DNA of 64,000 nucleotides from NCBI RefSeq assembly GCF_013391085.1, contig NZ_CP058334.1, positions 248,001 through 312,000 on the forward strand, in the 5' to 3' direction. Of the stretch, positions 1-64,000 are shown piece by piece. The translations under genes and the position numbers were made by a program. A model generated the notes under the pieces. The model made no database searches. It was given only the letters and a program-made list of their open reading frames with translations, and was not told where the DNA came from. Within the stretch, counting starts at the first letter, position 1; each line of letters opens with the position of its first letter. Source of the DNA: Natronomonas halophila (GTDB lineage: Archaea > Halobacteriota > Halobacteria > Halobacteriales > Haloarculaceae).

Positions 1-1329
1 GAGTTTCGGCCCGACGTCGGCCTCATCGTCGATGACGCGGCGCTGTTCGTAGTCGGTCGACCGTTCGACGGGCACGCGGCCGATGGAGCGAATCATGTCG
101 GCGTACTCCTGAAAGGAGCGGAACTCGCCGTAGTCGCCGCCCGCGCGCTTCGTAATCTCCTCGGAGAGAATCGTCCCCATGAAGTCGTCGGCCCCGCAGT
201 TCAGCATCTTCAGACCCTGCGTGTCGCCGTACTTGACCCACGAGGACTGGATGTGGTCGACGTTGTCGAGATAGAGTCGCGAGACGGCAATCATCAACTC
301 GTCCTCGTCGGTCGTCGCGCCGTCCTCGACCATGCCGCGCTCCTTCAGCGGCGTGTCGTGGTGGATGAAGGAGAGCGGAACGAACTCGGTTATTGCGTCG
401 GTCTCGTCCTGTAGGTCGCGAATCCGGTCGAGGTGCATCGCGCGGTGGGCCTCGTTGTCGACGTGGCCGTACATGATGGTCGCCGTGGTATCGAGGCCGA
501 CCGATGCGGCGGCTTCCATCGCTTCGACCCACTCGTCGGCGCCGACCTTGCCGGGACAGATGAGTTCCCGAACCTCGTCGACGAGGATTTCGGCGGCCGT
601 CCCCGGCACCGAATCGAGGCCGGCGTCCTTGAGACGCTCGAAGACCTCCTCGTAGGACCAGTCGGTGCCGCGGCGGGCGTGGTAGGCTTCCTCCGGCGTC
701 ATCGAGTGGACGTGCGCACCCGTGGCGCTCATCGCTTCCATCTGCTCGACGTAGGTTCCGGGGTTGGTTTCGTAGGCTGCCGGGGGCTTGTAGTTCAACT
801 CGCCCGCCTCTGCGAGCGACTCGGTCTTGGCCTCCAGTATCTCCCGGTGTTCCTCGTCGAGGGCGAAGGCGGGATGGAGGCCCGACACCGACGTCACCTC
901 GTAGACGCCGCGGTCGACGGCGTCAGAAACGATATCGCGGGACTCCGCGGGCGTCTTCGTGAAGCCCGCGTTCTCGCCCTCGTAGTCGGCCTCGAAGCGC
1001 TGGGCGGCGTCCTTGAAGTTGCAGAACAGACAGCCGACGTTGCAGGCGGTCGTGACGTTGTTATTGATGTTGGCGACGAAGGTGACCTCCTCGCCGACCA
1101 CCTCGGCGCGGCGGCGGTCGGCGGCTTCGAGGACCCGCTCTTTCCGCTGGAGGTCGATGCCCTCAGTGTCGGTACCGGTCGTCAGCAGTTCGATGCCGTC
1201 ATCGATATCGAGGCGGTCGCCGGCCCGCGCCTTCGCTAAGGCGTTCTCAAAGGACTGGTCGGTTTCGGGCCGGTGGTCGAAGGCGAACTCCTCGCGGGGG
1301 ACGTTCGCCGACGCCTCGAACGCATCCAT
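1..1329 (-). CDS. cofH: CofH, FO synthase subunit 2 (partial)
   Basis: Radical SAM enzyme that with CofG makes FO (7,8-didemethyl-8-hydroxy-5-deazariboflavin), the chromophore of coenzyme F420; cytosolic. The protein reads inward from an ATG at 1329 (MDAFEASANVPREEF). At about residues 94-101 it has the CNVGCLFC segment, which is the CxxxCxxC cluster motif that binds the SAM-reducing 4Fe-4S centre. The open frame runs off the left edge after 443 codons, close to the usual CofH length of about 450, so only a few C-terminal residues should be missing. No TATA box was clearly assigned. The downstream neighbour on the same strand lies outside the window, so linkage to cofG cannot be judged. Confidence 0.9.
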   Translation of the reverse strand, partial: MDAFEASANVPREEFAFDHRPETDQSFENALAKARAGDRLDIDDGIELLTTGTDTEGIDLQRKERVLEAADRRRAEVVGEEVTFVANINNNVTTACNVGCLFCNFKDAAQRFEADYEGENAGFTKTPAESRDIVSDAVDRGVYEVTSVSGLHPAFALDEEHREILEAKTESLAEAGELNYKPPAAYETNPGTYVEQMEAMSATGAHVHSMTPEEAYHARRGTDWSYEEVFERLKDAGLDSVPGTAAEILVDEVRELICPGKVGADEWVEAMEAAASVGLDTTATIMYGHVDNEAHRAMHLDRIRDLQDETDAITEFVPLSFIHHDTPLKERGMVEDGATTDEDELMIAVSRLYLDNVDHIQSSWVKYGDTQGLKMLNCGADDFMGTILSEEITKRAGGDYGEFRSFQEYADMIRSIGRVPVERSTDYEQRRVIDDEADVGPKL

Positions 1330-1407
1330 ATCACCTCCTTCTTTTCGAGCGTGAAAACCCCCACGGGTACCGGCGATTCGGTCAATCGATTCGCTTCCTC
1401 GCCGGGG

Positions 1408-2340
1408 TCAGAGGCTCCCGTCGACGGCCGTCTGCATCGCGTCGCTGTTGTAGGCCTCGCCGTAGTCGCCGTCGGGGGTCATCGCGATGACGCCCGCGGA
1501 ACCGTCGACGAGGTCACCGAACTCGGCGAGGGCGGCGTCGGCCGCCGCCTGTGCGTCGAGACCGTCCTCGAGGAACTGGCTGACGCGACGGGAGAGGTTC
1601 AGGCGGGCGATGTCCTCGCCGGCGCCGGTCGCCGAAACGCCGCCCACTTCCGAGCAGTAGAAGCCGGAGCCGATTTGCGGGACGTCGCCCACGCGGCCGG
1701 CTAGGGCGAGCCATCGGCCGCCCGTCGAGGTGGCCGCGGCGATGTTGTCGCCGTCGGTCGCGACCGCGCCGACAGTGTCGTGGTCGCGGTCCGCGGGGGT
1801 GTCGGATTCCGTGCTTGTCCCCGTCCCTGCATCGAGGCCCTGCTTGCCTTCGGGGTCGCCACCGAACCGCTCGGTGACCCACTCGGCGTGGCCCTTCTTG
1901 TCGCCTTTGGGGTACTCTTCGAGGTCGTCCCACTTTTCCTGCATCCGGTCGGACCACAGGTCGACGCCCGTCTCGATGCCGTAGGCTTCGGCAAGGTCGA
2001 CGGCGTGGACGCCCGACAGCAGGACGTGCGGTGTCTCCTCCTTGACGACGCGAGCCACGTCGATAGCCGCCTCGACGCCGGGCATACTGCAGGCCGCACC
2101 GGCCTCGCGGTCGTCGGTCATCAGACCCGCGTCGGTCCGGATGAAGCCGTCCGACTGAACGGCCGACCCGACGCCGGCGTTGAACCACGGGTCGGATTCC
2201 AGCGTTCGGATGGCGGCTCGGACCGCGTCGGTCGGGTCTTCCTCGTCGGCGCCCGCCGCGGCCGCTTCGTCGAGTACCGCCTGTCGCTCTTGGGGTTCGT
2301 CGGGCGGGCTTCCGGCACCGCCGTGGACGATAACGCGCAT
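1408..2340 (-). CDS. Isoaspartyl peptidase / L-asparaginase (Ntn hydrolase, family T2)
   Basis: Plant-type asparaginase family enzyme expected to cleave isoaspartyl dipeptides or asparagine after autoproteolytic maturation. The start chosen is the ATG giving MRVIVHGGAGS, the typical N-terminus; a longer frame with 32 extra residues is not family-like. The nucleophile threonine is Thr189 in the DTVGAVATD segment, followed by TSTGG and the GRVGD substrate motif. The insert before Thr189 is acidic and poorly ordered, as expected for the processed linker. Length is 310 residues, normal for the family. It is divergent from icd and shares that intergenic region. Which substrate dominates cannot be told from sequence. 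Confidence 0.88.
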   Translation of the reverse strand: MRVIVHGGAGSPPDEPQERQAVLDEAAAAGADEEDPTDAVRAAIRTLESDPWFNAGVGSAVQSDGFIRTDAGLMTDDREAGAACSMPGVEAAIDVARVVKEETPHVLLSGVHAVDLAEAYGIETGVDLWSDRMQEKWDDLEEYPKGDKKGHAEWVTERFGGDPEGKQGLDAGTGTSTESDTPADRDHDTVGAVATDGDNIAAATSTGGRWLALAGRVGDVPQIGSGFYCSEVGGVSATGAGEDIARLNLSRRVSQFLEDGLDAQAAADAALAEFGDLVDGSAGVIAMTPDGDYGEAYNSDAMQTAVDGSL

Positions 2341-2489
2341 ATCCCTGACTCGGGGCGATGGCGAGTTACGCGTTGTGCCTCGCACGGTTCCGAACGGCCG
2401 CCCAACTGGGGGATTCCTTCCCGGTTGTTCATGCAAAATTCGCCGAAGGAACGGTACGCCTTTCAGGGGGCCGGTAGAAATCCCCGCGT

Positions 2490-3746
<1,257 letters not shown>

Positions 3747-3844
3747 GGTTGTTGTAGACGGTTTTGCGTTTCTTATTTCGATTCGCTGCTTCCGTCGTAT
3801 GTTTATAAATAGAGCTTGGCGACTTCTCGACCGCAAACAGCCGG

Positions 3845-3918
3845 AAAGCCCTCGGCTCGCTGGCGGTCGCTGAGCGGCATATCCTCGCTCCGCTCGGATA
3901 GAGGTCGCTCAGCGACTA
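3845..3918. repeat. Left arm of long inverted repeat; nested hairpin
   Basis: This arm matches the reverse complement of 4270-4343 at roughly four of five positions. It is itself a nested hairpin: an 11-bp outer stem GTCGCTGAGCG (3866-3876) with CGCTCAGCGAC (3906-3916), and an inner stem TATCC (3880-3884) with GGATA (3896-3900) closing the loop TCGCTCCGCTC. One outer-stem pair that is G-C here is A-T in the partner arm, so the pairing is kept while the sequence changes. Confidence 0.85.
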
Positions 3919-4269
3919 AACTGGACGCCACCGGGCTCACGGGTCGCTCCGCTCCCCGTTCGCCCATATCGAGACGCTCACTCCGTTCGCGTCTCGCGCG
4001 CCTCGCCCTTTCAATCCTCCGAGGAGCCGCACGGCGCCTGCCCTTCCCCGGGTCGCGAGGGTCGCCGAGAGCGACCACTCGCTCCCGGCCAATTATCCAT
4101 TCAATAGGCGCGCGCTGGGCGACCGCCGCGAACGCTCCCGTGAGCGGCGGTCGAACGACACCGTGTGAGGGACGACCGACTGAGCGCAGCGAAGGAGGGA
4201 GTCGGCTGGGGAGGTGTGTGGTGCGGTCCTTGGCGGAATCGAAGGGCGAAGTCGGCTGGCGACGAAGTG

Positions 4270-4343
4270 GAGTCGCTAAGCGGGCTCTATCCGAACGAAG
4301 TGAGGATATCCCGCTTAGCGACCGCCAGCCGACTGAGGGCTTC
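4270..4343. repeat. Right arm of long inverted repeat; nested hairpin
   Basis: Partner of 3845-3918 in opposite orientation. The outer stem is 13 bp, GTCGCTAAGCGGG (4272-4284) with CCCGCTTAGCGAC (4310-4322). The inner stem is TATCC (4288-4292) with GGATA (4304-4308), and the loop is GAACGAAGTGA, which is close to the complement of the loop in the left arm. The two arms are about 350 bp apart and could also pair with each other. Confidence 0.85.
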
Positions 4344-4399
4344 GGGGGTGACGGTCCCTTTTGAGTAGTGGACCTCAAAATACTCGGATTTAAATAGTC

Positions 4400-4741
4400 C
4401 TAGGCAGGGTCTTCGGCGACTTCGATAACCTCCAGACGCACGTCCTCCTCGGGCACGCCCAAGCGCGCGAACTGGGTGCGGACGTGCTCTTTGGCGGCTT
4501 CGATGGCGTCGCCGCGCTCCTCGAAGCCGCGCGGCATCGGCGACTCGAAGGCGACCTGAATTTCCTCGCCGTCGATGGTCTGGGTCGTGCCGCCGCTTTC
4601 GACCCGGTAGAAGGCGTCGCAGACCCACACGTAGGGCGCGTCGTCGTCCGGCGCACCCCGAAACTGCGGTGAGTCCTCGCCGCGCTCGTAGAGCGTCCCG
4701 GTGAGCGCCGTCCCCCCGGCGTGCCCACGGATGTGAAGCAT
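4400..4741 (-). CDS. Conserved haloarchaeal protein of unknown function
   Basis: A 113-residue acidic soluble protein starting MLHIRGHAGG; an in-frame GTG two codons upstream (4747) is an alternative start. The ATG at 4741 is preferred because a TTTTATCC box lies about 20 nt upstream, fitting a leaderless transcript. There is no signal peptide or membrane segment. The sequence has beta-rich N-terminal features and an amphipathic helix (EAAKEHVRTQFARLG). I do not recognise a family with a known function. It stands alone and its 3' end faces the hairpin-rich block. Confidence 0.75.
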   Translation of the reverse strand: MLHIRGHAGGTALTGTLYERGEDSPQFRGAPDDDAPYVWVCDAFYRVESGGTTQTIDGEEIQVAFESPMPRGFEERGDAIEAAKEHVRTQFARLGVPEEDVRLEVIEVAEDPA

Positions 4742-4800
4742 ACGCACGCTATGTGACTACCGGATAAAAACCGTGCGCCGAACGGGGTGTTTGCCGGGGG

Positions 4801-5043
4801 TCAGGCCTCGGCGTCGGCCATCGCAACGTAGGTGTGGGTGTCCTCAACCCCGTCGAGGTTCTGGATGCTGGTGGCGGCGATGTCCTTGACGTCGGCCGGC
4901 GAGGGCACGTCGACTTTGGCGATGAGGTCGACGTCGCCAGCGACTATGTGGGCCGAAACGACGCCCTCGATGTCCTCGATGTCCCGTTTGAGCCGGTCCG
5001 CCTCGCCCGTGTGTGCTTTGACCATGACGTATGCGACGACCAT
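4801..5043 (-). CDS. Lrp/AsnC ligand-binding (RAM) domain protein
   Basis: An 80-residue stand-alone RAM/AsnC effector domain (MVVAYVMVKAHTG...), with no helix-turn-helix. Such domains bind small effectors, often amino acids, and oligomerise. The start at 5043 begins exactly at the conserved first beta strand; the longer frame adds 13 residues that belong to the end of the upstream gene. Its ATG lies 1 nt after the stop codon of the TrkA gene, so the two are translated from one operon. This suggests the RAM protein modulates potassium transport regulation, but that is an inference from linkage. Confidence 0.85.
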   Translation of the reverse strand: MVVAYVMVKAHTGEADRLKRDIEDIEGVVSAHIVAGDVDLIAKVDVPSPADVKDIAATSIQNLDGVEDTHTYVAMADAEA

Positions 5044-5044
5044 G

Positions 5045-5731
5045 TCAGGCACCTCCCGCGGCAACCGCGTGGTCGGTTTCACCGACGATAATCTGTTCGA
5101 CGTCCCGGAGCACGCTGAAGTCGGCGATGACGACGACCCGGTCGCCGACTTCCAGCGAGACGTCGCCGGTCGGCAGTGCCAGCGATTCCGATTCTTTGCC
5201 GAACGCCAACACCCGTGCGTCGGCGGGCAACTCCAACTCCGAGAGGGTGTAGCCCCGCATCGGGGAGTCCTCGGTAACCGTCAACTGGACGAGTTGGAGG
5301 TTCTGGGCGATATCGGCGACGGCGCGGACGTTCCCGCCGACCAGCGCGTTCTTGGCGGCGATGGCGCCGAGCCGTTCGGGGTAAATGACCTCGTCAACGT
5401 CGGAGGCGTATTTGCTGATGACGTATTCGCGGTAGTCGTCGTCGACCCGCAGCACCGTCCGGCAGTTGTGGGATTTGGCGATCATACAGGCGATGACGTT
5501 GACGGTGAAGTCCCCGGAGAGTCCCGCGAGGCCGTCGGCGTCTTCGAGACCGACCGCGTCGAGGGTCTCCTCGTCGCTGCCGTCGCCCTGCACTACCTCG
5601 AAGCCCTCGTCCCGCAGCCGCTCGACTTTCGTCTCCTCGGGCTCGATGAGCGCCACGTCGTGGTCCTCCTCGCGCAGCACGCGGGCGGTTCGCATCCCCA
5701 CGCGGCCGGCACCAACGATAACGAATCTCAT
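5045..5731 (-). CDS. trkA: TrkA family potassium uptake regulatory subunit
   Basis: Cytosolic RCK-type regulator that gates a membrane K+ transporter. The 228-residue protein starts MRFVIVGAGRVGMRTA, a Rossmann GxGxxG nucleotide-binding loop (TrkA_N). It ends with a TrkA_C domain from about residue 140, including the SELELPADARVLAF type strand pattern. The open frame extends further upstream but is not protein-like there, and the ATG at 5731 is the family start. It forms an operon with the RAM-domain gene downstream (1-nt spacing). The transmembrane partner (TrkH-like) is not next to it, so partner identity is unknown. Confidence 0.92.
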   Translation of the reverse strand: MRFVIVGAGRVGMRTARVLREEDHDVALIEPEETKVERLRDEGFEVVQGDGSDEETLDAVGLEDADGLAGLSGDFTVNVIACMIAKSHNCRTVLRVDDDYREYVISKYASDVDEVIYPERLGAIAAKNALVGGNVRAVADIAQNLQLVQLTVTEDSPMRGYTLSELELPADARVLAFGKESESLALPTGDVSLEVGDRVVVIADFSVLRDVEQIIVGETDHAVAAGGA

Positions 5732-5993
5732 GGATGTCCCTACGGCGACCGGGCCCAATAATGTTACTCCGTCACAAGGTGGATGCGCCAGCCGAGCGGC
5801 GTAACTGTCGAGCCGCATCAGCAACCGCGGTGTCGCCTCTCGCTGCACGACCGCTGGCCCGGTTCCGTCCGAGCAGCCGTGGGGCGGGGCCCAGCGGGAT
5901 ACCTGAAGACCGCACCGCCACGCTCGGCAGTCGTATCGGAACACTGCCCCTCGGGCGGTGGAGTTATATTTACCCGATTCCAATCTCGTGATA

Positions 5994-6482
5994 GTGAGTG
6001 TCACCGTCGATACGCGTGTCATCGGGACCGGGGATGACGCTTTCGTGGACGACGCCTGGGAGTTGAAAGAGCGCATCCGTCACGCGGAGGGCGTGCTCAA
6101 ACAGCGCCACGGCTTCTTCACGGACGCCTACCGCCGCTCCCGCGTGTATGCCCTCGTCGAGCCGCAGTACGACGGGGAGCAGTTGGTCGGCTTTGCCGCG
6201 ACCCGACGGGACGGCTACATCCTGTTTCTCGCCGTCGACCCCGAATACCGCGGTGAGGGCTTCGGTCGCCGGCTCGTCGCAGCGGTCGCCGAAGACCACA
6301 GTTCGGTCACCTGCCACGCGCGTGCGACCAACGACGACGCGCTTGCCTTCTACGAGCATCTCGGCTTCGAGATTCAGCGCCGCATCGACGGCTACTACGA
6401 GGACAACGGCGACGCCTACTATCTCCGTCTGGGGGAAGGCGGGCTTGCGGAGAAACTCTCGAAGTTCATGCCCGGCAAGTAA
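5994..6482 (+). CDS. GNAT family N-acetyltransferase (RimI-like)
   Basis: A 162-residue single GNAT domain. Acetyl-CoA binding motif A is visible as FLAVDPEYRGEGFGRRLV (the QxxGxG/A equivalent is YRGEGFG), followed by the ALAFYEHLGFE signature near the C-terminus. The start is a GTG at 5994 giving MSVTVDTRVIG. The TATA-like TTATATTTA about 30 nt upstream fits a leaderless transcript, and the in-frame ATG at 5958 lies upstream of this box. Family members acetylate protein N-termini or small molecules, and the substrate here is unknown. It is monocistronic. Confidence 0.85.
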   Translation: MSVTVDTRVIGTGDDAFVDDAWELKERIRHAEGVLKQRHGFFTDAYRRSRVYALVEPQYDGEQLVGFAATRRDGYILFLAVDPEYRGEGFGRRLVAAVAEDHSSVTCHARATNDDALAFYEHLGFEIQRRIDGYYEDNGDAYYLRLGEGGLAEKLSKFMPGK

Positions 6483-6588
6483 ACGGTTCGGCCGAACCGA
6501 AAGCAGGGAGCGAACGACGCCCCGATTCCGTCGAATGCCTAATTATTGAGCCATTACCTCGATACATAGCTCGCCGTTTCATTCGCGT

Positions 6589-6930
6589 ATGAGCACGCAA
6601 CACCGGGTTACTATCGCGACGATAGACGAGCCGCTGGAGACGGTCGCCGAGCGGCGGTACGAGCCCGCAGAGACGGACCGATTGGTCGGGACGCTCGTCG
6701 ATGCCATCGTGGAGGCGGAGGGAATCTCCGACCGGGATTTCCTTTCGCCGCCGCTCTACGACGCTATCGACGTCGAGGCGCTCGAACGGACGTTGTTCAG
6801 AGACCCCGAGGAGTTCGATTCGTGTCAAGTGGACGGCTTCGTCAGGTTCCAGTATCTCGACTACACCGTGACCGTCGAAGGCGACGGGCGGATTACGGTC
6901 TATACGACCCCCGCGAATCCCGACCGATAA
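6589..6930 (+). CDS. HalOD1 output domain protein
   Basis: A 113-residue haloarchaeal HalOD1 domain, a proposed output module of two-component-like signalling. The signs are SPPLYDAIDVEALERTL in the middle and the C-terminal FRYLDYTV-like strand (VRFQYLDYTVTVEGDGRITVY). No DNA-binding or membrane segment is seen. An AT-rich TAATTATTG element lies about 45 nt upstream. It stands alone between the acetyltransferase and priS. The molecular function of the family is not established. Confidence 0.85.
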   Translation: MSTQHRVTIATIDEPLETVAERRYEPAETDRLVGTLVDAIVEAEGISDRDFLSPPLYDAIDVEALERTLFRDPEEFDSCQVDGFVRFQYLDYTVTVEGDGRITVYTTPANPDR

Positions 6931-7032
6931 ACGCCCCTATAGTCGAGCCGTTTCGGGCGACGTTCTGTGTGACGAACTCATCTGCTATCCACGGAGGGCA
7001 ACGCTTTTTCGCCCGAGTGTCGAAAGCGGGCT

Positions 7033-8214
7033 ATGGACGGCCGCACCCGCGATTACTTGAGAGGTCGGTTCGGCGACCACTACCGCCGGGTAGAGGTCCC
7101 GACGCCGCCTGCCGCCAACGAGCGCGAGTGGGGCTACATCACCTGGAGCGAGGGCGGGACGACGATGGTCCGCCACCACTCCCATCTCGATTTGGTTGGC
7201 GGCGGCGACCTTGAGGACTTCCTCGCCGGCGAGCGCCCGCGACACGTCTACTTCTCGGCGGGCCGCTACGACGACCCCGGCGCCTCCAGCATGGGCGGGA
7301 AGGGCTGGCGCGGGTCGGACCTCGTCTTCGACCTCGACGCCGACCACCTGCCCGGCGTCGACCCCGAGGAGGACAGTTACGCCGACATGCTGGCGGTCTG
7401 TAAGGACGCACTCCTTCGCCTGCTGGACCTACTGGAGAACGACTTCGCCTTCGACGATATGACGGTCGTTTTCTCGGGCGGCCGCGGCTATCACGTCCAC
7501 GTTCGGGACCCCGGCGTCCTCGAACTGAGTCGGGCGGCCCGCCGCGAGATCGTCGATTACGTCCTCGGCGAGGACGTCGCATTCGAGGACATCGTCACGA
7601 CGGAAGCCGTCGCCGGAAGCGCCGGTCGGAAGTCGCCCGCCCAAAAGCGTTCGCTGCCCGACGGCGGGTGGGCGGGCCGGACCCGAGAGCGACTGACTGC
7701 CTTCCTCGACGAACTCCTCGCGATGGACGAAGCCGACGCTCTGGAGCGCCTGCAGGAGTTCGAGGGTATCGGACAGGGGAAGGCACAGGCCGCGCTGAAC
7801 GCCGCCCAGAACAACCGCGAGCAAATCGAAGCCGGGAACGTCGACGTGCATCCGGCGGTCCACAGCATCGCCAAGCACCTCTTCGGGGAGGTACTGGAGG
7901 CTGGCAGCGCGCCAATCGACGAACCCGTGACGACGGACATCAACCGACTGATTCGGCTGCCGGGCAGCCTCCACGGCGGCAGCGGCCTCGAAGTCACGCA
8001 TATCGACCGTGACGCCGTCGAGGAGTTCGACCCGCTCGTGGACGCCGTCCCCGAAACGTTCGTCGGCGAGGAGATAACGGTCTACGCCCGCGAGGAGGTG
8101 ACGGTCGAACTGCGGGGGGAAAGCTTTAGGCTCACGGAGGGTGTTGCTTCCGTCCCAGAGTACGTCGGCGTGTTCGCGATGGCTCGCGGGCACGCAACAA
8201 AGGCAGGAGAATGA
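7033..8214 (+). CDS. priS: DNA primase small (catalytic) subunit PriS
   Basis: Catalytic subunit of the archaeal/eukaryotic-type primase that makes RNA primers for replication with PriL. The 393-residue length is normal. The catalytic DLDAD triad lies at about residues 100-104 inside SDLVFDLDADH, and the SGGRGYHVHV motif typical of the active site lies near residue 155. The following gins gene overlaps it by 4 nt (ATGA), a conserved archaeal arrangement that couples primase to the CMG helicase accessory complex. The partner priL is not in the window. Confidence 0.96.
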   Translation: MDGRTRDYLRGRFGDHYRRVEVPTPPAANEREWGYITWSEGGTTMVRHHSHLDLVGGGDLEDFLAGERPRHVYFSAGRYDDPGASSMGGKGWRGSDLVFDLDADHLPGVDPEEDSYADMLAVCKDALLRLLDLLENDFAFDDMTVVFSGGRGYHVHVRDPGVLELSRAARREIVDYVLGEDVAFEDIVTTEAVAGSAGRKSPAQKRSLPDGGWAGRTRERLTAFLDELLAMDEADALERLQEFEGIGQGKAQAALNAAQNNREQIEAGNVDVHPAVHSIAKHLFGEVLEAGSAPIDEPVTTDINRLIRLPGSLHGGSGLEVTHIDRDAVEEFDPLVDAVPETFVGEEITVYAREEVTVELRGESFRLTEGVASVPEYVGVFAMARGHATKAGE

Positions 8215-9263
8215 ATCTCGACGAACTACAATCCGTGCAGGCCCGAGAGCGGCAATCTAGCGACCTCCAGCACCTGCGTTCGTCGTTCTATCGGGAAGTC
8301 GGCGAGTTCATTCAGGAGTTGACACAGGAGCGCGCCCAAGCCGTCGACCGCGCCGACGACCCCTTCTCCTCGTCCGAAGTCCGCCAACTCTCCAACGACA
8401 TCGAGACGGCCGAACAGACCGTCGAGGCGATATACGAACGTCGCGTCGGCAAGGTCGTCAAGAAGGCCTCCATCGCCGCCGCGGGGATGCCCGTCGACAC
8501 CGACGGCCTCACCGACGAGGAGGCGTCGCTTTTCGACGACCTCGTGGTCCGTATCGAGAACAACCGTGAGAACGTGCTGTCGGTGCTCGACGGCAATGCG
8601 CCCTCCGTCTCATGCTCGGTAGATTCGACCGAAGACGACCACATCGGCACTGAGATGGAGTCCCCGAGCGCGTCGCCCGCGCCGGATTCGGACGCGACGC
8701 CAGAGATAGACGCTGGCTCAGACCCGACCCCCGACACCGAGGGCGTCAGCGCGGCGGACCTGATGGGCAGCGGGCCCGACGAATCGGCCGACCCAACAGG
8801 AGCCTCGCCCGCCGCTTCGGAGGCGGAGACGGAAGCAGAATCAACCGCGTCGAGCGAACCGACGGCCGACAGTACGCCCGACCCTGATGCCGACGCCCTG
8901 ACGGCGACGGAGGCCTCCGAGTCGGCGCCACCTGAAGAGCCGCCCGCGCCAAACTTGGAGGCAGGAGGAGGTTCCCCAACAGAAGTCCAACCGGACGATG
9001 CCCCGCCCGGCGTCGGTTCGGAGGAGACGTCGGGCTCCAAGGAGCGAACTTCGGCCGACCCGTCGGCGACCGACGAATCGACGGACGAGAGCAGCAACAT
9101 TCCGGGACTTCCCCGGACCACGGTTCGCATCACCGACGACATCGGCGAGGTCGTCGGCGCCGACAACCGGGATTACGACCTCGGGTCCGAGGACGTCGTC
9201 ACGCTTCCGGAACCAAACGCCGACGTGTTAGTTGATAAGGGCGCTGCCGAACGCCTCGACTGA
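8211..9263 (+). CDS. GINS complex subunit with long acidic linker
   Basis: Replisome factor that joins MCM and GAN/Cdc45-like protein in the archaeal helicase complex. Residues 1 to about 130 form the helical A domain (MNLDELQSVQARERQ..., FYREVGEFI). Residues about 300-350 form the small beta B domain (TTVRITDDIGEVVG...VDKGAAERLD). The two are joined by about 165 residues of Ser/Pro/Thr/Asp/Glu-rich low-complexity sequence, so the protein (350 residues) is much longer than a minimal archaeal GINS (about 190). It overlaps priS by ATGA. The linker is probably disordered. The A-then-B order points to the Gins51 type. Confidence 0.88.
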   Translation: MNLDELQSVQARERQSSDLQHLRSSFYREVGEFIQELTQERAQAVDRADDPFSSSEVRQLSNDIETAEQTVEAIYERRVGKVVKKASIAAAGMPVDTDGLTDEEASLFDDLVVRIENNRENVLSVLDGNAPSVSCSVDSTEDDHIGTEMESPSASPAPDSDATPEIDAGSDPTPDTEGVSAADLMGSGPDESADPTGASPAASEAETEAESTASSEPTADSTPDPDADALTATEASESAPPEEPPAPNLEAGGGSPTEVQPDDAPPGVGSEETSGSKERTSADPSATDESTDESSNIPGLPRTTVRITDDIGEVVGADNRDYDLGSEDVVTLPEPNADVLVDKGAAERLD

Positions 9264-9269
9264 GACGCC

Positions 9270-10934
9270 TTATCGGTCGACTTCACCCATAATCGTATCC
9301 AGACTGCCGATAGTCGCGATGAGGTCCGGAACGTATTCGCCTTCCGACATCTCCGGGAGCGCCTGCAGGTTGGAGAAGGAGGGGCCACGAATCTTGAACC
9401 GGGCGGGTTTCTCGGTGCCGTCCGAGCGGATGTAGATACCGAGTTCACCCTTGGCGGCCTCGACGGCCCGATAAATCTCGGTATCCGGGTCGGGCTTGAT
9501 GGTCCGCGGGACGTTCGCTTGCACCGTTCGCTCCTCGTCGGGCCACGACTCCAGCAGGTCGACACACTGATTGACGATTTTCGCCGATTCGGCGATTTCT
9601 CCGAGGCGGACCCCCACGCGGGCGAAGTTGTCACAGCCGTCGTCGGTGACGACGTCCCAGTCGAGTTCCTCGTAGTAGCCGTAGGGGTCGTCCCGCCGGA
9701 GGTCGTAATCGACGCCCGAACCGCGGGCGACCGGGCCGGTACAGCCGTAGGCCTTCGCCCGTTCGGGCGGCAGTTCGCCGACGCCGACCGTCCGGACCTG
9801 GAAGAGTTCGTTGCTGGTGAGCAGGTTGCGGTATTCGGTCAGTTTCTCGGGGAGGCCGTCGGTGAACTCCCGAGCCTTCTCGAAGAACTCCTCGCGAGGG
9901 GACGGGATGTCCCACGCGACCCCGCCGAGGCGGAAGTAGTTGAACATGAGCCGTTGGCCCGTGAGGTCCTCGAGGAGGCCCTGGGCGAGTTCACGGTCCC
10001 GAAACGCGTACTGGAAGGCGGCGGTGAACTCCCCGACGACGTCCAGCGCGTAGGTGCCGATAGCGAGGAAATGCGAGAGGATACGACTCAACTCGGCGGC
10101 CATCGTTCGGATGACCTGCGCGTAGTCGGGCACCTCGATATCGGCCAGCGTCTCGGCGGTGCGGGCGTAGGCCCACTCGTTGAGGATGCCGCCACCGCCC
10201 CAGTCCCAGCGGTCGGGGTAGGGCATTATCTGGTGTCGGTAGGTCCCCTGCTGGCACATCTGCTCCTCACAGCGGTGGATGTAGCCGATATCCGGGTCGA
10301 CATCGGCCACGACTTCGCCGTCAAGCGTCACCGCGAGGTGGAGGACACCGTGGGTCGCCGGGTGGTGCGGGCCGACGTTGACGAGCATGGTGTCACCCGT
10401 CTCGTGGTGTTCCTGTAGGGGGTTCTCGTGGCGACGATAGGGGACGACCTGCGGCGATTCGGGGTCGTACTGCGGGTCGAGCGGGTGGCCCTGCCACGTC
10501 TCGGGCAGAAGAATCCGTCGGAGGTCAGGGTGGTCCTCGTAGGGAATCCCGACGAGGTCGTAGGCCTCGCGTTCGTGCCACTCGGCGGTCCGGTAGACGC
10601 CGGCGGCCGACTGGCTTTCGGGGGCGTCGCGGGGCGTCGGGACGACGACGCTCAGTTCGTCGGTTGGGTCGTCGTACTTTCGGAGGTGATAAATCGTCTC
10701 GTAGCGGTCGTCGTAGGCCTGCCCCGTCACACAGGCACAGTGGTCGTAGTCGAGTTCCTCGCGGGCGACTTCGAGGGCGTCGGTCACTTCGTCGGCCCGG
10801 ACGACTACGGCGGGGGCGTTCAGATGTGTTTCCGTCGTGACAGCGTACTGTCGCAAGGGCGCCGGAACCGCCTCGGTCTCCGGGCGGGCCTGCTCTACAG
10901 TCTCCATCGACATACGCGGGCAGACGAACTCCAT
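9270..10934 (-). CDS. nuoCD: NuoC-NuoD fusion (NADH dehydrogenase-like complex subunit CD)
   Basis: Peripheral-arm subunits C and D of complex I in one 554-residue chain. Residues about 1-180 are the NuoC part (EREAYDLVGIPYEDHPDLRRIL). The rest is the 49-kDa NuoD part, starting at NVGPHHPATHGVL and containing the IGYIHR and ELSRILSHFLAIGT segments. It stands alone here, without nuoA/B/H/I genes beside it. The segment that in NuoD reads DR-x-DY carries DRWDW, so the quinone-site tyrosine position appears to be tryptophan. An alternative start at residue 8 (MSMETV) is possible; the TATA box near 10970 favours the first ATG. Confidence 0.9.
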   Translation of the reverse strand: MEFVCPRMSMETVEQARPETEAVPAPLRQYAVTTETHLNAPAVVVRADEVTDALEVAREELDYDHCACVTGQAYDDRYETIYHLRKYDDPTDELSVVVPTPRDAPESQSAAGVYRTAEWHEREAYDLVGIPYEDHPDLRRILLPETWQGHPLDPQYDPESPQVVPYRRHENPLQEHHETGDTMLVNVGPHHPATHGVLHLAVTLDGEVVADVDPDIGYIHRCEEQMCQQGTYRHQIMPYPDRWDWGGGGILNEWAYARTAETLADIEVPDYAQVIRTMAAELSRILSHFLAIGTYALDVVGEFTAAFQYAFRDRELAQGLLEDLTGQRLMFNYFRLGGVAWDIPSPREEFFEKAREFTDGLPEKLTEYRNLLTSNELFQVRTVGVGELPPERAKAYGCTGPVARGSGVDYDLRRDDPYGYYEELDWDVVTDDGCDNFARVGVRLGEIAESAKIVNQCVDLLESWPDEERTVQANVPRTIKPDPDTEIYRAVEAAKGELGIYIRSDGTEKPARFKIRGPSFSNLQALPEMSEGEYVPDLIATIGSLDTIMGEVDR

Positions 10935-10964
10935 CGGGTTCTGAATACAGCCTCATCCGCTAGG

Positions 10965-10975
10965 ATATTTTAATA
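10965..10975. promoter_or_regulatory. Shared AT-rich promoter between nuoCD and HTH gene
   Basis: The element ATATTTTAATA lies 21 nt before the GTG start of the HTH regulator (box centre to start about 25 nt) and about 36 nt before nuoCD on the other strand. It can serve as the TATA box for either or both genes. This would make expression of the orphan nuoCD and the adjacent regulator mutually dependent on occupancy of one site. Confidence 0.6.
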
Positions 10976-10995
10976 CGGATTCCGAACGCCCTGCC

Positions 10996-11658
10996 GTGAA
11001 ATCCCTCCGCTGTACGCTCCGGTTCGAGGAGTCGGCGATGCATCCGATTCATCGGCGGCTCGTGACCGATGACGCGCTGGTTTCCGACCAACTCCTGCAC
11101 AGCCATCGCGCGGAGAATGGCCCGGATACGCTGCTGTTCTACGTCGAGGGGGACCACGATGCGTTCGTCGACGCGCTCGATGCGACCGAACGAATCGTCG
11201 AGTATCGCATCGCGCCGCTGGGCGACGATGCCTGCTACGCCTACGTCCGCGAGGAATCGACGGAGTTCGATGCGCAACTGGAAGGGGCCTTCGAGCGCCC
11301 CGGGCTCCTGTTGATTCCACCCGTGGAGTTCCGCAGCGACGGGACGGCCCGATTCACCGTCGTCGGGGAACCCGAGGCGCTCCAGACCGCTCTCGAAGAC
11401 GTGCCCGCAGAGGCCAAAATCGACATCAACCGCATCGGTGATTACGACGCGCCGCCGTCGACGGCCGACGCCACACTCACCGACCGTCAGCGCGAAGCCG
11501 CCGCTGCGGCCTTCGAGTTGGGGTACTACGACGTGCCGCGCGAGGGGTCGGTTTCCGATGTCGCTGATCGGTTGGACTGTGCCCCGGGAACGGCCTCCGA
11601 ACACCTCCGGAAGGTCGAACAGCAGGCCGTTGCGGCGATGCTGGAGCGGGTCCCGTAG
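10996..11658 (+). CDS. Bat-like HTH-10 family transcriptional regulator
   Basis: A 220-residue protein ending in the HTH-10 domain of haloarchaeal bacterioopsin-activator (Bat) relatives: LTDRQREAAAAAFELGYYDVPRE, then SVSDVADRLDCAPGTASEHLRKVE as the helix-turn-helix. The N-terminal 150 residues form the mixed alpha/beta sensor-like region common to this group, without a clear PAS or GAF motif. The start is a GTG at 10996, chosen from the leaderless spacing to the TATA box. It is divergent from nuoCD, so control of that gene is a reasonable guess but unproven. Confidence 0.88.
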   Translation: MKSLRCTLRFEESAMHPIHRRLVTDDALVSDQLLHSHRAENGPDTLLFYVEGDHDAFVDALDATERIVEYRIAPLGDDACYAYVREESTEFDAQLEGAFERPGLLLIPPVEFRSDGTARFTVVGEPEALQTALEDVPAEAKIDINRIGDYDAPPSTADATLTDRQREAAAAAFELGYYDVPREGSVSDVADRLDCAPGTASEHLRKVEQQAVAAMLERVP

Positions 11659-11678
11659 CCACCTAAAAGGGCCGTCGG

Positions 11679-12122
11679 CTACAGTTCGCCTTCCTCGGCG
11701 AGTTCAGTCAGCGCCTCGCGGGCGGCGGTGACGGCCTTCTCCTTTTTCGCGGGGTAGGCCTCGACCTTCGCGCGGAACATGAGGCCGGACCCGAGTTCGA
11801 CGTCGCCGTTGAAGGCGGCCTGCTTGTCCAACTGGATGAAGAACGCGCAGTTCTCGTCGATGCGCTGGTCGAGTTCGTCCATGAGGCGGTCGATGTCCTC
11901 GAACTCCGCGAGTTTCGAGAGGGCGTGTCGCATCTCGTCGGCGCGTTCGAGGCGTGCCGAGAGGACGAGGATGCGGTCGCCGTGGTGGCCCTCGCTTTCT
12001 TCGCGTTCGATGTCGACATCGTCGGGGAGAAACGTCCGCAGCGCCGCCTCCACCCGTTTTTCGTCCTCCGTGGAGTAGCAGAACGTCCGGAGGTCGACGT
12101 AGTGGAATGGGACGGCGCTCAT
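11679..12122 (-). CDS. RNA-binding / exosome-subunit-like protein
   Basis: A 147-residue protein, MSAVPFHYVDLRTFCYSTEDE..., of the archaeal RNA-binding family annotated as a predicted exosome-associated subunit (family knowledge). The HGDRILVLSARLERADEMRHAL segment and FIQLDKQAAFNGD are characteristic. The start at 12122 fits the family; the longer frame reads through the preceding gene. It lies 4 nt after the stop of the 65-residue gene at 12127, so both are probably one transcript. Confidence 0.82.
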   Translation of the reverse strand: MSAVPFHYVDLRTFCYSTEDEKRVEAALRTFLPDDVDIEREESEGHHGDRILVLSARLERADEMRHALSKLAEFEDIDRLMDELDQRIDENCAFFIQLDKQAAFNGDVELGSGLMFRAKVEAYPAKKEKAVTAAREALTELAEEGEL

Positions 12123-12126
12123 CGGC

Positions 12127-12324
12127 TCACTCTTCGTCGTCGTCTTCGTCGGCGGCTTCCAGCGAGTCCTCGGGGATGCCGGCTTCCTGGCCTTCCTCGA
12201 ACTGGACGATGTAGGTGTTGTCACCGAACATCGTCTCGGAAACCTGCGTCACTTCACCGGTTTCGCCGTCGTAGTCGCTGTGTTCGTCGTGCAGAACGAC
12301 GTTATCGCCTTTCTCGAATGCCAT
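12127..12324 (-). CDS. Small acidic conserved protein, KOW/SH3-like
   Basis: A 65-residue protein that starts MAFEKGDNVVLHDEHSDYDG. The KGDNVVLHDEHSDYDGETG stretch resembles the start of KOW/SH3-like barrels, followed by an acidic tail (EAADEDDDEE). No function is known to me. It is first in a two-gene operon with the RNA-binding protein, which hints at an RNA- or translation-related role, but this is inference only. Confidence 0.8.
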   Translation of the reverse strand: MAFEKGDNVVLHDEHSDYDGETGEVTQVSETMFGDNTYIVQFEEGQEAGIPEDSLEAADEDDDEE

Positions 12325-12468
12325 ACTCTCGCTTTTCGCCGATGCGGAAAAAGCCCGTCGTTTCGCCGTGCGAACGCTTTTTTAGACATGGGTCGAACTG
12401 GCGGGTATGCATACCGTACGCGACACGTCCCTGGACCGCCCGCCGACAGCCACGCCACGGGAGCAGCG

Positions 12469-13035
12469 ATGACCGCCGTCGACGGCCTCTGGTATCTCGC
12501 GGACGAGGCCGCCCAGCGCGCCGAACAGGCGTACCACCGCGCTGCTGACACCTACGGCGCGGGCCGTCTCGAACGCACCTATCGCAAGCGGGTCTCCCGC
12601 GGCCGCTTTCGCACCCTCGCCGAGCGCATCCAGCACTGCGGCGCACCCTACGGCGCACACACGCTGGTCTATCGCCCGTCCGGCGAACTGCTGGTCGTCC
12701 GCCACGAGGGCGTCGACATGTGGGTGTTGCCCGGCGGCGGCGTCGACGGCTCCGAATCCTTCCGAGAGGCCGCCGAGCGCGAACTCGACGAGGAGGCCGG
12801 CATCGACGCCGCCTACGAGGGGCTGGCGATGTTGAACCGCGTCGAGATCTCCTGTGGCGAACACGACACATGGGGCGTCCTCCCGGTCTTCAGTGCAGAG
12901 GCGAAAACGACCACGCCCACCGTCGCGGACCCCGACGACGAAATCAGCGAGGCCCGATGGTTCGAACCGGAGGCGCTTCCCGAGGATACTCGGGACCGCG
13001 AGGACCTCATCGACGCCGTCCGCGCTATCGCCTGA
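12469..13035 (+). CDS. NUDIX hydrolase
   Basis: A 188-residue protein with a full Nudix box in the second half: GGGVDGSESFREAAERELDEEAGI, which provides the G..5x..E..7x..REUxEExGU metal-binding helix. The N-terminal 65 residues are helical (LADEAAQRAEQAYHRAADTY). Substrates of this class are nucleoside diphosphate derivatives, and the specific one is unknown. The ATG at 12469 gives the usual start. The frame is open about 190 nt further upstream, where it overlaps the divergent gene, and that part is not used. Confidence 0.88.
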   Translation: MTAVDGLWYLADEAAQRAEQAYHRAADTYGAGRLERTYRKRVSRGRFRTLAERIQHCGAPYGAHTLVYRPSGELLVVRHEGVDMWVLPGGGVDGSESFREAAERELDEEAGIDAAYEGLAMLNRVEISCGEHDTWGVLPVFSAEAKTTTPTVADPDDEISEARWFEPEALPEDTRDREDLIDAVRAIA

Positions 13036-13055
13036 CTTAAAAAGGAGTTCCCAGT

Positions 13056-13922
13056 CTACCACTCGACGCCGTCGCGCTGGTCGGCGTCCATCCGGCGGAG
13101 CGCCGCCCGCGCGTTCGAGGCTTCGTAGCCGAAGAGGACCGTTTCTGCGTATTCCTCGGCGACGTCCGCTGCGTGAATCAGGTCGTCGATATCCACGTCG
13201 ACCGCGTAGAGCTCGATGCTGACGGGCGTGTCGAGTCGGTCGACGAATCCACTTGCGATGGTCTCCAGCCAGTAGGTCGTCCCGTAGTGGGTGTCGTAGA
13301 GCGGGACGACGAACTCGTCGATGAGCGGTTCGATGGCGTCGAGGTCGATGCCGGCCCGCTCGTAGAGGTGGCCCTCGTAGGGGTCCGGATACAGCGTCAT
13401 GTACGTCTTGCCGGGGATGCGGTCGCTCGCTTCCTCGACGAAGTCGGTGATGACGTCGGCGCGCCACTCGTAGCGGTCCTCGACGCCCGTCTCCTCGGGC
13501 GGCGGCCCCTCGCCGTTCTCGTGGCGCGTTTCGACCCACTCCTCGAAGCGCTCGTTACAGCGGTCGCAGTAGCAGTATTCGGCCCGGGGAAAGCCGATAT
13601 CGTCCAGTCGGATGTCGGGATTGACCTCCGCGCAGTCCTCGATGATCTCCAGCAGGCCCTCGCGGTAGCCGTCGTGGGTCGGGCAGATGTAGGCCCAATC
13701 GAAGTAGGTGCGGTCGCGGGTAGCTTTCTGGCCGTCGGGGTCGACGGGGACGAGTTCGGGGTTCTCCTCGCCGGCCGCGTTGTCGCCGAAGCAGGAGATC
13801 ATGCTCACCGCTTCCTCGATGGGTTCGGCCGACCGACCCGAGACGTCCTTGACCTCGTAGAAGGCGCTGTCGAAATCCGGCCACCGGGCCTCCTCCTCGT
13901 TTCGCGTGACGACGCCGTACAT
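13056..13922 (-). CDS. Glycoside-hydrolase-like (TIM-barrel type) protein
   Basis: A 288-residue haloarchaeal protein starting MYGVVTRNEEEARWP. Features are YICPTHDGYREGLLEII, DDIGFPRAEYCYCDRCNERFEEW (a CxCxxC cluster as in TIM-barrel glycosidase-like families), and acidic residues at strand ends such as VPLYDTHYGTTYWLE and SIELYAVD. It has no signal peptide. The function is a fold-level guess, and no catalytic pair could be proved. The open frame extends 113 codons upstream but into non-family sequence. Confidence 0.7.
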   Translation of the reverse strand: MYGVVTRNEEEARWPDFDSAFYEVKDVSGRSAEPIEEAVSMISCFGDNAAGEENPELVPVDPDGQKATRDRTYFDWAYICPTHDGYREGLLEIIEDCAEVNPDIRLDDIGFPRAEYCYCDRCNERFEEWVETRHENGEGPPPEETGVEDRYEWRADVITDFVEEASDRIPGKTYMTLYPDPYEGHLYERAGIDLDAIEPLIDEFVVPLYDTHYGTTYWLETIASGFVDRLDTPVSIELYAVDVDIDDLIHAADVAEEYAETVLFGYEASNARAALRRMDADQRDGVEW

Positions 13923-14008
13923 ACCCGTAGTCGTCTCTCGGCGTGGGTAAGTCGTTCGGAAAAGGTAGTTGGAAAGCGATGCGACGGACCGTCGTCCCCA
14001 CCGTGGCG

Positions 14009-14077
14009 TTACCGCTTTTTGACGTAGAGCAGAGCGGCCGCGGCGACGAGGACCAGGGCGAGTACTTTCTTCGACAT
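14009..14077 (-). CDS. 22-residue single-helix membrane micro-protein
   Basis: A frame too short for usual gene calling: it starts MSKKVLALVLVAAAALLYV and ends in Lys-Lys-Arg. It has a positively charged start, 15-16 hydrophobic residues forming one membrane helix, and a basic C-terminal end. It lies between the glycoside-hydrolase-like gene and pyrI on the same strand. The hydrophobic codon pattern with third-position G/C fits real translation in this genome. I recall similar tiny Lys/Arg-flanked helices in haloarchaea, but conservation cannot be tested here. Confidence 0.55.
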   Translation of the reverse strand: MSKKVLALVLVAAAALLYVKKR

Positions 14078-14122
14078 ACAGGGCATATCTCGGCGGCCGG
14101 GAGCATAGTCTTTCCGCCGTCG

Positions 14123-14584
14123 CTACGCGACGCTGATGTGGGCCGCCAGCGAGTCCCGGATGATGGTATCGCAGTAGGCACAGCGGACGCCCTCTTCGAG
14201 GACCTCGAAGCGGGATTCGACCGGCTCGTTTTCGGTCGTGATGCAGTTTGCGTTCGGACACGAGAGGACGCCGGTGACCGCCTCGGGCCGGGAGACGCGG
14301 TGTTTCTCGATGACGTCGAAATCCCGGACGATGTTGATGGTCGCCGCGGGCGCGATGAGCGACAGCACGTCCACCTCGTTTTGGCTCAACTCGCGGCCTT
14401 CGACTTTGACGATGTCCTTGCGGCCGAGGCGGTCCGACGGGACGTTCATCCCGACGCTGACCTCCTCGCCGGAGGAGCCGTCGATGCCGAGGATGGCGAG
14501 GACGTTGAGCGCCTGTCCGCCGGTGATGTGGTCGATGACGGTGCCGTTCTCGATTTTCGAGACGCGGAGTTCGGTTTCGGTCAT
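14123..14584 (-). CDS. pyrI: Aspartate carbamoyltransferase regulatory chain
   Basis: Regulatory subunit of ATCase, which binds nucleotides and, through a zinc domain, the catalytic chain. Its 153 residues comprise an allosteric domain ([19 protein letters not shown]) and a C-terminal zinc domain with the four cysteines in CPNANC and CAYC. It overlaps pyrB by ATGA, giving the classical pyrBI operon with pyrB first. Feedback control by nucleotides is expected from the family. Confidence 0.96.
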
Positions 14585-15483
14585 AGTATCTCGTCTAGAA
14601 GCGCCATTCGGACGGGAACGCCGTTGTGTGCCTGTTCGAAGTACGTCGCGTGGTCGGTGTCGTCGACGTCCGGCGCGATTTCGTCGACGCGCGGCAGCGG
14701 GTGCATGACCGTCAGGTCGTCTTTGGCGGCCTCCAACATCTCGGCGTCGATGCGGTACTGCCCCGCGACCTGCCGATATTCGTTCTCGTCGGGGAAGCGC
14801 TCGCGCTGGATGCGCGTGACGTAGAGCACGTCCAGCGTCTCGAGTACCTCCTCGATTTCGGTGTGTTCGCGCACCTGCGCGCCAGATTCGTGCAGGTCGA
14901 AACGAACGCTTCGGGGCAGCCGGAGGCTCTCGGGGCTGATGAAGTGCTGGCTCACGTCGAAGTTCGTCAGCGCGTGGGCCAGCGAGTGAACCGTCCGACC
15001 GTATTTCAGGTCGCCCATGATGCCGATGGTGAGGTCCTCGAACCCGGCGTTTTCCCGGATGGTGTGGAGGTCCAGCAAGGTCTGAGTCGGGTGCTGTCCG
15101 GCGCCGTCCCCGGCGTTGATGACGGGCACGTCGACGAACTCGCTGGCCAGTTTGGCCGCCCCCTCGGAGGGATGGCGCAAGACGACCGCATCCGTGTAGC
15201 CCTCGATGACGCGGACGGTGTCCGCGAGGCTTTCGCCTTTCTTCACCGACGAGGATTCGACGCTGCCCATATCGACGGTGTCGCCGCCCAGTCGCTTCAT
15301 CGCGGTATCGAAGGACATCTTCGTCCGCGTGCTGGGTTCGAAAAAGCACAGGCCCAGCAGGGTGTCCTCGCGGGCATCGGCGACCGCGCCGGGGTCGTCG
15401 GCAATCTCGGCGGCTCGGTCCAACACCGCCTCGATATCATCACGCGATAACTGTTTCGCGCTGATGAGGTGGTCGTGACGCAT
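14581..15483 (-). CDS. pyrB: Aspartate carbamoyltransferase catalytic chain
   Basis: Commits carbamoyl phosphate and aspartate to pyrimidine synthesis. The 300-residue protein starts [16 protein letters not shown] and has the carbamoyl-phosphate motif [13 protein letters not shown] near residue 50, [22 protein letters not shown] and the HPLPRVDEI motif near residue 265. The frame is open upstream for 34 more codons, but the ATG at 15483 is the family start. It is followed immediately by pyrI. Confidence 0.96.
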
Positions 15484-15626
15484 TAGGGAAACACCCGGCG
15501 CGGACGCTCTTGAATCCCCCGACCAATCGCGACTTCGCCCATGAGTACCGTGCTGAAGGCTCACGTTGGGCAGTAACGGGGCCATTAGCCCGAAAGCTTA
15601 ATCGGCTGGCTCCCGCATTAGGGTCC

Positions 15627-16253
15627 ATGAGCGAGCGGCTTCGGACCGGAATCGGTGTCCTCGACAGGAAGCTTAACGGAGGGATTCCGGCCGGAAGCAT
15701 CGTCGCGCTCACCGCTCAGCCCGCGAGCCAGGCGGAACTGTTCCTGTACGAACTGACCGCGACTCGCGGCACGCTCTACATCTCGCTGGACCGGACCGGC
15801 GATTCCGTCTCGAACAGCATTACCAACTCCAATACCGAGACGGGCGACCCGACGGTCCGCGACGTGACCGGTGACGCGCCGCTCGATAACGCCGCCAAAC
15901 TCGTGTCCGCGCTACCCGAGAACTCCAATCTCATCATCGACCCCGCGGACGTGCTCGAACGGCAGGAAGCGACCCGCTATCGGAACTTCCTGAACGAACT
16001 CCAGAACCACATCTACAACACCGAGAGCCTCGCAATCCTCCACTGTCTCGATGGCCACGATATCCCGCCGCTTCGGGACACCACCGAACACATGGCGGAC
16101 CTCGTCTTCCAACTGAAGACCTCCATCAAGGGCGACCGCATCGAGAACCATCTCGCAGTCCCCAAGTTCCGCGGCGGGCAGGCACTGTCCGACATTATCA
16201 AACTCGAACTGGCCGACGAGGTCGACATCGACACGAGTCGGGATATCGCCTAG
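15627..16253 (+). CDS. RecA/KaiC-superfamily ATPase-like protein
   Basis: A 208-residue protein, MSERLRTGIGVLDRKLNGGIPAGSIV, with the typical entry of RadA/KaiC-like domains. The Walker A region is degenerate: after PAGSIVALTAQPASQAELFL there is no GKT/S, so ATP binding may be weak or lost. The Walker-B-like strand is NLIIDPADV. Haloarchaea carry several such RAD55-type paralogues of unknown role. The ATG at 15627 lies about 27 nt after an AGCTTAATC box, fitting a leaderless start. A dispersed repeat follows right behind its stop. Confidence 0.8.
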   Translation: MSERLRTGIGVLDRKLNGGIPAGSIVALTAQPASQAELFLYELTATRGTLYISLDRTGDSVSNSITNSNTETGDPTVRDVTGDAPLDNAAKLVSALPENSNLIIDPADVLERQEATRYRNFLNELQNHIYNTESLAILHCLDGHDIPPLRDTTEHMADLVFQLKTSIKGDRIENHLAVPKFRGGQALSDIIKLELADEVDIDTSRDIA

Positions 16254-16623
16254 AACACCCACTTTTTGCACCTCCTTCGCGCGCCTGCGGCGCGCTCAGT
16301 CGGGCAAAAACGTGGGGAAAATATGCGCGCCTCCTTCCAGCCGCGAGCCTTCGCTTCGCTCAGGCTCGCGTTAGTCAGTCGGCGCTACGCTGGCTCCCTT
16401 CGGTCGCCAGCGGGAACCGCCTCGGGAGCGACCATCGGACGCCTCTTCGGCGGATGCTCTCACCCTTCCATTTATAAACAAAGCCGAGACCAGACGGCCC
16501 ATGCTCTGAGCAGTCGCCGATGGCCCGACGAGGCGGGAGCACGGTGAACGGGTCATCGCTGGAACACACCGTCTGTTCGCTACTTCGCCAACGGTCAAGT
16601 ACCCGGCCCGCCCAACTACGGGT
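16254..16623. other. Intergenic stretch without a gene
   Basis: These 370 bp hold the mosaic repeat described separately and, downstream of it, a TTTATAAA box at 16472-16479 and about 140 nt of sequence before glmM. A transcript starting near 16505 would have a long leader into glmM. No protein-like frame or tRNA is seen; the small frames here are Arg/Ser-rich shadows. Confidence 0.6.
16259..16458 (+). repeat. Dispersed 200-bp mosaic repeat, copy 1
   Basis: The unit begins 5 nt after a stop codon with CCACTTTTTGCAC (16259-16271). It then has a 7-bp hairpin (16279-16295), a constant 27-nt block at 16303-16329 beginning GGCAAAAACGTGG, and a 9-bp hairpin CGCGAGCCT/AGGCTCGCG (16342-16370) with loop TCGCTTCGCTC. 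A 20-nt block CGGGAACCGCCTCGGGAGCG (16411-16430) and a last block TCGGCGGATGCT (16447-16458) follow. The same blocks occur in the same order, inverted, at 57216-57419. Confidence 0.85.
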
Positions 16624-17988
16624 ATGGAACTCTTCGGAACCGCCGGCATCCGTGGGGACGTCCAGACGGACGTCACCCCGTCGCTCGCACTCGCCGTCGG
16701 GCAGGCGGCCGCCGTGGACGGCGACGAATTCGTCGTCGGCCGTGACGGCCGCGAAACTGGGTCGGCGCTCGTCGCCGCCGTCGAAGCAGGACTCGAAAGC
16801 GGCGGCGCTGACGTGACCCGACTTGGGCAGGTCCCGACACCGGCGCTAGCCTACGCTTCGCAGGGGCGCCGAGGCATCATGGTCACCGCCAGCCACAACC
16901 CGCCGACTGATAACGGGTTGAAACTCTTCGTCGACGGCACCGAGTACGACCGGGATGCCGAGACTGCAATCGAGTCCCGGGTCGAAGCCGGCCCGAAACT
17001 CGCCGATTGGGACGACTGGGGCGATACGTCTCGCTCGGACCTACTCGGCGAGTATCGCGAGGCGGTCACCGATTACGTCCGCAACCTCGTGGGTAGCGCC
17101 GACGGGATTCGCGTCGCCGTCGACTGCGGGAACGGCATGGCCAGTCTCGCGGCCCCGCAGGTACTCCGCGAACTCGGCGCCGACGTCGTCGCGCTCAACG
17201 CTAACGTCGACGGCCACTTTCCCGGTCGAGAATCCAAGCCCACGCCGGAGAGCCTCGAAGATCTGCGGGCGTTCGTCGCCGACGGCGAGTTCGACCTCGG
17301 AATAGGCCACGACGGCGACGCTGACCGACTCGTCGTGGTCGATAGCGAGGGCGACGTCATCCACGAGGATACGGTCTTGGCCATCGTCGCGGGGTTCTAC
17401 GTCCGAGCGAGCGATGCTGGCGACCCCGTCGTCGTGACGACGCCGAACGCCTCGGCGCGCATCGACGACCACGTCGAAAGCGTCGGGGGTCGCGTCGAAC
17501 GGGTCCGCCTCGGCGCGCTTCACGAGGGCATCGCCGCCGTTCGCGAGGAAGGAAGCGAGGACACCGCAGTCGTCTTCGCCGCGGAGCCGTGGAAACACGT
17601 CCACACGCAGTTCGGATTGTGGATAGACGGCGTCGCCAGCGCGGCGCTGGTCTCGGCCCTCGCCGCGAGCGAGGGACTCGATTCGCTCCGCGAGCCGATT
17701 ACGGAGCGTCCGTATCGGAAGGTCAGCGTCGACTGTCCCGACGAACGGAAATCAGCAGCGATGTCGCTGCTGGAGTCCCGACTCCCCAACGCGTTCCCCG
17801 AGGCGGCCGTCGACACGGAGTACGGCGTCCGCCTGACGTTCGAGGACGCATCGTGGACGCTCGTCCGTCCGAGCGGCACGGAGCCGTACATGCGCATCTA
17901 CGCGGAAAGCGATGCTGTCGACGCGCTGGTCGATGAGGTCGTCGAAATCGTCGAAGGGGCTATCGCCGACGCCGGCGATACCGCGTAG
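16624..17988 (+). CDS. glmM: Phosphoglucosamine mutase / phosphomannomutase family
   Basis: Alpha-D-phosphohexomutase converting glucosamine-6-phosphate to the 1-phosphate, or acting on mannose/glucose phosphates. It is 454 residues, the normal length. The phosphoserine loop is TASHNPPTDNG with Ser90. The metal loop GIGHDGDADRL lies near residue 225, and the C-terminal phosphate-binding RPSGTEPYMRIYAE near residue 420. Haloarchaea carry several paralogues, so the sugar specificity is not settled. It is monocistronic or read with cdd-udp, which begins 36 nt later. Confidence 0.85.
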   Translation: MELFGTAGIRGDVQTDVTPSLALAVGQAAAVDGDEFVVGRDGRETGSALVAAVEAGLESGGADVTRLGQVPTPALAYASQGRRGIMVTASHNPPTDNGLKLFVDGTEYDRDAETAIESRVEAGPKLADWDDWGDTSRSDLLGEYREAVTDYVRNLVGSADGIRVAVDCGNGMASLAAPQVLRELGADVVALNANVDGHFPGRESKPTPESLEDLRAFVADGEFDLGIGHDGDADRLVVVDSEGDVIHEDTVLAIVAGFYVRASDAGDPVVVTTPNASARIDDHVESVGGRVERVRLGALHEGIAAVREEGSEDTAVVFAAEPWKHVHTQFGLWIDGVASAALVSALAASEGLDSLREPITERPYRKVSVDCPDERKSAAMSLLESRLPNAFPEAAVDTEYGVRLTFEDASWTLVRPSGTEPYMRIYAESDAVDALVDEVVEIVEGAIADAGDTA

Positions 17989-18024
17989 GACAGGCTATTT
18001 GCGCCCGGCGGCCGACGCTCCGGT

Positions 18025-18429
18025 ATGGACGACAGGGAACTGCTGGAAACGGCCCGCCAGGCCGTCGACGACTCGTATGCCCCCTACTCCGAGTACCGCG
18101 TCGGCGCAGCGCTCGAAACTGACGATGGGACCGTGTATACGGGCTGTAACATCGAGAACGCCAACTACTCCAACAGCATCCACGCCGAGGAACTGGCGCT
18201 CTCGAAGGCCATCGAAGCCGGCCATCGTTCCTTCGAGCGCATCGCCGTCAGCAGCAGCAAGCGCGACGGCATTACGCCCTGCGGGATGTGCAGGCAATCG
18301 CTGCGGGAGTTCTGCGATGACGACCTACGAGTCATCTGTGAGAACGAGGAAACCCCGGAGGCTAAACCGGTGGTGTACACCCTCGGCGAACTCATTCCGA
18401 ACACGATTTCCCCGGAGACGCTCGAATGA
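18025..18429 (+). CDS. cdd: Cytidine deaminase
   Basis: Zinc enzyme deaminating cytidine and deoxycytidine to uridines in pyrimidine salvage. It is 134 residues, the typical homotetrameric length. The zinc site is visible: His53 and Glu55 in HAEELA, and Cys86/Cys89 in PCGMCRQ. It overlaps the udp gene by 4 nt (ATGA), so product uridine can pass directly to the phosphorylase made from the same transcript. It shows no unusual features. Confidence 0.96.
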   Translation: MDDRELLETARQAVDDSYAPYSEYRVGAALETDDGTVYTGCNIENANYSNSIHAEELALSKAIEAGHRSFERIAVSSSKRDGITPCGMCRQSLREFCDDDLRVICENEETPEAKPVVYTLGELIPNTISPETLE

Positions 18430-19259
18430 CTGGGGATAGCGAAGACCCGAACGACGACCTCCAGTATCACATCGAACTGGCCGACGGCGACGTCGATGGG
18501 CCGGTCCTCCTGCCGGGGGACCCGGACCGCGTCGAGGTCATCGCAGACTACTGGGACGACTACGAGGAGCGAGCCCGCCACCGCGAATACCGGACGCTTT
18601 CGGGCGCCTACGACGGGGAGCCCGTCTCCGTCACATCCACGGGTATCGGCTCGCCGTCGACGGCCATCGCCGTCGAGGAACTCGCCCGCGTGGGCGCCGA
18701 GACGTTCATCCGCGTCGGCTCCTGCGGTGCGATTCAGCCGGAAGTCGACATCGGCGATTTGGTCATCACGACCGCTGCCGTCCGCCAAGAGGGCACCAGC
18801 GACGAATACGTCCGTGAGGACTACCCGGCGGCGGCCCACGACGAGGTCGTGACGGCACTGGTGACGGCGGCTGAACGTCTCGGCTACGACTACCACCTCG
18901 GCGTCACCTGTTCGACCGATTCCTTCTATGCCGGCCAGTCCCGGCCCGGATTCGAAGATTTCCGTGCCGCCGGCTCGGAGGAGCGAATCGAGGCGCTTCA
19001 GGAGGCCGGCGTGCTGAACTTCGAGATGGAGGCCAGCGCCATCATGACGCTGGCGAACATCTACGGCCTCCGTGCGGGAGCGGTCTGTACGGCCTACGCC
19101 AACCGCGTCACCGGCGAGTTCCGGACGGAGGGCGAGGGTCGGGCCGCCGAAACGGCATCGCTGGCAGCGTCGATTCTCGCGAAGATGGACCGAAAGAAGG
19201 CCGAATCCGGCGTCGACCACTGGCACGCCGGCCTGTCGATTCCCGAGGACGAGGCGTAG
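18426..19259 (+). CDS. udp: Uridine/nucleoside phosphorylase
   Basis: Phosphorolysis of uridine (or other nucleosides) to base and ribose-1-phosphate. It is 277 residues of the PNP/UDP family. The phosphate/ribose motifs are LLPGDPDRVEVIA near the start, and VTSTGIGSPSTAIAVEEL with FIRVGSCGAIQ further on. FEMEASAIMTLAN supplies the substrate glutamate-methionine-glutamate. It is co-translated with cdd. Substrate preference for uridine is inferred from this linkage. Confidence 0.9.
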   Translation: MTGDSEDPNDDLQYHIELADGDVDGPVLLPGDPDRVEVIADYWDDYEERARHREYRTLSGAYDGEPVSVTSTGIGSPSTAIAVEELARVGAETFIRVGSCGAIQPEVDIGDLVITTAAVRQEGTSDEYVREDYPAAAHDEVVTALVTAAERLGYDYHLGVTCSTDSFYAGQSRPGFEDFRAAGSEERIEALQEAGVLNFEMEASAIMTLANIYGLRAGAVCTAYANRVTGEFRTEGEGRAAETASLAASILAKMDRKKAESGVDHWHAGLSIPEDEA

Positions 19260-19260
19260 G

Positions 19261-19467
19261 TTAGAACTCGTACTCCCCGACGCCATCGGGGTAATCGGTG
19301 TCGTCCTTCTCCGGTCGGTCCGTCGGTCCGCGGGTTTCCGCCGCGCAGTCCGTGCAGAGCCCGGTTTCTCGGTCGTAGTGGTCCTCACAGACCAACTGCC
19401 CACAGCGGTCACACTGGTCCTCGATGCTGGCAGCCTCGCAGATTTCACAGAGCCCCGAGACGCTCAT
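19261..19467 (-). CDS. Small zinc-finger protein (68 aa)
   Basis: A 68-residue protein with three CxxC pairs and a histidine: CEIC, CDRC, CEDHY and CTDC. The spacing suggests a B-box- or treble-clef-like two-zinc fold. It starts MSVSGLCEICEAASI at 19467; an in-frame ATG 7 codons earlier (19488) is an alternative. Its last codons are two nt from the stop of udp on the opposite strand. The C-terminal third is acidic and lacks cysteines. Function is unknown; such zinc micro-proteins are common in haloarchaea. Confidence 0.8.
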   Translation of the reverse strand: MSVSGLCEICEAASIEDQCDRCGQLVCEDHYDRETGLCTDCAAETRGPTDRPEKDDTDYPDGVGEYEF

Positions 19468-19533
19468 GTCAGTCGATTGGACGGCCATCCGGATAAACCC
19501 CGAACTTACTTTCGGGGAGGCCCAACTGCGGGT

Positions 19534-20073
19534 GTGCAGCAAGACCGGCTCGTCTTCGGATTGACCGTCCTGTTTGCGGCCATGACCGCGCTCGTCGCCG
19601 CGTTGAGCCTGGTCCTCTGGGAGCCGGTACTCCTCGTGATGCTCGTGCCGCTGGTAGTGCTGACCTACGCGTTCTGGTATCGCTCGTCGGGCAAACTCCG
19701 GGAGCGAATCGCCCAGTCCGGAACGCGCTCCCGACGAGGGGCTGGCACAGAAACGGGCGGGTTCGGGGCGGGGCCACGAGAGGGGTTCGAGAGTGCCCGC
19801 GGACAGCGCGCTCGGGAGGCGTGGGAGCGACGACAGCGGCAACAGCGGGCCGGCGGTGCTGCCGACGGGGGCGGCCGCCGTGCCGGCCCGCAGCCGTCGC
19901 CCTCAATCAGCAAGGCGGAGGCGTATCGACGCCTCGGCCTCGACCCCGGGGCCGACGAAGCCACAGTCAAGCGGGCTTATCGCGAGAAGGTAAAGGAAGT
20001 CCATCCGGACCGCGGGGGCGACGAAGAAACCTTCAAGAAGGTAACTGAGGCTTACGAGACGCTGACCGAGTAG
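19534..20073 (+). CDS. Membrane-anchored DnaJ-domain protein
   Basis: A 179-residue protein with two closely spaced N-terminal membrane helices (about residues 5-50, rich in Leu/Val/Ala), a Gly/Arg/Gln-rich linker, and a C-terminal J domain (about 120-179). The J domain carries YRRLGLDPGADEATVKRAYR and the HPD tripeptide that stimulates Hsp70 ATPase. It probably recruits DnaK to the membrane. The start is a GTG at 19534, directly before the first helix; the frame upstream belongs to shadow sequence over udp. It has no zinc-finger or C-terminal DnaJ domains. Confidence 0.85.
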   Translation: MQQDRLVFGLTVLFAAMTALVAALSLVLWEPVLLVMLVPLVVLTYAFWYRSSGKLRERIAQSGTRSRRGAGTETGGFGAGPREGFESARGQRAREAWERRQRQQRAGGAADGGGRRAGPQPSPSISKAEAYRRLGLDPGADEATVKRAYREKVKEVHPDRGGDEETFKKVTEAYETLTE

Positions 20074-20076
20074 ACG

Positions 20077-20943
20077 CTAGTCGTCCTCGTCGAGGTAGTG
20101 GAGAACGCCGGCCACGTCCCGCTGGACGGTCGGGCTTTGCCATTCGTCGCCGAGGTCAGCGACGATGGCGCCGACGTCGTCCTCGTGTTCGTTCCGCTTT
20201 TCTCGCAGGAGGTCGACCCACTCGGGGAGCATCGCCTCGTAGCGGTCAAGTTCGGCAACGGCGTCGTCGCCGCCCGGGCCGACGTGGCCGTAGAGGTTCT
20301 TTTCGGGGTCGTAGGCCCGCAGGCGGTCGACCGTTTCGAGGTTCGCTTCGAGGTCGAAGCCCGGCGGGGGCGTCGTCGGTCGCATCGCGCCCGCGAGGTG
20401 CATCCCGGCAGCGTCGATGGAGAACATGGCCTCAGTTTTGGGGTCGTAGGCCGCGAAGTGATGGGGGGCGTGGCCCGGCGCGTCGATGAGTTCGAGTTCC
20501 CGGTCGCCGATATCGACGCGTTCGCCGTCGGCGACCGTGTGGCACCGGTCGGCGTCAAGGAGTTTCGGTTCACCGTAGGCGTTTTCGACACCCATCGCGC
20601 GGTCGACGCTCCGTTTGAGGCGCGCGAGTTGGTCGGGGTCCGTAATGTAGGGCAGGCCGCGCTCGTGGACGTGGAACTCGGCGTTCGGGAGTTCGGCGGC
20701 GAGGTGGCCGGCGCCGCCCGCGTGGTCGAGATGGACGTGGGTGACGAGGACGTGTTCGACCTCGGTTCGGTCGATGCCGATGCTGTCGAGGGCGTCGTAA
20801 ATCTTCTCGGGGGAGTTCGCCGACCCGGTGTCGACGATGGTCGGTTGGGGCGCGTCGATGACATAGAGGGTGAGCGCGCCGGGCGACCCCATGAGGTGTG
20901 GGTCGACGGTGTAGATGTCCCCGAGGGCGTGGGTGACTGCCAT
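20077..20943 (-). CDS. MBL-fold metallo-hydrolase
   Basis: A 288-residue metallo-beta-lactamase fold protein. The metal motif is THVHLDHAGG near residue 75, with further ligands in DAPGHAPHHF and GHVGPGGDD. Long C-terminal helices (LLREKRNEHEDDVGAIVADL) are typical for the archaeal group with an extra helical domain. The ATG at 20943 starts MAVTHALGDIYTV. The substrate is unknown. It converges with the J-domain gene (3 nt between ends) and is divergent from the phosphoglycolate phosphatase gene. Confidence 0.88.
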   Translation of the reverse strand: MAVTHALGDIYTVDPHLMGSPGALTLYVIDAPQPTIVDTGSANSPEKIYDALDSIGIDRTEVEHVLVTHVHLDHAGGAGHLAAELPNAEFHVHERGLPYITDPDQLARLKRSVDRAMGVENAYGEPKLLDADRCHTVADGERVDIGDRELELIDAPGHAPHHFAAYDPKTEAMFSIDAAGMHLAGAMRPTTPPPGFDLEANLETVDRLRAYDPEKNLYGHVGPGGDDAVAELDRYEAMLPEWVDLLREKRNEHEDDVGAIVADLGDEWQSPTVQRDVAGVLHYLDEDD

Positions 20944-20997
20944 ACGCCGCGGTACGACAGGCAGGGTTTTGATACCTGCGGCGTCCCGACTGTGAGT

Positions 20998-21675
20998 ATG
21001 CAGCCGCTGGCCGCCGACATCGACGGCACGCTCACACGGTCGGACAAGTCCATCGACCCGCGAATCTTCGATGCGATTCGGGAATGGGAGGCGCCGGTGG
21101 TCATCGCAACCGGCAAGTCGTTCCCCTATCCCGTCGGCCTCTGTGAATTTCTCGGGGTTCCGCTGAACGTTATCGCCGAAAACGGCGGTGCCGTCTACAT
21201 CGAGAAGGCCGACGAAGTCGTCTACAACGGCGACCCGGAAGGGGCGAAGGCGGTCGCGACCGAGTATATCGAGGCGGGCCACTCGCTTGGCTGGGGCGAG
21301 GTCGACATGGTCAACCGCTGGCGGGAGACGGAGGTCGCTGTCGCCCGCGACCAGCCGTTGAAGCCGCTGGAGCGAATCGCCGCCGACCACGGCATGGACG
21401 TGGTCGATACCGGCTACGCCTACCACGTCAAGGCGTCGGAAGTCGACAAGGCGACGGGGCTGAAAACCGCGGCCCGACTCTTGGACCTTTACCCGGAGGA
21501 GTTCGCCGCCGTCGGCGATTCGGAGAACGACGCCGAGATGTTCGAGGTCACGGGTCGGTCGTTCGCGGTGGCGAACGCCGATGAGACGGCGAAAGCGGCG
21601 GCCGACGAGACGACGGAGGCGAGTTTCGCCGACGGCTTTCTGGAGGCGCTGGAACGCCTCCGGGAAGAGACCTGA
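20998..21675 (+). CDS. Archaeal-type phosphoglycolate phosphatase (HAD)
   Basis: A 225-residue HAD family protein with the catalytic DID loop at Asp7/Asp9 (ADIDGTLTRSD) and the C2-type cap seen in the archaeal phosphoglycolate phosphatase/Cof-like group. The late motif GDSENDAEMF provides the magnesium ligands. It is expected to hydrolyse phosphoglycolate or a similar small phosphate ester. The ATG at 20998 gives a short leader. Specificity is from family resemblance only. Confidence 0.88.
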   Translation: MQPLAADIDGTLTRSDKSIDPRIFDAIREWEAPVVIATGKSFPYPVGLCEFLGVPLNVIAENGGAVYIEKADEVVYNGDPEGAKAVATEYIEAGHSLGWGEVDMVNRWRETEVAVARDQPLKPLERIAADHGMDVVDTGYAYHVKASEVDKATGLKTAARLLDLYPEEFAAVGDSENDAEMFEVTGRSFAVANADETAKAAADETTEASFADGFLEALERLREET

Positions 21676-21817
21676 TCACGACAGGCCGGGCTTCGGTTCG
21701 GACCCATCAAAGTGTTGGCCGGGCCATCCTGACAGCCGCTTGAACCATGAGTAACGTCGCCTACGGGGGATTCCCGGGGAAGGCTTTTATCGGTGTGGTT
21801 GTTATCCGCACACAGAA

Positions 21818-23476
21818 ATGAGCGCCGACCGGGCCGCGCTCCGTCAGGCCCTGGAGGAGGGCGAACGGGAGGGCGGCAGCGTCGAATTCAAAGAACGGCT
21901 CACACGCGGAACGCACCTTGCTGACGGACGTCTCGAATCCCTCGTCGCCCAGTTGCGACACCGCATCCTCTCGGGGGACGGCGAGGCGACCTACGTCGTC
22001 GGCGTCACCGACGACGGCGGTATCGCCGGTATCTCGCCGGAGGCCTTCTCCGAGTCGATGGACGTCCTCTCCCTTTTGGCCGAGGAGGCGGGCGCCCACA
22101 TCGAGGACGTCGAGACGTGGGGCGTCAGCTCCGACGGGACGGCCGCCAAACGGGGCGCCGGTCCAATCGACAGCAAGGCCGACGAGAACGGCCTTGTCGG
22201 CGTGGCGACGCTCAAAGAAGGCGCCGTCCTCGACGTCGACGACGACCACATCGTCGTCGGGACCGCCGGCCACGTCGACCACGGCAAATCCACGCTCGTC
22301 GGGTCGCTGGTGACCGGCGACCCCGACGACGGTCAGGGCGGGACGCGTGGCTTCCTCGACGTCCAGCCCCACGAGATGGAACGCGGCCTTTCGGCGGACC
22401 TCTCGTACGGCGTCTACGGCTTCGACGACGAGGGCGCAGTCCGGATGGACAACCCCCACCGAAAATCCGACCGGGCGCGGGTCGTCGAGGAGGCGGACCG
22501 ACTCGTCTCCTTTGTCGACACCGTGGGCCACGAACCGTGGCTCCGGACGACGATTCGCGGTCTCGTCGGGCAGAAACTCGATTACGGCCTGCTCGTCGTG
22601 GCGGCCGATGACGGCCCGACGAAGACGACACGCGAGCATCTCGGCATCCTGCTGGCGACCGAACTGCCGACCATCGTCGCGATTACGAAAGCCGACATGG
22701 TGAGCGACGAACGGGTCAGTGAGGTCGAACGCGAGGTCGAACGCCTGCTCCGGAACGCCGACAAGACGCCGCTGCCGGTCGAACGGCACGGCGTCGAGGC
22801 AGCCATCGAGGAGATAAACGAGCAGGTCGTTCCCGTGCTGACGACCAGTGCAGTGACGATGGAGGGCCTGCCCGTCCTCGACGAACTCTTCGAGCGCCTG
22901 CCGAAGACGAGCGCGACGGAGGGCGACTTCTCGATGTACATCGACCGCACCTACAGCGTGACCGGCGTCGGCCCCGTCGCTTCGGGGACTATTCGCTCCG
23001 GCAGCGTGCAGGCGGGCGACGAACTGCTCGTCGGGCCGCTGGCGGACGGCACGTTTCAGGAGGTCGAGGTCCGCTCCATCGAGATGCACTACCACCGGGT
23101 CGACGAGGCCTCGGCGGGCCGCATCGTCGGCATCGCCCTGAAGGGCATCAACGAGGCCGACCTCGACCGCGGGATGGTGCTGTTGCCGCGGGATGCGGAC
23201 CCCGACCCGGTCCGGGAGTTCGAAGCCGAGGTGATGGTCCTGAACCACCCGACCCGTATCGACGACGGCTACGAGCCGGTCGTCCACCTCGAAACCGTCA
23301 GCGAGACGGTGTCCATCCACCCGGAGGGCGGCCAACTGCTGCCGGGCGATTCCGGGATGGCGACGATTCGGTTCAAGTTCCACCCCTATCTCGTCGAGGA
23401 GGGCCAGCGGTTCGTCTTCCGCGAGGGCAGTTCGAAGGGCGTCGGCACGGTGACGGACGTCACGCCTGTCGAGTAA
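21818..23476 (+). CDS. GTPBP1-like translational GTPase family protein
   Basis: A 552-residue EF-1alpha/SelB-like GTPase. Residues 1 to about 140 are an N-terminal extension of the GTPBP1 group (SVEFKERLTRGTHLADGRLESLVAQL). The G1 loop GHVDHGKST follows at about 151-159, G3 as DTVGHE and G4 as TKAD. Two beta-barrel domains occupy the C-terminal part (TYSVTGVGPVASGTIRSG). Eukaryotic GTPBP1 acts in ribosome rescue and mRNA decay; a similar role here is inference. A CTTTTATCG box 27-30 nt upstream indicates a leaderless transcript. Confidence 0.88.
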   Translation: MSADRAALRQALEEGEREGGSVEFKERLTRGTHLADGRLESLVAQLRHRILSGDGEATYVVGVTDDGGIAGISPEAFSESMDVLSLLAEEAGAHIEDVETWGVSSDGTAAKRGAGPIDSKADENGLVGVATLKEGAVLDVDDDHIVVGTAGHVDHGKSTLVGSLVTGDPDDGQGGTRGFLDVQPHEMERGLSADLSYGVYGFDDEGAVRMDNPHRKSDRARVVEEADRLVSFVDTVGHEPWLRTTIRGLVGQKLDYGLLVVAADDGPTKTTREHLGILLATELPTIVAITKADMVSDERVSEVEREVERLLRNADKTPLPVERHGVEAAIEEINEQVVPVLTTSAVTMEGLPVLDELFERLPKTSATEGDFSMYIDRTYSVTGVGPVASGTIRSGSVQAGDELLVGPLADGTFQEVEVRSIEMHYHRVDEASAGRIVGIALKGINEADLDRGMVLLPRDADPDPVREFEAEVMVLNHPTRIDDGYEPVVHLETVSETVSIHPEGGQLLPGDSGMATIRFKFHPYLVEEGQRFVFREGSSKGVGTVTDVTPVE

Positions 23477-23570
23477 ACGCCGAGAAATCCCTTCCTGATT
23501 TTATTTTCTCGAAACGCGACTCGAAATCGGTGTTATCGGTTTTTATACGGAGGGTATCGTGGGTGATGTG

Positions 23571-23861
23571 ATGAACGCACACAGTTCGGTTCGCGTGGTA
23601 CTGGGGATTATGGTCGCCGTCGCGTTCCTCTTCGGGGGCGTCGCGTCGGCGTCGGCCTGTCAGGGATTACTCGACTGTGACGGCGATACGACGCTCGAAA
23701 CCGGCGAGGAGAAGGAGGACGTCTATCTCAGTCAGGGCGTCTCCGGCGACGCCGACAACGTGACGGACCCCGGTAACTTCACGACACGCCACGGCGCCCA
23801 CGTCTACGTCAACAGCGGTTACGTGAACGCCGGCGCGTCCGTCAGCGTCGAGAAGCCCTGA
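23571..23861 (+). CDS. Small secreted protein of unknown function
   Basis: A 96-residue protein with a clear Sec signal peptide (short charged start, hydrophobic VVLGIMVAVAFLFGGVA, then ASA). The mature part is about 65 residues with two cysteines (CQGLLDC) near the new N-terminus, an acidic segment and a Gly/Asn/Val-rich end. The start is the ATG at 23571; the TTTTTATACGG box about 26 nt upstream fits leaderless expression, and earlier in-frame GTGs lie too near the box. I recognise no family. Confidence 0.7.
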   Translation: MNAHSSVRVVLGIMVAVAFLFGGVASASACQGLLDCDGDTTLETGEEKEDVYLSQGVSGDADNVTDPGNFTTRHGAHVYVNSGYVNAGASVSVEKP

Positions 23862-23874
23862 AACGCCTCGGTTT

Positions 23875-24558
23875 TTATAAATCAGTAGCGGTCCGTTCGG
23901 AAAGCAGCGACGGGAACTCCGAAAGCGTCGAGAGGGTGTAATCCGGCTCCGGGTCGGCGGGTTCGTCGCTGTCGGGCACCCACACCGACCCGAGGCCGGC
24001 CGCCCGAGCGCCGGCGATATCCGACTGCAGGGAGTTGCCGACGTGGAGCGTCCGGTCGGGACTCGCGGACAGTTCCGATAGCGCCGTCTCGAACGGTTCG
24101 GGGTGTGGCTTGGCCGGCGCGTCGTAGCCGGCGTAGACGACCGTATCGAAGGCGTCATCCAGTCCGATGCCGGCGAGTTTCTGTGATTGCATCTCGGGCG
24201 CGCCGTTTGTCACGACGCCGACGGGCAGTCCCTCGACAGCCGACAGGGCCTCTTCGACGCCGGGGAGGGGTTCGACGTTGGCGTGGTCGCGTTCGGCAGC
24301 GTAGGCGCGTGCGACCGTGCGGCCGGTTTCGGGGTCTCGGCCCTTCGTCTCGGCGATGGCCGCGAAACACCGCTCGCGGAGGTCGGCCATCGAGTCGCTG
24401 TCGTCGACGAACTCGGGGTAACGGTCGTGGTACTCCGAGAGGGTGATGAAGGGGTCGTGGCCCGTCCGCTCGAAGGCCGCATCGAGGACGTCCGCGCCCG
24501 ACCGGCGATACCGGCAGAGCGTGTCGTCGATATCGAAGAGGACCGCGTCGAGTTGCAC
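23875..24558 (-). CDS. HAD-superfamily hydrolase
   Basis: A 227-residue HAD protein with FDIDDTLCRY (nucleophile Asp9, acid Asp11), a helical cap, GVVTNGAP as motif II, KPHPEPFETAL with the motif III lysine, and GNSLQSDIAGARAAG as motif IV. It resembles phosphoglycolate-phosphatase-like or YjjG-like phosphatases; the substrate is unknown. It converges with the secreted-protein gene and is divergent from the small copper-chaperone-like gene. Confidence 0.88.
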   Translation of the reverse strand: MQLDAVLFDIDDTLCRYRRSGADVLDAAFERTGHDPFITLSEYHDRYPEFVDDSDSMADLRERCFAAIAETKGRDPETGRTVARAYAAERDHANVEPLPGVEEALSAVEGLPVGVVTNGAPEMQSQKLAGIGLDDAFDTVVYAGYDAPAKPHPEPFETALSELSASPDRTLHVGNSLQSDIAGARAAGLGSVWVPDSDEPADPEPDYTLSTLSEFPSLLSERTATDL

Positions 24559-24635
24559 ACCCGGATTGAGGACTCAAGCGGCAAAACCGCTACGGGGGCG
24601 AAATCGCCTTTGGCGTTGAGGTCCAATCGGTAAAT

Positions 24636-24842
24636 ATGAGCCATCGAACGATTTCGGTCACCGACATGGCCTGTACCGGCTGTGAGGAGAACGTCGAGGA
24701 CGCCCTCGAAGCCCTTGACGGCATCTCGGCTGTGGAGGCCGACCACGAGGCGGATACCGTCGAAATCGAAGCCGACGACGGCGTCTCCGACGAGGAGGTC
24801 GCCGCAGCCATCGAGGACGCTGGCTACGAAGTGGCCGGGTGA
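24636..24842 (+). CDS. Heavy-metal-associated (CopZ-like) protein
   Basis: A 68-residue single HMA domain. MACTGC (Cys13, Cys16) provides the metal-binding CxxC in the loop after the first strand, followed by ENVEDALEALDGISAVEADH and a final EDAGYEV. It probably binds Cu(I) and delivers it to a P-type ATPase, which is not in the window. It is a stand-alone gene with a short spacer before the lhr helicase. Confidence 0.9.
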   Translation: MSHRTISVTDMACTGCEENVEDALEALDGISAVEADHEADTVEIEADDGVSDEEVAAAIEDAGYEVAG

Positions 24843-24923
24843 GCCGCCACCGCCGACGAGACGCCTGCGATTCTCACACGGGGGAGCGGTCCGCTTAATC
24901 CGCTGGGACACGAAACGAGGACA

Positions 24924-27827
24924 ATGAGTCAGGGGCGAGCCACGGGGACGGGGATGGACGCCTTTTCACACCTCCATCCGGACGTCCGCGCGGCCCTCTC
25001 GGAACGTGGTTTCTCGACGCCGACGGAGCCACAGCGAAAGGCGATCCCCGCGCTGTCCTCGGACGAGCACGGACTGGTCATCGCACCGACCGGCTCCGGC
25101 AAGACCGAAACCGCGATGCTACCGGTGTTTTCGGCAATCTGTGAGCGCGAGCACCGCCACGGGTTGCAGGCCCTCTACGTCACCCCTCTCCGCGCGCTCA
25201 ATCGCGACATGCGCGAGCGCCTCGACTGGTGGGGCGAGACGCTGGATATCGATATCGACGTCCGCCACGGCGACACGACGGACTACCAGCGGAGCAAGCA
25301 GGCCGAGAACCCGCCGGACGTGCTCGTGACGACGCCCGAAACGCTGCAGGCGATGTTCACCGGCGAGAAACTGCGCCGGGCACTCGCCGATATCGAACAC
25401 GTCGTTATCGACGAGGTTCACGAACTCGCCGCCTCGAAACGCGGCGCGCAGCTGACCATCGGCCTCGAACACCTGCGGGAACACGCCGGCCCGTTCCAGC
25501 GTATCGGCCTCTCGGCGACCGTCGGCGACCCCGAGGAGGTCGGGCGCTTTCTGACGGGCGACCGCGGCTGTTCCATCGTCGAAGTCTCGGCAGGGTCGAA
25601 CATCGACGTCGAGGTGCGTGAACCCGAAATCCACCCCGAAGACCACACCACCGCAAGCGAACTGATGACAGAGGCGTCAGTCGCCAGCCACGTCCGTGTC
25701 ATCGACGAACTCGTCTCCGAGCACGAGTCGACGCTAGTCTTCGTCAACACTCGGCAGACCGCGGAGGGTCTCGGTTCCCGGCTGAAAGCCTACGGGACGG
25801 ACATCGGCATCCACCACGGCTCGCTGTCGAAATCCGCGCGCATCGAGGTCGAAGACCGATTCAAGGCGGGCGAAATCGAGGCGCTGATGTGTACCTCCTC
25901 GATGGAACTCGGCATCGACGTCGGCAGCATCGACCACGTCGTCCAGTATTCGAGTCCCCGTGAGGTCCGGCGCCTGCTCCAACGTGTCGGTCGTGCCGGC
26001 CACCGCCGCGATGAGGTTTCCTCGGGGACGGTCATCACGACGCGACCGGACGACACGTTCGAAGCGCTGGCCATCGTCGACCGCGCCGAGCGCGGCGACG
26101 TCGAGGACGCGGGCATCCACCACGCCAGCCTCGATACCGTCGCCAACCAGATTCCGGGGCTGCTGATGGGCTTCGGCGAACTCTCGGCGGCGCGGGCCTA
26201 CGACATCGTGACGCGAGCCTACCCGTTCCGGAACCTCCCCGAGGAGGATTTCAAGGCCGTCGTCCGCGAACTCTCGGAGAACCGCATCCTGTGGCTCGAC
26301 GAGAGCGAGGACCGACTGGAGAAGTCCGGCGGAACGTGGCAGTACTTCTACGCCAACCTCTCGATGATTCCCGACGAGGCCAACTACACCGTCAAGGACA
26401 TGGCCTCGGGGGACCCGGTCGGCACCCTCGCCGAGCGCTTCGTCGTCACTTTCGCCCAACCCGGTGAGACGTTCATTCAGGGCGGCGAGATGTGGCGAAT
26501 TACGGAAATCGACGACGAGGAAGAGGAAGTCCTGGTGACGCCCATCGAGGACCCGGCCGGCGAGGTACCGTCGTGGGTCGGCCAGGAGATTCCGGTCCCC
26601 TACGACGTCGCCCAGCACGTCGGCCGGACGCGGGCGGAGGCTCGCCAGCGCTTCGACGAGGGGTGCGAGGCCGACCAGAGGGAGGCCTCGAAAGGGGCGA
26701 ACGGGGAGCGTGAGCGACCCGTGAGCCGCGAGACGGTCGCCCGTGGTCTCGCCGACCGCTTCCCGACGGATGAATACACCGCGAGTCAGGCACTCGACCC
26801 CGTCGAGAAACACGAGGACGCGATGCCCTCCGACGAGCGAATCGTCGTCGAGGGCTATGGCCGTGAAATCGTCGTCAGTGCCGCCTTCGGCCACACCATC
26901 AACGAGACGCTGGGTCGCCTGCTCTCGGCGCTTATCGGCCAGCGAACCGGCTCCTCGGTCGCGATGGAGGCCGACCCCTACCGTATTGAACTCGAAGTGC
27001 CGGGCGGGACGACCATTGGTGACGTTGTCGAGGTACTGGAAGACACCGACCCTGACCACGTCGGCCAGCTCATCGAGTTGAGCCTCAAGAACAGCGACTC
27101 GCTCAAGTTCACCTTGGCACAGGTCGCCGCGAAGTTCGGCGCGCTCAAACGCTGGAAAGGCAAGGGCTCCAGCCAGAACCGCTTCGGGAAGGACCGCCTG
27201 CTGAAGGCGCTGGAGGACACGCCGATTTACGACGAAGCCATTCGCGTGGTCCTCCACGAGCAACTGGATGCCGACGGCGCGAGCGACGTCCTCCGGCGGC
27301 TCCAGGACGGCGAACTCAGTCTCAAAACTGTCGGCAACCGGACGCCGTTGGGTCGTGCCGGCCGGTCGTCGGGTCGTGAACTGCTCTCGCCGGAGAACGC
27401 CGACGCGTCGGTCATCGAGACGGTCAAAGAGCGGATTCAGGGCGACCGCGTGCTGCTGGCGTGTCTCCACTGTAACGACTGGGACCGCCGCCAGCAGGTC
27501 CGCCGCGTCGACGACCAGCCGGAATGTCCCAAGTGCGGGTCGACGCGTATCGCCGCGCTGAATCCTTGGGCCGACGAGGTGCTGGAATCGGTCCGGAGCG
27601 GCGACAAGGACGAGGAACAGCGGAAACAGACCGAACGTGCCTATAAAGCCGCTAGCCTCGTCCAGAGCCACGGCAAGGAGGCCGTCATCGCGCTTGCGGC
27701 CCGGGGTGTCGGCCCCCGGAACGCCGCCTACATCATCAACAACCACCGCGAGGACGAGGAGGATTTCTACCGGGACATCCTCCAGCGGGAACGGCAGTAC
27801 GCGAAGACGAAGTCCTTCTGGGACTAA
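24924..27827 (+). CDS. lhr: Lhr-type superfamily 2 ATP-dependent helicase
   Basis: Large 967-residue helicase. The Q motif region is at the start, Walker A is APTGSGKTE at 54-62, the DEVH box lies near residue 168, and SATVGDPEEVGRFL is motif III. Motif VI is RLLQRVGRAGHRR, and C-terminal Lhr-core domains follow. A zinc-binding pair CLHC...CPKC lies near residues 850-872. Lhr enzymes unwind DNA:DNA and RNA:DNA hybrids in repair. Residues about 583-603 are an in-frame insert encoded by a palindromic repeat (see repeat at 26680). The last 4 nt overlap the convergent lipoprotein gene. Confidence 0.92.
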   Translation: MSQGRATGTGMDAFSHLHPDVRAALSERGFSTPTEPQRKAIPALSSDEHGLVIAPTGSGKTETAMLPVFSAICEREHRHGLQALYVTPLRALNRDMRERLDWWGETLDIDIDVRHGDTTDYQRSKQAENPPDVLVTTPETLQAMFTGEKLRRALADIEHVVIDEVHELAASKRGAQLTIGLEHLREHAGPFQRIGLSATVGDPEEVGRFLTGDRGCSIVEVSAGSNIDVEVREPEIHPEDHTTASELMTEASVASHVRVIDELVSEHESTLVFVNTRQTAEGLGSRLKAYGTDIGIHHGSLSKSARIEVEDRFKAGEIEALMCTSSMELGIDVGSIDHVVQYSSPREVRRLLQRVGRAGHRRDEVSSGTVITTRPDDTFEALAIVDRAERGDVEDAGIHHASLDTVANQIPGLLMGFGELSAARAYDIVTRAYPFRNLPEEDFKAVVRELSENRILWLDESEDRLEKSGGTWQYFYANLSMIPDEANYTVKDMASGDPVGTLAERFVVTFAQPGETFIQGGEMWRITEIDDEEEEVLVTPIEDPAGEVPSWVGQEIPVPYDVAQHVGRTRAEARQRFDEGCEADQREASKGANGERERPVSRETVARGLADRFPTDEYTASQALDPVEKHEDAMPSDERIVVEGYGREIVVSAAFGHTINETLGRLLSALIGQRTGSSVAMEADPYRIELEVPGGTTIGDVVEVLEDTDPDHVGQLIELSLKNSDSLKFTLAQVAAKFGALKRWKGKGSSQNRFGKDRLLKALEDTPIYDEAIRVVLHEQLDADGASDVLRRLQDGELSLKTVGNRTPLGRAGRSSGRELLSPENADASVIETVKERIQGDRVLLACLHCNDWDRRQQVRRVDDQPECPKCGSTRIAALNPWADEVLESVRSGDKDEEQRKQTERAYKAASLVQSHGKEAVIALAARGVGPRNAAYIINNHREDEEDFYRDILQRERQYAKTKSFWD
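26680..26732 (+). repeat. Palindromic repeat unit inside the lhr reading frame
   Basis: The sequence at 26694-26720 matches the reverse complement of 3935-3965 almost perfectly; the common core includes GGGCGAACGGGGAGCG, then AGCGACCCGTGAGCC. It forms a stem GGG/CCC around GAGCGTGAGCGA. In lhr it is read in frame as Ser-Lys-Gly-Ala-Asn-Gly-Glu-Arg-Glu-Arg-Pro-Val-Ser-Arg, a basic patch that breaks the acidic character of the protein. Confidence 0.75.
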
Positions 27828-28297
27828 CAGATACTGTAGGTGACGTAGAACTCGCCGTCCTCGGCTATCGCGACGAAGGCGTTTCCGTAGCACTCGCTGG
27901 TTTTGACGGTCGCCGATTCCCGCTTGTTGCCGCGTTCGGCGGCGATGACGAACTCTTCGATGCCGTCGGGATTGGCCCGTTCGAGGTTGTAGACGTCACG
28001 GTCCGTTTCAGGGGCTACCTCGCGGGTCTCCTCGTAGACTATCCCCCCGGATTCGCGGCTGATTTCGAGCCTGATAGTCTGTGCCTCGTCCGACCGGTTT
28101 TCGATACCGACATCAAGGTCGGGGTCCGGTTCAGTCATCGGGTCCTCGTGAGGCGGCGGGTTCTCGGGCGGCGTTCCGGATGGTGAGGGAGCCGCGTCAT
28201 CGGTCGGGTCCTCAGCGCTGGGCATGGACCCATCGAGACAGCCGGCGAATCCGGCGATGCCGATCCCACAGCCGGCGAGGAATCGTCGTCGTTCCAT
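27824..28297 (-). CDS. Tat-exported lipoprotein of unknown function
   Basis: A 157-residue protein starting MERRRFLAGCGIGIAGFAGC. It has a twin-arginine start, a hydrophobic stretch and a lipobox cysteine (GFAGC), as in haloarchaeal Tat lipoproteins anchored at the outer face of the membrane. After a Pro/Ser/Thr/Glu-rich spacer there is a compact beta domain (DLDVGIENRSDEAQTIRLEI) with two cysteines near the end. The function is unknown. It ends within the end of lhr on the other strand. Confidence 0.82.
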   Translation of the reverse strand: MERRRFLAGCGIGIAGFAGCLDGSMPSAEDPTDDAAPSPSGTPPENPPPHEDPMTEPDPDLDVGIENRSDEAQTIRLEISRESGGIVYEETREVAPETDRDVYNLERANPDGIEEFVIAAERGNKRESATVKTSECYGNAFVAIAEDGEFYVTYSIC

Positions 28298-28361
28298 ACC
28301 GATGGGGTTGCGTGGGACTGATAAGTGCCTTCAGAAGGCCCAAACGCGCGTTTGACCTACG

Positions 28362-30491
28362 CTACTGCTCGCGAACGTGTTCCATCGCCGCATCGAAGTG
28401 CTCGCGGCGAATCGTCACCTCGCCCGCCCGGTCGGCGGCTTCCTCGGGGCCGAGTTCGGCGGCGTGTTTTCGAATCGCCCGCATTGAAGCCTCTCGGACC
28501 AGCGACTCCAGTTGCGCCCCGGAGAAGCCGTCGGTGTCGGCCGCGATGGCATCGAGGTCCACATCGTCGGCAAAGGGTTTTCCTCGGCCGTGAACCGCGA
28601 GAATCTTCCGGCGGGCCTCACGGTCCGGGTTCGGCACCTCGACGTGCGTTTCGAGGCGGCCCGGTCGCAGGAGCGCGGGGTCCAGCGCCTCCCGGCGGTT
28701 CGTCGCCGCCAGCACGACCAGGTTGGGGTTGTCCGACAGGCCGTCGAGTTCGGTCAACAGTTGGGAGACGACGCGTTCGCTGGCCTCGCTGGAATCGCCG
28801 CGGACGCCGGCGACGGCGTCGATTTCGTCGAAGAAGACGATTGCCGGGGCGGCCTGTCGCGCCCGGTCGAACACCTCCCGGACGGCCTTCTCGGATTCGC
28901 CGACGTACTTGTCCAGCAGTTCGGGGCCGGCGACGCTGACGAAGTTCACGTCGCTTTCGCCGGCCAGCGCCCGCGCGAGAAGTGTCTTGCCGGTCCCCGG
29001 CGGGCCGTGAAGGAGGACGCCGGAGGGCGGCTCCGTACTCGTCTCCTCGAAGAGCGCGCCGTAGGAGAGCGGCCACTCGACGGCCTCGGTGAGGACCTGT
29101 TTGGCCTCGTCGAGGCCACCGACGTCGTCGAAGGTGGTGTGTGGCGTCTCGGCGACGTGTTCACGCATCGCCGAGGGGTCGACCGCGGCGAGGGCGGCCT
29201 CGAAGTCCTCACGAGTGATGACCAGTTCCTCGCGGTCGTCGCGGGCCCGGAGCGCGCGCATGGCGGCCTCCGTCGCCAGCGAGTGGACGTCCGCGCCGAC
29301 GAAGCCGTGGGTGCGGGCAGCGAGTCTGTCGAGGTCGACGTCCTCTGCCAGCGGCATCCCCCGAACGTGGACGTCGAGGATTTCGCGGCGGCCCGCCTCG
29401 TCGGGAGCGCCGATTTCGATTTCGCGGTCGAAGCGACCGCCACGGCGGAGGGCCGGGTCGATGGCGTCGACGCGGTTGGTCGCGCCGATGACGATGACCT
29501 GTCCCCGGCTTTCGAGGCCGTCCATCAGCGTCAGCAGTTGGGCGACCACGCGGTTCTCCATGTCGGCGTCCTCGTCGCGGGTGCCCGCGATGGAGTCCAG
29601 TTCGTCGATGAAGACGACCGCGGGTTCGTTCTCGACTGCTCGCTCGAAGGTCTCTCGGAGTTGCTCCTCGCTTTCACCCTTATATTTGGAGACGATTTCG
29701 GGGCCGTCGATGACCTCGAAGTGGGCGTCGACTTCGTTGGCGACGGCCTTGGCGATGAGCGTCTTGCCGGTGCCCGGCGGGCCGTACAGCAGGACGCCCG
29801 ACGGCGGGTCGACGCCGAGTTTGCGGAACAACTCGGGTTCCGACAGCGGGAGTTCAATCATCTCCCGGACCTGTTCGAGTTCCTCGTCGAGGCCGCCGAT
29901 ATCCTCGTAGGTGGCGTCGGTTGTCGCGGTCACGTCCGCCCCGTCGCCGCCGGTCTGGGCGGCGTCCGGTTCCTGCTGGCTGCCCACGTCAGGGCTGGCT
30001 CCGCCGACTGAGCCGTCCGAAACTTCTCGGACGCGAACCGTCGTTGTGTCGGTGACCCGGACGGTTCCCTCCGGGCTGGTTTCGGCGACGGTAGCCCGGA
30101 CGCCCGGCCGTTCGAGTCGGAGTGCCTCGCCGGCACGCAGTGGCCGGTCGCGCAGGTCGCTCGTCACCGCGTCGAGCAGGTCGTCATCGACGGGAACGGG
30201 GAGTTCGATGAGGACGCGGTCGGCGTCCTCGACGGAGACCGGTTTGACGGAGACCATATCACCGACGTTGGCGCCGGCGTTCGCGCGGGTGTCGGCGTCG
30301 ATGCGGATGACGCCGTCCTCTCCGCTGGCCGGCCAGACTTTCGCGACCGTCGGTCGGTCGCCCTCGATGACGACGGTATCGCCGCTGAGAACGCCGAGCG
30401 CACGCCGGGCGGATTCGGGCAGGCGCGCGACACCGCGACCAGCGTCTCGCTTTTCGGCACCCCTGACGGTGAGGGTGACCCGATTGTCCAT
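28362..30491 (-). CDS. CDC48/VCP-type AAA+ ATPase (two D domains)
   Basis: Hexameric unfoldase of the p97/VAT class that extracts and unfolds proteins, feeding the archaeal proteasome. It is 709 residues from the ATG at 30491 (MDNRVTLTVRGAEKRDAG). The N domain is double-psi-barrel like (1 to about 160), followed by a Gly/Ala/Asp-rich linker. D1 has Walker A GPPGTGKT at about 237-244 and FIDELDSI; D2 has a second GPPGTGKT at about 496-503 and FFDEIDAV. The arginine fingers R-x-x-GRFD and RPGRLE are present. It differs from canonical VAT by the longer linker, so it is likely one of several haloarchaeal paralogues. Confidence 0.93.
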   Translation of the reverse strand: MDNRVTLTVRGAEKRDAGRGVARLPESARRALGVLSGDTVVIEGDRPTVAKVWPASGEDGVIRIDADTRANAGANVGDMVSVKPVSVEDADRVLIELPVPVDDDLLDAVTSDLRDRPLRAGEALRLERPGVRATVAETSPEGTVRVTDTTTVRVREVSDGSVGGASPDVGSQQEPDAAQTGGDGADVTATTDATYEDIGGLDEELEQVREMIELPLSEPELFRKLGVDPPSGVLLYGPPGTGKTLIAKAVANEVDAHFEVIDGPEIVSKYKGESEEQLRETFERAVENEPAVVFIDELDSIAGTRDEDADMENRVVAQLLTLMDGLESRGQVIVIGATNRVDAIDPALRRGGRFDREIEIGAPDEAGRREILDVHVRGMPLAEDVDLDRLAARTHGFVGADVHSLATEAAMRALRARDDREELVITREDFEAALAAVDPSAMREHVAETPHTTFDDVGGLDEAKQVLTEAVEWPLSYGALFEETSTEPPSGVLLHGPPGTGKTLLARALAGESDVNFVSVAGPELLDKYVGESEKAVREVFDRARQAAPAIVFFDEIDAVAGVRGDSSEASERVVSQLLTELDGLSDNPNLVVLAATNRREALDPALLRPGRLETHVEVPNPDREARRKILAVHGRGKPFADDVDLDAIAADTDGFSGAQLESLVREASMRAIRKHAAELGPEEAADRAGEVTIRREHFDAAMEHVREQ

Positions 30492-30592
30492 GGAGGGTGT
30501 GAGGCCGCCCACGGCTTTACCGTTCCGCCGTCACCGACCCCGGCCGCTCGTTCAGAGAAACGAATATACGTCCGCGCGGTACAATATCACGC

Positions 30593-30727
30593 ATGGTCGC
30601 GACCACAGAGCGGGACGGGTCGACGTGGTACGAGTGTGAAGAATGCGGGTTGCTCTTCGATGACCGCTCCGATGCGAAACAGCACGAATCCACCTGTGAC
30701 GCGGAGGAACCCAGTTATATCCAGTAG
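30593..30727 (+). CDS. C2H2-like zinc-finger micro-protein (44 aa)
   Basis: A 44-residue protein, too short for many gene callers: MVATTERDGSTWYECEECG, then LLFDDRSDAKQHESTCD. The CEEC pair and the H-x3-C end give a C2HC/C2H2-type zinc finger. The AATATAC box at 30563-30569 is 27 nt upstream, which fits leaderless expression. It resembles widespread haloarchaeal zinc micro-proteins; the partner or nucleic-acid target is unknown. Confidence 0.82.
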   Translation: MVATTERDGSTWYECEECGLLFDDRSDAKQHESTCDAEEPSYIQ

Positions 30728-30937
30728 CGTTCGCCCGGCGTTACGGAGCCGTGGTGTCCGACCGCTGTCGTGAAGCCGCGTTTACGATAGGTGGCGTTAC
30801 CATCCGAGTTCAGTGGGCGCTTTTCGGCGTTGGACGGGAGTGTAAGATAACGGATTCCGGAACAGTGGTGCCTGATTCGTATTTATACGCCGACCGACTC
30901 GGTTCGGCCGGACCGACCTCTCACCCGTAACCGGGCC

Positions 30938-31075
30938 TCAACTGTCGGGCTCGGAACGAATCTTGGTTACCGTAATCAGATAGTCGGCACCGCAGTCACA
31001 CCGCACCCGGTCGTCTTGGTTGTCGAACGGTACTCGCGCCCCGCATGCACAACTGAGTTCCCCGTGTTCGATCAT
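30938..31075 (-). CDS. Zinc-ribbon micro-protein (45 aa)
   Basis: A 45-residue frame: MIEHGELSCACGARVPFDN, then RVRCDCGADYLITVTKI. Two CxC pairs (CAC and CDC) about 18 residues apart form a rubredoxin-like or zinc-ribbon knuckle. It is preceded by a leader that can fold into a stem (31085-31127). No neighbour on the same strand suggests an operon. Function unknown. Confidence 0.75.
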   Translation of the reverse strand: MIEHGELSCACGARVPFDNQDDRVRCDCGADYLITVTKIRSEPDS

Positions 31076-31084
31076 AGGTCGTCA

Positions 31085-31127
31085 CAAGCGGGTAAAGGTA
31101 CATCCCCATCCGTCCCCATCCCGCTTG
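31085..31127 (-). promoter_or_regulatory. Leader stem-loop before the zinc-ribbon gene
   Basis: CAAGCGGG (31085-31092) pairs with CCCGCTTG (31120-31127), an 8-bp perfect stem about 10 nt before the start codon at 31075. The loop carries two CCCCATCC-like repeats. TATA-like boxes near 31160 and 31180 imply a transcript including this hairpin, which is unusual in a genome where most mRNAs are leaderless. Confidence 0.5.
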
Positions 31128-31288
31128 CACCTACCTAGTCCGAGTATTGCAGTATTAATCTTCGGGACACCACATAGTATAAAATAACAGTCATAGACCA
31201 GTGTTCGAACTGATGGACCACAAACGAATGCTTAGGTGACGCTTCGAATTCCGCCGCGCTTCTCGGCGAAGAAGTGACCGTACATCAC

Positions 31289-31531
31289 CTATAAGCGTTC
31301 GCGGTGTTCCGCGACCAACCGCTCGGCCTCCTGCCGGTTCTGGGTGGCCGTCCACCGCACTTGCTCCCCGTCGCCGTAGCCCAGTGCCTCCTTCAGGCTG
31401 TCCCGGAGCGGGCCGTGGTCGACGGCGATGACGTTTCCGTCGCCGTCCCCGAGTTCGTAGACGCCGTAGCGGTCGGGGACCTTTCCGACGGTCGACCGCT
31501 CCAGCGGTTCCCACGCCTTTTTCAGTGGCAT
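31289..31531 (-). CDS. Conserved haloarchaeal protein of unknown function (80 aa)
   Basis: An 80-residue soluble protein. WEPLERSTVGKVPDRYGVYELGD, then DHGPLRDSLKEALGYG and ending EAERLVAEHRERL, is the pattern of a small haloarchaeal family that I recognise by sequence but whose function is unknown to me. The DRYGVYELGD part is reminiscent of GIY-YIG-like entry strands (VPDRYGVYEL...GNVIAVDHG), without the full catalytic set. It starts 2 nt after the stop of the DUF5796-like gene, forming an operon with it. Confidence 0.8.
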   Translation of the reverse strand: MPLKKAWEPLERSTVGKVPDRYGVYELGDGDGNVIAVDHGPLRDSLKEALGYGDGEQVRWTATQNRQEAERLVAEHRERL

Positions 31532-31533
31532 GG

Positions 31534-31998
31534 TCAGTCCTCGCGGTCGGCGTCGCCCGTGCCCTCGGCGTGGTCCTCTTTGACGAGTTCGTAGGACGCT
31601 TCCCCGCGTTCGTCCTCCGAGAAGACGAACACGCGGCCGCGGGCGGTTTCGGGGTCGGCCGTAATCTCGGTGCGGTAGCCGTGGTTTTCGGCGTCGACGC
31701 CGGGGAACAGCGACGCTTCCTCACCGCGGTCAACGATGACGCGGCCGACGCCGGTCGATTCGAGGATGTCGTCGTGGGTCCGCCGGTCGTTGACGTAAAC
31801 CATCACGCCCTCCTCCTCGTCGGGCGAGGTGACCAGTACGTGGACCTCCTTTCCGGGACCGGTGACGACCGACTCCTCCTTTTTCGTCGGCACGCCGTGA
31901 TAGAAGACCGTCCGCCCGTCGAGATACTCGACTTCGATACCCTCGCGTTCGAGCGAGATGCTGATCGTCTCGGGGGCGATATCGCTTCGCTGGGTCAT
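31534..31998 (-). CDS. DUF5796-like conserved haloarchaeal protein
   Basis: A 154-residue acidic protein starting MTQRSDIAPETISISLEREG, with EVEYLDGRTVFYHGVP near residue 30. I associate this with the haloarchaeal DUF5796 family from memory. There is no membrane segment or catalytic motif. It is the first gene of a two-gene operon with the 80-residue protein and is divergent from the glyoxalase-like gene, with about 100 bp between them. Confidence 0.8.
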   Translation of the reverse strand: MTQRSDIAPETISISLEREGIEVEYLDGRTVFYHGVPTKKEESVVTGPGKEVHVLVTSPDEEEGVMVYVNDRRTHDDILESTGVGRVIVDRGEEASLFPGVDAENHGYRTEITADPETARGRVFVFSEDERGEASYELVKEDHAEGTGDADRED

Positions 31999-32098
31999 TG
32001 GCGGTGCTAGCGCGGGCGGCGGCAAAAGGAAGGCGATTGCCCGCGAGACCGAAGGCACCCATAGCAGGACATTTCCCGCGGTGACGCCTGCCGTCGGT

Positions 32099-32518
32099 AT
32101 GTCGAACCCGAACGCCCACCACGTCGGACTCACCGTCTCTGACCTCGACCGCGCGCTCGAATTCTATCGCGACACGCTCGGCTTTCCCGTTCTCGACCGC
32201 TTCGAGGTTTCCGGGGAGGCCTTCGCCGACGTGACGGACATCGACAGCGCCGCCGGGTCGTTCGTCCATCTCGATGCCGGCGACGTCCGCCTCGAACTCG
32301 TCGAATACGAACCCATGGGCGCGGACCACACGCGACCAGATATCAACCAGCCCGGCGCGGCCCACCTCGCGTTGGCCGTCGAGGACGCCGACGCGGCCTT
32401 CGAGGCGTTACCGGAGTCGGTTGAGCAGGTCGGCGGCCCCCGGACGACCGACAGCGGCACGCGCCTCGGTTTCGTCCGGGACCCGGACGGCAATCTCGTG
32501 GAACTGCTGGAGGCCTAA
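32099..32518 (+). CDS. VOC family protein (glyoxalase/dioxygenase-like)
   Basis: A 139-residue vicinal-oxygen-chelate fold with two beta-alpha-beta-beta-beta modules. HHVGLTVSDLDRALEFYRDTLGF starts the first module and HLALAVEDADAAFEALP the second. Metal ligand candidates are His7/His8, Glu in RLELVEYE, His in AAHLAL and Glu in NLVELLE, the full set of four. Members include lactoylglutathione lyase and methylmalonyl-CoA epimerase; the exact reaction is open. Confidence 0.88.
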   Translation: MSNPNAHHVGLTVSDLDRALEFYRDTLGFPVLDRFEVSGEAFADVTDIDSAAGSFVHLDAGDVRLELVEYEPMGADHTRPDINQPGAAHLALAVEDADAAFEALPESVEQVGGPRTTDSGTRLGFVRDPDGNLVELLEA

Positions 32519-32575
32519 GGTGTCGGCTTGCGCTAACCGCCACCAATTTGTAGCCGCCACGGTGAGGGTAGCCTG

Positions 32576-33424
32576 ATGGATGGTCGCGCAGTCGCCCCGG
32601 CGGCGGGCACCGTACTGAACGCGCTGGCGAACGGCTACGGCGCTGCCTTCGCCATCGACGCCTACACCGAGGCGACGGTCGAACTCGACGGCTCCGGCGA
32701 GGTGACCGGTGAGGTTGCGGAAGCGCCCGACGCCGACACCGCGCTTATCGAACGCTGTGTCGAGCGGTGCGTCGAACGCTTCGGCGACGGCGAGGGCGGC
32801 CACGTCCGCACCGAAAGCGAGATTCCGATGGCCGCCGGCCTCAAAAGCTCCAGCGCCGCGGCCAACGCGACGGTGCTGGCGACGCTGGACGCTCTCGGCG
32901 CCGGCGACGAACTCGACCGCGAGGACGCCTGTCGCATCGGCGTTGAGGCCGCCCGCGATGCCGGTGTCACGATTACGGGCGCCTTCGACGACGCCTCGGC
33001 GTCGATGCTCGGCGGCGTCACCGTCACGGACAACACCGAGGACGAACTCCTCCGACGGGACGAACCCGACTGGGACGTCCTCGTCTACACGCCCGACGAA
33101 CGGGCCTTCTCCTCGGACGCCGACGTCTCCCGGTGTGAGAAAATCGCCCCGATGGCCGACGTCGTCTACGAGTTAGCGATGGACGGCGACTACGAGCGGG
33201 CGATGGGCGTCAACGGCTTTGCCTTCTGTGCCGCCCTCGGCTTCCCGAGCGAGCCAATCGTCGAGGCGATGCCCGAGGCCGCCGCCTCGCTTTCGGGTAC
33301 CGGGCCGAGTTACACCGCCGTCGGCGACCGCAAAACGCTGCAGCGACTCGAAGACATCTGGAACGAACGGGACGGACATACATGGCTGACAACAACGCAA
33401 ACGACGGGAGCAACGACGAAATGA
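32576..33424 (+). CDS. aroK: Archaeal shikimate kinase (GHMP family)
   Basis: Phosphorylates shikimate in aromatic amino acid synthesis. It is 282 residues of the archaeal GHMP-kinase type, unrelated to bacterial AroK. The ATP loop is PMAAGLKSSSAAANA near residue 85, with the N-terminal APAAGTVLNALANG and a C-terminal SLSGTGPSYTAVGD glycine loop. It overlaps chorismate mutase by 4 nt when the latter starts at 33421, so the pair is one operon. Confidence 0.94.
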   Translation: MDGRAVAPAAGTVLNALANGYGAAFAIDAYTEATVELDGSGEVTGEVAEAPDADTALIERCVERCVERFGDGEGGHVRTESEIPMAAGLKSSSAAANATVLATLDALGAGDELDREDACRIGVEAARDAGVTITGAFDDASASMLGGVTVTDNTEDELLRRDEPDWDVLVYTPDERAFSSDADVSRCEKIAPMADVVYELAMDGDYERAMGVNGFAFCAALGFPSEPIVEAMPEAAASLSGTGPSYTAVGDRKTLQRLEDIWNERDGHTWLTTTQTTGATTK

Positions 33425-33726
33425 GCGACGAGACCGACTTCCGCGGCGACCCCGCGGAGATGGACCTCGACGAACTCCGCGAGGAGATACGGACGATTGA
33501 CCAAGAAATCGTCGAGTTAATCGCCCAACGAACCTACGTCGCCGACAGTATCGCCGAGGTCAAACGACAGCAGGGTTTGCCGACAACCGACGAATCGCAG
33601 GAGGAAGCCGTTATGGAGCGGGCCGGCGAGAACGCCGAACAGTTCGACGTCGATGCCAACCTCGTGAAGGCGATTTTCCGGCTGCTCATCGAACTGAACA
33701 AAGTAGAGCAGCGGGAAAGTAGGTAG
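33421..33726 (+). CDS. aroQ: Chorismate mutase (AroQ class)
   Basis: Rearranges chorismate to prephenate. It is 101 residues from the ATG that overlaps the aroK stop (ATGA); an upstream in-frame ATG at 33382 would add 13 residues inside aroK. The AroQ helix signature LDELREEIRTIDQEIVELIAQR lies near residue 20, and AEVKRQQGLP follows. Its last 11 codons (LNKVEQRESR and stop) recur as displaced fragments at 34648 and 36116, so the 3' end appears to be a target for insertion. Confidence 0.92.
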   Translation: MSDETDFRGDPAEMDLDELREEIRTIDQEIVELIAQRTYVADSIAEVKRQQGLPTTDESQEEAVMERAGENAEQFDVDANLVKAIFRLLIELNKVEQRESR

Positions 33727-33811
33727 CTGAGAGAACGGCTGTTACGGGGCTTCTAGCTGTATATTAGTGGATTGGATGTCGATTCTTGACGCCGCCTCAC
33801 AAATTTTGGGC

Positions 33812-33834
33812 TCGATGAGCAGTCGGAAGATTCG
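33812..33834 (-). repeat. Inverted partial copy of the aroQ 3' region
   Basis: Read on the minus strand, this matches about 20 of 23 positions of aroQ at 33671-33692 (translated IFRLLIE in both). It diverges immediately downstream. It lies in the gap between aroQ and the VapC gene and is not part of any plausible gene. Confidence 0.6.
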
Positions 33835-33916
33835 ACCAGATCTGTCGTTCTCGCGGTCACGACAACTGCTAGTGAGTGCCTCGCTTCGTTCAGTTAGTAC
33901 CCTCCTCAGTCCGAAG

Positions 33917-34303
33917 TTATTCCTCGTCAGGTGGTTCGAGTGGGACTCGTCCGACCTCAATCTCTTCGTAGTCTTTCTCGGACGAGAGCACGTCCATCCC
34001 ACGCGTTTCCGCAGTCGCTGCGTGGAACGCGTCGAACGACGTCATCCCCTCGTCGTAGTAGTTAACGGCTTTCAGAACGACCTGTTTCTCTTCCTCGCTC
34101 TGCACCGGGACGAGTTCGAGCAGGTTCGCCACCAGCGGAACGTAATCGAACTCGTATCGTTCCCGGGCGAGGAGGAGTTCGAGGTACGAGAACGGTGATG
34201 TCTCGACGTCGTACTCCGCGAGGGCGTCCTTTGCGGAGCCCTGCAACCAATCGGAATCTTTGGCGAGTGCGAGCAGAAAATCCGTTTCGACGTACACCGT
34301 CAT
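33917..34303 (-). CDS. PIN-domain toxin (VapC-like)
   Basis: A 128-residue PIN ribonuclease-fold protein. The acidic metal ligands are Asp8 in VETDFLLAL, Glu in SYLELLLA, and the SFDAFHAATA motif near residue 90. It starts 4 nt inside the end of the AbrB-like gene (ATGA), the usual antitoxin-then-toxin order. VapC toxins cleave tRNA or rRNA, and the target here is unknown. The module sits in the accessory island behind aroQ. Confidence 0.88.
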   Translation of the reverse strand: MTVYVETDFLLALAKDSDWLQGSAKDALAEYDVETSPFSYLELLLARERYEFDYVPLVANLLELVPVQSEEEKQVVLKAVNYYDEGMTSFDAFHAATAETRGMDVLSSEKDYEEIEVGRVPLEPPDEE

Positions 34304-34545
34304 CTGTCGCCGCCGGCTTTCTCAGCTTCGTCTTTCGCCTCTGCCTCGATGTCCTCTCGGATATCCTCAACGGGTGCATCGTGAAGCTCACCTGCCGCTT
34401 CGCGGACAGCGGCGAGTGGGTCGTCCGCGACCGGGATCAGTTCGATTCTGTCCTCGTACATGACGATGTGATACTTCTGGCCGTACTTCTCGCGCACCTC
34501 CTTCGGGATGTACAGCCGCCCCTGTGCATCCGTTTCTGCTGACAT
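34300..34545 (-). CDS. AbrB/SpoVT-type antitoxin
   Basis: An 81-residue protein starting MSAETDAQGRLYIPKEVREKYG. The swapped-hairpin AbrB DNA-binding domain occupies residues 1-50, followed by an acidic C-terminal tail expected to wrap the PIN toxin. The ATG at 34545 fits the family; the frame is open 13 codons further upstream. It is co-translated with the toxin through the ATGA overlap and probably autorepresses the operon. Confidence 0.85.
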   Translation of the reverse strand: MSAETDAQGRLYIPKEVREKYGQKYHIVMYEDRIELIPVADDPLAAVREAAGELHDAPVEDIREDIEAEAKDEAEKAGGDR

Positions 34546-34629
34546 AGAGAAGTATATGTTACCACAGACAAAGAATCTTACCATCAGACTGAGACTGATG
34601 GTTCAAACAAGATTTTTTCAATAGTGCGT

Positions 34630-34680
34630 ATGGTGGCTTTCAGCTATCTGAACAAAGTCGATCAACGGGAGTCTCGGTAG
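34630..34680 (+). pseudogene. Displaced aroQ tail, copy B
   Basis: This fragment reads MVAFSYLNKVDQRESR and a stop. The last ten residues match chorismate mutase except for Glu to Asp, while the codons differ at six places, five of them synonymous (for example AGT/TCT for Ser and AGG/CGG for Arg). It is therefore a tail from a diverged relative of the gene, not a recent local duplicate. It marks the right edge of the VapBC-carrying segment. Confidence 0.75.
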
Positions 34681-34794
34681 CTCACAACGCGGATTTGTAC
34701 TATAATTTCACGTTAGAATGGCCTGATTAGCTGCTCGGTAGAGCCCGCAGATGTTCCGGTTATGTTAGTTGCGGCCATGGTGTTTCCTCTCGGC

Positions 34795-34956
34795 CTACAA
34801 GTCGTAAATGAACCTATCAATTAGCCAGTTGGCGATAAAGAGTCCTGCGCAAAAGACGACTGATAAAAGCGTACCGGCGAGCGTACCAAACTGCTTCTAT
34901 CCGATGAGGAACCCAACGCCCACGATAAAACTGCCAATAATGATTCGCCAGTCCAT
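34795..34956 (-). pseudogene. Small membrane protein gene with in-frame amber stop
   Basis: The frame starts MDWRIIIGSFIVGVGFLIG, then has TAG (34897-34899), and continues as KQFGTLAGTLLSVVFCAG with a second hydrophobic helix to a TAG at 34795. Together it would be a 53-residue two-helix protein. The symmetry of the halves suggests either a recent nonsense mutation or read-through. The neighbouring genes are similar two-helix proteins. Confidence 0.55.
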
Positions 34957-34995
34957 CTCTTAACTATCGAAGTGGGAATGATAAGCACACGCTTC

Positions 34996-35190
34996 TTACG
35001 CACCGTCTCGGAAGGCTGCTACTATCCTGACACCCACGAGACCGTAGACGAACCCGATGAGACCGAGATAGAATCCAGCGTAGAGAGCCCATCTCTCGCC
35101 CATTATATCCGGGGACAATATGGTGAACCCCCCATAAAGTGCGAGGAGGATGGCGAACAGTTCAAGCAGGAGGGCTTTTTGAACGGACAT
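34996..35190 (-). CDS. Small two-helix membrane protein (64 aa)
   Basis: A 64-residue protein, MSVQKALLLELFAILLALYGG, with two predicted membrane helices (about 5-27 and 36-57), separated by a short loop (SPDIMGERW). It ends in a basic/polar tail. Upstream on the minus strand is an AT-rich TTTATTG box. There is no known family; it belongs to the cluster of micro membrane proteins in the accessory island. Confidence 0.7.
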   Translation of the reverse strand: MSVQKALLLELFAILLALYGGFTILSPDIMGERWALYAGFYLGLIGFVYGLVGVRIVAAFRDGA

Positions 35191-35328
35191 CTCGGTGGGT
35201 GTATCTTTTTGGCCATCAATAAATCTCTAATGTCTATCCTCCCTGTATCGCTCACGATGGCTGATTTGCCTCTACTGGGCGTTCCAGCGAGGATCGACTG
35301 AATCGACTCCGAAAACGAGCGTACGTAT

Positions 35329-35514
35329 CTATCGGAGACCTTTAGCGGTGAGGAAGGCTACTCCTATCGCAACGACCCCACCAATCAGGAATCCAACGCC
35401 AGATTCTAAAACAACGTAAAGGGGGCATCCAATTCCAAAAAACGCCAACCCGGTAGCGGCAAGAAGTATCCTGAACTTCGTGTCGATAACTGCCATCTCT
35501 TCGAATCGACTCAT
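35329..35514 (-). CDS. Small two-helix membrane protein (61 aa)
   Basis: A 61-residue protein, MSRFEEMAVIDTKFRILLAATG, with two hydrophobic helices (LLAATGLAFFGIGCPLYVV and GVGFLIGGVVAIGVAFL) and a basic end. A GATATATTAAAC box lies about 30 nt upstream. The function is unknown. It is similar in architecture, but not in sequence, to its neighbour at 34996. Confidence 0.7.
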   Translation of the reverse strand: MSRFEEMAVIDTKFRILLAATGLAFFGIGCPLYVVLESGVGFLIGGVVAIGVAFLTAKGLR

Positions 35515-35573
35515 TTGCTAAACCACTTGACAGCCGTTTAATATATCGCTTGGGTTGGCTAATTCGGCCCCTC

Positions 35574-35612
35574 TATCGACCGATTCGCATATCTCTGTTC
35601 AGGGAAACCCGT
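35574..35612 (+). repeat. 39-bp direct repeat, copy 1
   Basis: Begins TATCGACCGATTC and ends GAAACCCGT; it matches 37086-37124 at 36 of 39 positions in the same orientation. It lies directly before the antitoxin fragment. The second copy lies 12 nt after the stop of the response regulator, so the pair brackets the broken RelBE genes and the response-regulator gene. Confidence 0.85.
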
Positions 35613-35625
35613 AGATTGGCGACCG

Positions 35626-35784
35626 GTGGCCTACTGCGCTAATCTGCGCGATGCGATCGAGTTCCCGACGTTCGACCGCGACGAACTGGTTGCCCTCCTC
35701 GAAGCCGAGGAGGACATTCGCCAGGGGCGAATCATGAGCGCCGAGGAGGCGCGCGAGCGGTTCGGCACGGACGGCGATGAGTGA
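35626..35784 (+). CDS. RelB-like antitoxin, possibly N-terminally truncated
   Basis: A 52-residue frame with a GTG start. The C-terminal part DRDELVALLEAEEDIRQGRIMSAEEARERFG looks like haloarchaeal antitoxins paired with RelE toxins. The start region is short and abuts the 39-bp repeat, so the original N-terminus may have been replaced. Its TGA stop is followed in the same frame by RelE-like sequence lacking a start codon. Confidence 0.55.
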   Translation: MAYCANLRDAIEFPTFDRDELVALLEAEEDIRQGRIMSAEEARERFGTDGDE

Positions 35785-36060
35785 GGCGACTGGACGTGGG
35801 AACTCTCATCGAAGGCCCAAGACGACCTCGCCGCGCTCGACTCCCACGAGCAAGACCGTATTCTCGACAAACTCGACGAAATCGTCGATTCGCCGTGGCG
35901 CGACCCACCCGATTACGGCGAACCACTCCAGAACAGTCCACGGAAGAAAATGCGCGTTGGTGGGTTCCGTCCCGCCGTGACGTTCCGTCAGAACGAACGG
36001 CGCATCGTGGTTGTTCGAATCAAGCGCCGTGGTGGTGCATACACCGCCGACGATGACTGA
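35777..36060 (+). pseudogene. RelE-like toxin, frameshifted start
   Basis: The frame from 35788 reads DWTWELSSKAQDDLAALDSH..., then PWRDPPDYGEPLQNSP and a final RKKMRVGGFR...RIVVVRIKRRGG, the RelE/ParE ribonuclease fold. The only nearby start is ATGAGTGAG at 35777, which is out of frame by one nucleotide; restoring a base between 35784 and 35788 would give a normal start overlapping the antitoxin (ATGA). So the toxin is probably not translated from its usual start. Confidence 0.65.
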
Positions 36061-36115
36061 GTATACGGCGAAGGAAGCGGCAAGATAGACGAAATCCGTA
36101 ACGTCAGTCCGAGAC

Positions 36116-36148
36116 CTGAGCAAAGTTGAGCAGCGCGGGTCTCGGCAG
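36116..36148 (+). pseudogene. Displaced aroQ tail, copy C (degenerate)
   Basis: Reads LSKVEQRGSR followed by CAG where aroQ has TAG, so the stop is lost. The following 80 nt resemble those after copy B, including the shared CTC-x-GTAGAGCC motif (34736 area and 36207-36217). It marks the right edge of the second inserted segment. The higher divergence suggests it is the older of the two. Confidence 0.65.
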
Positions 36149-36284
36149 CGCACAATATGTGTTTTTACAACACTTTATTTTATACTATACACTAACGATT
36201 ATATCCTCAGTAGAGCCTGCAAAGGCATCGCAATCGGTGAGTGTTGCTCGGTGAAATTAGGGACAACACCTAAGACCGGGACGT

Positions 36285-37073
36285 ATGAACACCAGTCATA
36301 CTTCTTCCTCTATGAGTTCATTCACCTTTGAGGGAATCACCGTTCTTCACGTTGACGATGAACCCGGATTCACGGAACTGGTTACAGACTTCCTCAAACG
36401 TGAAGATTCGACGTTAGCGATCTGTAACGCGACAAGCGTAGACGAGGCATTATCGATTCTTCAGGAGACGGAAATCGACTGTATCGTGAGCGACTACGAT
36501 ATGCCGGGAAAGGACGGGCTTGACTTCTTGGAACTGGTTCGGGACGAGTACCCGAAGCTGCCATTTATCCTGTTTACAGGTCGCGGTTCAGAACAGATTG
36601 CGAGTGAGGCGATTTCTGCTGGCGTCACTGAGTACCTCCAGAAAGAAGGCGGGTCAGAGCAATACAAGATTCTCGCCAATCGAATCCGAAATTCCGTCCA
36701 GAGCGTTCGTGCCGAGGAGGCTGTTAAACGAACGGAGGAACGCTATCATAACTTGGTGGATACGGCCCCGATTCCGATTGTTCTGTTTAATCAAGAGAGA
36801 CGTGCCGTCTACTCGAATGAGGCAGCGGTGGCGTTCCTCGATGCCGATTCACACGCCGAGATAGAAGGAAAACGAATGGTCGATTTTCTCCATCCCGACG
36901 ATAGAGATGTCGCACTCGAACGCTTCGAGCGACTCATGGCCGAAGACCAGTCATTGCCCGAGTTAGAATTCCGAATCAAGACTATTGACGGTGAAATCAA
37001 ACCTGCGACAGTTGCGACTGCTCACGGCTACTACCATGGAGAGGAAGTCGGTCAAGTAATGGTCTATAAATGA
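36285..37073 (+). CDS. Response regulator receiver-PAS protein
   Basis: A 262-residue two-domain signalling protein. The N-terminal CheY-like receiver has VDDEP for the acid pocket, phosphoacceptor Asp in VSDYDMPGKDG, the T in LFTGRG, and Lys in YLQKEGG. The C-terminal PAS domain starts at RYHNLVDTAPIPIV. There is no kinase, HTH or HalX domain, and the gene stops 12 nt before a 39-bp repeat, so the 3' part could have been lost. Codon usage is less GC-rich than the core genes around it. Confidence 0.85.
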   Translation: MNTSHTSSSMSSFTFEGITVLHVDDEPGFTELVTDFLKREDSTLAICNATSVDEALSILQETEIDCIVSDYDMPGKDGLDFLELVRDEYPKLPFILFTGRGSEQIASEAISAGVTEYLQKEGGSEQYKILANRIRNSVQSVRAEEAVKRTEERYHNLVDTAPIPIVLFNQERRAVYSNEAAVAFLDADSHAEIEGKRMVDFLHPDDRDVALERFERLMAEDQSLPELEFRIKTIDGEIKPATVATAHGYYHGEEVGQVMVYK

Positions 37074-37085
37074 GCCATTCTACGA

Positions 37086-37124
37086 TATCGACCGATTCAC
37101 ATCTCTCTGTTCAGGGGAACCCGT
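37086..37124 (+). repeat. 39-bp direct repeat, copy 2
   Basis: Second copy of the element at 35574-35612, with three substitutions. It begins 12 nt after the stop codon of the receiver-PAS gene. The following sequence up to 37320 holds no gene that I can support. Confidence 0.85.
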
Positions 37125-37261
37125 CGTAACTCGATAGACACCGACCCGCAGCGACAGACATGGTTTCAGCCCAAAAACGGCTTGGCGATTCTGGCGTCGT
37201 TTCGGTCCCCTCACGAGGAGCCGTATCTGTTAGCGGAATAAACTCGGTAAGACAGCAGATT

Positions 37262-37279
37262 GGCGGGTACAGACCCGCC
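37262..37279. terminator. Perfect hairpin, possible terminator or regulatory stem
   Basis: GGCGGGT (37262-37268) and ACCCGCC (37273-37279) form a 7-bp stem with the loop ACAG, about 40 nt before the gene at 37321. No T-run follows on either strand, so a terminator role is weakly supported. Confidence 0.35.
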
Positions 37280-37320
37280 TTAGACAGGGATATTAGGCAT
37301 CGCCCAGTATCCATCGTTGA

Positions 37321-37584
37321 ATGCCCTCCTCTCCACCCTTCGTCGACCCGGCCACAGGCGAACTGGATATCGCTCAGATTATCTCGGAAGCCGTTCCGCT
37401 CGGCCGACTCATCGGCTTGTTCGCCGTAATCGGGTTCATCCCGTTCAGTATCGGGGCCTTCGGATACGGAAATTCAACCGTCGGGGTGGTCTTCGTGCTC
37501 CTCGCACAGTTCGTTCTCGCCGTCGGTGCCGGTGTCGTTCTCATCTACGTCATCGTTCGCGGTACGCAACTGGCCGAGGAGTAA
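37321..37584 (+). CDS. Small membrane protein (87 aa)
   Basis: An 87-residue protein, MPSSPPFVDPATGELDIAQ, with a soluble N-terminal stretch followed by two hydrophobic helices (about 30-50 and 55-80). A GATATTAG box lies about 30 nt upstream. The GELDIAQIISEAVPLGRLIGLFAV sequence looks like a conserved haloarchaeal membrane protein, but I know no function. Confidence 0.72.
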   Translation: MPSSPPFVDPATGELDIAQIISEAVPLGRLIGLFAVIGFIPFSIGAFGYGNSTVGVVFVLLAQFVLAVGAGVVLIYVIVRGTQLAEE

Positions 37585-37604
37585 GTCCCCCGAACCAAGC
37601 ATCC

Positions 37605-37991
37605 TCAGTCTTCGGCAGCGGCCCCTGCAGTGGGGCGACCATCGATGTCGTCGAGGGGTTCGTCACCTTCGGCTATGTCGTCGACGGCGTCCTGAATCTC
37701 GTCCGTTCGGGGCCGGCGGTCGACGCGCTCGTTGACCGCTTCGAGCCGGTCGATGACCTCGTCGATGTCCTCGCTGAGCGTCTCCTCGACGTTCTCAGCG
37801 ACTTCCTGAGACATCCACTCGGGGTCGAAGCGGGCCATCTTCCAGGCGACGTGAATCGCATAGGAAACGAGCACGCCGAGGCCGAACGCGATGCCGATTT
37901 CGTTTCGGACGACGATGATGAGCAGGACCGAAACGAAGATGATGGCTCCGTAGGCGAGGTCGGTCAAGTAGTCTACACGGCGTGGTTTCAT
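37605..37991 (-). CDS. Membrane protein with coiled-coil tail
   Basis: A 128-residue protein, MKPRRVDYLTDLAYGAIIFV. Two membrane helices lie in the first 50 residues, followed by an acidic, heptad-like segment EVAENVEETLSEDIDEVIDRLEAVNERVDRR that probably forms a cytosolic coiled coil, and a Gly/Ala/Asp end. It converges with the 87-residue gene. Function unknown. Confidence 0.75.
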   Translation of the reverse strand: MKPRRVDYLTDLAYGAIIFVSVLLIIVVRNEIGIAFGLGVLVSYAIHVAWKMARFDPEWMSQEVAENVEETLSEDIDEVIDRLEAVNERVDRRPRTDEIQDAVDDIAEGDEPLDDIDGRPTAGAAAED

Positions 37992-38119
37992 CGGTGTGTT
38001 CCGTACATGGTGTGGTGTTTGTCGGGTGTCGCTTGCCGCTTATCGAGCGGAACGCTATGCGAGCGATGGTCGCAAAAATCGGATATAGTCTACCGGTGCC
38101 GTAAGGCGTCGGTAGTCAG

Positions 38120-38314
38120 TTAAGCGCGAACGACGTTCGTCGCGCGGGGGCCCTTGGGGGCGTCCTCGATCTCGAATTCGATTTCGGTGCCTTCGGTAAG
38201 GTCCTCGCCGCCAACGTCCTCCATGTGGAAGAAAACGTCCTCGTCGGAGTCCTCAGTCTCGATAAAGCCGTAACCGCCTGTGTCGTTGAAGAAATCAACA
38301 GTTCCGTTAGCCAT
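38120..38314 (-). CDS. cspA: Cold-shock domain protein
   Basis: A 64-residue single cold-shock domain that binds single-stranded RNA or DNA. The RNP motifs are GYGFIE and DVFFHM, in the pattern GTVDFFNDTGGYGFIETED. The start is the ATG at 38314 (MANGTVDFF); the frame extends upstream but is not domain-like. A CTTATCC box about 30 nt upstream fits a short leader. Haloarchaea often carry several copies acting as RNA chaperones. Confidence 0.93.
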   Translation of the reverse strand: MANGTVDFFNDTGGYGFIETEDSDEDVFFHMEDVGGEDLTEGTEIEFEIEDAPKGPRATNVVRA

Positions 38315-38513
38315 TGCAATTAAATAGTGACCTGCGACACGGATAAGGGTTTGTATATGAATACTCGACACCCGATTTAGCATAAATTCGTATTCCAAAT
38401 ATCGGTTCTGATGGTCGTTCGAACACGCACTTATTCAATACGGAGCAAACATCACGGTAGAGGCAGAAAGGCAGTGGGCCTCCCGGTTTCAGAATCCACG
38501 CAGTCGTGCGAAT

Positions 38514-39320
38514 TTACCGATGGGTCTCGAACCAGTCGACGGCGAAATCGACCAGTTCTGGCTGACTGAGGAGTGTCGCGTCGGCGGCACCAACCGACCC
38601 CTTCTCGGCGCCGAACTCGGATTCGAAGGCCGCGCCGACGTCCTCGAAATCCTCCGTCGTCGTCACGATGTCGTCGTAACTGACCATCACGCGCTCGTCG
38701 TCCTCGATGACTGGCGCTCGGTGACTGACGTGCTCTTTCTCGAAATCAGCGCGGTGTTCGGCGAGATGCAACGACGTGTTGACGTCGTGACCGACGCCGA
38801 GCAGAAGGACGCGGCCGTCGCGGTCGTAGACCTCGGCGAGCGGCGACCCATCGCCGAGGCCGTAATCGTAGCTGTGGTCGGCGACGATTGCGTCGGCGTC
38901 GGCACCCCACGCGGCAAAGGAGCATTCGGGGTGCCGGCTTCGGACTGCGTCGGGGAACGTCCGGAAACACTCGGGGACCGCACCGACGCCACGCGAGGGC
39001 GTCGCCTCGGGACGGAACGGCGGCAGCCGCTCGGGCATCGCCTCGACCCATGCGTCGGGAATCGGCGGGTTCGACCACTTCGCGGAATCGCTGTACTGGG
39101 GCGAATGCGTCGGCACGACGAGCGTTCCCTCCTCGGTGACCGCCCGCTGAAGACCTTCAACGACGGCTTGCTGTTGGCCGGCGACCCACCCTAGCGCGCT
39201 CATCGAGGAATGGACGATGAGCGTCTCGCCGGCCTCGACACCGAGAGCACGGCAGTCGGCAGCGATATCGTCGACGGTGACGGGGCTTTCGACCCGCTCG
39301 ATGGCAGCCTGCTCGGTCAT
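38514..39320 (-). CDS. AAC(3)-family N-acetyltransferase
   Basis: A 268-residue protein of the antibiotic N3-acetyltransferase (YokD/AAC(3)) family. LIVHSSMSALGWVAGQQQAVVEGL is the acetyl-CoA entry and VPTHSPQYSDSAKW the substrate loop. LLGVGHDVNTSLHLAEH carries the conserved His. Archaeal members probably act on cell metabolites, and aminoglycoside resistance should not be assumed. The start is taken at 39320 because a TATA-like GAGTATC box lies about 29 nt upstream; an in-frame ATG at 39332 is the alternative. Confidence 0.88.
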   Translation of the reverse strand: MTEQAAIERVESPVTVDDIAADCRALGVEAGETLIVHSSMSALGWVAGQQQAVVEGLQRAVTEEGTLVVPTHSPQYSDSAKWSNPPIPDAWVEAMPERLPPFRPEATPSRGVGAVPECFRTFPDAVRSRHPECSFAAWGADADAIVADHSYDYGLGDGSPLAEVYDRDGRVLLLGVGHDVNTSLHLAEHRADFEKEHVSHRAPVIEDDERVMVSYDDIVTTTEDFEDVGAAFESEFGAEKGSVGAADATLLSQPELVDFAVDWFETHR

Positions 39321-39397
39321 ACGGACGGCCATGTGGCGGGGGATTGAGTATCTTCCCCGGGCGTGGGTATTTGTGGCACCGGGCCGACAGGTTGGGT

Positions 39398-39673
39398 ATG
39401 CCCGAGTGGAAGACGGACGCGACCGACCCCATCATGCGCGTGCTGTATCAGGCCGGCGTCGCCCTGTCGCCGCACAGCATCGTCACCAACATCAAGGAGT
39501 ACGCGGGCGAGGCACCGTCCATCGTGGAGACCCAGGAAACGCTGGAAGCCCTCGAAGCGGAGGGCATGGTCCGGCGACTGGACCGCCCCGAGGAATATTA
39601 CGTCATCACCGACCACGGCGCGGATTACGTCGAGACCGAAATCGACGCGGAAGCGTTCGGCTACGTCGACTGA
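39398..39673 (+). CDS. Winged-helix DNA-binding protein
   Basis: A 91-residue winged-helix protein, MPEWKTDATDPIMRVLYQAG. The recognition helix region is ETQETLEALEAEGMVRRLD, and the wing is EEYYVITDHGADYVE. It resembles small haloarchaeal PadR/MarR-like regulators. The start at 39398 sits about 27 nt after a GTATTTG box. Its target is unknown; it is divergent from the AAC(3) gene and convergent with surE. Confidence 0.82.
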   Translation: MPEWKTDATDPIMRVLYQAGVALSPHSIVTNIKEYAGEAPSIVETQETLEALEAEGMVRRLDRPEEYYVITDHGADYVETEIDAEAFGYVD

Positions 39674-40450
39674 TTACTCCGAGTAGGTCTCAGCGAGGCC
39701 GTCCAGCGCCTCGTGGTGGGTCGTCGTATGTGGCGCGGTCAGCGGCGAGACGCTGACCCGTCCCTCGACGACGGCCCGGCGGTCGCTGCCGAGCGGGTCG
39801 GGAATGTCGCCTTCGGCCATCCGCTCCCAGATGCGGTCGTGGATGGTGACGGTTTCGCCGTCGCGTTCGGCGTCCATCTGGTAGACGTGAGAGGGACGCG
39901 TAATCTCCATGTCGGCGTGGCCCTCCTCCGACGGGAGCGGCGCGTTGACGTTGAGGTAGTCCGCGTCCTCGAAGACGCCGACGTTCATCGCGTGGTCGAT
40001 GAGATACCGGACCGCGCGGGTGGCCTCCCGGAAGTCCTCGGGGTCGGCCTCGAAGTCCTGAAAGGAGATGTCGCCGACCGGGAAGTAGACGGAGGCGGCG
40101 ATGGCGGGTACGCCGAAGAACGCCGCCTCGACGGCCGCGGAGACGGTGCCCGACCGCCCCAGAACGTATTCGCCGAGATTGGCACCCGCGTTGACGCCGG
40201 CGACGACGAGGTCTGGGTCGAGGTCCAGGGCGCCGATGCCGGCGATGACACAGTCGGTCGGCGTCCCGTCGACGGCGTAGCCGAACTCGTGGTCGTGGAG
40301 TTCAACGTGTTTCGAGTGTTGGCGGCCGACCGCGCTCTGGTCGGTTGCCGGCGCCAGCGTGGTCACGTCGGCGATGGCATCGAGTTCCTCGTAGAGCGCC
40401 CGAATCCCGGGCGCGTCGATGCCGTCGTCGTTCGTGAGCAGGATATCCAT
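39674..40450 (-). CDS. surE: 5'-nucleotidase SurE
   Basis: A 258-residue nucleoside 5'-monophosphatase. The N-terminal TNDDGIDAPG provides the metal-binding DD pair and GVNAGANLGEYV the Asn ligand; SGTVSAAVEAAF is the conserved helix. It dephosphorylates 5'- and 3'-NMPs and may help control nucleotide pools. Its stop codon lies directly next to the end of the winged-helix gene on the other strand. No unusual features. Confidence 0.94.
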   Translation of the reverse strand: MDILLTNDDGIDAPGIRALYEELDAIADVTTLAPATDQSAVGRQHSKHVELHDHEFGYAVDGTPTDCVIAGIGALDLDPDLVVAGVNAGANLGEYVLGRSGTVSAAVEAAFFGVPAIAASVYFPVGDISFQDFEADPEDFREATRAVRYLIDHAMNVGVFEDADYLNVNAPLPSEEGHADMEITRPSHVYQMDAERDGETVTIHDRIWERMAEGDIPDPLGSDRRAVVEGRVSVSPLTAPHTTTHHEALDGLAETYSE

Positions 40451-40589
40451 ACCGGTGGTGTGGGCCGCCCTCGCAAAAGTTCATCGCACGCACTCCGGAG
40501 TTTCGATATCGACGGGGCCGACCCGACCGGCGGACGCCGAGAACATGTTCGCCATAATCGATAATCGCCGAGCGCAGCGGCCTTCGGGT

Positions 40590-40892
40590 ATGCTGGATAC
40601 CGATACCCTGTTCGACCGTGAGACACTGCTCGACATTCTGGTCAACGTCGTTCCGGTTGGGATTCTACTCTTCTTCACGCTCCTCTTCCTCGGCTACGGG
40701 TCCTACCCGAGCAATACACTGGTCACCGTGGTCCAGCTATCGCTCATCCTCATCCCCGTGGTCGTGGTCGTCGTCATAACCTATTACGCGGCGAAAGCGG
40801 TCACGAAAGCCGAACAGGCGGGCGGCGACGAGATACCGCCCGGATATTCGTGGGCCGACGCGGAGATGACCCCCGAAGCCGACGACGATTAG
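40590..40892 (+). CDS. DUF6684-like membrane protein
   Basis: A 100-residue protein, MLDTDTLFDRETLLDILVN. It has two membrane helices (about 18-38 and 47-68, Val/Leu-rich), then a conserved acidic/aromatic tail GGDEIPPGYSWADAEM. I recall it as haloarchaeal DUF6684, sometimes found near oxidase genes, but no function is known. The ATG at 40590 excludes a long non-hydrophobic upstream frame. Confidence 0.75.
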   Translation: MLDTDTLFDRETLLDILVNVVPVGILLFFTLLFLGYGSYPSNTLVTVVQLSLILIPVVVVVVITYYAAKAVTKAEQAGGDEIPPGYSWADAEMTPEADDD

Positions 40893-40929
40893 GCCGATAG
40901 CTGGCGGGTCGACAATCGCGGCACGTCCA

Positions 40930-41235
40930 TCACTCCACGACGTACGACTGGTGGTCGCCGCGGGTGCGCACGTCGACGAACTGGTGCCGTGCTGTCTCTC
41001 CGACGGTGCCCGCAAACGAAACGTCGCTGCCGTCCTCGCCGTAGACCTCGTTTGCCCCCACGAGGTCGTGGTCCCGAAGCGATTCGACGATATCCGACGG
41101 TACTGCTCCGTCCTGCTGTAAGTCGAGAACAAGCAGTTGGTCGGTAAAGCTCTTCGCGAGGAACGCGTCGGCGACGGCGTCGTGTTCGCGGAGTTCGGAA
41201 GCGAGGCCTCGGAGTTCCGCGTCCCGGTCGGTCAT
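40930..41235 (-). CDS. Conserved hypothetical protein (101 aa)
   Basis: A 101-residue soluble acidic protein, MTDRDAELRGLASELREHD, with an alpha-beta pattern (LLVLDLQQDG, then SDIVESLRDHDLVGANEVYG). No family with a known role was recognised. It ends 37 nt after the stop of the convergent DUF6684-like gene and stands alone. Confidence 0.7.
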   Translation of the reverse strand: MTDRDAELRGLASELREHDAVADAFLAKSFTDQLLVLDLQQDGAVPSDIVESLRDHDLVGANEVYGEDGSDVSFAGTVGETARHQFVDVRTRGDHQSYVVE

Positions 41236-41302
41236 CGGTGAACGCGTCGGCCGTCGTCGCCGAAGTCCCTGTTGCGAACATGTTCAGACGGCCGACAGCG
41301 CC

Positions 41303-42742
41303 CTACGTGAGTCGGTCGACGACCGTCTCGGCGTCGACGACGAGGTTGTAGGCCTCCTCGTCGTCGTTCCACAGCACCAGTACGTTCTCGAAGCGGAGCA
41401 GCGAGCCGTAGGGCGCCCGTGCGAGCGCCTCGTTGAGCGCCGATTCGCGCGTCAGCACGGCGTAGTTATCGACCGTCTCGGAGCCGTCGCTGATTTTGAA
41501 CAGGGGGTTGCCCTCCTCGGCGAGGTTCGGCGAGAGTTTGAGCGCGTCGAGGTCGATACGCTCGGTGACGTGGGCTTCCATGTCGGCCATCTTCGCGACC
41601 TGCTCGGGGTCGGGCGTGTACTCGATGGCTCGCTTGCCGTCGGTCCGCAGGAGGAGGTAGGCGAACTGCACATCGGTGTTGAGATACGTTCCGTCGCCGC
41701 TGGCCACGAGGCCGCGCCGGTCGTCGTCAGCGCCGCCGACGGCCGCCCGGTCGAGGCGGCTCTGAAAGGCCGGCGGCTCGATATCGGGTTCGCGTCGGAA
41801 CGTCCAGCCGCGGTCCTCGGGGTCCTCGTCGGGCCAGAGCCGAACCGTCGGCGCGTAGACGGTTGCGTCGGGCCGCCGGTCGACGAGGTCGCGTTCGATT
41901 TCACGGAGGCGCGTGGCGGTCCGTTCCTCGGCCGGCGAGATGGCCAACAGGGTCCCGTCGTCGGCCAGCGCGTCGAGATACCGTTCGGCGACCGAAACGG
42001 GGTCGTCGAGTTCCGAGAGGACGTTCGCGAAGACGAGCAGGTCGTACTCCGTTCCGTCTTCGGGGTCGAACTCCTCGGCCCGCTCGCGGTGAATCGTCGT
42101 CCGGAAACTGGGATGAGTGTCGGCCAGCATATGTTCGAGGACGTCCGCAGCGGCGCTCGGTTCGACGGCGTCGTAGTCGACGAGGACGCCATCCGGCAGG
42201 AAGTCGTGGAGGCCGAGGGCGGGGCCGCCGGTTCCCGCGCCGACTTCGAGGACGCGGAGGTCGTGGTCCAGCAGGCCGTCCCGTGCGAGTTCGTAGAGGA
42301 CGTACTGGATGGCGGCGTAGTAATCCGGCAGGTGGTAGACCCCGTAGGCCAGCGCAGTCTCTTCGTCGTAGTCGACGTCGACGTCAGCGAAGTAGGCCTC
42401 CTTCAGGTCGTCGATGCGGCCTCGGAGGGCGTCGCCGCTGTCGCCGTCGGGCCACCCGGGGCCGTACTTCTCGACCAAGAGGTCCTCGAAGCGGCGCGCA
42501 TAGGGTTCGGGGAAACGTTCGACGCCGTGGAAGTCGACGTCTATCGGGCCCTCCTCGATTGGGACGAAGGTGCCGTCCTCGCGTTCGCGGATACCCAACT
42601 CGAAGGCGTGTTCGCGGAGGGTCTCCCGGACGACGGCCGGATGTGGCTGGCTCTCGATGTATTCGTATATCTCATCTGGGTCGATGGGACGGACCTCTCG
42701 GAGGTAGCGTGCGTTGTCGATGATGGCGTCTGTGTCGGTCAT
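41303..42742 (-). CDS. Class I SAM-dependent methyltransferase (479 aa)
   Basis: A 479-residue protein. About 160 helical residues precede a Rossmann methyltransferase domain with motif I LRVLEVGAGTGGPALGL, the acidic DYDAVEPS strand, and LLVFANVLSELDDP as the post-II region. A C-terminal 150-residue domain follows. The length resembles large RNA or ribosome methyltransferases, but the substrate is unknown. Its start overlaps the stop of tyrA by 4 nt (ATGA), so it is translated from the tyrA operon. Confidence 0.82.
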   Translation of the reverse strand: MTDTDAIIDNARYLREVRPIDPDEIYEYIESQPHPAVVRETLREHAFELGIREREDGTFVPIEEGPIDVDFHGVERFPEPYARRFEDLLVEKYGPGWPDGDSGDALRGRIDDLKEAYFADVDVDYDEETALAYGVYHLPDYYAAIQYVLYELARDGLLDHDLRVLEVGAGTGGPALGLHDFLPDGVLVDYDAVEPSAAADVLEHMLADTHPSFRTTIHRERAEEFDPEDGTEYDLLVFANVLSELDDPVSVAERYLDALADDGTLLAISPAEERTATRLREIERDLVDRRPDATVYAPTVRLWPDEDPEDRGWTFRREPDIEPPAFQSRLDRAAVGGADDDRRGLVASGDGTYLNTDVQFAYLLLRTDGKRAIEYTPDPEQVAKMADMEAHVTERIDLDALKLSPNLAEEGNPLFKISDGSETVDNYAVLTRESALNEALARAPYGSLLRFENVLVLWNDDEEAYNLVVDAETVVDRLT

Positions 42743-43470
42743 TTGCTGGCGTCCTCGTAGCGGTCGATGAACGTCTCGCGGTCGGCTTCGGCGAGTTCTC
42801 TGGCGGCCTCGGCGACGGCCTCACGGCCCGCGAACCGCTCCTGAATCTCGGCGTACACCTCGGGCGTGCCGTCGACCATCTGGTCGACCAACTCCTCCAG
42901 CGGCGCCGACAGCGTCGTGTGGAACCGCGGGTCGACGTCGTCGGCTGCCAGCGCGTAGGCGAGAACGGCGGTGTGGGCCTTCGCTTGAACCGTCTCCATC
43001 GCCCGGTCGTGTTCGGTGGGCGTCGTCTCGAAGACGTCGTTGCCGGCCGCAGTCAGTGCGTCGCAGATGCCGTCGATGACGGGCCCCTCGCGGTCGATGA
43101 CGACGGGGACGTTCCCCGGGGCGTTCGACGCCGAAAACAGCGGGTGGAAACTCGCCCGCTCGCGCTCGGTGGCGTGGTCGGCGAGCGCGGCGACCGAATC
43201 GCGCATCTCGCCGGAGACGTCGACGACGGCCTCGGTCGCCTTCCCGGCGTGGTCGGCGATGGCCTCGGGAACGGCCGTCATGGGAACCGCAATACAGACG
43301 ACCTCGAAACGCTCGTCGGTGTCCAGCGGGACCGTCGTGGCGTCGTCGCGTTCGGCGGCCGCCGCTTCGGCGACGTCCGGGTTCCGGTCGGCGAACGCGA
43401 CGGCCTCGGCGCCGCTGTGGCGGGCGAACCACCGGCCCATCTCCCCGGCACCGACGACGAGCAGTTGCAT
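42739..43470 (-). CDS. tyrA: Prephenate/arogenate dehydrogenase
   Basis: A 243-residue NAD(P)-dependent enzyme of tyrosine synthesis. The Rossmann loop is VVGAGEMGRWFARH, followed by VCIAVPMTAVPEAI, and the HPLFSASNAPGN motif lies near residue 120. It is shorter than bacterial TyrA, as usual for the archaeal form. It heads an operon with the methyltransferase (ATGA overlap). It acts downstream of the chorismate mutase at 33421. Confidence 0.9.
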   Translation of the reverse strand: MQLLVVGAGEMGRWFARHSGAEAVAFADRNPDVAEAAAAERDDATTVPLDTDERFEVVCIAVPMTAVPEAIADHAGKATEAVVDVSGEMRDSVAALADHATERERASFHPLFSASNAPGNVPVVIDREGPVIDGICDALTAAGNDVFETTPTEHDRAMETVQAKAHTAVLAYALAADDVDPRFHTTLSAPLEELVDQMVDGTPEVYAEIQERFAGREAVAEAARELAEADRETFIDRYEDASK

Positions 43471-43714
43471 GGGCACGGGTAACCACGGCCGACTCAAAAG
43501 GGGTTCGGGATTGCCATCCGTTTCGGCGCCCCTGCGGGCAGCTATCGGAGGTTTCGGCGCGGCTCCGAAGGTAGACGGCGGCTCAGGAGTAAGCGTCGTC
43601 ACAAGGGGCTCGGAGCGGGGGTACGAGCCTCATCATAGCCGCCGAGGGACGGTAGGTGCGGGCGGCTTTTGTACCTTACCAGTCCGCCGGGGCACCAGCG
43701 TCAGTGGCGGACCG

Positions 43715-43867
43715 CTATTCGAGGACCCGGAAGTCGTTCTTCCCGCAGGTGCAGTTCGAATCGCCGAGCGCGCGGACCGTCCCACCGGCCCGTATCTCGA
43801 CTGGGCGAATCGTTCCGCAGTCCTCACAGACTGCGATACCGCTCCGAGATTCGTTGCTGCTCGACAT
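43715..43867 (-). CDS. Zinc-ribbon micro-protein (50 aa)
   Basis: A 50-residue frame starting MSSSNESRSGIAVCEDCG and ending CTCGKNDFRVLE. It has CEDC and CTC pairs around 24 residues apart, typical of a zinc ribbon. It is not annotated by length-limited gene finders. A short leader separates it from the pepQ 3' side. Function unknown; it fits the set of zinc micro-proteins in the window. Confidence 0.75.
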   Translation of the reverse strand: MSSSNESRSGIAVCEDCGTIRPVEIRAGGTVRALGDSNCTCGKNDFRVLE

Positions 43868-43964
43868 ATCTGTACCATCGGACGCCCGGCTCTAAGAGGT
43901 GTGTTACCAATCGACAGTCGAAGTGTCCTGAAGATATAAGGGAGTTGCCGTAGCCGGCCCTTTC

Positions 43965-45134
43965 TCAGAGCCGCAACGACTTCTCGTAGTCGGTCAGATT
44001 CTCGTGGCCGTCCTCGGTGACGACGACGATGTCCTCGATGCGGACGCCGCCGACCTCGGGGTCGTAGAGGCCGGGTTCGACCGTGACGATGTGTCCGGCT
44101 TCGAGTTCGTTGTCCTGCTCGGAGACGCGCGGGAACTCGTGGATGTCGAGGCCGACGCCGTGGCCGGTGGTGTGGATGAAGCCGGTTTCGGTCGTCTCGT
44201 CGGCCCGCAGCGTCGGCAGGCCCGCATTCTCGTAGACGTCACAGACCGCGTCGTGGACCTCGCTGCCGGTGACGCCCGCCTCGATGGCGTCGAGGGCGGC
44301 TTCCTGTGCTTCAAGCGTCAGGTCGTACCACTCGTCGATGGTCTCCGAGGGTTCGCCGACGCAGAATGTTCGGGTCATGTCGGCGTAGTAGCCCGTCTCC
44401 TTCGAGCGCGGGAAGATGTCGATGATGATGGCCTCGTCGGCTTCCAGCGGCCCGGAGCCGCGGTCGTGGGGGTCGGCAGCATCGGCACCGCAGGCGACGA
44501 TGGTCTCGTCGAGCGCACAGCCGTGCCGGAGGAGTTCGATTTCGATTTCCTGTTTGACCCGCTCGGAGGTCAGCGGGTCGCCCTCGTAGACGAGCGTGCC
44601 GTCATCGACGTCCGCCGCGGCGAGCAGTTCCTCGGCGCGGGCCATCGCCGCCTCGTTTGCCTTCTGGGCCTCGCGGATGTGTTCGACTTCCTCGTCGGTC
44701 TTGGTCGCGCGAATCGACTCGATGACGTCGTCGGTGTCGGCCTGTATTTCGACACCGAGATTGCGGAGGCCGTCGGCGACCCCAAGCGGGAAGTCGGCGG
44801 GCGCGGCCACCGACGACGCGTCGTGGGCATCGAGGAACGATTTGAGAGTCCGGTATTCGCCCTCAGGGCGGCCGTACTCGTCGATGTTGGCGCGGGCGTC
44901 GTACTCGGAGTGGCGTTCGACGCTTTCGGCGCGGGCGTTGCGCTTGGCGCGGCCGTACTCCAGCGCCGAGACGAGCAGGTGGTTTTCGCCGGTATAGAGC
45001 GTGACGAAGGGGTCCGGGGCGGTAAAGCCCGAGAGGTATCGCTGGTTTGAGTCCTCGCCGTCGGCCTTGATGAGGTAGCCGTCGACGTCCGCCTCGTCGA
45101 GATAGTCGTCGAGTTTCGAGAGGTCCGGGTCCAT
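43965..45134 (-). CDS. M24 metallopeptidase, Xaa-Pro dipeptidase type
   Basis: A 389-residue pita-bread-fold aminopeptidase. The N-terminal creatinase-like domain occupies about 1-150 and the M24 domain the rest. The metal ligands are visible as DIFPRSKETGYYADMTRTF (two Asp), HTTGHGVGLDIHE (His), and VTVEPGLYDPEVGGVRIED (two Glu regions). It probably cleaves X-Pro dipeptides, contributing to peptide turnover. The ATG at 45134 is chosen; upstream frame sequence is not family-like. It is divergent from aroA. Confidence 0.9.
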   Translation of the reverse strand: MDPDLSKLDDYLDEADVDGYLIKADGEDSNQRYLSGFTAPDPFVTLYTGENHLLVSALEYGRAKRNARAESVERHSEYDARANIDEYGRPEGEYRTLKSFLDAHDASSVAAPADFPLGVADGLRNLGVEIQADTDDVIESIRATKTDEEVEHIREAQKANEAAMARAEELLAAADVDDGTLVYEGDPLTSERVKQEIEIELLRHGCALDETIVACGADAADPHDRGSGPLEADEAIIIDIFPRSKETGYYADMTRTFCVGEPSETIDEWYDLTLEAQEAALDAIEAGVTGSEVHDAVCDVYENAGLPTLRADETTETGFIHTTGHGVGLDIHEFPRVSEQDNELEAGHIVTVEPGLYDPEVGGVRIEDIVVVTEDGHENLTDYEKSLRL

Positions 45135-45215
45135 ACCGACATCGCGGGGCGGCGTGGTAATAGGGATTGTCGTCGCCATCGGTAGCCTCTTTTCGCCGCC
45201 CGTCGACGGCCCGGT

Positions 45216-46529
45216 ATGGACGTACACATCTCGCCGTCGACGGTACACGGGACGGCCCGAGCGCCGCCGTCGAAGAGCTACACGCACCGCGCCATCCTCG
45301 CGGCCGGCTACGCGGGCGGCGCCGTCGTCAGGAACCCGCTTTTCAGCGCCGATACACGCGCGACGATGCGTGCGGTCGAGGCCTACGGCGGCTCGACGAC
45401 CGAACTCGATGACGGCGACCTCGAAGTCGTCGGCTTCGAGGGCGACCCGGAGACGCCGGCCGACGTCATCGACTGCGCCAACAGCGGAACCACGATGCGA
45501 CTGACCGCGGCAACCGGCGCGCTCGTCGACGGCCTGACCGTGCTGACGGGCGATTCGTCGCTTCGCTCCCGCCCGCAAGGCCCACTTTTGGACGCGCTGA
45601 AACAACTCGGCGCTCGCGCGGAATCGACGCGCTCGAACGGCGAGGCGCCGCTAATCGTCGGCGAGGGTGTCGTCGGCAGCGAGGTGTCCATCCGCGGCGA
45701 CGTCTCCTCACAGTACATCACCGCGCTGCTGATGGCCGGAGCAGTCACCGAGGAGGGCGTCGACGTTGACCTGACGACGGACCTCAAATCCGCGCCCTAC
45801 GTCGACATCACGCTGGAGGTGCTGGAGGACTTCGGCATCGAGGCGGAGGTACTCGGTGGCGACGACTCCGAGATTCAAGCGGCCGGCGCCGACGGCTTCC
45901 GCGTGCCGGGCGGCCAGAGTTACGAACCCGATGACGGCGAGTATCACGTTCCCGGCGACTTCTCGTCGATGTCGTATCTGCTGGCGGCGGGTGCGCTGGC
46001 GGCCGAGGACGAACTCGTCGTCGAGAGCGCTTACCCGAGCGCGCAGGGTGATTCAGCCATCGTCGGCATCCTCGAAGACATGGGTGCCGCCATCGACTGG
46101 GACCGCGATAACGGCGTCATCACCGTCGCGCAGTCCGACCTGCAGGGCATCGAGGTCGGCGTCGCCGACACGCCGGACCTCCTGCCGACCATCGCCGCGC
46201 TGGGGGCCGTTGCCGAGGGAACGACCCGGATTACCGACTGCGAGCACGTCCGCTTAAAGGAGACCGACCGCGTGGCTGCGATGGCCTCGGAACTCGAAAA
46301 GATGGGCGTCGACGTCGAGGAGTACGAGGACGAACTCGTCGTCCACGGCGGCGGCCTCGAAGGGGCGACCGTCGAGGGCTACGAGGACCACCGCATCATC
46401 ATGGCGCTGGCGACGGCCGCGCTGGTCGCCGACGGCGAGACGACAATCGAGGGCGCCGACCACGTCGACGTCTCCTTCCCCGATTTCTTCGAAGTGCTTT
46501 TCCACCTCGGTGCGGGCGTCGAGCGGTAA
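45216..46529 (+). CDS. aroA: 3-phosphoshikimate 1-carboxyvinyltransferase (EPSP synthase)
   Basis: Sixth step of the shikimate pathway: shikimate-3-phosphate plus PEP to EPSP. It is 437 residues, normal length. It has the Lys in [17 protein letters not shown] near residue 20, NSGTTMRL near 89 and [16 protein letters not shown], and [14 protein letters not shown] in the second half. [14 protein letters not shown] near residue 350 carries the conserved Glu/Asp/Arg. No aro gene is directly adjacent; the pathway genes are spread over 20 kb. Confidence 0.95.
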
Positions 46530-46547
46530 GGGCCGGAATCCCCCAAC

Positions 46548-47243
46548 TCAGACTGTCCGGACGAACCGACGTAGGGTGGTCCCGTCTTCGGCCTTGAGTT
46601 CGACGACGAAGGTCGCTCCGTCCCTGGTTTCGGTCAGTTCGTCGCGCTGGATTTCGAACGCGTAGGGCGGGCCGTCGACTCGCTGGAGTCGCTCCCCGCC
46701 GGAACTGACGACTGCGTGGTCGAACCCGTTGGGCTCTTCGAGGGTGCAGGAGATGGTCTCCTCGCCGGACTCACAGACCAGGTCGGCGGTCACGTCACCG
46801 CCGCCGGAATCGGTGAGCCCCCCCGAGAATTCAAGCATCATGACGCCCGGCGTGAGGGTGCCGAGAACGACCACCAGTGCGATGAACACCGAGAGGTTGA
46901 GTTTGGAGCCGTTGCGGGCTATCCACCGTCGCACGCCGCCGTCGGCCGTCCGTCGGAGCCGGATAACGCCCGGGACGACGAGGAAGTGGGTCAGCGGCCC
47001 CCACGCGATGACGAGAAAGCCGTAGGCCATCACGTAGGTGAGGAAATCCCACTCGGGAACGTAGGAGTGAAGGACGTTCGCGCCGCTCCAGATGGCGAGG
47101 CCGAACATGACGAGGCCGCCGCTTTTCAGCCAGCGCCAGGCCGGCGTGTTGGCGTAGTAGACGCTCAGCAGGTCGCGCCACGCCTGACCGAGGATGCGGC
47201 GGGCACCCGACGTCGCGTGAGTGTGGAATCCGGAATCGGTCAT
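46548..47243 (-). CDS. Membrane protein downstream of ba3 oxidase genes
   Basis: A 231-residue protein with an N-terminal soluble stretch (MTDSGFHTHATSGARRILGQ), three or four membrane helices between about 35 and 130 and a C-terminal extracellular-type beta domain with two cysteines (VCESGEETISCTLEE). It is the last gene of the oxidase cluster, 46 nt after cbaA, and is probably co-transcribed. It may be an accessory or assembly factor, which is inference from position only. Confidence 0.75.
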   Translation of the reverse strand: MTDSGFHTHATSGARRILGQAWRDLLSVYYANTPAWRWLKSGGLVMFGLAIWSGANVLHSYVPEWDFLTYVMAYGFLVIAWGPLTHFLVVPGVIRLRRTADGGVRRWIARNGSKLNLSVFIALVVVLGTLTPGVMMLEFSGGLTDSGGGDVTADLVCESGEETISCTLEEPNGFDHAVVSSGGERLQRVDGPPYAFEIQRDELTETRDGATFVVELKAEDGTTLRRFVRTV

Positions 47244-47289
47244 CGGTTTGGAATCGTGTGGTGTGGTTCGAAGGCAGTTCGAGAGTCGG

Positions 47290-49020
47290 TCAGAGGCCGA
47301 TGGCCCACAGTTCGGTGAGCAGGTACCAGTTGAGGACGTAACTGGCGACGAAGACGGCCATGAACACCAGACAGAGGGTGAAGGTCCCGCGCATGTCGTA
47401 GGCGTGGACAGGCTTGCCGCCGTCCGAGCGGAGGCCGCCCTCCGGCAGCAGGTCGTCGTTGTCGCCCTCGTTGATGCGGTCACCGAAGAGCAGCGACCCG
47501 ACGGCGACCGCGACGAAGCAGACGCCGCCGAGAATCGCGAGGACGGCGAATATTCCGAACACCGCAAAAAGCGGCGTCGCGGCCGCGAGGCTGAAGTCGC
47601 TCCCGGGGATGTTCCGGACGACCTCGGCGGTCCGCCGCGGGACGCCGTAGAGGATGCCGGCGTACATCATCATTATCGTCGCGATACCCATCGCGCCAGC
47701 GTATGCGTAGGGCGTAAGCATCGCGAGGAAGCCCGAGACGAACTGACGCTGGAACATGGTCCGGACGACGAAGAAGACCAGCCCCATGAACGCCAGCGTC
47801 GTCCCGAGCGCGACGGTGGCGTGGAAGTGACCGACCGCGGCGAAGGTGTTGTGCCAGGTCATGTTGACCTGCATCTGACCCATCACGACGCCGGTGATGC
47901 CGCCGAGGAACCCGAAGAGGATGACGCTGAAGGTGATGGCGGCGAAGATGGGGTTCTTCCACGGCGCGGAGGTGAGCCAGCCGAAGAGGCCGCCGCCGAG
48001 GCCGCGCCGCCGCCGGCCGACCTCGATGCCGGCCGGGATGGCGAAGGCGTGAATCATGCTGGCGAAGGCGGCGCCGTAGAACGCATACGAGGTGTTCCAG
48101 ATGCGCCAGTTGGCGGAGATGCCGGGGTCAACGAGCAGGTGGTGGGCCGCGCCCATGTTGATGAAGAACAGATAGAGGATGAAGGCCGACCGCGAGACCT
48201 TCTCGCTGACGACGACGGCCCCGCCGACGACGTGGGTTAGGAAGTACCAGACGGTAATCATCGCCACGAGGTTGATCTGCTGGGTGCCGTGACCCACAAT
48301 CCAGTAGAGGTGTCGGTAGACGCCGGCATCGGCCGTCGCGATGAATTCGAGGCGCCACGCCAGCGCGTAGCCGAAGGCGGCGATGCCGCCCAGAATCGCC
48401 TCGACAGCGATGATACCTGTGACGAACGCGCCGAACGCGATGAGCGGCAGCGTCGCCTCGGGCCGGCCACGCTTTTCCTTCCAGATGGTGACGAAGAAGG
48501 GCAGCGCGGCGATGGTCGCGCCGACGAGGAAGAGGATGGCCATCCCGTAGAACAGCGAGGAGACCGGCAGCGGGACGTAGGCGGTCAAAAGCGGCGCCTG
48601 GTTCGGCGCTTCGGTCGTCCAGATGCTGTAGTTGACGCCGATTGCGCTCACGACCATCGTCACCCACCCGGCGGCCGCGACCTTGGTCCACGGGAGCCGT
48701 CGCCCGAGAATCATCGGGCCGCCCACGTAGAGGATGGCGATTTCCATGAACACCATCCAGAAGATGAGCAGGTTCCACGCGTGCATGCTGAGGTGGGTGT
48801 AGTAACTGCTGGGTTCCAGCAGGCCGACCAGTTCCCACCGCGTCATCGCGACGTTAAAGGCGAAGATACCGCCGACGACGAGCGCGATGACGGCGGTCAG
48901 GCCGAAGAGTTTGACGTACTTCTCGGCCGAGCGGTGGATGTCGAGGCCGGTCACCGAACACGTCCGGAAGCCGTCGGGGCCGTAGTCGTTCTCGAAGAGG
49001 TCGGTGATTCGCGCCAGCAT
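47290..49020 (-). CDS. cbaA: ba3-type heme-copper oxidase subunit I
   Basis: Catalytic subunit carrying low-spin heme and the heme-Cu(B) centre that reduces O2. It is 576 residues from the ATG at 49020. About 13 membrane helices are visible. The low-spin heme histidine lies in THLSMHAWN, Cu(B)-region residues in the IVGHGTQQINLVAM segment and the AAHHLL pair, and a late heme-ligand pair lies in HFHATVALGTT. The divergent B-type pattern lacks the usual A-type HPEVY. It forms an operon with cbaB and cbaD upstream. Confidence 0.92.
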   Translation of the reverse strand: MLARITDLFENDYGPDGFRTCSVTGLDIHRSAEKYVKLFGLTAVIALVVGGIFAFNVAMTRWELVGLLEPSSYYTHLSMHAWNLLIFWMVFMEIAILYVGGPMILGRRLPWTKVAAAGWVTMVVSAIGVNYSIWTTEAPNQAPLLTAYVPLPVSSLFYGMAILFLVGATIAALPFFVTIWKEKRGRPEATLPLIAFGAFVTGIIAVEAILGGIAAFGYALAWRLEFIATADAGVYRHLYWIVGHGTQQINLVAMITVWYFLTHVVGGAVVVSEKVSRSAFILYLFFINMGAAHHLLVDPGISANWRIWNTSYAFYGAAFASMIHAFAIPAGIEVGRRRRGLGGGLFGWLTSAPWKNPIFAAITFSVILFGFLGGITGVVMGQMQVNMTWHNTFAAVGHFHATVALGTTLAFMGLVFFVVRTMFQRQFVSGFLAMLTPYAYAGAMGIATIMMMYAGILYGVPRRTAEVVRNIPGSDFSLAAATPLFAVFGIFAVLAILGGVCFVAVAVGSLLFGDRINEGDNDDLLPEGGLRSDGGKPVHAYDMRGTFTLCLVFMAVFVASYVLNWYLLTELWAIGL

Positions 49021-49021
49021 G

Positions 49022-49564
49022 TTAGCCCTCCTCCACGACGAGCGTGCCGTGCATCGTTCGGTGGCCCTCTCCACAGAACTCGTTGCAGATGACGTGGTAC
49101 GTGTCGGGTTCGTCGAAGGTCATCGGTATCACCCACTCCGTGTCGGGGTAGACCTGCAGGTTGATCTGCTGGCTCAGGGTTCCTTCGGGCCGTATCGAGA
49201 AGCCGTGCTGGACGTCGTAGGAACCGATGTGGAAGTCGTATTCTTTCCCGGTTTCGAGGACGACCGGCAGGCCGTCCCAGAGGTATCGCATCGCGCCGAT
49301 GTAGACGTCGTCGCCCGGCGGGACGAGGCCGCGGTCGGTATCCTCGGCGGCGTTCTTGTACTCGGAGACGCGCTGGCGGTACTCCTCGGAACTGACGTCG
49401 TAGGTCGTGCCGGTCGGGTTCTGGTCGCCGAACTCGGTGAAGCCGCGCATCCAGCTGAAGATACCGATAGACCAGATGCCGGCGATGCCGAGCCACATCG
49501 ACTCGCGGCGGCTCACTGGTTCGTCCCACCAGTTGCCTTCGGGGGGTTCTGTCGGTGATGTCAT
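49022..49564 (-). CDS. cbaB: ba3-type oxidase subunit II (CuA)
   Basis: A 180-residue electron-entry subunit with one N-terminal helix (WLGIAGIWSIGIFSWM) and a cupredoxin domain outside the membrane. The CuA site is DVQHGFSI (first His) and CNEFCGEGHRTMHG (Cys, Cys, His and Met). The donor is likely a halocyanin. Its stop is 1 nt from the subunit I start. Operon order is cbaD, cbaB, cbaA, as described for Natronomonas ba3. Confidence 0.93.
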   Translation of the reverse strand: MTSPTEPPEGNWWDEPVSRRESMWLGIAGIWSIGIFSWMRGFTEFGDQNPTGTTYDVSSEEYRQRVSEYKNAAEDTDRGLVPPGDDVYIGAMRYLWDGLPVVLETGKEYDFHIGSYDVQHGFSIRPEGTLSQQINLQVYPDTEWVIPMTFDEPDTYHVICNEFCGEGHRTMHGTLVVEEG

Positions 49565-49568
49565 GGAA

Positions 49569-49721
49569 TCACCTCGGCGTGGCCGCGAGGATATCGAGCA
49601 GGCCCCATCCGACGTAGGAAAGTAGGAAGAACACGAACGCCGCCGCGGCGAGGAGCCAGATACGGTTGTAGAGTCGTTGCATGAAGGGCGCCGAATCGGT
49701 ATCAGTTGCTGTCTCTGGCAT
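49569..49721 (-). CDS. cbaD: Small oxidase subunit with one membrane helix
   Basis: A 50-residue protein, MPETATDTDSAPFMQRLYN. It has one membrane helix (RIWLLAAAAFVFFLLSYVGW) and a short polar end. Its position directly before cbaB, with 4 nt between, and its size match the small CbaD subunit of the archaeal ba3 oxidase. It carries no redox ligands and is probably structural. The start is the ATG at 49721. Confidence 0.8.
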   Translation of the reverse strand: MPETATDTDSAPFMQRLYNRIWLLAAAAFVFFLLSYVGWGLLDILAATPR

Positions 49722-49811
49722 GGTCACATATGAGCGATTTGACCGATGGGTCAATGGTGATTCTCGCGTACATGTTCGGGATTCGACCGCCGAACGCCTC
49801 TCCCGGCCGGG

Positions 49812-51125
49812 TTAGACCAGGACAGTCTCGACGAGTATCGCGACGAGCAGAAGCCCGAGGAAGGCGTTCGAGGCGTGGAAACTCCGCATCGTCGCCGAAT
49901 AGGTTGGCTCGCGGTACTGCCACACGATACTGACGAGGAAGACGGCCGCTCCGACGACGACGGCAGCGGCGTAGACGATGCCGAGGCCAGCGACCGCGCC
50001 GAGGCCGGCCGCGGTCAACAGCGTCGCACCCAGCGCGTAGCCGATGCGTCGACGCGCCGGGGCGACGCCGTGGACGACGGGCACCATCGGGTACGAGGCG
50101 GCGCCGTAGTCGTCCCGGTGGGCGATGCCGAGGTTGTAGAAGTGACTCGGCGTCCAGAAGACGACGACAGCAGCCAAGAGGAGCGCAGGAATCCCGATAC
50201 CGCCCGTGACGGCAGCCCAGCCGATGACGGCCGGAAGCGCGCCCGACCCGCCGCCGATGGCGATGCTCCAGGTCGTGTTCGGCTTCAGGAGGACCGTGTA
50301 GACGACACTGTAATAGAGTATGGCGGCGACAGTCAGGCCGGCCGCGAGGGGGTTCACGAACGCGAGCATGACCGCGATAGAGGCGGCGGCGAGGCCGAGG
50401 CCGAAGCAGGCCGCACCGCGCGGCGTCACCCGACCCGAGACGAGCGGGCGGTCATCGGTCCGACCCATCCGCTTGTCACGGTCGCGCTCGTAGAGGTGGT
50501 TGAACGTCCCCGAGGCGCCGACCGCGAGGATGCCGCCGCCGAGCGTCGCGGCGACGGTCGTCCCGTCGAGACGGGCGCCGGTCGCAGCGGCCAGACCCAT
50601 CCCGCCGAGCGCGAGCAGACAGAGCAGCCACATGAGCCGCGGTTTCGTCAGGGCGAGATACGCTCTGACCGTCGCTACGATACCGTCCCGTGGCGGCGTC
50701 GACGTGGAATCCGCCTCCGCCCCCGAATCCGACCGGCCGGGGCGTTCTATCGAATCGGCACGCTGGTCGGTATCGAGGTGTCCGATGAGGGCCACGAGCA
50801 GCGACGCGAAGATGACCATCGCGAGCAGGAGATGTGTAGATGCGAGCGGAACGCCCGCGTAGGTGGCCGCACCGACGCCGGCCTGCAGGGGGTAGAGCAG
50901 GCCCGCAACGGCGACGGAAGCCCGGACCTGTCGCGAGGCCGTCGCGTGCCACACGCGCCAGACGACGAACGCGAGGGCGGCGCCGACCGCCACCGCGAGC
51001 AGGTGGTGAAGCGTCGCCACGGTCGTCGACGATTCCAGCGCCGCCGTCGTCGCCCCGAGGACGACGAGGGCGTAGGTACCGACGGTCGTCGCCGTAAGGG
51101 CGTTCGTGAATCGCGGCCTCGACAT
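49812..51125 (-). CDS. ctaB: Heme O synthase with N-terminal CtaA-like helices
   Basis: A 437-residue protein. The C-terminal 290 residues are a UbiA-type protoheme farnesyltransferase: YLALTKPRLMWLLCLLALGG, then the NHLYERDRDKRMGRT Asp-rich motif and YSVVYTVLLKPNT. The N-terminal 130 residues hold four helices with THLLLAMVIF and TLHHLLAV histidines, resembling half of a heme A synthase. A polar linker joins them. It supplies heme for the neighbouring oxidase. The ATG at 51125 begins MSRPRFTNALTA. Confidence 0.9.
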   Translation of the reverse strand: MSRPRFTNALTATTVGTYALVVLGATTAALESSTTVATLHHLLAVAVGAALAFVVWRVWHATASRQVRASVAVAGLLYPLQAGVGAATYAGVPLASTHLLLAMVIFASLLVALIGHLDTDQRADSIERPGRSDSGAEADSTSTPPRDGIVATVRAYLALTKPRLMWLLCLLALGGMGLAAATGARLDGTTVAATLGGGILAVGASGTFNHLYERDRDKRMGRTDDRPLVSGRVTPRGAACFGLGLAAASIAVMLAFVNPLAAGLTVAAILYYSVVYTVLLKPNTTWSIAIGGGSGALPAVIGWAAVTGGIGIPALLLAAVVVFWTPSHFYNLGIAHRDDYGAASYPMVPVVHGVAPARRRIGYALGATLLTAAGLGAVAGLGIVYAAAVVVGAAVFLVSIVWQYREPTYSATMRSFHASNAFLGLLLVAILVETVLV

Positions 51126-51237
51126 GCACGGAACGACGGCCCGGCGAAACAGGCCAGTTTCCCGGAACATGTTCGGATGTCGAGTATCCGGCGCGGAGTC
51201 GAGACCACGTAGCTATCGGTACTGTAGGGCGCGGCCT

Positions 51238-51247
51238 AATTTATAAG
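51238..51247 (+). promoter_or_regulatory. TATA box before candidate structured RNA
   Basis: AATTTATAAG centred near 51243 lies 25-27 nt before the 5' end of the hairpin-rich segment at 51268. No reading frame starts at the right distance, so the box most likely serves a non-coding transcript. Confidence 0.55.
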
Positions 51248-51267
51248 GGAAAACGTTCAGGTGGGGA

Positions 51268-51370
51268 GGTGCGGAAGGGTGAGATGCGTTGGTTCGACAG
51301 CCCTCAACCGACGCGATTGCTGGTCCACCTGGGAACACCTGGTATCCCTGTTCCCACTTTCCGAACGACC
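51268..51370 (+). ncRNA. Candidate structured non-coding RNA
   Basis: The ends pair with each other: GGT and CGGAAGG (51268-51278, one bulge) with CTTTCCG (51357-51363) and ACC (51368-51370). Inside are a 9-bp hairpin GCGTTGGTT/AACCGACGC (51286-51314, one G-T pair) and a 7-bp perfect hairpin GGGAACA/TGTTCCC (51331-51355). This makes a closed three-way arrangement of about 103 nt. It is not a tRNA, 5S, SRP or RNase P RNA that I can recognise. An alternative helix CAGGTGG/CCACCTG (51258, 51325) would need an earlier start. Confidence 0.5.
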
Positions 51371-51372
51371 GC

Positions 51373-51388
51373 CCCGAGTAGCCTCGGG
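51373..51388. terminator. Perfect hairpin between structured RNA and IMPDH gene
   Basis: CCCGAG (51373-51378), loop TAGC, CTCGGG (51383-51388): a 6-bp perfect stem that lies 5 nt beyond the stop codon of the IMPDH-like gene and 3 nt beyond the structured RNA on the other strand. It could end transcription from both sides. No T-run is next to it. Confidence 0.45.
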
Positions 51389-51392
51389 ACCG

Positions 51393-52427
51393 CTATACGT
51401 CGTTGCCGAAGCCGTGTGCGCCGTTGCGGCCCTTCGTCGTCTCGTTTACTTCCATGAACTCCGCGTTCTCCCGGGCGGTCTGCAGGTCGTGGGCGCCCGC
51501 ATACGAGAACCCGGAGCGAATGCCGGCCGCGAACTCGTCCAGTCGCGGGGCGACGGGGCCGGTGTATTCGGTCAGCGACTCGACGCCCTCGTCGGCCTCG
51601 ATGTCGGCCTCCTTGTCCTCGCGGTCCTCGGCGGCCGCCGCCGTCGACATCCCACGGGAGCGCTTGTACTCCTTGCCGTCGACCTCGACGACTTCGCCGG
51701 GGGCCTCCTCACAGCCGGCGAAGAAGCCGCCCATCATGACCGCGTCGGCGCCGCCGAGCAGCGCCTTGACGGCGTCCCCGGAGGTCCGGATACCACCGTC
51801 GGCGATGACGGTGACGTCGTGCTTCTGCGCCTCGGCCGCACAGCGTTCGACGGCCGTGAACTGCGGCACGCCGAAGCCGGTGACCTCGCGGGTGGTACAG
51901 TGGGAGCCGGGGCCGACGCCGACCTTGATGCAGTCGGCGCCGGCGGCCGCGAGGTCCTCGACGCCCTGCCGGGTCACGACGTTACCCGAACACAGCGGCG
52001 TCTCGGGGAACGCTTCGGCGAGTTCCGCGGTCGCCTCGATGGTCCGTTCCATGTGGCCGTGGGCGACGTCGAGGACGACCATGTCGACGCCCGCCTCGAC
52101 GAGCGCGCGTGCTCGCTCGACGTAGTCCTCGGCGATACCGACCGCGGCGGCGACCTGCAGGCCCTCGTCGGCGACCGACGCGACCATCTCGGCCTGCCGG
52201 TCGACCGAGAGGAAGCGGTGGAGGACCCCGAGGCCGCCCCGTTGAGCGACCCCGCGGGCCATCGCCGTTTCGGTGACGCTGTCCATCGCAGCGGTCGTCA
52301 CCGGAACGGCGAGTTCGAGTCCGTCCGCCAGTTCCGTCGAGAGGTCGACGTCGCTACGGCTGTCGACCGGCGACCGCTGGGGTACGAGCAACACGTCGTC
52401 ATACGAGAGTCCCGTTTCGTAGGGCAT
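51393..52427 (-). CDS. guaB: IMP dehydrogenase / GMP reductase family, lacking CBS domains
   Basis: A 344-residue (beta/alpha)8 protein with the catalytic cysteine in GVGPGSHCTTREVTGFG and the substrate loops DGGIRTSGD and MMGGFFAGCEEAPGE. MSTAAAAEDR forms part of the flap. The CBS insert of standard IMPDH (about 485 residues) is absent, so the length is that of GMP reductase (about 345). The reaction, IMP to XMP or GMP to IMP, cannot be settled from sequence. The ATG at 52427 gives MPYETGLSYDDVLLVP. It is divergent from aroC. Confidence 0.82.
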   Translation of the reverse strand: MPYETGLSYDDVLLVPQRSPVDSRSDVDLSTELADGLELAVPVTTAAMDSVTETAMARGVAQRGGLGVLHRFLSVDRQAEMVASVADEGLQVAAAVGIAEDYVERARALVEAGVDMVVLDVAHGHMERTIEATAELAEAFPETPLCSGNVVTRQGVEDLAAAGADCIKVGVGPGSHCTTREVTGFGVPQFTAVERCAAEAQKHDVTVIADGGIRTSGDAVKALLGGADAVMMGGFFAGCEEAPGEVVEVDGKEYKRSRGMSTAAAAEDREDKEADIEADEGVESLTEYTGPVAPRLDEFAAGIRSGFSYAGAHDLQTARENAEFMEVNETTKGRNGAHGFGNDV

Positions 52428-52545
52428 ACGCAAACCTTCCAAGCATAACTCATCGTCACGTATAAGCACATCGGAACGGCGAACTCGTGAGGCCCGCCTT
52501 GCGCCATTGAAAAGTCTAAACCCCCGGCGTCCCGAGGGTCCGTCA

Positions 52546-53733
52546 ATGAACGGCAACCGCTTCGGTCGGCTCTTTCAGGTGACCACGTTCGGCGAGAGCC
52601 ACGGCGACGCGATGGGCGTCACCGTCTCCGGCTGTCCCGCCGGCGTCGAACTCGACGAGGAGGCCATCCAGTACGAACTCGACCGCCGGAAACCCGGCCA
52701 ATCGAAAATAACGACCAGCCGCGGCGAACCCGACGAGGTGACCATCAACTCCGGCACGCTGGAGGGCTACACCACCGGCACCCCTATCGGGATGGTCATC
52801 CAGAACAAGGACGCCCGCTCGGGCAAGTACGAACCCTTCATTACCGCCCCCCGACCGTCCCACGGCGACTTCACCTACTCGGCGAAGTTCGGCACGCGCA
52901 ACTGGGGCGGCGGTGGCCGCTCCTCTGCTCGCGAGACGGTCAACTGGGTCGCGGCCGGCGCCATCGCAAAGCAGGTCCTCGAACAGTCCGACCACGACGT
53001 CCAGATTAAGGCCCACGTCAACCAGATCGGTGATATCGAGGCCCCGGACATCTCCTTCGAGGAGATGCTCGAACACAGCGAGGACAACGAGGTCCGGTGT
53101 GCCCACCCCGAAACCGCCGAGAAGATGCGCGAGCGAATCGACGAGTATCAGGAAGCCGGCGACTCCATCGGTGGCTCCATCGAGTTCGAGGTTCGCGGCG
53201 TCCCGCGCGGTCTCGGCGCCCCGCGGTTCGATTCCTTCGAGGCCCGCCTCGGCAAGGCCATGATGTCCGTCCCTGCGACGACGGCCTTCGAGTTCGGTCT
53301 CGGAAAGGAAGCCCGCACCTACACGGGCAAGAACCGTAACGACGAGTGGACCTTCTACGAGGGCGACCGCGACGACGTCGTTGCCGAAGAAGGCGACCCC
53401 ATCCCCGTCGAGAACGACCACGGCGGCCTGCAGGGCGGTATCACGACCGGCCTGCCCATCTACGGCGAGGTGACGCTGCACGCGCCGACCTCGATTCCGA
53501 AAGCCCAGCAGACGGCCGACTGGGAGACGGGCGAAATCGTCGACGACGCGAAAGTCATCGGCCGCCACGACCCCGTACTGCCGCCGCGCGGCGTCCCCGT
53601 CGTCGAGGCGATGCTCTATCTGACCGTGCTGGACTTCATGCTCCTCGGTGGTCGCATCAACCCCGAGCGAATCGACGACCAGCCCGGCGAGTACGACACC
53701 GACTACCACCCGTCGAACCCGCAAAACGAGTAG
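52546..53733 (+). CDS. aroC: Chorismate synthase
   Basis: Last step of the shikimate pathway: EPSP to chorismate with reduced FMN. The 395-residue protein has the three signatures GESHGDAMGVTVSGCPAG near the start, RSSARETVNWVAAGA around residue 125, and RHDPVLPPRGVPVVEAM near residue 345. The start is the ATG at 52546; the frame is open 13 codons upstream. It is divergent from the IMPDH-like gene, with 118 bp between starts. Confidence 0.96.
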   Translation: MNGNRFGRLFQVTTFGESHGDAMGVTVSGCPAGVELDEEAIQYELDRRKPGQSKITTSRGEPDEVTINSGTLEGYTTGTPIGMVIQNKDARSGKYEPFITAPRPSHGDFTYSAKFGTRNWGGGGRSSARETVNWVAAGAIAKQVLEQSDHDVQIKAHVNQIGDIEAPDISFEEMLEHSEDNEVRCAHPETAEKMRERIDEYQEAGDSIGGSIEFEVRGVPRGLGAPRFDSFEARLGKAMMSVPATTAFEFGLGKEARTYTGKNRNDEWTFYEGDRDDVVAEEGDPIPVENDHGGLQGGITTGLPIYGEVTLHAPTSIPKAQQTADWETGEIVDDAKVIGRHDPVLPPRGVPVVEAMLYLTVLDFMLLGGRINPERIDDQPGEYDTDYHPSNPQNE

Positions 53734-53738
53734 ATTTG

Positions 53739-55235
53739 TTACTCCCGTAATGGGTCTTCGCCCGTTACGTGGAACGTCTCTCCGTCGTATTCGACGGTCG
53801 TTTCGAGGCTGTCGTAGCCGGTTGTGTGGCCGACGACGTGGCGGTCCGCCCGGAGCGTAATCCGTTCGACGCCCTCCGTGAACAGCGGCAGGGTGTTCCG
53901 ATAGCCTCGCATCGGCTGACGGAAGAGCTGTTCGGGGATGAGCCGTCGGTCCGCGTCGGTGCCCTCGGCCCGCTCGAAGACGATTTCGGCCTGCGGGGGA
54001 TGTTCGTCGTCGTTCCACTCCGGCATCGTCACGACGAGGTCCGCCCCATCCCGTTCGATAGTCACGTCGTCGTCCGGTTGCGGGGAGACGGCCGGTGCAT
54101 CGAGGTCGAAGAGCGCGGCCTGTGTTTCCTCGTCGCGGCTGTGCCCGACGCGGTAGGCGTACCGCCCGCCGCCGAGATAGCCGGCACTGCGCCCCTCGTC
54201 GCAGGCCATCGCATCACCGTGGAACAGGGACAACTCCGAACGGTTGGTTTCGCCCGGCTGAACGTTCGAAAGCGGCTGCGGAATCCCCCATGGGTCGATA
54301 CGGAACCATTCGCCGTCGACGAGTTTGAACAGCGTCCAGTCGTAGGGGTTGCCCGACAGCCGCTCGTAACTCCGGTTTCGGAGTTCGAATTCGATGCAGG
54401 CGGGCGCCTCGACGCGCTCGGTGGAGGGCTGAAGGTAGACGGCCGTCGAGGCGTCGGCCTCGTGATACCACGCCGTCGACTCGCCGTGGGGCAGTTCGGG
54501 AACCTCCGTGCCCGCGTGTGCCGAGTCCTCGGCCGGCCCCGGCGATTCGGTGTCCCACACCGAGATGGTGAATCCCTCTCCCTGGTAGCGGAACCTGTAT
54601 TCGCCGACACCGAGCGGTTCGTTGCTCGTATCGTCACTTCCGACGAGGTAGTACTCGCCGAGGATGGCCTCGTCGGGCGCGAGCGTGACCGTCTCGGGAA
54701 GCCACTCCCGGCCCGAACTCGCCAGTCGCCAGTAGCCCGCATCGTCCTGGGCGACTCCGGGCACCGATTCGACGAGGTCGTGGTTTTCCGTCGGTGCGAG
54801 ATACGCCGTCCCACCCCGCTCCCCGTCTTCGGTCTCTCGGTGCGTGCTCGGCGAGTCCCAAAAACCCGGAATCCGGCGCAGGTGGAACGTCTGCTCGAAG
54901 CCGTTGTGGTTCCGAACGAGCGCGTGGACGACCGCGGGCGAGTCGTCGGTCGCCGGTTCGGAGATGCCGTAGGTCGTCCTGACGCGGTCGTTGATGGTCC
55001 GGGCCCCGAACACCGCGACCGTCAGCGGGACGTTCTCGAAATCGACCACGCGGCGCTCACGGAGGTCCTCCGCCGAAACCGACGGCTCCTCGGACGGGTC
55101 AGGCGATTCCGTCGGCGTCTCGGTCGGGCCATCGGTCGGCGTGTCGGTGGTCGGTGTACTTCGCCCGCTGTTGTCGAACGTACAGCCGCTGAAGAGGGCG
55201 ATTCCCGTCGTCGCGAGGAATCCACGGCGGTTCAT
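53739..55235 (-). CDS. Large Tat-type lipoprotein of unknown function
   Basis: A 498-residue protein, MNRRGFLATTGIALFSGC: a twin-arginine signal with a lipobox cysteine, then a Thr/Pro/Ser/Asp-rich stalk (about 25-55) and beta-rich globular domains. FELRNRSYERLSGNPYDWTLFKLVDGEWFRI occurs in the middle, with segments resembling immunoglobulin-like folds (VHALVRNHNGFEQTFHLRR). It is likely anchored on the outer face of the membrane. No family of known function was recognised. Confidence 0.8.
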   Translation of the reverse strand: MNRRGFLATTGIALFSGCTFDNSGRSTPTTDTPTDGPTETPTESPDPSEEPSVSAEDLRERRVVDFENVPLTVAVFGARTINDRVRTTYGISEPATDDSPAVVHALVRNHNGFEQTFHLRRIPGFWDSPSTHRETEDGERGGTAYLAPTENHDLVESVPGVAQDDAGYWRLASSGREWLPETVTLAPDEAILGEYYLVGSDDTSNEPLGVGEYRFRYQGEGFTISVWDTESPGPAEDSAHAGTEVPELPHGESTAWYHEADASTAVYLQPSTERVEAPACIEFELRNRSYERLSGNPYDWTLFKLVDGEWFRIDPWGIPQPLSNVQPGETNRSELSLFHGDAMACDEGRSAGYLGGGRYAYRVGHSRDEETQAALFDLDAPAVSPQPDDDVTIERDGADLVVTMPEWNDDEHPPQAEIVFERAEGTDADRRLIPEQLFRQPMRGYRNTLPLFTEGVERITLRADRHVVGHTTGYDSLETTVEYDGETFHVTGEDPLRE

Positions 55236-55334
55236 ATTCCGAGTACGCCCCCGCCTAAGAATAAGTCTCGTGGACGGTCAAACGGGCGTTTGATACATCG
55301 GTCGCGCCGCTGGCCGGGGATTCACGAGAGAATA

Positions 55335-55419
55335 CGGTGGGACTGGGATTTGAACCCAGGAACCCCTTCCGGGGACCGGTTTTCAAGACCGGCGCAATGG
55401 GCCGCTCTGCCATCCCACC
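55335..55419 (-). tRNA. tRNA-Ser(TGA)
   Basis: Read on the minus strand it gives a 7-bp acceptor (GGTGGGA with TCCCACC), discriminator G, U8, and a D-arm with GCAGAGCGG. The anticodon stem is CGGTC/ACCGG-like around loop TTGAAAA (anticodon TGA). A long variable arm (CCCCGGAAGGGG type) and the T-arm CTGGG-TTCAAAT-CCCAG complete it. The length of 85 nt and the long variable arm fit serine. CCA is not encoded, as common in archaea. An AT-rich segment with a nuclease gene lies directly 5' of it. Confidence 0.95.
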
Positions 55420-55517
55420 ATATGTCGGAGTTCTCGTCGGTCGTTGTAAGACTTATCGGTCCTCTACCGACATCTGTATTCCAGACTGATACCGCTCTGG
55501 TTTGAATCGGTTCATAC

Positions 55518-55940
55518 TCATTCCCCTGCTGTAGCGAGGGATTCTGAGAGGCGGTATTCCGAGGCGTCGTTTTGTCTTTGGTTAGCCTCTCCGTCTAACC
55601 GTAGCGTCATTTCTCGGGAGGGAGCATCTTCAATCGGAATAAAATAGAGGGCATCAGTCTCCGGTTGTCTGATGAGAAACGCATCGATTTCTCCATCATA
55701 ACTCCGGTTTGCATGATGGCCGGAAGTATTGTACTCCGTACTACACGCTTTAAAAACCAGAGCACCATCATCGGTCATCCAACCAGTCTTACACTGGATA
55801 CGGAGCAAATCATTCCCAGTGTCAACAATCAAATCATATCGAGAAGTCTCCCCGACCGGCGTCGAGACAGTGAACCCCATCCTCTTCAACTCTGCAACTG
55901 CTATCGCTTCCGTAATATCTCCCCTCTGTTTTGTGTTCAC
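55518..55940 (-). CDS. PD-(D/E)XK nuclease family protein
   Basis: A 140-residue protein with the intron-encoded-endonuclease-like PD-(D/E)XK core: EAIAVAELKRMGF, then RYDLIVDTGNDLLRIQCKTG, where the Asp, the Asp/Leu strand and Gln-x-Lys supply the metal site. The middle part carries an FLIRQPETDALYFIPIED core strand. Its AT-rich codons contrast with the neighbours, suggesting acquisition from elsewhere. It sits about 100 nt from a tRNA-Ser gene, a common integration setting. DNA target unknown. Confidence 0.82.
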   Translation of the reverse strand: MNTKQRGDITEAIAVAELKRMGFTVSTPVGETSRYDLIVDTGNDLLRIQCKTGWMTDDGALVFKACSTEYNTSGHHANRSYDGEIDAFLIRQPETDALYFIPIEDAPSREMTLRLDGEANQRQNDASEYRLSESLATAGE

Positions 55941-55986
55941 ACCCCAGATATTTACCCCGAAATATTATTAAATTATCCTCAACTAA

Positions 55987-56727
55987 TCACCGAACAATCG
56001 ACAACCCCTCGTCGTCGGCTTCCACGACGAGGTCCGATTCGGCCGCCCACTCGGCGAAGTGTTTCGGAACGATTCCGGTTGCCTTCCGGCGCGTTCGGAC
56101 CTGCGTCAGCGCGTCCGCCAAGTCCGCACCCGTCTCGACGTACGTCTTCTGCTGTTCGAATTCGACGTCCAGACCCGCGTCGAGACACCGGTCGACGACC
56201 GTTTCGAGGGCCGGCGGCGCGAAGCAGTCGGTGAAGTCGATGGCCTCGCCGAAGGCCGCATAGTAGACGCGACCGCCCGGCGACGGCGCGACGACGGCGT
56301 CCGTGCTCCGGAGTTTCATCGCCCCTTCGTCGATTTCCGTTCGGGCGAGAAACGCAGCCTCGGGGCGGGTGATACCGACCGAACTGGCCTCCTCGTTTTC
56401 CAGCAGGTGCGTCGCCGTATTGCCGACGCGTCCCGCGAACGTCTCGCCGACCTGCACCTCGAAGCGCGCCTCCTCCATATCGACGATATCCTCGATGACG
56501 GTTCGGATTTCGGCCTCGCTGTCCTCGACTGCGACGTCGAGGTCATCCTCGCTCCGGTAGTTCACGAGCAACTCGCCGCCGCTTTTCTCGACGGCCGTGA
56601 CGGTATCCCTCAGAAGCGCCTTATATAACTCGACGGCTTCGGTCTCCGAGACCGGTGTGGTCTCCACGAGTTCATCGAGTACCTGACCGGGTTTCGGCGG
56701 GTCACAGAGGACGGCGACGGTGGTCAT
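55987..56727 (-). CDS. DUF2064/GT-A-like conserved protein
   Basis: A 246-residue protein, MTTVAVLCDPPKPGQVLDEL. The early strand AVLCDPPKPG and helix EAVELYKALLRDTV resemble the DUF2064/glycosyltransferase-A-like group. The nucleotide-sugar motif is not obvious, and ALARTEID-like segments follow. The C-terminal part EFEQQKTYVETGADLADALTQV is characteristic. The ATG at 56727 lies after the TTTTATAAT box shared with the divergent membrane gene. Function unresolved. Confidence 0.7.
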   Translation of the reverse strand: MTTVAVLCDPPKPGQVLDELVETTPVSETEAVELYKALLRDTVTAVEKSGGELLVNYRSEDDLDVAVEDSEAEIRTVIEDIVDMEEARFEVQVGETFAGRVGNTATHLLENEEASSVGITRPEAAFLARTEIDEGAMKLRSTDAVVAPSPGGRVYYAAFGEAIDFTDCFAPPALETVVDRCLDAGLDVEFEQQKTYVETGADLADALTQVRTRRKATGIVPKHFAEWAAESDLVVEADDEGLSIVR

Positions 56728-56756
56728 ACCGACATAACTCGCGGCAACGTCTTGAG

Positions 56757-56765
56757 TTTTATAAT
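56757..56765. promoter_or_regulatory. Shared divergent TATA box
   Basis: TTTTATAAT lies about 26 nt before the start of the membrane gene at 56787 and about 34 nt before the gene at 56727 on the other strand. One AT-rich core can serve both directions, as between nuoCD and its neighbour. Confidence 0.6.
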
Positions 56766-56786
56766 CCCACCCTCGGACACTCACCT

Positions 56787-57002
56787 ATGGACTGGACGAA
56801 ACCGGTGTCGTTCCTGTTTGCCCTGCTCGTCGCCGCCATTGCGGTCGGCGGGGTCGTCGAACTGCTCCGAACAACGCTCGTAGGTGAGTACGTCACCGCC
56901 TCCGTCGCCACCCTCGTGGTCGTCGGCATCATGCTGGTGGCCACCATCTTCGTCGGCGCGAAAAACCGCCAGTGGCTGGCGAATCCCGAGTCCTACTTCT
57001 GA
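56787..57002 (+). CDS. Small two-helix membrane protein (71 aa)
   Basis: A 71-residue protein, MDWTKPVSFLFALLVAAIAV. Two hydrophobic helices (about 6-25 and 38-58) are joined by LLRTTLVGEYVTAS, and the tail is KNRQWLANPESYF. Leaderless start after the shared TATA box. A relative of the dispersed hairpin repeat begins 3 nt after its stop codon. Function unknown. Confidence 0.78.
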   Translation: MDWTKPVSFLFALLVAAIAVGGVVELLRTTLVGEYVTASVATLVVVGIMLVATIFVGAKNRQWLANPESYF

Positions 57003-57005
57003 CGA

Positions 57006-57142
57006 ACTTTTTGCACGGGTCGGCTTCGCCGACCCGGCAAAAACTTCGATGAAAAAGACACGGCGCCCCTCCCGATGGTCGGGGCTTGGTCCCGCGCCTC
57101 GCTACGCTCGGCGCGGTGAACCGCGAGCGCTTCGCGCTCGCG
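57006..57142 (+). repeat. Dispersed mosaic repeat, short relative (copy 3)
   Basis: Starts ACTTTTTGCAC three nt after a stop codon. A 9-bp hairpin CGGGTCGGC/GCCGACCCG (57016-57036) and GGCAAAAAC (57036-57044) follow. Two further hairpins are CCGCGCC/GGCGCGG with loop TCGCTACGCTC (57092-57116) and CCGCGAGCG/CGCTCGCGG (57120-57142). Only the beginning blocks are shared with the long copies. Confidence 0.75.
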
Positions 57143-57215
57143 GACATGTCCACTAGTTCTGTCCCACCAGTCTACACAAGAACTTCTCTACAACAGTTTA
57201 GCAAGAATTCAGGTT

Positions 57216-57419
57216 AGTATCCGCCGAGCGGGGCGTTTGAAAAACGCCCCCGAGGCGGTTCCCGGCGCCGAACGAAGTGAGGCGCCGTAGCGACGAGTGA
57301 CCACCGCACGCCGTCAGGCGTGCGACGGGAACGAGTCGCGCATATTTTCACCACGTTTTTGCCGCGGAGCCGGGTCGCGCCCCGTAGCGGGCGCGACCGG
57401 CGGAGCGTGCAAAAAGTGG
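57216..57419 (-). repeat. Dispersed 200-bp mosaic repeat, copy 2
   Basis: Read on the minus strand from the FKBP stop codon: CCACTTTTTGCAC (57419-57407), a 10-bp hairpin GGTCGCGCCC/GGGCGCGACC (57373-57398), and the 27-nt block at 57337-57363 (one mismatch to copy 1). An 8-bp hairpin (57306-57325) and a hairpin GGCGCC/GGCGCC with loop GAACGAAGTGA (57264-57286) follow, then the 20-nt block (57245-57264, one mismatch) and TCGGCGGATACT (57216-57227). Same order as copy 1, different hairpins. Confidence 0.85.
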
Positions 57420-58415
57420 CTAGAGTTCGTCCGCGATTTCGTCGGCGTCGATGTCGGCTTCTTCGAGGGCTTCCTCGATGTCGACGTCCTCGGGGGCGCC
57501 GCCGGCTCCGCCCATGCCGCCCATCATACCGCCCATGCCCATTCCCATGCCGGAGCCATCGAGGACTTCCTCGATGACGATGCGGTCGATGCTGGTCAGG
57601 TCGATGACCTGCTGTGCAATCTGCTGTTTCTGCATCATCCACTGCTGGTTCATCGCCAGCTGGGGCGTGGATTCGACGTAGAGGGTTTCCTTCTCGACCG
57701 TCTCGGTGATGGTCTCGGGTTCGGCGTCCTCGTCGTCGTCCTCGTCGGGTTCTTCGACGCGAGTTTCCTCGACCTCGTCGGTCTCGACCCACATCTCGAG
57801 GTCGACGTCGAGGAACATACCGAGCAGGCCTTTGGCCTTCTCGAGGTCGTCCTCGACCTGTTCGAGGATTTCGTAGTCGTATTCGATGTCCTCGCCGGCC
57901 AGCGGGTGGTTGAAGTCCACGCGTGCGCGGCCGCCGATGATGGTCTCGAGGACGCCCTGTTCGCCCTCGATCTGGACGCGGGCGCCGGGGTAGCGGTCGT
58001 CCTCGTCGATCTTGTCGGCGGAGACGGTGCGGACCTGCTCTTCGTCGTACTCGCCGAAGGCGTCCTCACCGGAGACGACGACGCTGCCCTCGTCGCCGAC
58101 GTCCTTGCCGCGGATGTCGTCTTCGACCTGGGGGAAGAGGTGGCCCTCGCCCAGCACGATGACGCGGGGTTCGAAGGTACCCTGGTCGGCGACGCCTTCC
58201 TCTTCGGCGACCTCTTCGTCGGTCGTGTCGACGAGTTGGTCGTCCTCGACGGTGCGGGCGGTGTAGGCGAGACGGATGAAGTCGCCGTCCTGCAGGCCCT
58301 CGGCTTCCGCTTCGGCCTCGACGTCCTGCTCCTCGGTCTCGGTTTCGGTCACTTCTTCGGCGGCATCCTCGGCCGCGTCGTCGGTCTCCTCGACCTCATC
58401 GGGTTCATCACTCAT
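57420..58415 (-). CDS. FKBP-type peptidyl-prolyl isomerase (SlyD-like)
   Basis: A 331-residue prolyl isomerase and chaperone. A 40-residue Asp/Glu-rich leader precedes the FKBP core (GDFIRLAYTARTVEDDQLVDTT, then EPRVIVLGEGHLFPQVEDDIRG). The IF insert domain (FGEYDEEQVRTVSADKID) and FNHPLAGEDIEYDYEI follow. After a C-terminal helical domain comes a Met/Gly-rich stretch (GMGMGMGGMMGGMGG) reminiscent of chaperonin tails. It ends ADEIADEL. The ATG at 58415 is preferred over upstream frame sequence. Confidence 0.9.
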   Translation of the reverse strand: MSDEPDEVEETDDAAEDAAEEVTETETEEQDVEAEAEAEGLQDGDFIRLAYTARTVEDDQLVDTTDEEVAEEEGVADQGTFEPRVIVLGEGHLFPQVEDDIRGKDVGDEGSVVVSGEDAFGEYDEEQVRTVSADKIDEDDRYPGARVQIEGEQGVLETIIGGRARVDFNHPLAGEDIEYDYEILEQVEDDLEKAKGLLGMFLDVDLEMWVETDEVEETRVEEPDEDDDEDAEPETITETVEKETLYVESTPQLAMNQQWMMQKQQIAQQVIDLTSIDRIVIEEVLDGSGMGMGMGGMMGGMGGAGGAPEDVDIEEALEEADIDADEIADEL

Positions 58416-58506
58416 ACTGTGAACGTCAGTCGTCGCACCCTTAACAATCACGTTTCCCGTTCGGCGAGCCACGGCGCTTTTACTCGTGCCGAGCGACGGA
58501 GCGGGT

Positions 58507-59049
58507 ATGTATGAAGTCGAACTGAAAGTGCGGGCCGACCACGAGCCCGTCCGCGAGCGGTTGGCGGAACTCGATGCCGAACCACAGGGCATCGTCGAGC
58601 AGGTCGACACCTACTACGACCACCCGGTCCGGGATTTCGCCGAAACCGACGAGGCCCTGCGCATCCGCCGAGAGACCTACGAGGACGAGTCGACCGCTCG
58701 GGTAACGTATAAAGGTCCGCTGGTCGAGGAAGCCTCGAAGACCCGCGAGGAGTGGGAGACGGGCGTCGACGACGGCGAGACGATGGCGAGCATCCTCGAC
58801 GAACTCGGCTTTGCGCCGGCCGCGACCGTCGAGAAGATTCGTGAGCGGTTCAGTTGTGACGGCTACACGGTAACGCTGGACAACGTTGCCGGCCTCGGCG
58901 AGTACGTCGAAGTCGAAACGGAAGCCGAAGAGGAATCCATCGACTCCGCACGCGAGGGCGCGATTCGACTACTTCAGGACCTCGGCCTCGACGCCGACGA
59001 ACAGGTCCGGACCTCCTATCTCGGCCTGCTGCTCGACGAGAGCGCGTAG
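58507..59049 (+). CDS. cyaB: CYTH-domain class IV adenylate cyclase-like protein
   Basis: A 180-residue CYTH tunnel-fold protein. The signature EVELKVR is at the start (MYEVELKVRADH), followed by QVDTYYDHPVRDFAETDEALRIRRE and the acidic NVAGLGEYVEVETEAEE strand pair that binds metals. Relatives are class IV cyclases or thiamine triphosphatase; in archaea the activity is unproven. The start at 58507 is the family start. It is about 75 nt ahead of the SAM synthetase gene. Confidence 0.88.
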   Translation: MYEVELKVRADHEPVRERLAELDAEPQGIVEQVDTYYDHPVRDFAETDEALRIRRETYEDESTARVTYKGPLVEEASKTREEWETGVDDGETMASILDELGFAPAATVEKIRERFSCDGYTVTLDNVAGLGEYVEVETEAEEESIDSAREGAIRLLQDLGLDADEQVRTSYLGLLLDESA

Positions 59050-59125
59050 ATATACCTACTGGTAATTAGTGTTGTGCGTTTGGTTTCCGTAAGTTATAGA
59101 ACCGCCCGAGAGGTACGATGGTGTA

Positions 59126-60331
59126 ATGAGCGAGCGAAACATTCGCGTCGAGCCGGTCGACGGCCGCGCGGTCGAAGACCAGGAAGTCGAAATCGTCGAG
59201 CGGAAGGGCCTCGGGCATCCGGACTCCATCTGTGACGGCATCGCCGAACACGTCTCGCAGGCGCTGGCCCGCGCCTATCTGGACCGTGTCGGCAAGGTAC
59301 TTCACTACAACACCGACGAGACGCAACTGGTCGCCGGCTCCGCCGCGCCGGCCTTCGAGGGCGGCGAAGTCATCGAACCTATCTATCTGCTTATCACCGG
59401 CCGCGCGACAAAGGAGTATCAGGACCAGCGGATTCCGGCCGAAACCATCGCGCTTCGGGCCGCCCGCGAGTACTTCGCCGAACACTTCCCGCTTCTCGAT
59501 TTCGGCACCGACATCATCGTCGACGTCAAGCTTGGCGAGGGCTCCGGCGACCTCCAAGAGGTCTTCAGCGAGGACGGCGCGCAGGTCCCGATGGCCAACG
59601 ACACCTCCTTCGGCGTCGGCCACGCGCCGCTGACCGAAACCGAGAAAATCGTTCTCGAGGCCGAAAAACAGCTCAACGGCCACTACAGCGACGACAACCC
59701 CGTCGTCGGTCAGGACATCAAGGTCATGGGCAAACGCGAGGGCGACGACATCGACGTGACAATCGCCGTTGCGATGGTCGACCGGTACATCGAGGATATC
59801 GACGATTACGACGACGCCGTCCGCGACGTCCGTGAATTCGTCGAGGAACTCGCGACCCGCTTTACGGACCGCTCGGTCAACGTCCACGTCAACACCGCCG
59901 ACGACTACGAGGAGGGCTCTATCTACCTGACGACGACCGGCACCTCCGCCGAACAGGGCGACGACGGCTCCGTTGGCCGCGGCAACCGCGCCAACGGCCT
60001 CATCACGCCGAACCGCTCGATGTCGATGGAGGCCACCTCCGGGAAGAACCCCGTCAACCACATCGGGAAAATCTACAACCTCCTGTCGACGGACATCGCC
60101 GAAACCGTCGTCGACGAAGTCGACGGGATTCGAGAGATTCGTATCCGTCTGCTCTCCCAGATCGGCCAGCCCATCGACCGCCCCCACGTCGCCGACGCCA
60201 GCCTCGTCACCGAGGACGGCGTCGAAGTCAGCGACATCGAAGACGAGGTCAGCGACATCATCGACCGCGAACTCGGCGACGTCTCCTCGATTACCGAGCG
60301 CGTCATCGACGGCGAGCTAACGACGTTCTGA
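59126..60331 (+). CDS. mat: Archaeal S-adenosylmethionine synthetase
   Basis: Makes SAM from methionine and ATP. The 401-residue protein belongs to the archaeal MAT family, strongly divergent from the bacterial type. [21 protein letters not shown] lies near residue 25, and [21 protein letters not shown] around residue 65. The [29 protein letters not shown] region near residue 290 supplies the nucleotide pocket. A leaderless or short-leader start is likely. No regulatory RNA was seen upstream. Confidence 0.96.
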
Positions 60332-60363
60332 ACGGGCGGCGAGACGGTGGGGCCGGTGGGCCC

Positions 60364-60537
60364 TTAGAACTGTTTGAGGTTCTGGAGGTCGTGTTCGGTG
60401 CGAGCGAACTCCGAGAGGGGGCGACTCGCGTGACAGTTCGGGCAGTTGAACGTCCGGGCTGGGTCGGGAAGGTCGCTTGGAGAATCCTGCCAGTTCTTAC
60501 CACATTCGGGACACAACAGTCGGACGTACGTTTCCAT
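60364..60537 (-). CDS. Zinc-ribbon protein (57 aa)
   Basis: A 57-residue protein, METYVRLLCPECGKNWQ. CPEC and CPNC knuckles about 27 residues apart form a zinc ribbon, then HASRPLSEFARTEHDLQNL ends it. I recall it as a conserved haloarchaeal family (DUF7836-like), function unknown. The ATG at 60537 is preferred; the frame is open 13 codons upstream. A GGTTTTCATACC stretch upstream may be the promoter. Confidence 0.82.
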   Translation of the reverse strand: METYVRLLCPECGKNWQDSPSDLPDPARTFNCPNCHASRPLSEFARTEHDLQNLKQF

Positions 60538-60706
60538 ACCGGGGCATCGTCGGGGAGGTATGAAAACCTTTGTCACGCATTACCTTTCCGAGTCGGTGCT
60601 GTCGCTCGTGGTTCGAACGACTCGATAGAAGGGACCGCGCTCACGTCGGCAGTTATTATAAAAACGAAGCCGCAAACTCACATCCCGAACCGGACGAGTC
60701 GTCGCC

Positions 60707-61690
60707 TTACGCGGTGGCGACTTCGGCCGCCTCGAGGAGTTCCTTGTAGCGGTTCCGAATGGTGACCTCGGAGATGTCAGCGACCTCGCTGACCTCGCTT
60801 TGGGTCACCTTGTCGTTGCAGAGCAGCGCGGCGGCGTAGACGGCCGCGGCGGCAAGGCCGACGGGCGATTTGCCCGACAGCATGCCGGATTCGCGGGCCG
60901 CCTCGATGAGTTCGCGAGCGCGGCGTTCGACTTCGTCCTCGAGGTCGAGGTCGGAGACGAACCGCGGGACGTAGCTTTCGGGGTCGGCGGGCTTGACCTC
61001 GAGGTTGAGCTCCCGGATGATGTAGCGGTACGTCCGGGTGAGCTCCATCTTGTCGACGCGGGAGACGCGTTCGACCTCGTCGAGGCTACGGGGAACGCCG
61101 GCCTGTCGGGCGGCGGCGTACAGCGACGCCGTCGAGACGCCCTCGATGGAGCGGCCCGGCAGGAGGTCGTCCTGCAGCGCGCGGCGGTAGATGACGGAGG
61201 CGGTCTCGCGGACGTTGTCCGGGAGGCCAAGCGCCGATGCCATCCGGTCGATTTCGCCCAGCGCCTGCTTGAGGTTGCGCTCCTTGGAGTCGCGCGTCCG
61301 GAAGCGCTCGTTCCAGGTGCGGAGGCGCTGCATCTTCTGACGCTGGCTCGAGGACAGGGAGTTCCCGTAGGCGTCCTTGTCCTGCCAGCCGATATTGGTC
61401 GACAGGCCCTTGTCGTGCATCATGTTCGTCGTGGGTGCGCCGACGCGGGACTTCTCGTCCTTCTCGGAGCTGTCGAAGGCACGCCATTCCGGACCGCGGT
61501 CGATGTTGTCCTCTTCGACGACGAGGCCACACTCACTACAGACGGTCTCGCCGTGCTCGGTGTCCGCTTCGAGGCGGGAACCACACTCGGGACAGGTCAG
61601 TTCGGACTCGTCGGCTTCTTCGGACTCTGCCTGCTGGGTACTCTCGGTTCGATTCTCGTCCGTGTAGGTTCGGATACTTGTGTCGCTCAT
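60707..61690 (-). CDS. tfb: Transcription initiation factor TFB
   Basis: Archaeal TFIIB that bridges TBP-promoter complexes and RNA polymerase. The 327-residue protein has a Ser/Glu-rich leader, a zinc ribbon with Cys33, Cys36, Cys51 and Cys54, and the B-reader region WRAFDSSEKDEKSRVGAP. Two cyclin-like core repeats begin near residues 120 and 220; the HTH SQSEVSEVADISEVTIRNRY recognises the BRE. Haloarchaea have several TFBs, so which promoters it serves is unknown. An unusually symmetric promoter lies upstream (61774-61795). Confidence 0.96.
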   Translation of the reverse strand: MSDTSIRTYTDENRTESTQQAESEEADESELTCPECGSRLEADTEHGETVCSECGLVVEEDNIDRGPEWRAFDSSEKDEKSRVGAPTTNMMHDKGLSTNIGWQDKDAYGNSLSSSQRQKMQRLRTWNERFRTRDSKERNLKQALGEIDRMASALGLPDNVRETASVIYRRALQDDLLPGRSIEGVSTASLYAAARQAGVPRSLDEVERVSRVDKMELTRTYRYIIRELNLEVKPADPESYVPRFVSDLDLEDEVERRARELIEAARESGMLSGKSPVGLAAAAVYAAALLCNDKVTQSEVSEVADISEVTIRNRYKELLEAAEVATA

Positions 61691-61773
61691 GATGGATGTG
61701 ATGGAGTACGGTCGGCACCGGAGGAGGAAAACCCAAGAAATCCGGGACCGTTCTTCCTAACATACTGTTAGTT

Positions 61774-61795
61774 CGAAAGGTACTTAAACCTTTCG
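61774..61795. promoter_or_regulatory. Perfectly symmetric BRE/TATA-like element upstream of tfb
   Basis: CGAAAGGT, then ACTTAA, then ACCTTTCG: an 8-bp perfect inverted repeat around a TATA-like centre. On the tfb strand it reads as BRE (CGAAAG) plus TTTAAGTA. On the other strand the same BRE/TATA reading is possible, so it can be a bidirectional promoter or a dimer operator. The distance to the tfb start (about 95 nt) implies a leader of roughly 65-70 nt. Confidence 0.65.
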
Positions 61796-61978
61796 CCGGC
61801 TTTGGCAGTCAAACAGCCGTTAGAAGACGTCTGAAGGCATTACGTGTGTTAGCGAGTAACGCGTGATTTGGGTTACCACACCCCGATTAACATATAAGCC
61901 TTACTACGGACTCCTCTGCCGGTGGTTCGACCGTCAAAAGAAAAACCGCTGGTGGATGCCACGCCGCGTGGTTGTCGT

Positions 61979-64000
61979 TCAGTTCAGTCGGCGGACCGCG
62001 AAGACCGAGCCGATGATGGCCAGCAGCGCAACGACTGCGCCGAAGCCGGCACCGTCACCGTCGGACATGCCGTCGGCGTCGTTGCCGCCGCCCATCGTTT
62101 CGGTCCCTTCATTCATACTTTCGACCGTCAGCGAGGCGTCGTCGACGACCGCGCTCCCGTCTGCGGTGTAGGGGCCGTCGCTTTCGCCTTCACTGGAGAC
62201 GAAGTCGTATTCCTCGTTGCCGTTCGTATCGAGGTGGGGCATGGCGACTGCCGTGCCGTCCTCCTCGTAGGAACTGTCCAGCGACACCTCGATGTCGGAG
62301 TGCTGGCCGGCTTCGAGGTACTCGCTCGTGCCACGGACGCTGTCGAAGACCGCGCCGTCAAGCACGGAGCCGTCGTGGATGGTGACGAACCCGCCGTGGG
62401 ACAGCGACGCGCTGTCGACCGTCACGGTGCTGCCGTCGGTGGTCTGGTCGCTGATGGAGACCTCCGCGGTCTGGACTGCCGAAACGTTCGCCGCGGCGAC
62501 CACGGCGCCGCCACCGGCGACGTACGGCGCGTCCTCGGCGGCCTCACTGGAGACGAAGTCGTACTGCTGGTTGCCGTTCGTGTCCTGATGCGGCATCGCC
62601 ACGAAGGTGTCCTCGCCGCCGGGCACCTCGTCGATCTCGACTTCGACGTTCTGGTGCGTGCCGGGGGCGAGGTACTCGCTCGTGCCACGGACGCTGTCGA
62701 AGACGTCACCGTCGAGGACTGTCGAGTCGTGAATCGTCACGAAGCCACCGTTGTGGAGCGTGACGTTGTCGACCGTGACAGTGTTCTCGACGTTCTCCTG
62801 GCTGGAGAAGGACACCTGCGCGAGCACGCTCATGCGAGCGGTGTCGACGACTGCGCCGCCAGCGTAGGTGTAGGGACCGTCGTCGGCGCCCTCACTGGTG
62901 ACGAAGTCGTACTGCTCGTTGTCGTTCGTATCCTGGTGGGCCATCGGAACCACCGTCTGGGACGTCTTCAGCGGTTCGTCGAGCTGAATCGTGACGTTGT
63001 GGTGGTGGCCTGCTTCGAGGTACTGGCTCGTGCCACGGACGCTACCGAGGGTTTCGCCGGCGAAGAGCGAGGAGTCGTGAATCGTCACGAAGCCGCTCTC
63101 CGCGAGGTCGACGGTGTCGACGACGACCGTGTTACCGTTCACACGCGCGTTGTCCATGCTCACTTCCGCGGAGATGGTCGCGTTGGCCGTGTCGACGACC
63201 GCGTCATCGTCGTCGGTCGTGTACGGGCCGTCGTTTTCGCCTTCGCTGTCAGCGAAGTCGTATTCCTGATTGTCGTTCGTGTCGCGGTGGGCCATCGGGA
63301 CGAGGGTGTCGTCCTCTTCGAGCGGTTCGTCGAGGTGGATGCCCACGTTCCGGTGGAGACCCGGTTCGAGGTATTCGGAAGAGCCACGGATGCTACCGAA
63401 GACCTCGCCGTCGAGGACTGTCGAGTCGTGAACCGTCACGAAGCCACCCTCAGCGACGAACACCTCGTCGACGGTAACGTAGTGGCCGGAAGTCGCGGTG
63501 TCGTTCATCGTGACCGTGGTCTCGTCGGTCGGCGTCACGGCCGCGGTGTCGAGGACGGCTTCATCCTGGTCGTTGACGAAGGGGCCGTCCTCACCGCCCT
63601 CGGATTCCGCGAAGTCGTACTGCTGGTTGTCGTTCGTATCCTGGTGGGCCATCGGAATGAGGGTGTCCTCGTTCTGGAGTTCGTCGTCCAGTTGGACCCG
63701 AACGTTCTCGTGGACGCCGGCTTCGAGGTACTGGCTCGTGCCACGAATGCTGTCGAAGGTTGCGCTATCGAGCAGCGAGGAGTCGTGAATCGTCACGAAG
63801 CCGTCCTCGGAGAGCTCGACGCGGTCGACGACGACGGAGGAGCCGTCGGTCGGCTGGTCGCCCATCTGGACCGTCGCGCTGACGGTCACGTTGGCGGTGT
63901 TGACGACCGCCTCACCGTCGGCGGTGTAGGGGCCGTCGGCTTCCCCGCTGCTGGAGACGAACGAGTAAATCCGGTCACCGTCCGTATCACGGTGCGGCAT
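61979..64000 (-). CDS. Large surface protein with tandem domains (partial)
   Basis: At least 673 residues; the N-terminus lies beyond the window. Five copies of a domain of about 117 residues follow each other, each with GFVTIHDSS-like and SVRGTSEYL-like segments, an amphipathic HxNVxVxLDE strand and an Asp-rich HQDTNDNQQYDF loop that looks like a calcium site. I associate these with DUF7282-like repeats. The C-terminus is GFGAVVALLAIIGSVFAVRRLN, an archaeosortase (PGF-CTERM-like) anchor with Ala where Pro is usual. It is probably an exported, lipid-anchored surface protein. Confidence 0.85.
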   Translation of the reverse strand: MPHRDTDGDRIYSFVSSSGEADGPYTADGEAVVNTANVTVSATVQMGDQPTDGSSVVVDRVELSEDGFVTIHDSSLLDSATFDSIRGTSQYLEAGVHENVRVQLDDELQNEDTLIPMAHQDTNDNQQYDFAESEGGEDGPFVNDQDEAVLDTAAVTPTDETTVTMNDTATSGHYVTVDEVFVAEGGFVTVHDSTVLDGEVFGSIRGSSEYLEPGLHRNVGIHLDEPLEEDDTLVPMAHRDTNDNQEYDFADSEGENDGPYTTDDDDAVVDTANATISAEVSMDNARVNGNTVVVDTVDLAESGFVTIHDSSLFAGETLGSVRGTSQYLEAGHHHNVTIQLDEPLKTSQTVVPMAHQDTNDNEQYDFVTSEGADDGPYTYAGGAVVDTARMSVLAQVSFSSQENVENTVTVDNVTLHNGGFVTIHDSTVLDGDVFDSVRGTSEYLAPGTHQNVEVEIDEVPGGEDTFVAMPHQDTNGNQQYDFVSSEAAEDAPYVAGGGAVVAAANVSAVQTAEVSISDQTTDGSTVTVDSASLSHGGFVTIHDGSVLDGAVFDSVRGTSEYLEAGQHSDIEVSLDSSYEEDGTAVAMPHLDTNGNEEYDFVSSEGESDGPYTADGSAVVDDASLTVESMNEGTETMGGGNDADGMSDGDGAGFGAVVALLAIIGSVFAVRRLN

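Follow-up and report, generated by a model that had tools for sequence, protein, structure and literature searches.

Bacterial REP/BIME sequences are imperfect intergenic palindromes dispersed in many copies near gene ends, and the attC sites of integrons combine short constant boxes with arms that are conserved in structure and variable in sequence, positioned behind stop codons. The element described here is also a dispersed palindrome found near gene ends, and its GCTAC, read GTAGC on the other strand, recalls the REP tetranucleotide; it differs from REP/BIME by its size of about 200 bp, its four helices and fixed linkers, the lack of GCTAC in one of its subtypes (type II) and the absence of a link between its copy number and Y1 transposases. 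By analogy with attC sites it has short constant boxes, variable arms and a seat behind stop codons, but its copies are dispersed and single and no cassette arrays were noticed. The closest published systems are the PATEs, the SMR-A elements and the "SwitchRepeats" of Haloquadratum walsbyi (PMC3119063). They are, like the present element, short, non-coding, palindromic, heterogeneous between copies and free of target duplications; small repeats lie inside the palindromes of others, and strains can carry two different repeats, or an inverted one, at a given site (PMC3119063). PATEs are linked to the ends of IS605-type transposons, which was not found for the element, and a search of the main text gave no mention of a fixed position behind stops, of a shared multi-hairpin plan with constant linkers or of single hairpins being exchanged in place (PMC3119063). 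In Haloferax volcanii a stretch of T is found at intergenic transcript ends, and insertion of a T5C tract terminated 95% of transcripts (PMC7237163). No earlier description of the family was found in the open-licence literature, in which the Haloquadratum work is the nearest.

The window analysed is a stretch of 64,000 nucleotides (248001-312000) of the 3.21 Mb chromosome C1 of Natronomonas halophila (genome G000). Two sequences in it had been noted to share four blocks in the same order; the blocks were all found as described, in copy 1 at 16259-16458 (+) and copy 2 at 57216-57419 (-), and both copies fold strongly (z -2.5 and -7.6, respectively). The general plan, about 200 letters long, is a stop codon, CCACTTTTTGC-hairpin-GCAAAAACGTGG, GAAAATATGCG, a composite helix, a hairpin, and GAACCGC-hairpin-GCGGATGCT. 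In type I elements the P1 stem is made of CCAC-TTTTTGC-AC, one or more variable hairpins and GGCAAAAAC-GTGG, and is followed by GAAAATATGCG, the P2/P3 composite helix with the end CGCTAC, the P4 hairpin and GAACCGC-P5-GCGGATGCT. P2 features recurrent UC/CU mismatches at variable spacing, as seen by eye in an alignment of 33 copies. A pairing of columns 1-3 with 21-23 given by RNAalifold was rejected since these columns are near-invariant and their GC pairs in P1.

Copy 1 follows the gene of a DUF7125 / KaiC-like ATPase (15510-16253, +; Pfam; start codon uncertain) that ends with TAG at 16251-16253. Its P1 stem (16259-16315, +), formed by CCAC-TTTTTGC, a variable hairpin and GCAAAAAC-GTGG, presents T5 on both strands. 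It is followed by the constant A-rich linker GGAAAATATGC (16316-16326, +), which is TTTTCC when read in the opposite direction on the complementary strand. Next come a P2/P3 composite helix that contains UC/CU mismatches (16327-16385, +), the P4 hairpin (16389-16411, +) and GGGAACCGC, the P5 hairpin and GCGGATGCT (16412-16458, +). Copy 2 is a complete type I element that scores 167 bits with the covariance model R1 (see below) and is composed of P1 (57351-57419), linker (57340-57350), P2/P3 (57290-57339), P4 (57264-57286) and P5 with its flanks (57216-57263). It lies behind the gene of an FKBP-type peptidyl-prolyl isomerase (57420-58610, -; stop TAG 57420-57422; start codon uncertain), whose product matches the Pfam family FKBP26_IF above the cut-off and FKBP_C slightly under it.

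A third, shorter relative had been placed at 57006. It does stand behind a stop codon, but its start is at 57003, with no gap to the TGA at 57000-57002. Nor is it a truncated copy: it belongs to a distinct subtype, type II (57003-57149, +; 37.7 bits with model R1). Its parts are P1 (57003-57048), the linker ATGAAAAAGAC (57049-57059), P2/P3 (57060-57091), P4 (57092-57116) and P5 with flanks (57117-57149). The plan of type II is CGAAC-TTTTTGC .. GCAAAAAC-TTCG, ATGAAAAAGACAC, P2/P3, P4 and GAACCGC-P5-GCGGA, and in a form IIb GAAC is paired with GTTC; the outer P1 pairs covary between subtypes and T5 and A5 are constant. The TGA that abuts the type II element terminates a gene for a small membrane-protein-like product of 71 aa (56787-57002, +), convergent to the FKBP gene, which is kept as convergent neighbour in relatives and had no family in the Pfam search. 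Where two genes converge, each often has its own element; the two elements then point in opposite directions, frequently with type I facing type II, as at 57003-57419 of the window and in the C1 pairs 939501+/939758- and 1807835+/1808075-.

A search of the complete genome and of relatives, put forward as a check of the original prediction, returned many further copies. BLAST with copy 1 as query gave 46 matches in the N. halophila chromosome. Model R1, a covariance model of 147 positions derived from the 33-copy alignment, identified at least 91 places at E<=0.01 in the genome among the best 150 candidates scored; its E-values are rough, and all copy counts per genome are minima based on the best candidates. 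In six species of the genus 41, 34, 34, 32, 27 and 26 matches were counted (E<=0.001; minima) and only 0-1 in genomes G002, G003, G004, G007, G017 and G019 at the same threshold. The element is also present on a Natronomonas gomsonensis scaffold. In a sample spread across Halobacteriales, matches at E<=1e-6 were found in 40 of the 194 genomes, which belong to 17 of the 64 genera sampled (minima).

The copies stand directly behind stop codons and are oriented with the gene. The original prediction had them begin 0-5 nt after a stop, which is the case for copy 1 (5 nt after TAG 16251-16253) and copy 2 (0 nt after TAG 57420-57422), and had proposed to test whether further matches lie immediately 3' of genes. 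Using gene calls of a simple codon-usage caller on 448 kb of DNA, the first T of the P1 tract was at most 8 nt from a called stop of the same strand in at least 46 of 78 copies, as against the 1.8% expected from intergenic base/strand positions (p about 1e-59, binomial); several further copies follow, by eye, stops of genes missed by the caller. Neither of the outcomes named as refuting the original prediction, a lack of further copies or hits placed without regard to stops, is therefore borne out. Hairpins such as CTCGCTTCGCTCG are abundant in the intergenic DNA of haloarchaea, so that chance likeness or compositional hairpins of a GC-rich genome had to be considered, an explanation of negligible probability that is refuted by model R1 E-values reaching 1e-41, linkers invariant across 33 copies and this position effect.

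Genes that bear an element rarely end in TGA (5 of 52 versus 140 of 363, p 1.7e-5). The same holds when 17 bearing genes are compared with their orthologs from four relatives, where TGA was found in 0 of 11 element-bearing and 29 of 49 empty genes (p 3e-4). As the stop codon tends to differ when an element is present, the 5' junction of the element may be read as lying inside the stop codon. The stops of bearing genes are TAA or TAG (for example 16251-16253 and 57420-57422 of the window) and seldom TGA, and those of their element-free orthologs are mostly TGA. Some copies display double 5' ends, in which a CCACTTT or CCACGTT remnant is closely followed by the CGAACTTTTTGC or CCACTTTTTGC of a second start, suggestive of a younger element that landed behind an older T-tract (C1 2194539+, 1565854+, 2516149+ and 1009972-; locus L152 of G018).

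Occupation of gene ends varies between species. The FKBP gene has 17 orthologs with a readable 3' end within the genus, and none is followed by an element; in the four that are syntenic, the convergent gene is the same but only a short gap away, in place of about 417 bp. For 17 other bearing genes, several orthologs hold an element of a different kind at the same place. An acyl-CoA dehydrogenase-like gene (G000 162064; named from its sequence) has type II in N. halophila; its orthologs in G018 and G016 carry type I and the one in G015 carries a third form. Types I and II alternate at gene ends 348336, 1695756 and 1285045. Different subtypes therefore occupy the same gene ends in different species.

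The original prediction considered the repeat to be unlike an insertion sequence, and it is indeed no ordinary one. Its suggestion of a structured mobile repeat holds as to the empty sites and fails as to target duplication and an associated transposase, neither of which was found, and as to the large amount of change inside stationary copies. A non-autonomous element of PATE, REP or MITE kind, mobilized by a transposase or recombinase that acts in trans on single-stranded hairpins and targets gene ends, with any gene-end function being incidental, is a possible but unlikely explanation. It would account for the dispersal of copies and their patchy distribution among species, for empty syntenic sites and for nested starts behind remnants of older ones in some copies, and the palindromic repeats of Haloquadratum also lack target duplications as far as described (PMC3119063). 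On the other hand, no terminal inverted repeats were seen (CCAC at one end of the element is not repeated in inverted form by GATGCT at the other), no signal of target duplication was detected at the copies, and much of the variation arises within copies that stay in place. Nor does copy number track Y1 transposases: G010 (88% complete) has 34 copies and no Y1, G017 no copies and three Y1 (Y1_Tnp matches are mostly about 130 aa long). The element signature is absent from IS605 loci, and the TnpA/TnpB loci of N. halophila and of relatives gave no model R1 match at E<=1. Among specific candidates, a MITE was rejected for want of both terminal inverted repeats and target duplication, and an IS605/IS200 or RAYT origin since Y1_Tnp counts do not follow those of the element. 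The element shares with PATEs its non-coding nature and the absence of terminal inverted repeats and target duplication, and a PATE or IS605-derived identity was discarded because no relation to IS605-type transposons was found. Phage and plasmid collections yielded no match at blastn sensitivity.

Within the element, linkers are constant and hairpins vary, the latter being modules that are shuffled among copies and replaced or inverted in place. No association was found between copies among P1 tip, P2/P3, P4 and P5, and identical P4 or P5 hairpins adjoin dissimilar neighbours. The P3 sub-hairpin is reverse-complemented inside its P2 arms in two copies (2123561+ and 1224153-). Changes in place were compared in displayed alignments of loci from the close relatives G001, G009 and G015, whose flanks are 91-97% identical. 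In L210/L228/L220 the P1 tip, P2/P3 and P4 differ and P5, the linkers and both flanks are common; several modules differ in L216/L227; L217 and L218 share one pair of elements where L225 holds a different pair; L222 and L230 differ by inversion of the P4 apex and of the P1 loop and by 62 nt, with two hairpins, inserted in P5; and L219/L221 have identical elements. Template switching between inverted repeats is known to homogenise arms and invert spacers (PMC8604942). Two-hairpin inserts (such as TCATCAGATTCC..GGAATCTGATGGGCAATCAGACCGC..), which resemble small repeats nested in palindromes, are also found in element loops, namely P1 loops at C1 2502784-, 2467167+, 559731- and 948531+ and the P5 loop of L230, as well as in L154.

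The stems are paired in 95% of cells, with 165 two-sided changes. Conserved structure with varying sequence normally counts as evidence that proves an RNA to be functional. In the present family modules are shuffled, apices inverted and wobble pairs not favoured, which points to the dynamics of DNA palindromes instead; covariation-based RNA discovery needs such a control. Of 949 stem cells, 5 are G-T and 8 A-C, whereas 406 stem pairs of tRNAs from the loci analysed have 28 G-U and 0 A-C, an imperfect control given that ARAGORN itself prefers G-U over A-C. Minimum-energy folds contain 3.3% and 2.9% G-U on the two strands, as compared with 9.4% in random windows. Compensatory changes are thus present and the wobble preference of a functional structured RNA is absent. 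Since G-U is no commoner than A-C, stem pairing looks kept at the DNA level and not by selection on RNA. In Rfam 15, five loci with copies had nothing at E<=1 except one tRNA and a microRNA match that, at 25.6 bits for a cut-off of 105, is below threshold and taken as chance.

These data bear on the 3'-end RNA module of the original prediction, which survives as a structured multi-copy repeat tied to gene 3' ends; its maintenance by RNA-level selection is not supported, wobble pairs being as rare as A-C and whole hairpins being replaced or inverted in place. A structured 3' UTR RNA, transcribed with the gene, acting as RNA in stability, protein binding or regulation and selected for its fold, is unlikely. 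Strand-specific placement behind stops in the orientation of the gene, conserved unpaired linkers, strong covariation and the occupation of thermosome gene ends in several genera would fit with it. It is opposed by a G-U level not above that of A-C mismatches, unlike in tRNA, by wobble being just as rare on folding the opposite strand and by wholesale hairpin replacement and apex inversion; moreover, as inferred from PMC7237163, T5 at the element start should end most transcripts before the remainder is made.

Almost all copies have T5 at the start of P1, a short distance past the stop as in archaeal T-tract terminators, and the A-rich linkers GGAAAATATG and GATGAAAAAGAC are TTTTCC or TTTTTC on the other strand, beside a second T5. 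The tract of the element is T5GC and the one assayed in Haloferax volcanii T5C; T-tracts on the other strand too are a feature shared with those terminators (PMC7237163), but in the element the tracts make up both arms of one hairpin, itself part of a large repeat. T5 after the stop, the opposite-strand tracts and the Haloferax volcanii data make a bidirectional transcription terminator, or insulator, the likeliest function, and the element probably works as such. A scan for bacterial-type terminators gave nothing at the element itself, as expected from a T-tract that precedes the hairpin.

The favoured reading, to which a probability of roughly 0.5 is given, is a bidirectional 3'-end terminator module that is spread and remodelled by recombination and palindrome template switching. 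T5 of the P1 5' arm would end the transcript of the gene about 15 nt or less past the stop, and a convergent or antisense polymerase would meet two T-tracts (TTTTCC or TTTTTC, then TTTTTGC) and be stopped before the gene. The palindromes would be recombinogenic: template switching between arms during replication could yield perfect arms and flipped apices, and repair of breaks or stalls at hairpins from other copies could swap single hairpins and occasionally establish a copy behind another gene. The retention of P2-P5 and the linkers is not accounted for by termination alone, nor are the exact seat behind the stop and the shift from TGA by terminator selection alone. The element is filed as a variant of dispersed palindromic repeats that probably acts as a terminator in both directions and whose new feature is the exchange of hairpins in place. 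That it represents a new class of prokaryotic element, with a fixed set of short linkers that receive hairpins from a genomic pool and an active exchange system that would recognise structure as for attC, swap single palindromes in place and plant new copies exactly at stops, is a tentative idea of rather low probability. The family is an example of the rapid rebuilding of gene ends in haloarchaea. It also provides natural material for testing termination in both directions and a means of reading out palindrome-driven recombination in archaea.

The only copy of each of the genomes G019 and G002 (L238 and L239, ~1501-1720) is found upstream of a start codon and directed away from that gene; the flank is near-identical between the two loci and P2/P3 is different. 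In N. halophila a type II element lies behind one thermosome paralog, and related elements follow a different thermosome paralog in genus g23 and a thermosome gene in g27. In g11 and other genera, elements of the same plan that have different constant motifs, such as ACTAAATTTTGC..GCAAAATTTAGT-ATAAAA and CCACCTTTTACGC..GGTAAAAGCTGGACCAAAA, lie directly behind thermosome stops (L266-L268, L251, L274, L262, L270 and L273). This suggests a superfamily beyond the reach of model R1, and the plan itself may extend beyond this sequence family.
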